A stretch of 44,461 nt of DNA from a bacterium (GCA_002919195.1 PKEU01000153.1:1-44461); one strand, 5' to 3'. Numbered from the stretch's first letter, positions 1 through 44,461 are shown. Made by a program: numbers and translations. The notes: generated by a model from the letters alone, not told the origin.

Positions 1-40
1 CCCCCCCCCGCGGCGGCCGCGTCTGCCTCCCAAGACGGAA

Positions 41-72
41 AAAGGCGTCCTTCCGTAAGGAAGGGCGCCTTT
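41..72 (-). terminator. Intrinsic terminator downstream of the 65-aa ORF / yqeH operon
   Basis: Inverted repeat aaaggcgtccttcc-gtaa-ggaagggcgccttt; on the minus strand the stem is followed by TTTTTCC. Confidence 0.75.
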
Positions 73-132
73 GGGCGGGGGATCTCCGGGCAAACCCGTA
101 CCGTACCTCTCTGGACGAGCGGCTCTACGAGG

Positions 133-330
133 TTACCCCGTGAAGTACAAGGTGACCAGCAGCTCTTTTCCCCGGCGCTTCAACGTGATCTCCGCGAGCT
201 GGGAACGGGCCAGGCCCGGGTGGGCGCGCCTTGCTCCCTGCACGGCGCGGCGGATGTCGTCGACGATGCCGAGCCGGCTTTGGCGCACCCCTGCGGTAAA
301 CTTCAACGGCACAGCGACATAGCGCGCCAC
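133..330 (-). CDS. Small conserved-looking protein of unknown function (65 aa)
   Basis: GTG start with upstream GGGAGGG; lies between yqeH and a terminator. Confidence 0.6.
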   Translation of the reverse strand: MARYVAVPLKFTAGVRQSRLGIVDDIRRAVQGARRAHPGLARSQLAEITLKRRGKELLVTLYFTG

Positions 331-446
331 TCCAGGATCCCTCCCGCTCCTTGTGCGCTCACTTCCAGTGTACGCCCGGAGCGGCAGGTCCTATACAAGA
401 AACGCAAGCCGTGCCAGAAAGATCAAATGTTGTTTCTCCCGGAAGG

Positions 447-1610
447 TTAGCGCGCGGTGACCGGCGCCTTGGGACCGATGAGGCGAGGACGGGCGGAGAC
501 CATGGCCCCTGCGGGCACCGTCACCCGCACCTTGAGACCCGTCCGCCGGGGCGAGAGCCAGCCAAGGCCGTGGACCGCCACGTCCTCCATCTCGGCTACG
601 TCCATGACGACTTCCTCCCAGCCGTCCCTGCCCAGTGACGCCCGGCATTCGCCGCAGAGAAGCGACGATCCGGGGATGCCCTCACCCCCTAGCCACCGGG
701 TCAAGCGCATCTCTTTGACCCTGTGGATCGGCACGCCCCCTGCCGCAAAGACGAGGACGATGTGCTCTTGATCGCTGCGGCCCAGGGGCGTCACCCCGGC
801 AAGCCCACCGATGACCACCGACTGCCCGGCACTCACCTTGACGAGTTTGCTGGAAAGCGGCGCTTCAGGGACGAAGCGCGACGCGCAGGCCCGGCAGAGA
901 AGGTCGGTGAGCCGTCCCCGGGTGGTAAGGCCCGGCGTGTCGACGATCTCCAGTTGGGAAGCGTCCAGTTCTCTCGGGATGACACCGAGGGTTGTCCCAG
1001 GAAAACGGGAAACGGTGGGCCCTTCTTCCCCCGTCCCTTTCAACCAGCGGGAAAGAAGGGTCGATTTGCCCACATTGGTCGCGCCCACCAGCCCCACCTT
1101 GCCTTTGCGGCCGGCGGCGCCTTTCGCCGCTTCAAGGAGGGCGCGCATGCCAAACCCTTTCGCTGCGCTGATGGGGTAGACGCCTTGGGGCGAAATGCCG
1201 TCGGCCTTGAGCCGCTGGCGCACCCAGGCGACGACCTCCTCCGGGGGAGTCTTGGTGGGCAGCAAGTCCACCTTGTTGACAGCGACGAGCAAGCGCTTCG
1301 CCGCGCTCGCGAGGCGGGGAAGGTAGCAGCCTTCAAAGTCGACGATGTCGACCACCATCAAGCACACGTCGACCTGGTCCACCACATCGAGAACCATGGC
1401 CCACACGTCTTCTTCGTCGACCTTGACGGGAAGATCTTCGACCCCATAGTGATTGATGCGGTAGCAACGGCGGCAGACGACGGCTTCGCCGCGGCTTGCG
1501 ACATGCGGGGGCACGTAGCCCGGCGCGTCCGGATCCTCCGACTGCAGGGGGACCCCACACCCCTCGCAAACCTCATCGGTCACGTTGAAAACCCCCATGT
1601 TGGTCGGCAC
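447..1610 (-). CDS. yqeH: Ribosome biogenesis GTPase YqeH (circularly permuted GTPase)
   Basis: N-terminal zinc finger CEGCG...CRRCYRINHYG, NKVDLL before [12 protein letters not shown] and DTPGL (permuted G-motif order). Confidence 0.95.
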   Translation of the reverse strand: MPTNMGVFNVTDEVCEGCGVPLQSEDPDAPGYVPPHVASRGEAVVCRRCYRINHYGVEDLPVKVDEEDVWAMVLDVVDQVDVCLMVVDIVDFEGCYLPRLASAAKRLLVAVNKVDLLPTKTPPEEVVAWVRQRLKADGISPQGVYPISAAKGFGMRALLEAAKGAAGRKGKVGLVGATNVGKSTLLSRWLKGTGEEGPTVSRFPGTTLGVIPRELDASQLEIVDTPGLTTRGRLTDLLCRACASRFVPEAPLSSKLVKVSAGQSVVIGGLAGVTPLGRSDQEHIVLVFAAGGVPIHRVKEMRLTRWLGGEGIPGSSLLCGECRASLGRDGWEEVVMDVAEMEDVAVHGLGWLSPRRTGLKVRVTVPAGAMVSARPRLIGPKAPVTAR

Positions 1611-2149
1611 TAGCGATCGACGCCCCGCAGTTCGAGCTCAGCTTCATCGATCAACCCTTTGCGGTAAAGGCGGTTGAGGACCCTGCGCTCGACCTTTCGC
1701 ACAATCTTAGTCGTACCCAGTTCTTCCTTGCTCATGGGATTGATCAAAATCGTGTAGAGGTCCATCCGGTTGCCGCCGAGGACGTCGGTGAAAAGCTGGT
1801 CGCCGATGACGACGGTCGCCTCCGGAGCGGTCCCCAGGATCTCCAAAGCCCGGCGGAACGGCCGTTTTCTGGGTTTGATCGCCTTGGGGATCGCAGGCAC
1901 GCCCAACGTGCGGGCGATCCGCATCACTCGGCCGCTCCTCCCGTTGGAGGCGATGCAGAGTTTAAATCCCTTGGCCCGGGCCCGCTCGATCCACTCCCTG
2001 GCCTCTGCGGGAATCTCATCGGTTTCCCATGCCAGGAGCGTGTTGTCCAAATCCATGATGAGCGCCCGGAACCCCCGCTCCCACAGGTCGTCGAGGTCGA
2101 TGTCGAGCACGCTCCCGACACACTCATCCGGGCAAAACAAGTCGATCAA
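1610..2149 (-). CDS. yqeG: YqeG family HAD IIIA-type phosphatase
   Basis: DLDNTLLAWE and GDQLFTDVLGGNR HAD motifs; TTG start proposed at 2149 with GGGAGGAG upstream (track ORF extends to 2338). Confidence 0.9.
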   Translation of the reverse strand: MIDLFCPDECVGSVLDIDLDDLWERGFRALIMDLDNTLLAWETDEIPAEAREWIERARAKGFKLCIASNGRSGRVMRIARTLGVPAIPKAIKPRKRPFRRALEILGTAPEATVVIGDQLFTDVLGGNRMDLYTILINPMSKEELGTTKIVRKVERRVLNRLYRKGLIDEAELELRGVDR

Positions 2150-2174
2150 CCGCGTCTCCTCCCGCCCTTCACGA

Positions 2175-2190
2175 GTACCCTCATTATACC
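2175..2190 (-). promoter_or_regulatory. Promoter core upstream of yqeG (extended -10 TGGTATAAT)
   Basis: Minus strand ATGGTATAATGAGGGTAC; identical 16-mer recurs at 28935-28950. Confidence 0.55.
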
Positions 2191-2198
2191 ATACAGGC

Positions 2199-2906
2199 TC
2201 ACTTGCTCGCCTCGGCTGACATTTCCCGCTGCAGCTTGTGCAGCGCACGTTTTTCGATGCGGGAGACGTAGCTCCTGGAGATGCCAAGCGCCTTGGAGAT
2301 CTCCCTCTGGGTTTTCCGGATGCCGCCCCAAAGCCCATACCGGAGCTCCAGCACCTTTTTCTCCCGCCGGCTGAGCCGCCCGATCCACTCGTACATCTTT
2401 TGCTGTTCGACGTTGAGCGCGACCCGCTCCTCCACGTCTTGATCGGCGGCCAGGATATCCATCAAGGTGATCTCGTTCCCTTCCTTGTCGGAGCCGATGG
2501 GATCGTGGAGCATCACCTCGCCCCGCAGCTTCTTGGTGGAACGAAGGTGCATCAAGATCTCGTTTTCAATGCACCGGGCCGCGTACGTCGCAAGGCGCGT
2601 CTTCTTGTCGGGATCATACGTGTTGATCGCCTTGATCAGTCCGATCGTGCCGATCGAGATCAGGTCATCGGTCTCCTCGCCGGTGTTGTCAAACTTCTTG
2701 ACAATATGGGCTACGAGCCGCAAGTTCCGCTCGATGAGGGTGTTGCGGGCCTCCTCGCTCCCTTTGGCCATCTCCTCCAGCAGCTTTGCCTCTTGCTCGG
2801 GAGAGAGCGGTGTGGGGAAGACGCTGTGGTTGGTGACGTAGGAGACAAGGACAAAAATTCCCTCAAACAGCCCCAACACGGCCGCCAAAAACGGGAACAT
2901 GGGCAC
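2199..2906 (-). CDS. sigK: RNA polymerase sporulation sigma factor SigK (pro-sigma-K)
   Basis: [33 protein letters not shown]...[17 protein letters not shown] with hydrophobic N-terminal pro-sequence ([28 protein letters not shown]). Confidence 0.93.
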
Positions 2907-3007
2907 ACACCCTTCCAGGCCAGCATGGATGAGTCGATCGATGAGAATCTCTACATGCTATGCCCACAGCCTGGAGAAGGTTCCGCGTCCCTCATCCCAA
3001 ACCGAGC

Positions 3008-3298
3008 TCACGCCTCTTCTTCGTCGTCCAGCTCCCCATCGCCGCTTGCGATCGCGTCCAAGATCCCGCGGCCGTCGAGCGCCTCAGCCACCCGGTCCCA
3101 CTCGTCGTCGTCGAGTGTGACGAGATTTCCCGTCTCGATGTCTCCCTCAACCCTCAGGATGACCAGCTCCCCCTCGCTTTCCACAGGTTCCAAGAGGGCG
3201 TACGCGTGGCCGTCCACCTCGACGATCTCGTAAAGATAAAAGACGTGCTCGACCCCTTCTTCATCGACCAGGACGATCTCCTCTGGTTCGCTCACCAT
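3008..3298 (-). CDS. DUF1292 domain protein (YrzB-like)
   Basis: EEIVLVDEEGVEHVFYLYEIVEVDGHAYALLEP; ATG with AAAGGAG upstream (track ORF starts 3313). Confidence 0.85.
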   Translation of the reverse strand: MVSEPEEIVLVDEEGVEHVFYLYEIVEVDGHAYALLEPVESEGELVILRVEGDIETGNLVTLDDDEWDRVAEALDGRGILDAIASGDGELDDEEEA

Positions 3299-3713
3299 CC
3301 CCACTCCTTTCAAGATACCCCTGCAGGATCAAAACCGCGGCGGTCATGTCGACCACCTCCTTGCGGCGGCTGCGGGATAGGCCCGCCTCGAGCAAAGTCC
3401 GTTGGGCTATGCGGGTCGTAAAGCGTTCATCCCACAGGATGACGTCCCGGCCGGTGGCTTGCGCGAGTTTTTGGGCAAAAGCCTCGACTTCCTCCGCCTC
3501 CGGCCCCCGGCTGCCGTCGGTGCGCAGCGGAAAGCCCACGACGATCCCAGCGACGTTGTACGTATCGCAAAGCTTCCGGATATGCTGGAGGTCTTTCTCG
3601 CTTCCCCGCCGCCTCCACACGCCCAGCCCCTGGGCCGTCAGGCCCAAAGGGTCGCTCACGGCGATGCCGATGCTCTTCTTTCCCACATCCAAACCCAGCA
3701 GGCGTCGCTCCAC
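3261..3713 (-). CDS. ruvX: Holliday junction resolvase RuvX/YqgF
   Basis: LLGLDVGKKSIGIAVSDPLG...IVVGFPLRTDGSRG...DERFTTRIAQ; GTG start at 3713 with GGGAGAG upstream. Confidence 0.93.
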   Translation of the reverse strand: MERRLLGLDVGKKSIGIAVSDPLGLTAQGLGVWRRRGSEKDLQHIRKLCDTYNVAGIVVGFPLRTDGSRGPEAEEVEAFAQKLAQATGRDVILWDERFTTRIAQRTLLEAGLSRSRRKEVVDMTAAVLILQGYLERSGDGERTRGDRPGR

Positions 3714-3760
3714 TTTATGCTCTCCCAGCCTCGCCGCCTCAGGCGTCCCATGATTTTCCA

Positions 3761-3789
3761 CAAAAAAGAAAGAGGAGCGATCGCCCCTC
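3761..3789 (-). terminator. Intrinsic terminator after ireB
   Basis: Minus-strand GAGGGGCGATCGCTCCTC near-palindrome followed by TTTCTTTTTTG. Confidence 0.7.
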
Positions 3790-3803
3790 ATTGCTCGGCC
3801 TGC

Positions 3804-4088
3804 TCATGCTTCTCCGGCGCTGGCCGGCGCCTGGGGATCCACGTACGCCCTTATGATCTCCTCGAGGATCAGGTCGCGGTCCACCGTGCGGATCAGCGTC
3901 CGGGCGCCGGCATGGCTCGTGATGTACGTCGGATCGCCCGAGAGGAGGTAGCCGACCAGTTGGCTTACGGGATCGTATCCCTTTTCCTCCAAGGCGCGAA
4001 AGACATGCAGCAGCACGCGGCGCACATCGACCGTTTCCCGGTCGTAGCGAAACTGCCTCGTCTCATCGCTGTGGGGTGTTGTCACCAC
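3804..4088 (-). CDS. ireB: IreB family regulatory phosphoprotein (UPF0297/DUF965)
   Basis: DETRQFRYD...VLLHVFRALEEKGYDPVSQLVGYLLSGDPTYITSHAGART; GTG start near 4088 (track ORF longer). Confidence 0.92.
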   Translation of the reverse strand: MVTTPHSDETRQFRYDRETVDVRRVLLHVFRALEEKGYDPVSQLVGYLLSGDPTYITSHAGARTLIRTVDRDLILEEIIRAYVDPQAPASAGEA

Positions 4089-4107
4089 GTCGCCCCCCCC
4101 GGCGGGC

Positions 4108-6774
4108 TCAGACCTGGCGCGCCTTTTCCCCTTCCAGGTGCTGGAGGATACCGGCCTTGGCCGCGCGCAACGCCTCTTCGAGCCGGGAAGGATCTTTCCC
4201 TCCGGCCTGCGCCATCCGCTCGCTCCCACCACCGCCGCCGCCCACGATGGTGGCGGCGTTCCGGACGACCTCCCGGGCACTGACCCCCCGGGCGACCGCC
4301 CCGGGCGTGGCCATGGCCACCATCTGGACCGAGCCGCCGGCGGCCGAGGCCAGGACGACAACGGATTCGCCCAACCGCTCTTTCAAGCGGTCTCCCAGCG
4401 AACGCAGCCCGTCGCGGTCGAGCCCGTCGACGCCGGCGGTGACGATCTTGATGCCGTCGACCTCGTCAGCTTGCGCCGCCAGACCGTCGACGAAGGCCCC
4501 GGCGAGCCTGGCCTTGAGCCTTGTGACCTCGCGCTCCAGTTCTTTGACGGTACGCATCAACTTGTCGAGCTGCCCGGGCACCTCCCAAGGTCCCACTTCG
4601 AGCCGCCGCGCCGCTTCCAGCAAAGCCTCCTCTTGACTGGCGATGTGCTCAAGGGCGCCCTCGGCGGTCACCGCCTCCACCCGCCGCACGCCCGAAGCCA
4701 CGCTGCCTTCGGAGACGATCTTAAACACGCCCAGATGAGCGCTGGAGGGGACGTGGGTGCCGCCGCACAGCTCGATGCTGTAGTCGCCGATCTTGACCAC
4801 CCGGACCCGCTCGCCGTACTTCTCGCCGAAGAGGGCCATCGCCCCCATCTCCTGCGCCTCTTGGAAAGAGGTGATGGTCGTGACGACGGGGAGGTCGGCA
4901 AGAATCGCTTCATTAACCCGGCGTTCGATTTCGGCAAGCTCGTCCCTTGTCAGGGCCTGAAAATGGGTGAAGTCAAAGCGCAGCCGGTCGGGGGCCACCA
5001 GAGAACCCGCTTGCTTGGCGTGCTGTCCCAATACTTCGTGCAAGGCCTTGTGCAGCAAGTGGGTCGCCGTATGGTTGCGGGCGGTCGCGGCCCGCGTCGC
5101 TTGATCGACCGTCGCTTGCACCCGCTCGCCCACCTGCAGCGAACCGGAGACGACCTTACCCTTGTGGATGATCAAACCGCCGGCGCGTTGGGTGTCTTCG
5201 ACCAGCACTTGGCCGCCGGGCGCCGTGAGCGTGCCCGTGTCGCCGACCTGGCCGCCGCCTTCAGGGTAAAAGGGCGTCTTGTCCAAAATCACTTCCACCG
5301 CGTCGCCTGTTTCGACGCGGCCCACCTTTTCCCCGTGGGCGATCAGGCCTACGATCTCCGCCTCGGCGGAGAGCGTCTCATAGCCCAAGAACGCCGTCTC
5401 CACGATGCCAAAGTCCATCTCGTGATACGCGACGTGCGCGTCGCTTCCCAGGTATCCCATCTCGGCCCTGGCCGCCCGGGCCCTCTCCCGCTGCGCAGCC
5501 ATAGCCCGCTCAAAGCCCTCAAGGTCCAACGTGATGCCCTGGGCTTCGAGGATCTCCTGCGTGAGCTCCAGGGGAAACCCGTAGGTATCGTAAAGGCGAA
5601 ACGCGTCGTCGCCGGGAAGCACCGTACTCCCATCCTGTTTGACCGAGGCCACCATCCGCTCGAGGATCTCCATGCCCTGGTCCAAGGTCTCGTGAAAGCG
5701 AGCCTCTTCTTGGGCTACCACCCGGCGGATGAATTCCTTTTGACCCTCCAGCTCAGGATAGCCCTCTTTCATCAATTCGACGACCCGGTCGACCACTTCG
5801 GGCAAAAACAGCCGGTCGATCCCCAAGAGCTTCGCATGGCGCACCGAGCGGCGCAGCAGCCGGCGGAGCACGTAGCCGCGCCCTTCGTTGCCGGGAAGGA
5901 CGCCGTCAAAGACCATGAAGGTGACCCCGCGCATGTGGTCGGTGATCACCCGGATGCTCACGTCGGCCTCGGGATTGTCCTTGTAGTTGATGCCGGCCAC
6001 CGACGCGATGTGATCGATGATCGGCCGGATAAGATCGATCTCAAAGTTGCTGGAGACGCCTTGGAGCAGGGAGGCCGTCCGTTCCAGGCCCATGCCGGTG
6101 TCGATGCCCTTGGTCTTGAGGGGGGTAAGCTTGCCCTGTTCGTCCTGGTGAAACTGGATAAAAACCAGGTTCCAAATCTCAAGGTAACGCTCGCAATGAT
6201 CGCAGGACGGTCCGCAGCCGGGCCGGCCACAGCCAAACTCCTCGCCCCGGTCATAGTAAATCTCGGAGCACGGGCCGCAGGGGCCGACGCCGATCTCCCA
6301 GAAGTTGTCTTCTCTCCCAAGGCGCACGATCCGGGACTCCGGGAGCCCGATCTCCCGGTGCCAGATCTCAAAGGCCTCGTCGTCCTCCAAGTAGATGGAA
6401 GCCCAGAGGCGGTCGGGCTCGAGCTCTAGCCTCTGGGTGACAAACTCCCATGCGTAGTGAATCGCCTCTCGCTTGAAGTAATCGCCAAACGAGAAGTTGC
6501 CCAGCATCTCGAAAAAGGTGTGGTGCCGCCCCGTCCTGCCGACGTTTTGAATGTCGCCTGTGCGCAGGCACCGCTGGCACGTGGTGATCCGCCGGTGCGG
6601 CGGTGTCTCGAGGCCGAGAAAATACGGCTTAAACGGCACCATTCCCGCGCTGGTGAGGAGGAGCGTCGGATCTTTAGCTGGCACTAGCGAAGCGCTGGGC
6701 AGCACCGCGTGCCCTTTTTCCGCAAAGAAATCGAGGTACAATTGCCGCAATTGATTGGCGCTCATCGACCTCAC
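4108..6774 (-). CDS. alaS: Alanine--tRNA ligase
   Basis: Full-length AlaRS: FFAEKGHAVLPSASLVP, HTATHLLHKALHEVLG, CGGTHV, C-terminal DHHA1-like GGGGGG motif. Confidence 0.98.
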   Translation of the reverse strand: MRSMSANQLRQLYLDFFAEKGHAVLPSASLVPAKDPTLLLTSAGMVPFKPYFLGLETPPHRRITTCQRCLRTGDIQNVGRTGRHHTFFEMLGNFSFGDYFKREAIHYAWEFVTQRLELEPDRLWASIYLEDDEAFEIWHREIGLPESRIVRLGREDNFWEIGVGPCGPCSEIYYDRGEEFGCGRPGCGPSCDHCERYLEIWNLVFIQFHQDEQGKLTPLKTKGIDTGMGLERTASLLQGVSSNFEIDLIRPIIDHIASVAGINYKDNPEADVSIRVITDHMRGVTFMVFDGVLPGNEGRGYVLRRLLRRSVRHAKLLGIDRLFLPEVVDRVVELMKEGYPELEGQKEFIRRVVAQEEARFHETLDQGMEILERMVASVKQDGSTVLPGDDAFRLYDTYGFPLELTQEILEAQGITLDLEGFERAMAAQRERARAARAEMGYLGSDAHVAYHEMDFGIVETAFLGYETLSAEAEIVGLIAHGEKVGRVETGDAVEVILDKTPFYPEGGGQVGDTGTLTAPGGQVLVEDTQRAGGLIIHKGKVVSGSLQVGERVQATVDQATRAATARNHTATHLLHKALHEVLGQHAKQAGSLVAPDRLRFDFTHFQALTRDELAEIERRVNEAILADLPVVTTITSFQEAQEMGAMALFGEKYGERVRVVKIGDYSIELCGGTHVPSSAHLGVFKIVSEGSVASGVRRVEAVTAEGALEHIASQEEALLEAARRLEVGPWEVPGQLDKLMRTVKELEREVTRLKARLAGAFVDGLAAQADEVDGIKIVTAGVDGLDRDGLRSLGDRLKERLGESVVVLASAAGGSVQMVAMATPGAVARGVSAREVVRNAATIVGGGGGGSERMAQAGGKDPSRLEEALRAAKAGILQHLEGEKARQV

Positions 6775-6805
6775 GCCGCTCGCCTCCTCCTAAAATGCAA
6801 TGATT

Positions 6806-6834
6806 ATGTTACAAGAGGGGTTTTCCTTTGTCAA
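6806..6834 (-). promoter_or_regulatory. Sigma-A type promoter of alaS
   Basis: TTGACA (6834-6829), 17-bp spacer, TAACAT (6811-6806). Confidence 0.65.
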
Positions 6835-6939
6835 CCAAACGCCCCGCGCGTGTGAACCAAGTAGCGGCGGGTCAATTTCGCGCGCCTAACCTCACTTGGC
6901 ATCACACCTCCCTTGCGGTGACACCGCCTTGCCAGATCT

Positions 6940-6978
6940 AAGTTGGTATACCTCTTTCGCATGACTCTATACCAACTT
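6940..6978. promoter_or_regulatory. Operator-like inverted repeat upstream of the GntR/LacI-type regulator
   Basis: AAGTTGGTATA-N17-TATACCAACTT, perfect 11-bp arms. Confidence 0.7.
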
Positions 6979-7052
6979 TTTGGATCGACCAGGCAAAGTA
7001 ACAAAGGAAAACGCTGCCGCTCGCTGTAGAACTAGGTACTTGGACACACCCA

Positions 7053-7087
7053 GCTTTATACCAGGTTGCATCGAGTTGATATACGAG
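7053..7087. promoter_or_regulatory. Second pair of operator-like sites in the regulator leader
   Basis: TTTATACCAGG and TTGATATACGAG resemble the TTGGTATACCAA half-sites at 6940-6978; they abut the RBS. Confidence 0.45.
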
Positions 7088-7098
7088 GTAGGCTGCCA

Positions 7099-8208
7099 GT
7101 GAGTCACAAGGCACCTTTGTACCAACAGCTCAAAGAATCGATCATTGAACAGATCCGCCGCGGCGAGCTTCAACCGGGGGACCGGGTGCCGTCCGAGAAC
7201 GAGCTGGCCCGGCGCGCCAGCGTAAGCCGCATGACGACGAAGCAGGCCCTTACGGAACTCGCCAGAGACGGCTGGGTGTACCGCATCCGGGGCAAAGGGA
7301 CCTTTGTCGCGTCCGCCCTGCCGACCAGCGAGCGCAAGCTCCCCCGTGCGGTTGGGATCTTCGTTCCCCATCTCAACAACCCATACGCAACGCGCATCAT
7401 CCTAGGGGTCGAAGCTGAGCTCGCCAAGGAAGGGTATCATTTGATCTTCCGGAGCGGCGGCACGCCCCAAGCGGAGGTCGCCTCCGTGCGAGATCTCCTG
7501 GATGCAGGGATCGCGGGGCTCATCGTATGGCCGGCACCGGGCGAGTACATCAATCAAGAGCTTGTCCGGCTGCGCCTCGCTCATTTTCCTATCGTCCTGG
7601 TCGACCGGTATCTCCGGGGCCTCCAGGTCGACTGTGCCCAGTCTGACAACTTGCGCGGCGGCTACATCGCTACGAAACACCTCCTCGACCTCGGGCACCG
7701 CCACATCGCTTATGCTGCCCGTTTCTTCAGCAACGTCACATCAGTGGAGGAGCGCCACCTCGGCTACCAGGCCGCGCTCCGAGAAGCCGGAATCCAACCC
7801 CAAGACCAGTATGTCTGGGTGATTCCCGTCGTCGTCGACTGGACCGAGTGGCTCAAAGACCACCTCACCCGCTACCCGGAAGTGACCGCGATCTTTTGCG
7901 AAAACGACTCCATCGCCGTTGAGCTGATCTCATCGGCTGCGATCCTAGGCATCCGGGTGCCGGAAGATCTCTCCGTTGTCGGTTTTGACGATGCCGACCG
8001 GATGGACCAGGCGCAAGTCCCGCTCACCACGGTCCGCCAGGACGCCGCCGGGCTGGGCAAGACGGCCGCCCGGCTTCTCATCGAGCGCATCCAACGTGCG
8101 GAGCGGGGAGATGCGGGTTCGCCCGACGGAATTCGCCAAGTGCTCTTGCCGGTGGAGCTCGTAAGGCGCGCATCCACCGCTTCACCTACACAGTCGAAGG
8201 CGAGGTGA
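7099..8208 (+). CDS. GntR-HTH / LacI-type periplasmic-binding transcriptional regulator (AraR-like architecture)
   Basis: N-terminal GntR HTH (PLYQQLKESIIEQIRRGELQPGDRVPSENELARRASVSRMTTKQALTELARDGWVYRIRGKGTFV) plus LacI-type effector domain (GFDDADRMDQAQVPLTTVRQD). GTG at 7099 with GAGGT upstream is preferred over TTG at 7066. Confidence 0.93.
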   Translation: MSHKAPLYQQLKESIIEQIRRGELQPGDRVPSENELARRASVSRMTTKQALTELARDGWVYRIRGKGTFVASALPTSERKLPRAVGIFVPHLNNPYATRIILGVEAELAKEGYHLIFRSGGTPQAEVASVRDLLDAGIAGLIVWPAPGEYINQELVRLRLAHFPIVLVDRYLRGLQVDCAQSDNLRGGYIATKHLLDLGHRHIAYAARFFSNVTSVEERHLGYQAALREAGIQPQDQYVWVIPVVVDWTEWLKDHLTRYPEVTAIFCENDSIAVELISSAAILGIRVPEDLSVVGFDDADRMDQAQVPLTTVRQDAAGLGKTAARLLIERIQRAERGDAGSPDGIRQVLLPVELVRRASTASPTQSKAR

Positions 8209-8368
8209 TGGCCTGCCGGAGCGCCTATCGGAGGGCCGCCGGCTCGCAGAACGTGGTCTCGAAGCGCCGGCGCGCTTGAGGGCGCGATCTTTGGGCGTCA
8301 AAAGTTTTCGTAACCGTCGAGAGTATTTTGATCGTCCCGATACGACCAGCTACGGGAGGCGCAAGACG

Positions 8369-10471
8369 ATGAGACGCTCGACCTTTTGGGCGATGGCATG
8401 CGTGTTCGCATTGGCGATGGCTTTCCCGCCGGCGATCGGACTTCAGGGGACGATCGCGCCGCGTGTTGGACCCGCAGCGGCCTTGGGGGCGCCCATCGCC
8501 TCAGCCAGCGGAAACATCTTCTGGGGAAGTGATCAAATGCTTCCGACGTTTCCAGAGGTACAGCAGTTAGATGTCGCCGACGTCGCGGGCGCACCGGGCG
8601 ACGTGAAACTCCTCATGGCAACCCTACAGGGAATCGTCAACCGCACACAGCCCCGCATCTACCTGATTGAGGACGCGGGAGGCGAGGGCAAGTATACATG
8701 GCTCCAATACCTGGGCGTCCCCTACACCTTGCTGGGCTACTTCGACGTCTTGCAAAAGTACCGGAGTGAAGTGACGGGGATCATTATCTACGACCCCGAT
8801 GTGCCCGACACCATCAACGCCGCGACGACACTCGCGGGCCTGCGGGACGCCATCGTCGCAAGCCCGGGTTTGGCAGAAATTCTGCAGGAGGAGCCCTACT
8901 CGCTGCCCGTCGTCGAAGACCTGCGGGGCCGCTTCCGGGACAAGTATGAGGTCTACAGCTGGCAGTACGAAAACCTCTGGCCCAAGACCACCCACCGCAT
9001 GTTGATCGGCCTCAGCCCGGGTCGCACGGTCAGCTTGCCTCCGTCCCAACAAGTCCGCTTCACGACCGTCCTGGTCGAAACGACCCAAGAGCGCGGCGCG
9101 GCCAATCGGCGCGAGTACGAAATCGACCTCACGCCGTTTCTGGGCGGCGATGCCGTTTACATCCGCTTTGAGGACAACTTTCCCGAGGACGGTTGGGGCC
9201 CATCCGTCCACCGGGTGGTCGTCGAAGCCGACGGGGAAGTGATCGTCGACTTCATCGCGCACTCGCCCGGCGAGCAGCCGTACCTCTTTGAAGACGGCCG
9301 CTCACAAAGCTCGTGGGGATTTGACGGTCACCGTTACGCCGACAACGACCGCTACTTCATCTATGAAATCGTCCCGCCGGAGGGCACACAGCGCCTCGTC
9401 GCCCGCATCGATATGTGGAACCAGTTCAAGGTCTCGGTTACCAACCAGCGGCCGAGGCCTGCGACCACGGTCGTGCCCTACGGGTACCTGCGCGACTACG
9501 CGGTCGCGAACCGGGCGATGGTCTTTTGGCTGCAGCCCAATGATCCCCGGGACCGAGAACTGTTTGAAAAAATCCTTTCCGATGTCGAACCGGGCACGCC
9601 GTATCTCGGCTGGTTCGCCGACGACGTCGCGGGCGAGTTCAGCGGCGTCGAGCTCACCTCCCGCTATGGGGTGTACGTCCTGGCGGCGGACTGGTTCAAC
9701 AACATGACGGTCTTCTCCGGCACGCGGTATCGCCCGGTGGAGCCAAAAAAGACCCAAGTGAGGCCACTTGAGAACAAGATCTACCTCACGCTGATGTTCG
9801 GCGAGGGCGACAACCTCCAATACAACCAGCACCACATGAGGGTGTTGTGGAGCGACCCGAACCGGGGCAAGGTACCGCTCAACTGGACGTCGAGCCCCCT
9901 TCTGGTCGACGCAGCGCCGGCGATTCTCAACTACTACCACGAGACGGCGACCGAAAACGACTACCTGGTCGCAGGCCCCTCCGGAGTCGGCTACTTCTAC
10001 CCCGTTGTCTGGCCCATTGAAGAGCTGCGGGAGTTCTTGAAAAAAAGCGCACCGTACCTCGAAAAGTCTGGGATGCCGGTCGTGTACGTCCTAAACCGCA
10101 TGAGCGAGATCAACGTGCGGCCAAACCGCGACATCGCGCAAGCGTATCGCGAGTACTACAATCCTCCCGGCATCTTCGTGAGCTGGGAGAACCAGTACAG
10201 CACGTACACGACGGACGGTTCCCTGCCCATCGCGACCGTGAGGGGCGTCGGCAGCCTCGAGGAAGGTCTCAACGTGGTGCGCCAGATCCGGGAGCGCTGG
10301 AGCGGCGACCGGCCGATGTTCGCGACCATCGGTCTTTTGGCCTGGAACCTCAGTCCCACGGACGCCATGATCTTGGTGCGGAGCCTAGGGCCTGAGTTTG
10401 AGGTGGTGCTGGCGGACGAATTCTTCGCCTTGCTAAGGCAGGCGATGGACCTTCCCGCCCATGAGAAGTAG
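8369..10471 (+). CDS. Secreted GxGYxYP-family protein (putative glycoside hydrolase) with internal beta-rich insertion
   Basis: Signal peptide MRRSTFWAMACVFALAMAFPPAIG; TLQGIVNRTQPRIYLIED (GxGYxYP_N-like); FGEGDNLQYNQHHMRVLW...LVAGPSGVGYFYP (GxGYxYP motif). RBS GGGAGGC. Confidence 0.85.
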   Translation: MRRSTFWAMACVFALAMAFPPAIGLQGTIAPRVGPAAALGAPIASASGNIFWGSDQMLPTFPEVQQLDVADVAGAPGDVKLLMATLQGIVNRTQPRIYLIEDAGGEGKYTWLQYLGVPYTLLGYFDVLQKYRSEVTGIIIYDPDVPDTINAATTLAGLRDAIVASPGLAEILQEEPYSLPVVEDLRGRFRDKYEVYSWQYENLWPKTTHRMLIGLSPGRTVSLPPSQQVRFTTVLVETTQERGAANRREYEIDLTPFLGGDAVYIRFEDNFPEDGWGPSVHRVVVEADGEVIVDFIAHSPGEQPYLFEDGRSQSSWGFDGHRYADNDRYFIYEIVPPEGTQRLVARIDMWNQFKVSVTNQRPRPATTVVPYGYLRDYAVANRAMVFWLQPNDPRDRELFEKILSDVEPGTPYLGWFADDVAGEFSGVELTSRYGVYVLAADWFNNMTVFSGTRYRPVEPKKTQVRPLENKIYLTLMFGEGDNLQYNQHHMRVLWSDPNRGKVPLNWTSSPLLVDAAPAILNYYHETATENDYLVAGPSGVGYFYPVVWPIEELREFLKKSAPYLEKSGMPVVYVLNRMSEINVRPNRDIAQAYREYYNPPGIFVSWENQYSTYTTDGSLPIATVRGVGSLEEGLNVVRQIRERWSGDRPMFATIGLLAWNLSPTDAMILVRSLGPEFEVVLADEFFALLRQAMDLPAHEK

Positions 10472-10652
10472 CGGCGGCTCTGGCGATGAGCGGCGACGCT
10501 CAAAGCGCTGCAGCGCCCCTACGGTGCCGCGCCTTTGCCGTGCCCGGGCGCTACCATCCCGGCGACCTTTTCCCAACGTGGGCGTTGCCGCTTGCGCCAG
10601 CCATCCATCACGCATGCTGTGGAACCACACGCTCGGGGGAGGAAGATACCGG

Positions 10653-12776
10653 ATGTTGCGAGCGCGCTCTGAACGCTGGAGGCCGGCTGTCCAAGCCTCC
10701 GTGGTGCTCGGCCTTATGCTCGCCGGCTGCCTTGTGGCCGGCCAGGAGGGTTTCTTTTCCTACGCCTCGGCCCAGGCGACCCTCCAGCCGCCCCAACTGC
10801 CTTCGGTGCCGCTATTGATCCACGACCCGTACCTCAGCGTTTGGTCTGCCTACCCGTCGCCGGTAATCGGCTGGGCCCAGCACTGGAGCGGCAAACCCCT
10901 TCCCATGAAGATCATCGTAACCGTGGACGACAGCTCGTACCTCATCTTCGGCGAAGCCGCGCTGGGCGATACGGTGGCTCCCACACGGCTTATCGACGTC
11001 ACGGCCACGACGACCCGCTACAGAGCAACAACCGGCCCGCTTGCGGTCGATCTTGAATTCGTCACTCCGAAAGATGTGCGAGATTTGGACTCCTGGGCAT
11101 TGCCCGCATCACTGCTCTACTTTACGATTCAAAGCCAGGACGGAAAGCCTCACGCCGTTGAGGTTCTCCTGCAATTCGGCCCGGCGTGGGCCCCAGTCGG
11201 AGATCCCTCACGGGCCCTTATTGCACCGTTCGGCGTAGAAACCGAAGCCGGCCCCGTCTGGGGACTTGTATTTAGCTCTCGACGCGAGGAGCCGTTTGGC
11301 GAGGCAGCCGAATGGCCCTTGTGGGGCCAGCACGTGATGATCGGCCTGCCGGAGGAGGTTGAAACCCGGGCGTCACCTGCTTGGGCAGCTTCAGTAGGCG
11401 GGATTTCCGTGGGCCAAATTGAGGCCAAGCTCGTAGCAGCCCTGTCCGAGGCTCAAGCGGTGGCTGGCTCGCCCGGCGCCTTTGGGGAGCTCCGCTGGGA
11501 TGCCGTCGTCGGCGCTGCAACACCGGCCCGGCCTGCCGTGGCGTTCCTCCGAATCACGAACCTGGACGCCATCCGGCTCGGAAGGCTCTTAAGCGACCAC
11601 AGCGCGTATCCGCCCCTGTGGAAGAGCCGCTTCGCCTCCGAGATCGAGCTCATCGGCTACCTCGCCCGGGAGCGGGAGGCGCTACGGACTTTAGCCGGGG
11701 AAGTCGACGCGAGGATCGACAAGCTTGGCGCCGCGATCGGGAACGATTATACGACCCTGCTGCGGACCGCTTACCGGCAGGTGCTGGGATCCTATTCCGT
11801 CGTGTACGATCCGCAAGACGGCGCGCCCCTTCTTATCAACAAGGAGATCAGCAGCGGCGGGTTCACCAACACGATCGACGTGCTCTACCCCGCGATGCCG
11901 TTCTTCCTTGTGCTAAATCCAAGTCTCGTCAAGCCGCAACTTGACGCCGTCTTCCGGGCGATCGACGGCTGGTATTGGTCGGCGCCGTATGCCCCGCACG
12001 ACCTCGGGCGCTTTCCTCACCTGAGCGGTCAAGCGTACGGTGCGCCCATGCCGGTCGAGGAGTCGGCGAACATGCTCCTGATGATGGCGGCGTATATCCA
12101 GGCCACTTCCGATACCGAATTCGCAGAGGCGCACTGGGACTGGCTCACGGCTTGGTACGAGTACCTTGCAGAAAACGGTCTCGATCCTGTGGAGCAGATC
12201 TTTACCGACGATTTCACGGGACCGGTGGCCCGCAACGCGCATCTTGCGCTCAAAGCCGTGATCGCAGTAGGCGGCTTCGCTCAAATGGCCGACGCGGCGG
12301 GCAAAGCGGAAGTGGCGGCCGCCGCGCGGCGCCGATATTCCGAGATGGCCGAGCAGTGGAGAGCGATGGCCTGGACGGGCGACCACATCGTCCGCGTGTA
12401 CGATGACCACTCAAGCTGGGCAATCCCCTACAATGCAATGCTCGGCCGCCTGCTCGGGCTCGACGTTATCCCGGACGACATGTGGGAACGGGAGTTCGCC
12501 TTCTTGATGAATCAGCGGCGCCGGTACGGCATTCCCTTGGAGAACCGCTTCTCCTATACGAAAGCGGACTGGCTGCTTTGGATCGCCGCCATCGCGCCCA
12601 CGCCCGAAGACCGGGATCTGATCATCAACGACGTCGTATCGATGCTGACCCGCACGCCCGACCGGGTGCCGTTCACGGACTGGTACGATACGCTCTCGGC
12701 CCGCACTCAGGGCTTCCGAGCTCGCCCGGTCGTGGGTGGGGTGTATGCACCGTCATTATTTGTTGGGAAAAGGTGA
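10653..12776 (+). CDS. DUF5127/DUF4965/DUF1793 (GtaA-like) secreted protein, probable lipoprotein
   Basis: LLIHDPYLSVWSAYP...HWSGKPLPMKIIVTVDD; GGFTNTIDVLYPAMPFFLVLNPSLVKPQL; MPVEESANMLLMMAAY; IFTDDFTGPVARNAHLALKAVIAVGGFA; FTDWYDTLSARTQGFRARPVVGGVYAPSL. Lipobox LAGC; RBS GGGGGAGGAAG before ATG 10653. Confidence 0.88.
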   Translation: MLRARSERWRPAVQASVVLGLMLAGCLVAGQEGFFSYASAQATLQPPQLPSVPLLIHDPYLSVWSAYPSPVIGWAQHWSGKPLPMKIIVTVDDSSYLIFGEAALGDTVAPTRLIDVTATTTRYRATTGPLAVDLEFVTPKDVRDLDSWALPASLLYFTIQSQDGKPHAVEVLLQFGPAWAPVGDPSRALIAPFGVETEAGPVWGLVFSSRREEPFGEAAEWPLWGQHVMIGLPEEVETRASPAWAASVGGISVGQIEAKLVAALSEAQAVAGSPGAFGELRWDAVVGAATPARPAVAFLRITNLDAIRLGRLLSDHSAYPPLWKSRFASEIELIGYLAREREALRTLAGEVDARIDKLGAAIGNDYTTLLRTAYRQVLGSYSVVYDPQDGAPLLINKEISSGGFTNTIDVLYPAMPFFLVLNPSLVKPQLDAVFRAIDGWYWSAPYAPHDLGRFPHLSGQAYGAPMPVEESANMLLMMAAYIQATSDTEFAEAHWDWLTAWYEYLAENGLDPVEQIFTDDFTGPVARNAHLALKAVIAVGGFAQMADAAGKAEVAAAARRRYSEMAEQWRAMAWTGDHIVRVYDDHSSWAIPYNAMLGRLLGLDVIPDDMWEREFAFLMNQRRRYGIPLENRFSYTKADWLLWIAAIAPTPEDRDLIINDVVSMLTRTPDRVPFTDWYDTLSARTQGFRARPVVGGVYAPSLFVGKR

Positions 12777-12947
12777 GTTTCCTAACGTGAAGACTGTGGT
12801 GAGGCGGGAGGTGATCGCCACAGAACGGGATCGCATCGCGTCGACGTACCCTGGACGAAGCAGAGTGTTGGAAGATCGTGCGCATCAAGGACCGGGTGAC
12901 TGTCAACCCCTTTTCAAAGACGAGAACCCAAGAAAGGAGCAAGCTCA

Positions 12948-14240
12948 ATGTCGGTAACGAACATGGCAACACAATTGGTTCTCTGCCGGCATCACGCCGC
13001 CAAGCGTTTGCGGGTTTTGGCCGTCCTCCTTGCGGCCTTGTTGATCCCGAACCTCGCGTTTGCAGAGACCACCATCACGGTGTGGCACTTCTTTGGCGGG
13101 GGTGTGGAGCTCGAAACGTTCCTTACACTCGCCGATCGCTTCATGAAAGAGCACCCGGACATCCAAGTCGAGACCGTCGCCGTTCCCTGGGGCGATCCGT
13201 ACTACGAAAAACTTTCGGTCGCCGTTGTCGCCAACAGTGCCCCCGACGTCGCCCTCATGCACGCTACCAAGATCGCTGAGTTTATCGAAGGTGAATTCTT
13301 GCGGGAACTCACACCCGACGAGCTGAACGCCGCAGGCATCTACGCCGAGGACTACTTCCCTGTCCCCTGGCAGGCCTCCACGTATGACGGCAAGGTCTAC
13401 GCCATTCCCTTCGACATTCACCCGATCGGGCTCTACATCAACCGGCAGCTTCTTGAGGAAGCCGGCGTCGCTCCCACGCCCCCCGCGACCGGCGAAGAGC
13501 TGTTGGAAACTGCCCGGTTCTTAAACCGCGATCAGGATGGCGATGGCATGCTTGACGTCGCCGGCTTCGGCATCCGGGACGACGGGTACACGTTTTACCG
13601 GATGTGGTACTCGATTGTGCACCAGTTTGGCCTCGAGATTCTTGATGAGGCGAGAACCGGGCTGAATCCGGATCCCCGCCTGGTCGAAGCCTTTGACACC
13701 CTAGTCGACGCGAAAAATCTTGGCGCCTTGACCGTCGGAGGAGTAGGCGCGGACTTCATCGGGGGAAATGTCGCCTTCTTCGTCGAGGGAACGTGGGTGA
13801 TCGGCGATTACAACCGGTACGGGCTCAACTACACGGCCGCGCCTTTCCCCGTCTTCGGCGAGCGGCCCGCGACGTGGACGGATTCGCATTTGTTTGTGCT
13901 GCCTTACCAGGCCCATCCGGATGAGGAACGCCTCGAAGCCAGCAAGACGTTCGTCAAATGGATGAGCCACAACAACGGCATTTGGTCGGCCGCAGCAGGA
14001 CATGTCTCCCCGAGCCGCCAGGTGCTACAGACGGCGGAATTCCAGGCGCTGGAGCCACAGATGGCGTTCGCGCGCCAGCTGGATTATGTCGTCTTTTTCC
14101 CCCAGGTGCGCGGCGCTTGGACCTTGCAAGGGTCGCTTGCCGCAAACCTGCACCGGATCATGTCCGGCGACGTGACGAATCTGCAGGGCTTTGAAAACAT
14201 CAAGACGGAGTTTGCCAATGTCTTGACGCAGGCCCAGTAA
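12948..14240 (+). CDS. ABC transporter extracellular sugar-binding protein (family 1)
   Basis: Signal peptide ending AFA|ET, TITVWHFFGGGVELETFLTLADRFMKEHPDIQVE..., AAGHVSPSRQVL; AGGAG RBS. Confidence 0.92.
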   Translation: MSVTNMATQLVLCRHHAAKRLRVLAVLLAALLIPNLAFAETTITVWHFFGGGVELETFLTLADRFMKEHPDIQVETVAVPWGDPYYEKLSVAVVANSAPDVALMHATKIAEFIEGEFLRELTPDELNAAGIYAEDYFPVPWQASTYDGKVYAIPFDIHPIGLYINRQLLEEAGVAPTPPATGEELLETARFLNRDQDGDGMLDVAGFGIRDDGYTFYRMWYSIVHQFGLEILDEARTGLNPDPRLVEAFDTLVDAKNLGALTVGGVGADFIGGNVAFFVEGTWVIGDYNRYGLNYTAAPFPVFGERPATWTDSHLFVLPYQAHPDEERLEASKTFVKWMSHNNGIWSAAAGHVSPSRQVLQTAEFQALEPQMAFARQLDYVVFFPQVRGAWTLQGSLAANLHRIMSGDVTNLQGFENIKTEFANVLTQAQ

Positions 14241-14280
14241 GAACACGATAGAACATGCGACAGCGAGTACCGTTGCAGGC

Positions 14281-14310
14281 ACTAGAGCCGGCCGTATTGC
14301 CGGCTCTAGT
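14281..14310 (+). terminator. Intrinsic terminator closing the accessory cassette
   Basis: Perfect 12-bp inverted repeat actagagccggc-cgtatt-gccggctctagt followed by gttttagtgttt. Confidence 0.8.
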
Positions 14311-14416
14311 GTTTTAGTGTTTCCTTAATTACCGCTTGAGGAGCCAGCCGTCACAAGGGAGGCCGCCGAGCCCGGCGACCCGGAGGACAGCCTCCGCCGC
14401 CCCCACCTGAGGGACT

Positions 14417-15445
14417 TCAGGAACTTTCCGCCATCAGCTTCTCGCCGATGAAGCCGGCCGTCACCTTCACCGTCGCAGCGGCGGGCACCGCCAGCAACAT
14501 GCCGGTGACGCCCAGGAGCTCGCCTCCGGCCAGGACGGAAAAGATCACCGTGAGCGGGTGCAAACCCACCTGCTCCCCGACGATCTTAGGGCTCAAAACG
14601 CTTCCTTCTAGCTGCTGGACGGCGACAAACATCAGGAAGGTCCACAGCGCTGTGAGAGGGTCGCGCAGGAATGCCAGGACCAAGGCGGGGATGGCGCCGA
14701 GAATGGGGCCGAAGTAGGGGATGATGTCAAAGAGGCCCGCGAGGAGTCCCAAAAAGAGGGCGTAGCGCACCCCGAGGAGCGAGAGGCCCAGCGCGACCAG
14801 GCCCCCCACTACGACCGAAACGATGAGCTGGCCCCGGATAAACCGGCCGACGACCCTGTTGATCCTGCCGAAAAGCTCCAACGCGTCCTTGCGGGCTTGA
14901 GTGGGAAGCCACGAGAGCGACGCTTTCGCGAGCCGGTCGCGATCCTTGAGGATGTAGTAGGCAAGAAACGGCGCCAGCACGAGGTCGACAAGGCGTGACA
15001 GAAATCCCATCAACACTTGCGCGACACGAGAAGCGAGCCCTTCGATCCAACCCTGGGCTTGGCGGATCACCAGATCGGCCGCCTCTTGCAGGCTCGCAGG
15101 AAGCCACCGCCGCTCCCATCCGGAAAGGAACCCTTGCGGGAGCGTCTCCAGCTGGCGAGTCGTTTCCGGCAGGCGCTCCAGCATGTGCTCCAGTTCCCGC
15201 TGGAGACTGGGGAGGAAGGCGTAGACGACGGAGGCCATAAAGACGAGGAAAATCGCGTACAAGAGGAGGATCGCCAGCGGCCGGGGGACTTGCTTAGCCT
15301 CGAGGAGACTGACGATGGGGCTGCCCAAGTAAGCGATGGCAAAAGCGAAGTAAAAGGGCGTGAGGACGCCCCGCACCCGCACGAGAAAAAGGCAGGCCAG
15401 CAGCGCGCCCCCAGCGAGCAACCCTACTTTGAGCCGCCGCGACAT
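14417..15445 (-). CDS. AI-2E family transporter (YrrI/YtvI/PerM type)
   Basis: Multi-TM; FDIIPYFGPILGAIPALVLAFL and VLSPKIVGEQVGLHPLTVIFSVLAGGELLGVTGMLLAVP. Confidence 0.93.
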   Translation of the reverse strand: MSRRLKVGLLAGGALLACLFLVRVRGVLTPFYFAFAIAYLGSPIVSLLEAKQVPRPLAILLLYAIFLVFMASVVYAFLPSLQRELEHMLERLPETTRQLETLPQGFLSGWERRWLPASLQEAADLVIRQAQGWIEGLASRVAQVLMGFLSRLVDLVLAPFLAYYILKDRDRLAKASLSWLPTQARKDALELFGRINRVVGRFIRGQLIVSVVVGGLVALGLSLLGVRYALFLGLLAGLFDIIPYFGPILGAIPALVLAFLRDPLTALWTFLMFVAVQQLEGSVLSPKIVGEQVGLHPLTVIFSVLAGGELLGVTGMLLAVPAAATVKVTAGFIGEKLMAESS

Positions 15446-15463
15446 AAGCGGGAGGCTTTCGCC

Positions 15464-15682
15464 CTACCGGCGCCCGAGGGCTCTTACGGCTTGATCGACT
15501 ACGGACTGGCCGGCCCGGGCCACGGCCCCGATCGAGCTTTGGACGCCGTTGATCCGGAGCCTCCGCCGTCCGTGCCATGCGTGCCGCACACCCGGCTGCC
15601 TCGATCGCTTCATCCACCACGCGGTCAAAGCGACGGCGATCGCTCCCCAGATCCAGCGGCCCTGCAAGAAACGCAGCATCAC
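15464..15682 (-). CDS. Small membrane-associated hypothetical protein (72 aa)
   Basis: TGAGGAG RBS upstream; FLQGRWIWGAIAVALTAWW hydrophobic N-terminus. Confidence 0.55.
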   Translation of the reverse strand: MMLRFLQGRWIWGAIAVALTAWWMKRSRQPGVRHAWHGRRRLRINGVQSSIGAVARAGQSVVDQAVRALGRR

Positions 15683-15693
15683 CCATCAACTCC

Positions 15694-16221
15694 TCAAGAG
15701 TTAGGGTGACCGTCCGGCTGCAGGTTCATGTGGGAAAGATCCGTCAAGACCACCGCGCCGTCCCTCATCACGGCGCCTTGAGCCTCGACGACGGCGCGGC
15801 CTTCGAGCACGTCCATCAACGCCCCGTCGGACACCTCAAAGCCCCAGATTTCTAGGGTTTCTTCTTCGAGGACCACATCGCCGACGGTGCCGATCTCCCG
15901 CCCGTCCTGAAGCAGGATGGGCCGCCCCCAAAGCTTGTGGGGCCCTCCTTTGAGCCTGCATCCTGCCGGGCCGGTCTTGTCGCCGGCCGGCTCTTCTTCG
16001 AGCCCTTCGGCCGCGGCCAATACCGCCCCTTTCGCACCAACCGCCACAAAGCGCTCGATCCCGACCTGCCGCTCTTTACGAAAGAGCCCTTTGGCCGGGA
16101 TCACGCACAGCGCCGAAACCCGGCCGCGGGCGTCAAACACGAGATCGGCCACCTCGCCCAGCACCCCGTCGCCGTCGACGGCCGAAACGGGGATCTGGAT
16201 CAGCTCTCTTCCCCGGGGCAA
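15694..16221 (-). CDS. PRC-barrel domain protein (YrrD-like)
   Basis: Two PRC-like repeats: IPVSAVDGDGVLGEVADLVFDARGRVSALCV and RPILLQDGREIGTVGDVVLEEETLEIWGFEVSDG. Confidence 0.85.
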   Translation of the reverse strand: MPRGRELIQIPVSAVDGDGVLGEVADLVFDARGRVSALCVIPAKGLFRKERQVGIERFVAVGAKGAVLAAAEGLEEEPAGDKTGPAGCRLKGGPHKLWGRPILLQDGREIGTVGDVVLEEETLEIWGFEVSDGALMDVLEGRAVVEAQGAVMRDGAVVLTDLSHMNLQPDGHPNS

Positions 16222-16239
16222 GCGCTCTCCTCCTCGCCG

Positions 16240-17388
16240 TCACCGGGCGGCTCCGGCTTTCGCCGCCGGCAAGGGCCCGGCCACCTTGAGCTCTTTCAGA
16301 TCCCGCTCGATGATCCCGCCCCCGATGACGATGTCGCCGTCGTACCAGACCACCGATTGGCCCGGCGTAATCGCGGACTGGGGCTCCTCGAAGTGCGTGA
16401 TCACCGCGCCGTCCTCGCCGGGCACGATGGTCGCAGGCGCCTCTTGAACCCGGTAGCGGATCTTACAGGTCACCTCCATCGGACCCGCGAGCTCGGGGAC
16501 GGCAATGAGATTGACGGGATCAGCGAGGAGCGACATGCCTTGCACCGCTTCCCTCGGACCGACGACGACGGTGTTGGTCGCTTCGTCAATCGCCACGACA
16601 TAAAGGGGCGTCGGGTGCGTGATCCCCAAGCCCTTCCGCTGGCCGATCGTGTAAAAGGCGATTCCCTGGTGCTCGCCGAGGACGTTGCCGTCGAGATCGA
16701 CGATGGGCCCCGGCCTTTTGCTCTCGGGCTTGTAACGCTCCATAAAGGCGCGGTAATCCCCCTCGGGGACAAAGCAAATCTCTTGACTGTCGGGCTTGGA
16801 GGCGGTGACGAGGCCGAGCTCGCGTGCGATAGCGCGCACCTCGTCCTTGTGGTACGCTCCCAAAGGCAAGAGCGTCCTGGCCAGCTGCTCCTGAGTAAGC
16901 CCGTACAGCGTGTAGCTTTGGTCTTTTTTGGGATCCTTGCCCCTCTTAAGGAGGTAGCGGCCGCGCTCTGGATCGTACTCCACCCGGGCGTAATGGCCGG
17001 TCGCCACATAGTCGCAGCCCAGCTCCAGCGCCTTCTGCAGGAAGGTGCCAAACTTGACCTTTTCATTGCAGACGATGCAGGGATTGGGCGTGCGGCCCCG
17101 CAGGTACTCCTCGGCGAAGCGCTCGATGACCTCTTCGGCGAAGGAATGGGCGAAGTTGAGCACGTAGTAGGGGATGCCCAGCTTGTTGGCGACTCTCCGG
17201 GCGTCCTCCACCGCCGAAAGCGAGCAGCAGCCGCTTTCGTGGGCTAAGGGCAGATCTTCGGGCCAGAGCTGCATGGTGACTCCAATGCACTCGTACCCTT
17301 GCTCAACGAGCAGCGCCGCGGCCACGGAGCTGTCGACCCCGCCGCTCATAGCGACCAAAACCCGGCCTTTCTTGCTTGCATGTGGCAC
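16240..17388 (-). CDS. mnmA: tRNA 2-thiouridine(34) synthase MnmA
   Basis: VLVAMSGGVDSSVAAALL, TPNPCIVCNEKVKFG, KDQSYTLYGL, SQEICFVPEGDY. Confidence 0.97.
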   Translation of the reverse strand: MPHASKKGRVLVAMSGGVDSSVAAALLVEQGYECIGVTMQLWPEDLPLAHESGCCSLSAVEDARRVANKLGIPYYVLNFAHSFAEEVIERFAEEYLRGRTPNPCIVCNEKVKFGTFLQKALELGCDYVATGHYARVEYDPERGRYLLKRGKDPKKDQSYTLYGLTQEQLARTLLPLGAYHKDEVRAIARELGLVTASKPDSQEICFVPEGDYRAFMERYKPESKRPGPIVDLDGNVLGEHQGIAFYTIGQRKGLGITHPTPLYVVAIDEATNTVVVGPREAVQGMSLLADPVNLIAVPELAGPMEVTCKIRYRVQEAPATIVPGEDGAVITHFEEPQSAITPGQSVVWYDGDIVIGGGIIERDLKELKVAGPLPAAKAGAAR

Positions 17389-17404
17389 AGCTGACTCATC
17401 CTCT

Positions 17405-18583
17405 CTAAAAGCCCGGGCTTATGCGGGTGTTGCGCAGCCTTTCGACGAGGGGCGGGAGGACTTCGAGGACCCTGTCAATCTCCTCGATAGTATTCCTCTT
17501 GCCCAGCGAAAACCTGATCGAGCCCAGGGCTGCTTTCCGATCGAGGCCCATCGCCAGGAGGACGTGCGACGCCTCGATCGAGCCTGAAGTACACGCCGAG
17601 CCGCTGGAAGCCTCGATGCCCTGCATGTCCAGGTTGAGGAGGAGCGACTCGCCTTCGATTCCATCAAACGTCACGTTGAGATGCCCGGGAAGCCTCTCGT
17701 GCGGGTGGCCGTTGAGCCGCGCCCCCTCGATCGCCGAAAGGATTCCCGCTTCCAAACGGTCCCGCAGCCGGCGGATCTTTTCGAGGCGCTGCGGCCGGTC
17801 CACCGCGCTGAGCTCCAGCGCCTTGGCCATGCCGACAATGCCGGCCACGTTTTCGGTGCCGGCGCGCCGCTCTTGCTCTTGCCCTCCGCCGTGGATCAAC
17901 GGCGCGAGCGATACCGAACGCCGGACGTAGAGCGCCCCGACTCCCTTGGGACCGTAAAATTTGTGGGCCGCCAGCGACAAAAGATCGCACCCCAGCTCAC
18001 TGACGTCGACCGGCAGGTGGCCCACCGTCTGGACGGCGTCAGTGTGAAACACGATCCCCCGCTCCCGGGCGATCGCCGCGATCTCGCGGATCGGCTGCAG
18101 GGTCCCGGTCTCGTTGTTGGCGTGCATCACGGAGATCAGGATCGTGTCGTCCCGGATGGCCTCGCGAACCGCCTCGGGGGCGACGATGCCGTGCGCGTCG
18201 GGCCGGACGTAGGTCACGTCAAACCCCTGGTCGCCCAAGGATTTTGCGGCACGCAGCACCGCGTGGTGCTCGATGGCGGTGGTGACGATGTGCCGTCCCC
18301 GATCGCGATACGCCCAGGCAACCCCTTTCAAAGCCAGGTTGTCGGCCTCGGAGCCACCGCCCGTAAAGATGATCTCTCGAGGCGACTGGGCGCCGATGGC
18401 CTGGGCCACCGCATCGCGCGCTTCGTCCAGCGCCCGGCGGGCCTGGCGCCCCCGGTAATAGATCGACGAGGGATTGCCGAATTCGCTCGTCAAGAAAGGG
18501 AGCATCGCCTCCACCACGTCGGGGTCGACGGGCGTCGTCGCCGCGTGATCCAAATAGATCCGGCCGTTTTCCAACGAGGTCAT
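17405..18583 (-). CDS. Cysteine desulfurase (NifS/IscS family)
   Basis: IYLDHAATTPVDPDVVEAM, DAVQTVGHLPVDVSELGCDLLSLAAHKFYGPKGVGALYVRR, SSGSACTSGSIEASHVL. Confidence 0.96.
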   Translation of the reverse strand: MTSLENGRIYLDHAATTPVDPDVVEAMLPFLTSEFGNPSSIYYRGRQARRALDEARDAVAQAIGAQSPREIIFTGGGSEADNLALKGVAWAYRDRGRHIVTTAIEHHAVLRAAKSLGDQGFDVTYVRPDAHGIVAPEAVREAIRDDTILISVMHANNETGTLQPIREIAAIARERGIVFHTDAVQTVGHLPVDVSELGCDLLSLAAHKFYGPKGVGALYVRRSVSLAPLIHGGGQEQERRAGTENVAGIVGMAKALELSAVDRPQRLEKIRRLRDRLEAGILSAIEGARLNGHPHERLPGHLNVTFDGIEGESLLLNLDMQGIEASSGSACTSGSIEASHVLLAMGLDRKAALGSIRFSLGKRNTIEEIDRVLEVLPPLVERLRNTRISPGF

Positions 18584-18602
18584 CCCTCGCTCTTGAAAAG
18601 AG

Positions 18603-19061
18603 TCAGATGTGATACATGAAGGAATCGTCCCGGGCCTTCATCCGGGCCGCCTCGTCGCACACGTGGGCCAGGGTGACCGAATCGAGCACCTCGTTGACAC
18701 GCTGGGAAAGCTTCTTCCAGGTTTCGACCAGCGCGAGCCTTTCGGGCGAGTCCACGGTCTCGGCCCGTTCGGTCTCGGCCTGTGCGCCGTACACCGTGAG
18801 CACAGGCCCCTCCAGCGCCCGGATCACATCGCCGATGGTGATGGCCTCAGGCGGCCGGGCCAGCTCGTACCCGCCTTGGGCTCCCCGGACCGAGACCACC
18901 AGGCCTGCTTTCCGCAAAGCTCCCATCAATTGTTCGAGGTAGTGATCCGAAACGTCTTGCCTTTCCGCGATCTGCTTCAGGGGGATCGGCCCTTCTCCGT
19001 AGTGCTGGGCCAGGTCAAAGAGGGCCCGCACGCCGTACTCCCCCCGCGATGAAATCCGCAT
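18603..19061 (-). CDS. Rrf2 family transcriptional regulator (CymR-like)
   Basis: MRISSRGEYGVRALFDLAQHYGEGPIPLKQIAERQDVSDHYLEQLMGALRKAGLVVSVRGAQGGYELARPP; only one Cys, so no IscR-type [Fe-S] cysteine triad. Confidence 0.92.
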   Translation of the reverse strand: MRISSRGEYGVRALFDLAQHYGEGPIPLKQIAERQDVSDHYLEQLMGALRKAGLVVSVRGAQGGYELARPPEAITIGDVIRALEGPVLTVYGAQAETERAETVDSPERLALVETWKKLSQRVNEVLDSVTLAHVCDEAARMKARDDSFMYHI

Positions 19062-19128
19062 CGTTGCCGCCTCCTACACGTCCCCGCGCCTTCCAATTCC
19101 GAGTAAATCAATCGAGATTTCGTTCCCC

Positions 19129-19157
19129 ATGATAACACGGTGAACCCATTGTGTCAA
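19129..19157 (-). promoter_or_regulatory. Sigma-A type promoter of the Rrf2 regulator gene
   Basis: TTGACA (19157-19152), 17-bp spacer, TATCAT (19134-19129). Confidence 0.75.
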
Positions 19158-20485
19158 CGCTCTTGGCTTCCCAAACCTTCTCTCAACGCTTGGAGCCGGT
19201 CGCGGATCACTCGCTCGTAGCCCCGGTCCACCGGATGGTAAAAGCTGACCGGTCCGACCCCATCGGGGAGGTACTGTTGGGGGACATAGCCTCCCGGGTA
19301 GTCGTGGGGGTAGAGGTACCCGACCCCGTGACCGAGCTCAGAGGCCCCCCGGTAGCTCGCATCCCTCAGGTGCCTTGGCACCTCTCCCCCGCCTTGAGCG
19401 CGCACCGCCTCCTTGGCGGCGGCCAGCGCCTTGTACGTCGCGTTGCTCTTAGGGGCGGTGGCAATGTAAAGAGCGGCCTGAGCCAACGCCAGTTCCGCTT
19501 CGGGCAGCCCCACCCACTCCAAAGCGGTGGCCGCCGCGGCTGCGACCACCAGCGCTTGAGGGTCAGCGTTTCCCACGTCCTCGCTCGCGTGGATCAGGAT
19601 CCTCCTGGCGATAAACCGGGGATCTTCACCGCTTTCCAGCATCCTGGCGAGCCAATACAGGGTGGCGTCGGGATCGCTCCCCCTCATGCTCTTGATGAAG
19701 GCCGAGATCACGTCGTAGTGGTTGTCCCCGCTCTTGTCATAGCGCAGGAACTTGCGCGCGGTCGCCTCTTCGGCCAGCGCTAGCGTGATCGTTCGGTCCT
19801 CGCGATCTTTGGCCCCCAAAGCCGCGAGCTCCAGGTTATTGAGCGCCACCCGGGCGTCTCCATTGGCCGTCCGGACCAGGTGCTCCTCGGCCTCCGTCTC
19901 GATCGTCAACTCCCACGCACCGAGCCCCCGCTCCCGGTCGGTCAGGGCACGGCGGACAAGGCGCGCGATCTCGTGATCCTCGAGGGGTTCAAAGCGCACG
20001 ACCCGCGCCCTGGAAAGGAGCGGCGCGTTGACTTCAAAATACGGGTTTTCAGTGGTCGCGCCGATCAGCGTGATGGTGCCGTCCTCCACCGCGGGCAAAA
20101 GGGCGTCCTGCTGGCTCTTGTTAAACCGGTGGATCTCGTCAATAAAGACGATGCTTCTCTTGCCGTAAAGGGCGCGGCGATCTTTCGCCTCCTGGATCAC
20201 CTTGCGAATCTCCGTGACGCCTGAGGTGACAGCGTTGAGCTGCTCGAAGTGCGAGCGGGTGGAGTCGGCGATGAGGCGGGCCAGCGTGGTCTTCCCCGTG
20301 CCCGGCGGCCCGTAGAGGATCAGCGACACCAGCCGGTCGCTTAAGATCATCTGCCGGAGCAAAGTGCCAGGCCCCACGACCCTTTCTTGTCCGACAAACT
20401 CGTCCAACGAGCGCGGGCGCATCCGCACCGCCAAAGGCGCTTTCGCCAAAGCCTCCGCCTTGCTGGCCGCTTCAAAGAGGTCCAT
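19154..20485 (-). CDS. rarA: Replication-associated recombination protein A (RarA/MgsA AAA ATPase)
   Basis: [77 protein letters not shown] at 20485 with GGGAGG upstream (track ORF start 20662 conflicts with the ncRNA). Confidence 0.95.
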
Positions 20486-20566
20486 GGAAGACGCCTCCCA
20501 TCTCAAAAATAGCCCAAATGCCCGCGCGCAAAAGCCCGCCGCGACCGGCGCTCCCACGGCGGAAGA

Positions 20567-20785
20567 CAAAAAGAAACCCCCGCCATGCCGCTGGTGCTGA
20601 CCCGTTAATGAACCTGCTCTCCAGCAGGTGGGTGCCCTCCTGCCCGTCAGCGACGTCCCCAACTGGCGTGGGGCATGTGCATCGGGGACAGAGACCAGGC
20701 TCCCTCGTGTAAGGGTGTTGGCTCATAACAAAGGCCAGCTTGACCACGCACACAGCAGGGAAAACTGATGGCGTCCCTTTGGCAT
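20567..20785 (-). ncRNA. ssrS: Probable 6S RNA (ssrS/bsrA-type)
   Basis: In the aspS-rarA gap. Minus-strand GGGCACCCACCUGCUGGAGAGCAGGUUCAUUAACGGGUCAGC: 3' hairpin ACCUGCU-GGAG-AGCAGGU and closing stem GCUGGCC/GGUCAGC plus GUUAUGA/UCAUUAAC; GUCCCC...GGGGAC apical stem; extended CGCCAU/AUGGCG; U-rich end GUUUCUUUUUG; promoter TTGCCC-N18-TATTAT just upstream. Ends approximate. Confidence 0.75.
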
Positions 20786-20790
20786 ACAGA

Positions 20791-20820
20791 ATAATACCAC
20801 GACCTCCCGGAGAGGGGCAA
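20791..20820 (-). promoter_or_regulatory. Candidate promoter of the 6S RNA
   Basis: TTGCCC (20820-20815), 18-bp spacer, TATTAT (20796-20791). Confidence 0.55.
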
Positions 20821-20848
20821 GTGGCAATGACCCGCCTCCCTCTCCGGG
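20807..20848 (-). terminator. Stem-loop immediately downstream of the aspS stop, possible terminator
   Basis: CCGGAGAGGG...CCCTCTCCGG inverted repeat; no strong U-tract, overlaps the candidate 6S -35. Confidence 0.4.
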
Positions 20849-20853
20849 GATTG

Positions 20854-22650
20854 CTACGACTGCTTGAAAGCGGCGACTTCGGGGTCGAGCCGCAAGCGCA
20901 GCTCGCGAATCTGCGCAGGATCCACCTCCGCCGGAGCTTGCGTGAGCAAGCACATCGCCCGTTGGGTCTTGGGAAAGGCGATCACATCCCGCAGCGATTC
21001 ACCACCCGCCATCAACATCACCAGGCGATCAAGACCCAAGGCGATGCCCCCGTGGGGCGGCGCCCCGTAGGTAAAGGCCTCGAGCAGAAAGCCAAACTTG
21101 TTCTGAGCAGCCTCTTCATCGATGCCGAGAACGCGGAAAAGCCGCGTCTGGAGCTCGCGCTGGTGGATCCGGATGCTGCCGCCTCCCAGCTCGTACCCGT
21201 TGAGGACCAGGTCGTAGGCCCGGGCCCGCACCTTTTCGGGCGCAGTCTCGAGGAGCTCTAGATCTTCGGGGTTTGGCGAGGTAAAAGGATGGTGCATCGC
21301 ATGGTAGCGTCCGCTCTCGTCGTCCCACTCCAAGAGCGGCCAATCGACGATCCAGCAAAATTCGTACGTACCGCTCGGGATCAACCCCAGCTTCTCGGCG
21401 AGCAGCCTGCGGAGCCGCCCCAACACGTCGTTGGCCACCGCCCGCGTGTCTGCGACAAATAGGAGCAGATCGCCGGTGGACGCTCCCATCGCCTCGCCCA
21501 CCGCTTTCAGCTCCTCCTCGCTCAAAAACTTCGCGATCGGCGAGCGAGGCTCCGCCTGCCCGTAAAGGATCCACGCGAGCCCTTTGGCCCCGTGCTGCTG
21601 CGCAAACTCTCCCAGCTGGTCGATCTCCCGCCGGGACCAGCCACCTTTCCCGGGACCCGCGTTGATCCCTTTCACGACCCCGCCCTTGGCCACCGCATCA
21701 GAAAAGACGCGAAAACCGGAGCCCGCGACCTGGGAGGAGACGTCCACCAAGGGCAAGTCATAACGGAGGTCGGGCTTGTCGCTGCCGTAGCGGTCGACGG
21801 CCTCCTGGTAAGTGATGCGCCTAAAGGGAGGCGCAAGCTCGACCCCGAGCGCCTCGCGAAACACGTGGGCGATCAGCCCCTCGATCAAGCTTAAGACGTC
21901 GTTTTCGTCGACGAAGGACATCTCCACGTCCAGCTGGGTAAACTCCGGCTGGCGGTCGGCTCTAAGGTCTTCGTCCCTGAAACAACGGGCGATTTGGAAA
22001 TACCGCTCAAACCCCGACACCATCAAGAGCTGTTTAAAGAGCTGGGGCGATTGCGGCAGGGCATAGAAAGTACCAGGATTGACCCGGCTGGGCACCAGGT
22101 AGTCGCGCGCCCCCTCCGGGGTGCTGCGGGTCAGCATCGGCGTCTCGATCTCGTAAAAACCCTGCTTGTCTAGATAGGAGCGGATCGCCTGGGTCACCCT
22201 GTGGCGGAGCGCCAGGTTGCGCTGGAGATCCGGCCGGCGCAAGTCCAGGTAACGGTAGCGCAATCGGAGGTTTTCCTCGACGTCCACCGGGCGGTCGATG
22301 GGAAACGGGGGCGTCGCCGCCTCGTTGAGGATTTCGAGCGCCGTGGCCACCACCTCGATCTCGCCGGTGGCCAGAGCGGGATTTTCCATCCCCGGCATGC
22401 GGCGGACGACTTCGCCTTCCACCATGATGACGTACTCGCTCCGCAGGCGCTCGGCCCGCGCAAAGACCTCCGGGCCCACCCGCTCCGGATTGACCACCAC
22501 TTGCACGACCCCGGAGCGGTCACGCAGGTCCACAAAGATCAAGCCGCCGTGGTCCCTGCGGCGTTGCACCCACCCGGCGAGCTTGACGGCTGTGCCTGCA
22601 TCCTTGGGCCGTAACGTTCCACAATCGTGCGTTTTCATCGCTACACCCAT
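20854..22650 (-). CDS. aspS: Aspartate--tRNA ligase
   Basis: [73 protein letters not shown]. Start ATG 22650 chosen for GAGGAGG upstream (track 22686). Confidence 0.97.
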
Positions 22651-22666
22651 TGAGCCGGGGGCCTCC

Positions 22667-23965
22667 TCAAAACGGGCCCCCACCACCTCCTAGTTGCTCC
22701 TTTACCGCTGGGATCACTCCGTCTAGGGAGACCTCCCACTGCTCGCCGTCGCTCAATCGCTTGATGGAGGCGACGCCGCGGGCGAGCTCGTCGTCGCCGA
22801 GGATGAGGGCCAACCGGGCCCCCAGCCGGCCGGCGGCCTTCATCTGCGCCCGCATCGACCGGGCCTGGTCAAACTCGTCGCTGTAGTCTAAGGCCGACGC
22901 GATGTCCTCCCGGCGCAGCCGGTGGGCGATCTTGACGCCCTCAATCCGGGCTTCTTTTCCCAGGCAGACCAGGAAGACATCGGGAGCGTCCAGGTGCGCG
23001 GCCTCGTCGAGGCCGGCGGCCCGCAGGGCCAGCACGGCCCGCTCCATCCCGCCGGCAAAGCCCACGGCAGGAAAACGCTTGCCGCCCACGGCCGCCGTTA
23101 GCCCGTCGTATCGCCCTCCCGCCGCCAGGGTGCCTTGCGCTCCAAGGACGTCGGTCACGATCTCAAACACCGTTTTGGTATAGTAATCGAGTCCCCGCAC
23201 AAGGCGCGGGTCCATGCGGTATTCGATGCCCAACGCCCTAAGGAGCACGGTCACATGCTCCAGGTGCCGGCTGCACTCGTCGCACAAATGATCCAACGGC
23301 GCTGGGGCGCCCTCCGTCGCCTGGCGGCACCGTTCTTCTTTGCAGTCGAGAACCCTTAAGGGGTTGCGTTCATAACGGCTCCTGCAGGTGGGGCAGAGCT
23401 GATCCAACCGGCCGGCCAGCCACGCCTTGAGCTCGGCCCGGTACGCCGGCCGGCACACCTCGCACCCAATGCTGTTGACCAGCACTTCAAACCGCTGGAT
23501 CCCCAAGCGGCGGTAGACCTCCAGCGGGATCGCGATCATCTCCACGTCGCAGGCGGGATCGAGCGTGCCGATGGCCTCGGCCCCAAACTGGTGAAATTGG
23601 CGTCCCCTTCCGGCCTGGGGCCGCTCGTAGCGAAACATCGGCTGCGCGTACCAAAGCTTTTGCGGCAAGGCGCGCCCGTCCAGGCGGTGCTGTACAAAGG
23701 CGCGCACGACCGGGGCGGTGCCCTCGGGCCTGAGCGTCAAGCTGCGGCCTCCCTGGTCTTCAAAGGTGTACATCTGCTTTTCGACGATGTCGGTGGTCTC
23801 GCCGACGCCCCGCAAAAACAGTTCGGTGTATTCAAAGACCGGGGTACGGATCTCTCCGTACCCGTAGGCGCGCATGACCTCGCGCACCGTCGCTTCGATC
23901 TTTTGCCAAAGCCGGGCTTCCTCCGGCAAAATGTCCGTCGTCCCTCGAGGCGCTCGTGCCTCCAT
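22667..23965 (-). CDS. hisS: Histidine--tRNA ligase
   Basis: [74 protein letters not shown]. Confidence 0.97.
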
Positions 23966-23983
23966 GGCGATCTCCTTTCCCGA

Positions 23984-25540
23984 TTACTCCTGTGGCTCGG
24001 TCGCCCCTTGGACCTCGTCGAGCTGGGACGGATCTTCAGCTTCAAGCTCGGGCGCCTCAAGGCCCGCGGCGGAGTCTTCGTCCCGGCGAAGCCCCTCTTC
24101 GATCATCCGCTCCAGCTCCTGCTGCCGCTGCAAGGCCTCCTGCTGGCGTAGAAACTCCTCGATCATCTGTTGCTGCAGCTCGTCGACTTTCTGCTCCTCT
24201 TGGGCCGCAAGCTCGTCATACCCGATCGCGCGAAACGCGGAAGCCAAGATCTGGTGGAGCTGCATGTTGGAAGGCGAAAGCTCCGATGCGTTGATATAAG
24301 CATCCTTGGCCTCTTCATACTGGCCTCGCTCCTGGTAGGCCGAGCCCAAAGCAAACCAGAGGAAGGGATCGGTCGCAGCCGTATTCGCCGCCTCCGCGTA
24401 GGCTGCCAGCGCCTCGTCGTCCGCTCCGACTCTCTCCAGCAGGAGAGCCAGCCGGTAGTGGAGGTATCCGTCAAAGGGGTTGGCGGCGATGGCTTCGCGG
24501 TACTGGGCGATGGCCTGGTCGAGAAGGCCCGCTTGCGCGAGCTGGTGCGCCCTCAGCTGCGGGTCGTTGATCGTGATCTCCGCCTTGGCCCGCTCGGCCT
24601 GGAGCCATTGGTTAAACTGAGCGAGGCCCCGCTCCCGCTCCAGCCGGGCGCGCAGGGATGCCTCCACCTCTTCAAACGGCTGCTCAGGCTCGTCAAATCG
24701 ACGGTCAGTCACCTGAATGATATGGTATCCGTAGGGGCTCCGGACCGGCTCGCTAATCTCCCCTACTTCGAGCGCGAAAGCCGCCTCCAAAAACTCTGTG
24801 ACGAAAGGATGGTTCCGGCGGACGTAGCCGAGGCTGCCGCCCAGGTCTTTTGAGCCAGGGTCAGCGGAATAAAGGGCCGCGAGCTCCGCGAAATCCTCGC
24901 CGGCCTCAAGGCGCGCGAGGATCTCCTCGGCCTTTTGCTGCGCGGCATCCCAATCGCCGCCCAACTCCTCCTCCCACGGATCGATGAGGATGTGGCGCAC
25001 CTCGATCTCTTCCCGCTCGCGGTCAAAGGCTTCCCGCACCTCTTCGTCGGTGACGACCACCTTCGACTTCTCCTCTCGCACCTTTTGCAAGAGGAGGTTT
25101 TCGCGGATCAGCTCCCGGAGCGATGCGTGATTGAGCCCTTGCATCCGCAAGACGGTGTTAAATTGATCGCCGTACGCCTCCCGCAGGGCGTCAAACTCCT
25201 GATTGACGAGGCTGTTGTCGACGCGGATACGCTCTTTTTTCGCGGCCTGGAGCATCAGCCGCTGGTCGACCAGCTCCTGCAAGGCGGCGAAACGCAGCTC
25301 CTCTTCTTGGGCCCGAGCCACCGGTTGGCCCATCTGAGCGGCGAAGCTCGCGATGGCGGCGTAGGCCCGGTCCAGCTCCAGGGCGGAGATGCTCTCCCCG
25401 TTGACCCTGGCGACCGCCGGCACCGACGCATCTGGGTTAAAGAAAGTGTCGCCGCCCACGTAGAGCAGCGTCAGGGCGAAGGCGACGCAGACGACAACGA
25501 TGATCACCTTCATTTGCTTGCGGAGCTTGTCGAAAAACAC
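23984..25540 (-). CDS. Membrane-anchored SurA/PpiD-like peptidyl-prolyl isomerase (PPIC) with C-terminal TPR repeats
   Basis: N-terminal TM (MKVIIVVVCVAFALTLLYVGG), parvulin core EVRHILIDPWEEE...FAELAALYSADPGSKDLGGSLGYVRRNHPFVTEFLEAAFALEVGEISEPVRSPYGYHIIQV, TPRs (GYLHYRLALLLERVGADDEALAAYAEAANTAATDPFLWFALGSAYQERGQYEEAKDAY). GTG at 25540, AGGGG RBS. Confidence 0.88.
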   Translation of the reverse strand: MFFDKLRKQMKVIIVVVCVAFALTLLYVGGDTFFNPDASVPAVARVNGESISALELDRAYAAIASFAAQMGQPVARAQEEELRFAALQELVDQRLMLQAAKKERIRVDNSLVNQEFDALREAYGDQFNTVLRMQGLNHASLRELIRENLLLQKVREEKSKVVVTDEEVREAFDREREEIEVRHILIDPWEEELGGDWDAAQQKAEEILARLEAGEDFAELAALYSADPGSKDLGGSLGYVRRNHPFVTEFLEAAFALEVGEISEPVRSPYGYHIIQVTDRRFDEPEQPFEEVEASLRARLERERGLAQFNQWLQAERAKAEITINDPQLRAHQLAQAGLLDQAIAQYREAIAANPFDGYLHYRLALLLERVGADDEALAAYAEAANTAATDPFLWFALGSAYQERGQYEEAKDAYINASELSPSNMQLHQILASAFRAIGYDELAAQEEQKVDELQQQMIEEFLRQQEALQRQQELERMIEEGLRRDEDSAAGLEAPELEAEDPSQLDEVQGATEPQE

Positions 25541-25587
25541 AGGTCCATCGCCCCTTCGAAACGACGTACATAAGAAAATACGTACAC

Positions 25588-25615
25588 AAAAAAAGAGGGC
25601 CTGTCCACCCTCTTT
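25588..25615 (-). terminator. Intrinsic terminator located between a promoter and the PPIase-TPR start codon (candidate attenuator)
   Basis: AAAGAGGG-TGGACAGG-CCCTCTTT followed by TTTT (7 T in all) on the minus strand. Confidence 0.8.
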
Positions 25616-25636
25616 GCCCACGCGAGGGCATAAAAT

Positions 25637-25666
25637 ATTGTACCTGAAGAGCAAAAAGAGTGTCAA
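25637..25666 (-). promoter_or_regulatory. Sigma-A type promoter overlapping the dtd stop region
   Basis: TTGACA (25666-25661), 18-bp spacer, TACAAT (25642-25637). Confidence 0.75.
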
Positions 25667-26109
25667 CGCGAAGGGCTTTCCACAATCAGCGTCACCGGGC
25701 CGTCATTAATTAGCGAGACGGCCATCATCTCCCCAAACCGCCCCTCTTGTACGGGAAGCCCCCGCGCCGCGAGCGCCTTGACAAAGAGTTGATATAACGG
25801 CAGCGCTACCTCGGGAGGGGCGCTGCTGGTAAAATTGGGGCGCCGCCCTTTGCGGGTATCGCCATACAACGTAAACTGAGAGACAACCAAAACCTCCCCG
25901 CCGATCTCCTCGACCGAAAGGTTCATCTTGCCGCCTTCGTCGGCGAAGATCCTGAGCCCAGCCACCTTGTCGGCGAGGTAGCGGGCATCGGCCTCGGTGT
26001 CGCCTTGCCCCACACCGAGGAGCACCAAAAGGCCCCGGCCGATCTGGGCGACCCTTTCTCCGCCCACATCGACCGCGGCCTGGCTCACTCTCTGCACAAC
26101 GGCTCGCAT
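25663..26109 (-). CDS. dtd: D-aminoacyl-tRNA deacylase
   Basis: [76 protein letters not shown]. Confidence 0.96.
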
Positions 26110-26119
26110 CGTCTTCCTC

Positions 26120-28264
26120 CTACGTCGGATGGGCGCGGGTGACGGTGAGGACGCCGCTGACCTGCTTGATCCGGTTCATCAAGGTCTCCATGTGCTGGAG
26201 GTCGTGGATGTCGACCACCAGATTGATGATGGCCATGTTGTTTTTCGTCGTCCGGGCGATGACCGATTCGATGTTGGTCTTTTCCTCCGAAATCGTGTTC
26301 ATGATTTGCGAAAGGAGATTCACCCGGTCGATGGCTTCGACCTCGAGCTCGACGGCGAAAGCTCCCGTCTCACCGGGTCGCCACTCCACCTCAATCTTGC
26401 GCTCCGAGTTGCCGTTGAGCGCGAGGATGTTGGGGCAGTCGACCCGGTGGACCGAAACACCCCGTCCCCGCGTGATGTAACCGATGATCGGATCGCCTGG
26501 CACCGGGTTGCAGCACTTGGAGAAACGGACCAACAGGTTGTCCATCCCCTTGACCAAGACGCTCTGGGTCGTCTGAGAGCGCTTTTTCGCCGGCGTGGCT
26601 TTCCTTGCCGAACCGGCCCGTTTTTCAAACTCCTCGCGCCCCAGGAGTTTGGAGAGGACTTGTGATACAGCGACCTTGCCATAGCCTACCGCTGCGTACA
26701 GGTCTTCGATCTGGCTGTGACCATACCGCTTGAGCACGTCGGCGACCCGCTCGGCCTTGAGGCACTCTTTGGGCTCGAGTCCCAGTCGCTTGAGCTCCTT
26801 CTCCAGCATCTGCCGGCCCCGGTTGACGCTCTCTTCCCGCTCTTGCTCCTTGAGCCACGAGCGGATCTTGCTGCGGGCCCGCGAGGTCTTGACGAAGTTG
26901 AGCCAATCCTTGCTGGGATTGGGGGTTTTGGAGGTGAGGATTTCGACAAACTCACCGTTGGAGAGCTTATAGTTTAAGGGGACGATCCTCCCGTTGACCT
27001 TGGCGCCGATGCAGCGGAGCCCGATGTCGGTGTGCACGCTAAAGGCGAAATCCACGGGCGTCGCGCCCGCCGGCAGTGACTTGACGTCGCCTTTAGGCGT
27101 AAAGACAAAGACCTCATCTTCGAAGAGGTCGATCTTGAGGGTCTCCATAAACTCCTGGGGATCCCTCATCTCCCGCAGCCACTCCATCACTTGACGGAGC
27201 CAGGCCACCTTCTCCTCAAATTCGGTCGTCGTGCCGCCTTCTTTGTAGAGCCAGTGGGCTGCAATCCCCTTCTCCGCGATGCGGTGCATCTCCCACGTGC
27301 GGATTTGGATCTCCAAAGGCTCGCCCCGGGGGCCGATCACCGTGGTGTGGAGCGACTGGTACATGTTGGACTTGGGCATGGCGATGTAGTCCTTAAACCG
27401 CCCCGGCACCGGTTTCCAGATGGTATGGACGAGGCCCAACACACCGTAACAGTCCTTCACCGAATCGACGATGACCCGCACGGCGACCAGGTCGTAGATC
27501 TCCGAAAGATCCCGCCCTTGCTTTTTCATTTTCTGATAAATCGAATAGAAATGCTTCGGCCGGCCCTGAATCTCGGCCTTGATGTTGACCTCGGCGAGCC
27601 GCTGGGCGAGGGTCTTCATGATCTCTTCCAGCTCGCCCTCGCGCTCCTGGCGCTTCTTGGCGATGCGGCTCACCAGGTCGTAGTAGCCCTCGGGATCGAG
27701 GTAGCGCAGGGCGAGGTCTTCCATTTCCCACTTGAGGCTCCACATCCCCAGCCGGTGGGCCAAAGGCGTATAAATTTCCAGCGTCTCGGTGGCGATGCGC
27801 TTTTGCCGGTCGGGAGGCAGATGCCGCAGCGTCCGCATGTTATGGAGCCGGTCGGCCAGCTTGATCAGGACGACGCGCAGGTCTTCCGCCATGGCGAGGA
27901 ACATTTTGCGCAGCGATTGCGCCTGGTGCTCCTCTTTGCTTTGAAAGGGAATCTTCGACAGTTTGGTGACGCCGTCCACCAAGCGGACGATCTCAGATCC
28001 AAAGGCCTCTTCCAGCTCCTCCCGGGTGACCTCGGTATCCTCCAAGACGTCGTGGAGGAGGCCCGCGGCGATCGTGGTGGTGTCCAGTTCGAGGTCGGCC
28101 AGGATCTTGGCCACCTCGTAGGGGTGGCGGAAAAAGACGTCGCCCGAGTCGCGAAACTGCCCATCGTGGGCCTGGCGCGCGAAGGTATAAGCCTTTTCGA
28201 TCAGCTGGAAGTCGGCGTCTGGGTTGTAGGCTTTCACTTTGTCGATCAGGACGCTAAGACTCAC
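26120..28264 (-). CDS. rel: Bifunctional (p)ppGpp synthetase/hydrolase (Rel)
   Basis: HD ([29 protein letters not shown]), synthetase ([54 protein letters not shown]), TGS and ACT domains. Confidence 0.97.
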
Positions 28265-28307
28265 CGCTGATCACCTCCGCTCCCAGGCGACGTTTTGCCA
28301 TGCGCCC

Positions 28308-28841
28308 TTACTCCGAGTCGTAGGTCACAAGGCAGTGGACCTCGTATCCTTCGAGCTTCTTTCTCCCTTGCAAAAAGGCCAGTTCGATAAAAAAGCTAAA
28401 GCCGACGATCTCTCCCGAGAGCCGCCGGACGAGCTCGGCAGCCGCGGAGATCGTTCCCCCTGTGGCCAAAAGGTCGTCGACCAGGAGCACCTTTTGCCCC
28501 GGCTGGATCGCGTCCTTGTGGATCTCAAGCGTGTCGCTGCCGTACTCCAGCTGATAGGTCATGCTGATGGTTTCTGCGGGCAGTTTTCCCGGTTTGCGCA
28601 CCAGGATAAACCCGCATCCCAATTCGTAAGCAATGGGAGCTCCGAGGATAAAGCCCCGGGACTCGACTCCGACCACCGCTTGCACGCCGCGATCCCGAAA
28701 CGGGGCCGCCATCTGCTTGACCGTCTCCCGAAACGCTGCTCCATCTTTCAGGACGGTGGTGATGTCTTTAAAGCTGATCCCCGGCTTAGGAAAATCGGGG
28801 ATCTCGCGAATCAAAGCCTTGAGGTCGACTGCGGCCACCAC
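28308..28841 (-). CDS. apt: Adenine phosphoribosyltransferase
   Basis: [63 protein letters not shown]. Confidence 0.97.
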
Positions 28842-31534
28842 GGGGTTCCCCTTTCGATGATACGATCAATGACGTCCAAGGGCCTCGCTGACGCGAGACC
28901 CGTCGCAAACTCAAGATAACCGGTACGTATCGTGGTACCCTCATTATACCGCTGGGACTGCGCCAAGTCTACTTTCGCCCCGGTGGGGAGCAGGACGAAG
29001 CCCCTGGCGTCGCCCTCTGCCAGACCCAGCTCCGCAAAGATCGCGATCGCTTCGACGATCGTCTCCATTGTGGCGACCCCCGGCCAGCGCGCCCCGACCT
29101 GGCGGGCGATCTCGGCGACGGTGAGGGGGGTTCCCGGCGGCGCAGCCTCTTTCCACGCGACCCAGATGCGCCCGAGCCGCTCGCGATCAGGGTAAAGGTA
29201 CTCAAGCCGGTGGGCGACCCCTTGATCCCGGTGGAGCTCGGTCGCAAGGACCAGCGGTGCGTTGGGAGCGCGCGCGCGCAGCCGGTAGAGGCAGTCGAGG
29301 CCGTAGACAGGATCGGCCGGAGCGTGCCAGAGCACGATGGCTGCCTCGCGGAAAGCGATGGGATCGGTTTCAAAAAGCTCGTCGACACCGCCGGCGGCCT
29401 CAATCACCACGATCGCCGCATCCGCTTCGAGGGCCGCCTTGGCGAGCTCCTCCAGGGGCCCCGGGGCCCGCCAGCGCCAGACGATGGTCCTTTTCCGAAA
29501 CTCCGGAACGAGCGAAGCGATCTCGCCAGCAGCGTCGCGGGCCAGCGCCGGGTGGGCTGGGACCACTACGGCGTGGCGACGGCGCTCAAGCAGAGCTCTA
29601 AAGGTCGAGGCTGGATGCTCGCCGCGCCAGTCGATGAGCTCGCCTTCCCGGAGAGCCCGGGCCACCTCTTTAAGGTCTGGCCTTGGGATCACAGCCGCTC
29701 CGTGCCGTATGAGATCCATCCGGAGCGCTTCGCCTTCGACCTCACCCGAGGCCGCCGCGAGCTCCCGGTAAGCCGAAAGGAGCCGCGCCGCAGGGCTGTG
29801 GAGCGCGGCGCTCAACCTCACATCCTTGACCAGCATCTGGGCGCTTCGGTTCCCGTTCCACTCGTTGATGGAAGGAACAAAGGCGATGTCGAGCCACGCC
29901 TCGGGCCCAAGGTGCGGCAACACGTCCTGGGCCAGCCCAAAGCCGATGCCTTCCACACGGCGGCCCGAAGCAGGATCGGTCGCCCATAGCTTGAGGTGGG
30001 TCTTATCTTTTCCGATCGCGCTGGCCTCCACGGCGAGATCCCGCACAACCACGACGGGCGTCGGGTTGCCGGCGCCGAAAGGCTCAAGTTGCCGGACGGC
30101 TTCGACCCACTCGATCCCCACCTCGTCCAAAGACACCTCAGCGTCGTACTCGAGGACGGGAACAAGATCCTCCGGTGAAAGGAGGCTCTTGGTCACTTCG
30201 AGGAAGCGCTCGCGAAACGCGTCGATGCGGTCCGCCGGCAGCGTCAAGCCGGCCGCCGCCTCGTGCCCGCCGAAGGACGTAAGCAAGTCTGCGCACTGGC
30301 TGAGCGCCCCGTACAAGTCGAAACCAGGGATGCTGCGGGCCGAGCCTCGCGCTTCATCCCCTTGCAGGGAAAGGACGACCGTCGGCCGATAATAAGCCTC
30401 AACCAGCCGAGACGCGACGATCCCGATGACCCCCGGGTGCCATCCCGGGCCGTGGACGACCAGCCCATGATCCCGTTGCGGGTCGAAGAGGCCGGAAGCC
30501 ACTCGGTGGGCCTCGTCAAGCACCTTTTCTTCGATGAGGCGGCGGGCCTCATTCTCTTCTTCGAGCCGCCGCGCCAAAGGGAGCGCTTCGTCGTAGGAGC
30601 GGGCCAAGAGGAGCTTGAGTCCAGTGGCCGGATCGCCGATCCTCCCCACGGCGTTGAGCCGGGGAGCCAGGATAAACGCGATGTGGCCGGCGGTCACGTC
30701 GGCGTGAGCTCCGGAGACCGCCCGCAAGGCCAAAAGCCCCGGGATCGCGCGATTGGCGTTGATCTTGGCCAGGCCGGCTTTCACCAGCGAGCGGTTTTCC
30801 CCCAAGAGGGGCACCACGTCGGCCACCGTGCCGACGGCTACCAGATCGACGAAGCGGTGAGGAAGGGCCCTCGACCCGGTGGCTGCCTCGGCCAGCGCCT
30901 CCGCCAGCTTAAACGCCACCCCGCATCCCGCAAGATGGGGCGTCGGATAGTCCGGATCGAGCCAGGGGTTGATAATGGCCAAAGCATCTGGAAGCTCTTG
31001 GGGGAGCTGGTGGTGGTCGGTGATGATCAAGTCGATCCCGTTTTCCCGAGCCCAGGCGGCTTCTTGGATCGCCGAGATGCCGCAGTCTACGGTGATCACC
31101 AGGGTGCAGCCCGCCGCCTTCAACTCCTTAAGAGCCTGGACGTTGAGGCCATATCCTTCTTTGATCCGGTGAGGAATGTAGGGGCGTACCTCGGCGCCCA
31201 AGTGTTGGAGCACCCTCACCATCAGGGCCGTTGCGGTTTGGCCGTCGACGTCGTAGTCGCCAAAGACGCCGATGATCTCCCCGGAGGCCAGCGCCCGCAG
31301 GATCCGGTCCACCGCCGCGCCGACGCCCGAGAGGCTTTTGGGGTCCGCCAGGCGGTGCAAACCAGCGTCGAGGAACTCCTCGGCGTCACGGGGCGTGACG
31401 ATGCCCCGGCCCGCCAAGAGCTTCGCGATAAAGGGCGGGTAACCCGCTTCGACCAGCCTTTCCGCGCCCGCTCTTGGCGTGCGCTCGTGCCAGCGCCGTC
31501 CAAGCAATGAAACTCGCGGTCGTCGTTCGTCCAT
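28811..31534 (-). CDS. recJ: Single-stranded-DNA-specific exonuclease RecJ
   Basis: [78 protein letters not shown]. Confidence 0.95.
28943..28971 (-). promoter_or_regulatory. Candidate promoter inside the recJ 3' end, reading into apt-rel
   Basis: TAGACT (28971-28966), 17-bp spacer, TATAAT (28948-28943). Confidence 0.55.
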
Positions 31535-31589
31535 GGGTCTTGGTCCTTAACTTGAAAGGGTCGTTGCTTGGTCCTGTTCGGTTCAAAAA

Positions 31590-32045
31590 CTATTCGGGCC
31601 AAGAAGGATCCCGAGACCGTTCCTTTTCGGTCCCCAGCGCCTCGCCGTCCTCGAGCGGTTCGCCGGTCTCCAGGGCTTCAACCGGCGCCTCTTCGCCTTC
31701 TTCGCCCGTCCCTTTTTGCTGCTCTTTAGCCAACGCCGCTTCTTTGGCCTGCTCCAACTGGGCAACCAGCGCGCTTTTGGCCGTCCGCTCTTCTTCGAGT
31801 TCACGCTGGATCCGGTCGAGTTCGGCTCGGAGGTGCCGAGCGCGCAGGCCCATACTGACTTGCCGGAACACCCCGGCAAGGATGGCCGTGAGCGCGCCCA
31901 CCATCGCCGCCCCCAACGCGATCACCGCTACCGAGGTCTCCCGCTGCCAGCCGAAAAACCGGATTGGCACCGTTTGCGCGTTTTGCAAGGCAAAGACCGC
32001 AACCACGCTGGCAAAGATCAGCGCCGCCACCAACAGAAGCTGCAT
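31590..32045 (-). CDS. LapA domain (DUF1049) membrane protein
   Basis: FALQNAQTVPIRFFGWQRETSVAVIALGAAMVGALTAILAG, then coiled coil and acidic tail. Confidence 0.85.
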   Translation of the reverse strand: MQLLLVAALIFASVVAVFALQNAQTVPIRFFGWQRETSVAVIALGAAMVGALTAILAGVFRQVSMGLRARHLRAELDRIQRELEEERTAKSALVAQLEQAKEAALAKEQQKGTGEEGEEAPVEALETGEPLEDGEALGTEKERSRDPSWPE

Positions 32046-32094
32046 CTTCCCGCTCCTTTCCGCTTTGTCTCCTCCCAGGCAACGTGCTCCGGGC

Positions 32095-33771
32095 TCAAAG
32101 CCGCCCCGAACGCACGATGGAAAGGATCAACCCCATGCCAAAGATTCCCGCCACCACGTACCCGAGGACGCCGAGGAGCGGCAGGTCAAAAAGGAGCGGG
32201 CCCCTTTGGGTCTGGATGATGAGCGACGACCCCACGATGAGCGCGCCGATGATCACCGAAAAACTGATGCGATTGCTGACGATGTCGATGCGGTTGATCA
32301 AGCGATCGAGACCCCGGTGTTGAAAGGCGATCTGAAGTTCGCCGCGGTTGAGGCGGTCCAGCGCCTGGTCAAGAGAGACGGGGATGCGAGCCAAGAGCTC
32401 CAAGGCCTCCTGCGTTTCGCCGGCGATCCTCTTGGCCACCCGAACGGGGTCTAGTTTCCTCCGCAGGAGGCTTTGCACAAAGGGCTGTGCGATGTCGACC
32501 ACGTTGAAGCGCGGGTTGAGGCTCCTCCCTACCGCCTCCATCGTCACAAAGGCCCGGGCCAAGAGGTACAAATCCTGGGGAAGCTTCAGACGGTGGCGGT
32601 AAGCGACCTCCAAGGCTTCGGAGATCACCTCGGAGATGACCACGTCTCCAAGCGGACGGCCGTGGTAATGGTCGATGAGATCCAAGAGGTCGTCCCGGAG
32701 GGCCAGCTCGTCGATCCCGCTGCGAAAAGCGCCCGCGCGGGCTAAGGCTTTCATCACCCGTTCGACGTCCGCGTCGACAAACCCGACGAAAAGCTCGGCC
32801 AGATGGCTCATCGTCGCCTCGTCCAGCCGCCCGACGATGCCAAAATCAAGGTACGCCAGCGTACCGTCCCGCTGGACCAGGAGGTTGCCGGGATGCGGGT
32901 CGCCGTGGAAGCAACCGTCGAGCATCACTTGCTTCAAAAACGCCTCGGCGCCCCGGCGGGCCAGCTCCTCGCGATCGATCCCCCAAGCGTCCAGCTGCTC
33001 CAGCTGATCGATCTTGACCCCTTCGATGTACTCCATGACCAGCATGCGGGGAGTGACAAACCTCCAGTACACCTTGGGGATCTTGACGCCCGGAAAACTG
33101 GCGAAGTTTTCCCGAAAGCGCATGATGTACCGGCCTTCGATGGTAAAGTCCAGCTCCCGCCGGATCCCCCTGGCAAACTCCCGCACGAGCTCCACGGGGT
33201 CGACAAGCTCAGGCCGCAGCCGTTCTTGCACCAGGTGGGCCAGGCCTGTGAGGATCTCGATGTCCGTAGCAATGGTCTCGTCGATGCCGGGGCGGCGCAC
33301 CTTGACAACCACTTCGCTCCCGTCGTGCAGCACCGCCCGGTGCACCTGAGCGATCGAAGCGGCCGCCAGCGGCTCGTGGTCAAAGGAGGCAAAGCTGGCT
33401 TCGAGGGGCTCGCCCGTCTCGCTTTCAATGAGAGCGATCACCTGGTCGACGGGAAAGGGCGGGACATTGTCCTGCAACTTGGCCAGCTCCTCGGTGATTT
33501 CAGGCGGCAAGACGTCGGTTCGGGTGGAAAGGAGCTGGCCAAACTTGACGAAGGTGGGGCCCAGCGACTCCATCAGCATGCGGATCCTGGCCCCGAGAGA
33601 GAGGGCCTTGGGCGGCTCACCCCGCCAAAAGAAGCGGCGCCGGACGGGGATAAACGGAAACAGCTCCAGCTGTTCCACCAAATACCCAAAACCGTGGCGG
33701 ATCATCGCCTCAGTGATCTGCCGGTAACGACGGTAGTGTCGAATGCGGCGGTTGAGCCCCAAGATGGGCAT
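32095..33771 (-). CDS. ABC1/UbiB (AarF) family protein kinase-like protein
   Basis: LGPTFVKFGQLLSTRTDVLPPEITEELAKLQDNVPPFP, AAASIAQVHRAVLHDGSEVVVKVRRPGI, CFHGDPHPGNLLVQRDGTLAYLDFGIVGRL; ATG 33771 with AAAGGGG RBS. Confidence 0.95.
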   Translation of the reverse strand: MPILGLNRRIRHYRRYRQITEAMIRHGFGYLVEQLELFPFIPVRRRFFWRGEPPKALSLGARIRMLMESLGPTFVKFGQLLSTRTDVLPPEITEELAKLQDNVPPFPVDQVIALIESETGEPLEASFASFDHEPLAAASIAQVHRAVLHDGSEVVVKVRRPGIDETIATDIEILTGLAHLVQERLRPELVDPVELVREFARGIRRELDFTIEGRYIMRFRENFASFPGVKIPKVYWRFVTPRMLVMEYIEGVKIDQLEQLDAWGIDREELARRGAEAFLKQVMLDGCFHGDPHPGNLLVQRDGTLAYLDFGIVGRLDEATMSHLAELFVGFVDADVERVMKALARAGAFRSGIDELALRDDLLDLIDHYHGRPLGDVVISEVISEALEVAYRHRLKLPQDLYLLARAFVTMEAVGRSLNPRFNVVDIAQPFVQSLLRRKLDPVRVAKRIAGETQEALELLARIPVSLDQALDRLNRGELQIAFQHRGLDRLINRIDIVSNRISFSVIIGALIVGSSLIIQTQRGPLLFDLPLLGVLGYVVAGIFGMGLILSIVRSGRL

Positions 33772-33849
33772 CGCGGCACCCCTTTCCACCGCATTTCCCT
33801 GCCTGCTGCGGTCGATGCATGGCGCCTTCTCCCCGCCCGTTCGCCGGCG

Positions 33850-34749
33850 TCACGCGCTTTTCGCGGCCCGGGCCGGCAGCTTCTCCCTGAGGACCATCCA
33901 AAGCGCCCCGACGACAAAGATCGACGAGTACGTGCCCGCGACGACGCCGACCAAGAGCGTGAGCGTGAAGTCCTTAATCGTGCTCCCGCCAAAGAAGTAC
34001 AGCGCCACGACGGCAAACAAGGTGGTCAAGCTGGTGTTGATCTGCCTGGCCAGGGTCTGGTGAATGCTCGAATTGACCAGTTCGACCAAATTCTTTCGCG
34101 GGTTGAGCCGCAGGTTTTCCCGGATGCGGTCAAAGACGACGATGGTGTTGTTGATGGAATAACCCACCACGGTGAGGATCCCCGCGATAAAGGGCGTGTT
34201 GAGCTCTCTGCCCACCAACGCCAGCACGCCGAGGGCGATGAGAACGTCATGGGCGATGCCCAGGACGGCGGCGAGGCCGAAACGGTATTCAAAGCGGAGG
34301 GAAATATAGATCAGCATGCCGACTCCGGCGACGACGAGCGCTAGCAGGGCATTTCGCACCAGCTCCCGGCCGATGACCGGGCCCACCAGTTCCGTCCGGC
34401 GGATCGTCACCTCTCCGAAGCGCTCCCGGAGCGCCTGGTCGATCTGCTCGATGGCCGCGGTGCCCCCTTCGGCGCGGGTGCGGATAATCACCACGGTCTG
34501 CCCTTCGACGGCCTCATCCAGGGGTTGGACGAAGCTTCCACCCAAGTCCAAAGAGGCTAGAGCTTCGCTGGCCAAGACCTCTTGCACCTGGGCCGCGGTG
34601 GTGCCGGCCGGAAGGCCCCGCTCCAGCAACGTGCCGCCGGCAAAGTCGATGCCGAAGTTGAGCCCATTGACGAGCAGCAAAATCACGGCGACGAGCACTA
34701 GGCCGCCCGATATCGCAAAAAAGAGCTTGCGATTCTCGACGATGTTCAC
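33850..34749 (-). CDS. secF: Protein translocase subunit SecF
   Basis: GLNFGIDFAGGTLLE, GVGMLIYISLRFEYRFGLAAVLGIAHDVLIALG, TVVGYSINNTIVVFDRIREN. Confidence 0.97.
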   Translation of the reverse strand: MNIVENRKLFFAISGGLVLVAVILLLVNGLNFGIDFAGGTLLERGLPAGTTAAQVQEVLASEALASLDLGGSFVQPLDEAVEGQTVVIIRTRAEGGTAAIEQIDQALRERFGEVTIRRTELVGPVIGRELVRNALLALVVAGVGMLIYISLRFEYRFGLAAVLGIAHDVLIALGVLALVGRELNTPFIAGILTVVGYSINNTIVVFDRIRENLRLNPRKNLVELVNSSIHQTLARQINTSLTTLFAVVALYFFGGSTIKDFTLTLLVGVVAGTYSSIFVVGALWMVLREKLPARAAKSA

Positions 34750-35963
34750 CGGGCGACGACCTCCTTGACGCCGAAGTAGCGGACAAACCGGTCAGGATCG
34801 CGATCGACCAGCGCTTGGAGCAACGTCCTGGTGACCACGATAGCCGTAAACATGCTGACCAAAATCCCGAGGGAGAGCGTCACGGCGAACCCCCTCACCG
34901 GGCCGGTGCCGAAGTAAAAGAGGACCGCCGCCGCGATTAAAGTCGTCACGTTGGCGTCAAAAATCGCGACAAAGGCCCGCTTCCACCCCGCGTCGATGCT
35001 GGCCCGGAGCCTCTTTCCCGATCGGAGCTCCTCTTTGACCCGCTCAAAAATGATCACGTTGGCGTCGACCGCCATGCCCATCGACAAGATAAATCCGGCG
35101 AGCCCCGGCAGCGTCAGCGTCGCCCGGAGGCCCACCAAAAGGCCGAGCAAGAGGACCACGTAGATCGCCAAGGCCACGTCGGCGACCCCGCCCGGCAAGC
35201 GGTAATAGGCGAGCATGTAGATCAAGACCAGGGCGATGCCCGCAAGGCCCGCCGTAAGGCTGCGCTGCACCGACTCCCGACCGAGCACGGGCCCCACGTT
35301 GCGCACCTCCATGACCTCGAGGGGGACCGGCAAGGCGCCCGACTGGAGGAGGATGGCAAGCGTTCGGGCCTCTTCTAAGGTGAAGTTGCCGGTAATGATG
35401 GCCCGTCCGTCGTTGATCGGTCCCTGGGGCACCGGGGCCACGAGGACCTCGCCGTCCAGGACGATCGGCAGGGGAGCTATGTTCGCGTAGCGCGCGGTCA
35501 GCTGCGCAAACTGGACCGCCCCTTCGCGGTTGAGCTCGATGGCCACCGCCGGGCGGCCAAATTCGTCGTTGGACAAGGTGGCGCTACGCAGCGCTGCGCC
35601 GGTAAACACGGTGTTGCCGTCGGGATCCTTAAACTCCAGCAAGGCGGTGCGGCCGATGGTCTCGATCGCCTGCTCCTGATCTTGGACCCCCGGGAGCTCA
35701 ACGATGATCCGGCGATCGCCCTGCCGCTGAATGATGGGCTCAGCCACCCCCAGAGCGTTGACCCGCCTCTCGATCACCGCCTGAGCCCGTTCCAAGACCT
35801 CCCCGGTCACCCGGATGCCTTCGACGTCTTGGGCTTCGAGGACCACTTGCACCCCGCCTTGCAGGTCGAGGCCCCACTGGACCGGCATCGTGTACAGCAC
35901 CGCCACGGCAACCGCGACCAACAGGGCGATCCCAAGTAACCTCCATCCCCTACCTCGTTGCAA
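34746..35963 (-). CDS. secD: Protein translocase subunit SecD
   Basis: GLDLQGGVQVVLEA, RVNALGVAEPIIQRQGDRRIIVELPGV, GMAVDANVIIFERVKEELR. Confidence 0.97.
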   Translation of the reverse strand: MQRGRGWRLLGIALLVAVAVAVLYTMPVQWGLDLQGGVQVVLEAQDVEGIRVTGEVLERAQAVIERRVNALGVAEPIIQRQGDRRIIVELPGVQDQEQAIETIGRTALLEFKDPDGNTVFTGAALRSATLSNDEFGRPAVAIELNREGAVQFAQLTARYANIAPLPIVLDGEVLVAPVPQGPINDGRAIITGNFTLEEARTLAILLQSGALPVPLEVMEVRNVGPVLGRESVQRSLTAGLAGIALVLIYMLAYYRLPGGVADVALAIYVVLLLGLLVGLRATLTLPGLAGFILSMGMAVDANVIIFERVKEELRSGKRLRASIDAGWKRAFVAIFDANVTTLIAAAVLFYFGTGPVRGFAVTLSLGILVSMFTAIVVTRTLLQALVDRDPDRFVRYFGVKEVVAR

Positions 35964-36118
35964 TCCGAAACTCCCCTTTCACGCAAAGAGTCCCATTGGC
36001 AACCGGCGCCAGGGACCCTCAGCGTGCATTGTGAAGACTCGCGTCCTCCCCGAGCCGAGATGGCGAGCGCGTCCCGGTGTCAATTTGGCAAGCCTCTTAA
36101 CCGGTCCTGCTAACTTCG

Positions 36119-36781
36119 CTACAACAAGGCCGCGCCGTTGATTTCCAAGTGAAAGGTGCAGCCCAAAAATTCGGCCGCCCGCCGGCACATCAACATGCGG
36201 CTCAAAAAGATCTCGAAGTACTCCATCACCGGGCAGATCTCGGTCTCGATGGTCAGCTCGAGCGTGATCGTCCGCTGGCTGGGCTCCACATTGAGAAAGG
36301 AGTGGACGACGGCGTAGTTGACTCGGTCGTGGATATCAAAGGTCGCGAGATCTTCTTTGCGCACTCGCGTCCTATGGACATCCGACTTGTCCGCGAGGAT
36401 CAGCGCGGCGGAGACGTTATTGACGGGGCTACCCGTCTTTTCCTCGTGATTGCCCACCGCGCCCGCGACGATGGCCACTTCGTCCAGATCCATCCCCAGT
36501 TCCCGCAGGACCATCGTCACGATCACCGCGCCGGTGCTCTCATGATTGGCCCGTCCCACCGCGTTGCCGACGTCGTGGACGTATCCGGCGATCTCGGCGA
36601 GCTCCGCCTCGCGCTTTGGATGCCCGAGCCGGACGAGCACGTTTTTCGCAATGCGGGAGACCAGCTCCACGTGGCGGTAGCCGTGCTCGTTGTAGCCCAT
36701 GGCCGCCAAGTGCTCGTCGGCTTTACGGATGTACGCGTCGATCAAGGGATGGGCCTTGACCTCGGCGATCGTCACGCTCAT
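36119..36781 (-). CDS. HD domain phosphohydrolase
   Basis: NEHGYRHVELVSRIA...IAGYVHDVGNAVGRANHESTGA...GNHEEKTG. Confidence 0.88.
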   Translation of the reverse strand: MSVTIAEVKAHPLIDAYIRKADEHLAAMGYNEHGYRHVELVSRIAKNVLVRLGHPKREAELAEIAGYVHDVGNAVGRANHESTGAVIVTMVLRELGMDLDEVAIVAGAVGNHEEKTGSPVNNVSAALILADKSDVHRTRVRKEDLATFDIHDRVNYAVVHSFLNVEPSQRTITLELTIETEICPVMEYFEIFLSRMLMCRRAAEFLGCTFHLEINGAALL

Positions 36782-36790
36782 CCTGCAAGC

Positions 36791-37081
36791 TCAGTCCTTC
36801 CCCTTGATGCGGCCGACCCCGGAGCGGGAGAGGCGGATCTCCACCTTGTCGGCGATCCGCAGGCCCACCTCGTCATCGTGCACTTCGGTGATCTCCCCGT
36901 GGATCCCCCCGACAGTGACGACCTTGTCGCCCTTTTTGAGACTTGCCAGCATCTCCTGCCGCTTTTTCTGTTGCTGCTGCTGCGGGCGGATCAAGAGGAA
37001 GTAAAAGACCACGAGGACGATGATAAACGGGATAAAGGAACTCCAAGCCGAAACGGCTCCTTCAGCCTGTAGAAACGTCAA
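36791..37081 (-). CDS. yajC: Preprotein translocase subunit YajC
   Basis: FIPFIIVLVVFYFLLIRPQQQQQKKRQEMLASLKKGDKVVTVGGIHGEI; TTG 37081 with GGAGGAG upstream. Confidence 0.94.
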   Translation of the reverse strand: MTFLQAEGAVSAWSSFIPFIIVLVVFYFLLIRPQQQQQKKRQEMLASLKKGDKVVTVGGIHGEITEVHDDEVGLRIADKVEIRLSRSGVGRIKGKD

Positions 37082-37197
37082 TCGCGCTCCTCCTTGATCG
37101 AGCGCCCGGAGCATCCCGGGCGCCAGTTTGTCTCACGTAGGCGCCAAGGGCCGGCCTTGCGGTCGAAACGACCCTTGGAATTTCGACGCTGCTCAAC

Positions 37198-39376
<2,179 letters not shown>

Positions 39377-39380
<4 letters not shown>

Positions 39381-40306
39381 ATGTATCCCAGCGCCCTGAG
39401 CGCGCTCTCCTTGTCCCGCCAACCGGGGTTGACCTTGACCCAAAGCTGGAGGTAGACGGGGCTACCCAACAGCGCTTCGATCTCGCGGCGGGCGAGGCTC
39501 CCGATCTCCTTGAGGCGGGAGCCCCCTTTGCCGATGATGATCCCTTTTTGCGACTCCCTCTCCACGAAGATCGTCGCCTCGATGTCCACCAGGTCTTTGT
39601 TGGGGCGCTTTCCCATGCGCTCCACCACGACGGCGATGGCGTAGGGCACTTCTTCCCGGGTGAGCATGAGCGCCTTTTCCCGGATCAACTCCGCCACGAC
39701 AAACTGCTCGGGATGGTCTGTGAGCCAGTCGTCGGGGAAGTACTTGGGGCCCGGCGGCAGCATCTCGATCAAGCGCTCTAACAGCTTGTCGACGCCCTCG
39801 CCTGTCACGGCGGAGATCGGCAAGACGCCGGCAAATTCCCCGAGAGTCAAAAAGGCTGCGACGGCCTTTTCCCGCTGGGAAGCCGGGACCAGGTCCATCT
39901 TGTTGATCACAAGGAGCACGTCGGACGACACCTGGGCTAGCTGTGCGGCGACCTCCTCGTCGCCCTTCCCAGGCCCACTCGCCCCGTCGACCATCATGAG
40001 AATGACGTCGACCTCCTCCAGGGCTTCCAGCGCCGCTTCAACCATCCGCTCCCCCAGGCGGTCGTAGGGCCTGTGGATCCCGGGAGTGTCCAAAAAGACG
40101 ATCTGGGCCTGGGGCGTGGTCCAGACGCATTGGATCTTGTTGCGCGTGGTCTGGGGCTTATCGGAGACGATCGTCACCTTTTGGCCGACCACCCGGTTGA
40201 GGAGCGTCGATTTGCCGACGTTGGGCCGGCCGACAATTGCGCAAAAGCCTGAGCGGAACTGGCCCCCGCCGTCAGCGCGCGGAGGCTCTTGAGACTGGTG
40301 GGTCAA
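39377..40306 (-). CDS. era: GTPase Era
   Basis: [78 protein letters not shown] motif. Confidence 0.98.
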
Positions 40307-40749
40307 GGGTTTCTGCCCTCCTTCGAAAGGGCTTGCGGCCCAAAGGCCTCAGGCAACAGTTCGCCGGCGGTCTTCTCCTCGATCGCGCCGTCCACGTTGG
40401 CCATGATCACCCGGATCGCTTCCCCAAACTCCACCAGGGCCTGCCGGCACGCGCCGCAAGGAGCGCAAGGTCCCGGCGTCGCCGCGACGATCGCGATGGC
40501 GACGAAGCGGCGCTCGCCGCTCGCGATGGCGTTTCCGATCGCCGTCCGCTCCGCGCACCACGTCAGGCCGTAGGAAGCGTTTTCCACGTTGCACCCAAGG
40601 TATACGTTTCCGCTTTCACCCAGCAGGGCGGCGCCCACGGGAAATCCTGAGTAGGGGGCGTAAGCCCGCTCCCGGGCCCTCAAGGCCGCGTCGATCAGAG
40701 CTTTTCGATCGATCCTCACGCCAGCATCTTTCAGCATCGCTTCCTCCAT
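40303..40749 (-). CDS. cdd: Cytidine deaminase
   Basis: AYAPYSGFPVGAALLGESGNVYLGCNVENASYGLTWCAERTAIGNAIASG, PCAPCGACRQALVEF. Confidence 0.97.
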   Translation of the reverse strand: MEEAMLKDAGVRIDRKALIDAALRARERAYAPYSGFPVGAALLGESGNVYLGCNVENASYGLTWCAERTAIGNAIASGERRFVAIAIVAATPGPCAPCGACRQALVEFGEAIRVIMANVDGAIEEKTAGELLPEAFGPQALSKEGRNP

Positions 40750-41447
40750 TAGTGAACGAGGAGTTGGAAGGCCACCACCGTCACCAAGACGCCCAGCGCG
40801 GCGCCAACCAGCACCTCGAAGAGCGAGTGGATCTTCCCCTCGATCCTGGCCTGGCCCACCAACGCCGCGGTCGCGACCGCGAGCAACGTGATCCGGGGAT
40901 CTTGGCCGATGAGCGCGATCGCGGTCGCGAGGGCGAAGGCCGTGGCCGTGTGGGCGCTAGGGAGCCCGCCTTGAATGCGAAACGGCACCACGCCCGCCTT
41001 CATCAACACGGCGACGACGACGACCGCGCAAAGGGCGAGCAGGGTAACGAGCTGCGGCGCCTGCGTGAGCCGCTGGAGCGACGTGTGGGCCAGCGCCGCC
41101 ACCCGGTCGAAAAAGATCAAGTACCCGACAAAGACCGCGCCCACCGCGGCCAGCAAGACCGCGCCGGCCGCCACGTGCTTGGCCACCTTGGCCTTTTCAT
41201 GATACTCCTGGGTGATGAGATCGACGGTGGACTCGATTGCCGTGTTGATCATCTCCGCCACGAGGACCAAGGCGATGGTAAGGAGCAGGATGGCGAGCTC
41301 CACGCGGCTGACGCCCAGGAGGATCGCCCCGGCCAACACCACCAAGGTGGCGAGGATATGGATCCTCATGTTAGGTTGAGTCCGCACCACGTGGATGATG
41401 CCTTCGATGGCGTCGTTAAGCCGGTCAATGAAGCTCCGGGGACGCAG
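40749..41447 (-). CDS. Diacylglycerol/undecaprenol kinase (DgkA) fused to PAP2-like phosphatase
   Basis: DgkA: NMRIHILATLVVLAGAILLGVSRVELAILLLTIALVLVAEMINTAIESTVDLI; PAP2-like: KAGVVPFR, PSAHT, ARIEGKIHSLFE. Homologous reading continues upstream of the track ATG (RPRSFIDRLNDAIEGIIHVVRTQPNMRIH); a CTG start at 41447 with GGAGG is proposed. Confidence 0.85.
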   Translation of the reverse strand: MRPRSFIDRLNDAIEGIIHVVRTQPNMRIHILATLVVLAGAILLGVSRVELAILLLTIALVLVAEMINTAIESTVDLITQEYHEKAKVAKHVAAGAVLLAAVGAVFVGYLIFFDRVAALAHTSLQRLTQAPQLVTLLALCAVVVVAVLMKAGVVPFRIQGGLPSAHTATAFALATAIALIGQDPRITLLAVATAALVGQARIEGKIHSLFEVLVGAALGVLVTVVAFQLLVH

Positions 41448-41449
41448 GG

Positions 41450-41959
41450 CTACTCCCTCCCGAGGTCCAGCGAGGCGAGGATCGCCTCTTCCTTAGCCCG
41501 CATCACCCGCTCGGGCTCCTCGGTCTCATGATCGTAACCCAGGAGGTGCAAGAGGCCGTGCACGGTCAAGAAGGCGATCTCCCGCTGGAGGCTGTGGCCG
41601 TATTCCTCCGCTTGAGCCTTCGCCCTTTCCAGCGAAATGACGATATCGCCCAGAGCCGGTACCTCTCCCGCCGTCCAAAGGGCATGCTGCGGTCCGGGAG
41701 GGGCGCCGGGGGGGAGCTGCTCGCCCAGCTCTTCGAGGAGCGGAAACGATAGGACGTCGGTAGGGGCGTCGATGCCCCGGTAATCCCGGTTGAGGCGGCG
41801 GATCTCTTGGTCTCCTGTCACCACCACGCTCACTTCGGCGGCGATCCACCCTTCGCTTTCCAGGGCCCGCCGGCAGACCCGGGTGATCAGGTCGACCACT
41901 TCGCCAGGGCTGATATCGCTTAGCAAGCAGCGGATGTCGACATCGATCTCCATCGGCAC
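41450..41959 (-). CDS. ybeY: Endoribonuclease YbeY
   Basis: LNRDYRGIDAPTDVLSFPL, GDIVISLERAKAQAEEYGHSLQREIAFLTVHGLLHLLGYDHE. Confidence 0.96.
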   Translation of the reverse strand: MPMEIDVDIRCLLSDISPGEVVDLITRVCRRALESEGWIAAEVSVVVTGDQEIRRLNRDYRGIDAPTDVLSFPLLEELGEQLPPGAPPGPQHALWTAGEVPALGDIVISLERAKAQAEEYGHSLQREIAFLTVHGLLHLLGYDHETEEPERVMRAKEEAILASLDLGRE

Positions 41960-41960
41960 G

Positions 41961-44156
41961 TTACGCCCGCCGGGCCTCCATTTCGCTGATCACCGTCTCA
42001 GGGTACTCGACGCGTTTGTGGTAAATCCCCGTCAATACTTTGACAAAGGCCTCGCAGATCTTGTCGAGGTCTCGCAACGTGATGTCGCTCTCATCAAGCT
42101 GCCCATCGGCCAGGTGATCTTTGACAATCTTGCGCACCAATCCTTCGATGCGGCCGGGCGTCGGCCGGCTCAGCGCCCGGGTCGCCGCTTCGACGCTGTC
42201 GGCCAAGAGGACGATGGCCGCCTCTTTCGACTGGGGTTTGGGCCCCGGATAGCGGAAATCTTTTTCGTCGCACTGCTCGTCGCGCACCGACTCCTTGGCC
42301 TTGTGGTAGAAGTACTTGATCAGCGTCGTCCCGTGGTGCTGGCGGATAAAGTCGATCACCACTTCGGGAAGCTTGTACTGGCGCGCCAGGTCGACGCCGT
42401 CCTTGACATGGCTGATGAGGATCAGCGCGCTCAAGGAGGGCGCGATCTTTTCGTGGGGGTTTTCGCCGCCGTACTGGTTTTCGATGAAGAAATACGGCCG
42501 CTTGGTCTTGCCGATGTCGTGGTACATGGCCCCCACCCGGGCGAGCAGCCCGTCGCCGCCCACCGCTTCCGCGGCAGCTTCCGCCATGTTGCCCACGATC
42601 ACGCTGTGGTGATAGCTTCCAGGCGCCTCCATCAGCAGCTTGCGCAACAGCGGCTGGTTGGGGTTGGAAAGCTCCAGCAGCCGGATGTGCGACGTGATCC
42701 CAAAGATCGTCTCCAGGTATGGGAAAAGTCCTATGGCCCCGATGGCGGAGAGCAGGCCGCTCACGACTCCCAAGAAGGAGGAGGTGACCATAAACCGGTC
42801 CGAAAGGAACAAGCCCAGGCCCACCATGGCCAAAAAGGAGACCGCTCCTACCGTGAGGCCAGCCCGCGTCAACTCCGAGCGCTCGCCCACCTGACGCACG
42901 CTAAAGACGCCGGCAAGGCCGTTCATCAGCGCGACCACCGCAAACCTGGCCTCCTGGCCGCTCACCAGCGCGACGATAAAGGCCAGAAACACCGCCGCCA
43001 TGATCGCGACCTGCACGTCCAACAAGATGGCGATGAGCATGGTCGCGAGGGCGACGGGAGTAAGATAGAGCGCCCCCTCCCACGGGATCAAGCTCAAGAG
43101 CTTGGCGATGCCGGCCACGAGGACCAAGAGGAGCCCCAGCAAGGCGAAGTGCCTTTCATTGGCCAGGATCTGGCTTTTCTGCTGGTACAAATAAGTGCCA
43201 AAGAGCCCCATCGCCGTAGCCAGCAGCAAGAGGAGCCCCATGGCAAGGCCGATGTGGGACGTCTCTTTCAGCAAGCCCAAGTCGTGCAGGATTTGCAGGT
43301 GCTCTTCGGTGACCGGGTCAAACCGGCGGACGATCATTTGTCCCCGCTCGACGTACACCGGCTGCACCTCGCGCATCGCCGCTTCTCGGATGCGGTTGAT
43401 CCGCTGCAGGTCGAGCACCAGGTTGGGTTGGACCATCAGGCCCACGAGGCCGGCGACCAAAGAGACTTCGGCCGGCTCCAGCACCGTGCCGCCTCGTGAA
43501 GCCGCGATCTTAAGCAAGCGCTCCTCCAGCCCGAGGCGCACTTCGTGCAGGTTGTTTTCACTGATCCGCTCGTTTTCCAGGACGTCGGTCACCAGTGCGA
43601 CAGCAAGCTCCCGGAGCTCGGCAAGGCGCGCCGCCCCCATCTCGAGGGCCTCGGCGACAAACACCGTGGGCACTTCGAGCCGGGAGCCGTTGCGAAGCTG
43701 CGCGGCAACCTGCTGGACGAGGCGGTCGTCCGGCCGCCAGGCAGCAGGAGCCTCCTCCCCACCCCCTTCGCCGGGGGCCGGGAGGTCGGCCGGGATCGCC
43801 TCGATCAGCGTGGCAAAGATCGTCGCGATTTGCTCCCGCGCTTCGACGGCAGCCGTCTGGTCAATGATGTAGTTGGCCGGATCTTGCACCGCCTGGGTGA
43901 CGGCGCGGTCGGCTTCGGCCGCCCGCAGGCGATCGGTCTGGTAGCGGTTGATCACCCTCTGGGGGGCTTGGATATCTTTGGGCGAGATTTGACCGACTTT
44001 GAGGTCGACCCTCTCGGTCACAGCATTGGCGAGGAGTATGCCCGCCAACGCAACAAAAACCAGAGCCGCCAACCCCCACTGGCGGACTCCGGTCTTGCGA
44101 AACGTATCGACAGCCCAGCGCCCAAGGTTTTGGCGCAAGGCCTTCATCCACTTCAT
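41961..44156 (-). CDS. pgpH: 7TM-HD (PgpH-type) HDIG domain phosphohydrolase
   Basis: 7TMR-HDED-like extracellular region, multi-TM core, [54 protein letters not shown]. Confidence 0.93.
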
Positions 44157-44461
44157 CCCTTGGTCACCTCGACCGCGGCCCCTTCTCCGGACCATTCAAG
44201 TGGCGGCGCCCCGTTTTCCCCCCCGCCACCTTCCTTTCGAGGTCCAACGCTACCCGGGGAAGCCGCCGGCGCGGCCTTGGCAGCGGCTGCTTGACTTTCA
44301 TACCTCTCGTAGGCTTTGATGATCCGCTGCACCAGCTCGTGACGGACGACGTCACGGTCCGAAAGGTAGACAAATGCGATGCCAGGCACGCCTTTTAAAA
44401 TCTCTTGCACCTCGACGAGGCCGCTCATCCTCCCCTCGGGCAGGTCGATCTGGGTCACGTC
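44153..44461 (-). CDS. phoH: PhoH-like ATPase, C-terminal part (truncated by window end)
   Basis: [55 protein letters not shown]; canonical position upstream of pgpH/ybeY. Confidence 0.88.

Follow-up and report, generated by a model that had tools for sequence, protein, structure and literature searches.

What has brought four plus-strand genes together between two minus-strand genes, and which task might they perform there? The window in which they lie, a stretch of 44,461 nucleotides, corresponds to an entire contig of a draft genome in 219 contigs. A preliminary description had placed four plus-strand genes and a terminator between alaS and an AI-2E transporter gene, and all domains and flanks were confirmed by Pfam: on the minus strand, alaS, IreB, RuvX and DUF1292 genes are found at one side, and AI-2E transporter, PRC barrel and mnmA genes at the other. 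The first gene of the cassette (7099-8208, plus strand) encodes a regulator in which a GntR DNA-binding domain (PF00392) is fused to a LacI-type effector domain (Peripla_BP_3, PF13377). It is followed on the same strand by genes for a secreted GxGYxYP protein (8369-10471; PF14323, PF16216, PF20957 and PF20958), a GtaA-type six-hairpin lipoprotein (10653-12776; PF16335, PF17168 and PF16334) and a sugar-type solute-binding protein with a signal peptide (12948-14240; SBP_bac_1, PF01547). The longest open reading frames of the first three genes begin at 7066, 8276 and 10461, respectively; we prefer starts at GTG 7099, ATG 8369 and ATG 10653, as these are favoured by Shine-Dalgarno-like sequences read from the DNA. 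With starts at 8369 and 10653 the overlap between the GxGYxYP and GtaA reading frames is only apparent, and a signal peptide is predicted for GxGYxYP and a lipobox (LMLAGC) for GtaA. The cassette ends in an intrinsic-terminator-like stem-loop of 16 pairs, 9 of them G-C, with a T-containing tail (14277-14314, plus strand). The genes had been called convergently oriented; this applies only to the last gene with respect to AI-2E, whereas among themselves they are co-directional and diverge from alaS.

In a genome of the same family (G001) and in one of the same order (G003), the AI-2E gene directly precedes alaS. Among class relatives with enough upstream sequence, the aligned gap between AI-2E and alaS is mostly 90-373 bp, the exceptions being a few relatives with mnmA in place of AI-2E and one with a 1.2-kb gap. 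When the G001 spacer is aligned, conservation of the alaS promoter and leader reaches to about position 6849, and homology at the other side stops at the AI-2E stop codon. Thus, from the empty site in relatives and the ends of homology in the G001 spacer, about 7.6 kb were gained in the window lineage between AI-2E and alaS, directly upstream of the alaS promoter, which is itself conserved; this bears out the proposed insertion into a conserved neighbourhood. The block extends from the alaS promoter region to the AI-2E stop codon (6850-14416, boundaries approximate); the promoter-like site of alaS, TTGACA-17-TAACAT (6806-6834, minus strand), is also present in G001 and is intact beside the insertion. 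Among the relatives compared, the cassette was seen at this site only in the window genome. A mobile element was considered and rejected, as the four genes carry no integrase or transposase domain by Pfam. No terminal repeat was found at the cassette borders, where the sole match is one of 9 nt, inverted between them. A tRNA search found no tRNA in the window. Codon usage and GC3 of the cassette are near those of the neighbouring genes and deviate mildly, so that the block is not strongly foreign in composition.

On balance, we favour the view that this block, gained as a whole, is a self-regulated operon for glycan trimming, with a mannose-containing glycan as its likeliest substrate. By binding to the AAGTTGGTATA repeats, the regulator would govern the operon in which it is encoded, and a sugar bound by its LacI-type domain would serve as its signal. 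GxGYxYP, a secreted protein, and GtaA, a lipoprotein, would act on one and the same glycan outside the cell but at different linkages. Judging by fold and conservation, GtaA would do so as a six-hairpin enzyme of the retaining, beta-glycosidase-like kind and GxGYxYP by means of a conserved acidic site. This substrate would be a mannose-containing glycan that carries other sugars, and the solute-binding protein would capture the products and pass them to a permease encoded elsewhere.

The operator-like repeats of the cassette fit local autoregulation. Upstream of the regulator gene lies an inverted repeat with perfect 11-bp arms, AAGTTGGTATA-N17-TATACCAACTT (6940-6978), the like of which arose in one of 3000 shuffles; a similar repeat with a spacer one base shorter precedes the regulator gene of G003. 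A second, weaker pair read from the sequence, TATACCA-N12-TTGATATA (7057-7083), is located just before the regulator's Shine-Dalgarno sequence, and like-spaced TATATCAAG/CTTGATATA occur at locus L049. The exact 11-mer of the first repeat is present three times in the genome, twice here and once inside a coding gene. A wider regulon was rejected on account of this third position and of the count with at most one mismatch, 28 sites as compared to 22 for the reversed control. The window regulator reached no NCBIfam equivalog cut-off.

The substrate was approached through related loci. A survey of about 9 kb around GxGYxYP genes covered 79 loci, which belong to the 80 best-matching of 178 candidates and lean towards close relatives. 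Permease genes were found at 54 of these loci, GntR-LacI regulators at 53, solute-binding proteins at 41, GH38 alpha-mannosidases at 32, an uncharacterised protein of about 735 amino acids (U735) at 26 and GtaA at 11; an 852-amino-acid gene at L118 was not counted as GtaA, its match being short and weak. U735 was rejected as a relative of GtaA, to which it has no similarity. In G016, which belongs to another order, the genes for GxGYxYP, GtaA and a solute-binding protein follow each other in this order, then come a convergent GntR-LacI gene and a GH38 alpha-mannosidase gene. The survey and G016 together support the proposed link to GntR-LacI regulators and to genes for sugar binding and transport.

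Two of these relatives resemble different parts of the cassette. Among the GtaA proteins collected, that of G016 is closest to the window GtaA (40%, support 1.0), and the solute-binding protein is 49.5% identical to that of G016 contig C18; the GxGYxYP protein of G016 belongs to another subfamily and is devoid of the inserted module described below. The GxGYxYP protein of G003 is 69% identical to that of the window (support 0.96) and the regulator on G003 contig C115 58%; between the two G003 genes lies a gene for a different solute-binding protein, and a GH92 gene after them is cut by the contig end. The trees are discordant, GxGYxYP grouping with G003 and GtaA with G016. By these comparisons the cassette is composed of a G003-like front half and a G016-like back half, and the discordance shows that the pairing was kept while parts were exchanged. 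At Paenibacillaceae/Bacillaceae loci such as L136 (P. pabuli), L102, L094 and L137, GxGYxYP and GtaA genes are likewise clustered, at many such loci with a GntR-LacI regulator. These loci contain ABC permeases and often GH38, neither of which is present in the window cassette, and their GtaA proteins are separate from the branch that the window GtaA shares with G016. They are apparently a fuller form of the window-type locus.

GH92 genes lie beside GxGYxYP genes in G003 and L118. With GH38 or GH92 alpha-mannosidases encoded at partner loci, a mannose-containing substrate is the likeliest; the undescribed glycan of the preliminary description can thus be narrowed to one that probably contains mannose, as these genes recur beside GxGYxYP/GtaA genes. 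We consider it less likely, although it is the strongest competing explanation, that the cassette is a regulated glycan unit with a target that is not based on mannose, i.e. a rhamnose-, arabinose- or galactose-containing glycan, and that the mannosidases mark just one class of partner loci. Such a target would be consistent with the GH106-like rhamnosidase genes beside the pair in G016 and L136, with a GtaA relative that is weakly active as a beta-galactosidase (PMC9668830) and with the best solved relative of the window solute-binding protein, which binds arabino-oligosaccharides. Furthermore, 47 of the 79 loci (best 80 of 178 candidates) have no GH38 gene within 9 kb; in the same 79 loci GH38 is nevertheless the commonest enzyme partner, and mannosidases accompany GxGYxYP in Bacteroides and Caldithrix too (PMC4071793), which argues for mannose. 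The GH106-like genes at some loci point to other sugars as well. Against mannose trimming, it may be noted that the cassette itself has neither a mannosidase nor a permease gene, that GH92 was not found in the window genome and that its weak GH38 matches are on another contig.

The window GxGYxYP protein consists of a C-terminal barrel and three N-terminal repeat domains, all four Pfam domains being above cut-off, and structure 3sgg is its best match in both sequence and fold. From the alignment to 3sgg, E454, E510 and D512 (numbering of the longest open reading frame) are proposed as its acidic site; they align with E272, D331 and D333 of BT2193, with a conservative change of D331 to E. All three positions are invariant in 13 members of the subfamily, and E454 and D512 also in five further, more divergent sequences. 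A beta-sandwich insert at about residues 250-400 is found throughout the subfamily and is weakly similar to carbohydrate-binding modules. In the polysaccharide utilization loci (PULs) of Bacteroides (BT2193, BT2200, BT3857 and BT3859) and in Caldithrix abyssi, secreted GxGYxYP proteins are likewise encoded in carbohydrate loci, often with genes for GH92/GH38 alpha-mannosidases as neighbours (Rigden et al. 2014, PMC4071793). The window differs from the Bacteroides PULs by a GntR-LacI regulator and an ABC-type solute-binding protein in place of the PUL machinery and by the GtaA partner, and its GxGYxYP protein differs from theirs by the extra insert and by the Glu that replaces the first Asp of the triad. 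Gut metagenomes are strongly enriched in GxGYxYP proteins, glycoside hydrolase activity is unreported for any member, and none has so far been found to catalyze a reaction in mannan PULs (PMC4071793). The designation of both secreted families as putative hydrolases is thus upheld for GtaA, on account of its fold, and not for GxGYxYP, for which catalysis has never been shown. The lack of detected catalysis in mannan PULs (PMC4071793) and the insert with its weak resemblance to binding modules would suit a secreted GxGYxYP protein that binds glycans or has a structural role as a partner, with GtaA alone doing the cutting. We regard such a non-enzymatic role as rather improbable in view of the invariance of the three proposed active-site positions in 13 subfamily members and of the conservative exchange at one of them as compared to BT2193.

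For the lipoprotein, the complete domain set of GtaA-type proteins was found (GtaA_6_Hairpin PF16335, DUF4964 and DUF5127). No usable match was obtained by the sequence route to solved structures. The structural model is a low-confidence one, with a pLDDT of 51.7 and the best values in its helical half; when it was searched with Foldseek, GH52/GH116 enzymes headed the matches (E about 1e-9, probability 1.00, TM-scores 0.38-0.52). As modelled, GtaA resembles these beta-glycosidases, with which it would share the six-hairpin fold. The top matches are GH52 beta-xylosidases and GH116 beta-glucosidases; identity to them is only 10-15%, and the window GtaA is not filed under either family. Invariant Glu/Asp positions in the GtaA alignment are candidates for the Glu nucleophile and Asp acid/base of such glycosidases (E441 and D593 in TxGH116). 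A glycosidase fold agrees with an independent HHpred result and with activity-probe labelling of a fungal member (PMC9668830). The fungal and Streptomyces GtaA-type proteins (DUF4964/DUF5127/DUF4965/DUF1793; PMC9668830) have the same domain set, are secreted and have a GH52/GH116-like fold; biomass-degrading fungi secrete such proteins (PMC9668830, PMC7679414). In contrast, the window GtaA is a lipoprotein from a bacterium and shares about 33-42% identity with the relatives gathered for this comparison. The Streptomyces member has weak beta-galactosidase and no glutaminase activity, and mannosidase activity was not shown by this relative (PMC9668830). That the cassette scavenges glutamine or peptides with GtaA as a true glutaminase, as the family name taken from fungal glutaminase A would imply, is very improbable given this bacterial relative, the glycosidases among the fold matches and the carbohydrate-type genes linked to it.

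GxGYxYP and GtaA genes adjoin far more often than expected by chance in Firmicutes. An even sample of the phylum, comprising 398 genomes, contains GxGYxYP_C in three (G000, G016 and G136) and full-length GtaA in the same three and G333. In G000, G016 and G136 both genes are on one contig, on the same strand and within 5 kb; with the window genome excluded, the chance of two out of two is about 4e-5 (hypergeometric, relatedness uncorrected). A locus identical to the G136 one is found in Paenibacillus pabuli. The family to which G136 belongs (probably Paenibacillaceae) was sampled with 201 genomes; of these, 74 have GxGYxYP, 66 a strong GtaA match and 60 both (Fisher p=2.2e-30, shared ancestry ignored). 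For 40 of the 69 GtaA genes, a GxGYxYP gene is no farther than 20 kb away, as compared to about 1% under uniform placement. Several distances and orientations occur, which argues for repeated assembly. The conserved co-localisation that the preliminary description had proposed to look for was thus found in both samples. With these counts, and with the gene order repeated in G016, a sporadic juxtaposition of functionally unlinked genes is rejected as barely credible, even though the AI-2E/alaS site is occupied in the window genome only and the two halves of the cassette have different closest relatives.

That GxGYxYP occurs alone beside mannosidase genes is already known (PMC4071793); its linkage with GtaA is new with respect to the literature searched, as a text search, with subscription literature outside its coverage, found no paper joining the two. 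Tentatively, and with considerable doubt, GxGYxYP and GtaA could be partner enzymes of one undescribed step, widespread in Firmicutes, in the degradation of a decorated mannose-containing glycan. GxGYxYP might then be a new glycoside hydrolase family with an activity that was missed because GtaA is needed first or alongside. As neither type of protein has a settled activity, the repeated linkage provides a partner and a substrate class to test. It also argues that the name glutaminase A misleads the annotation of bacterial carbohydrate operons.

The cassette had furthermore been taken to suggest a scavenging system; a complete one it is not, as it lacks a permease. No permease match was found on the 44.5-kb contig, so that enzymes, regulator and solute-binding protein are present without the transporter of a Gram-positive polysaccharide-utilisation locus; most likely, the cassette is a reduced PUL-like unit and not a full locus. 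The genome contains 69 matches to the window solute-binding protein, 48 of them with no permease match within 4 kb, a number inflated by short contigs, which suggests that sharing of permeases is not unusual in this genome. On contig C17 of the same genome, three GH38-like genes (weak matches) are found together with solute-binding protein, permease-like and LacI-type genes.

Members of a protein family of about 735 amino acids were found in 26 of the 79 GxGYxYP loci surveyed, which come from the best 80 of 178 candidates, and in most cases their gene lies within 2.5 kb of the GxGYxYP gene (e.g. L124:11061-13241, plus strand, and L108:5191-7422, minus strand). A Pfam search of this family at a threshold of 1e-3 returned zero matches. 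The family is an uncharacterised partner of GxGYxYP. The GxGYxYP protein of the window (8276-10471, plus strand) carries a beta-sandwich module within its N-terminal part, at about residues 250-400, which is common to this protein and the Paenibacillaceae subfamily and is absent from the GxGYxYP proteins of G016, a relative from another order of the same class, and of the type of Bacteroides BT2193. The genome containing the window (G000) also holds a shortened leftover of a second GxGYxYP gene (L053; G000:C21:6517-6957, minus strand), adjoined by an ABC-transporter-like ATPase gene.

The SBP_bac_1 solute-binding protein of the cassette has 69 matches in G000, 48 of them with no permease match within 4 kb, a number raised by short contigs, and tandem runs of several such genes occur on contigs C104, C6 and C37. 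Orphan solute-binding proteins look common in this genome, with their count inflated by the short contigs.

Adjoining the G016 cassette on contig C18, repeated translated motifs (FNPTMVRLEL / FQSHNGSIGT; L193 8402-14001 and L052 1-800) look like a CRISPR array.

Elsewhere in the window, a 6S RNA gene (20573-20764, minus strand; RF00013, 81 bits) overlaps the 5' start of the longest rarA-like ORF (19154-20662). In this genome of a Firmicute, the window encodes a SurA-like PPIase with TPR repeats (23984-25666, minus strand) and a LapA-domain protein (31590-32045, minus strand), possibly a hint on the cell envelope.
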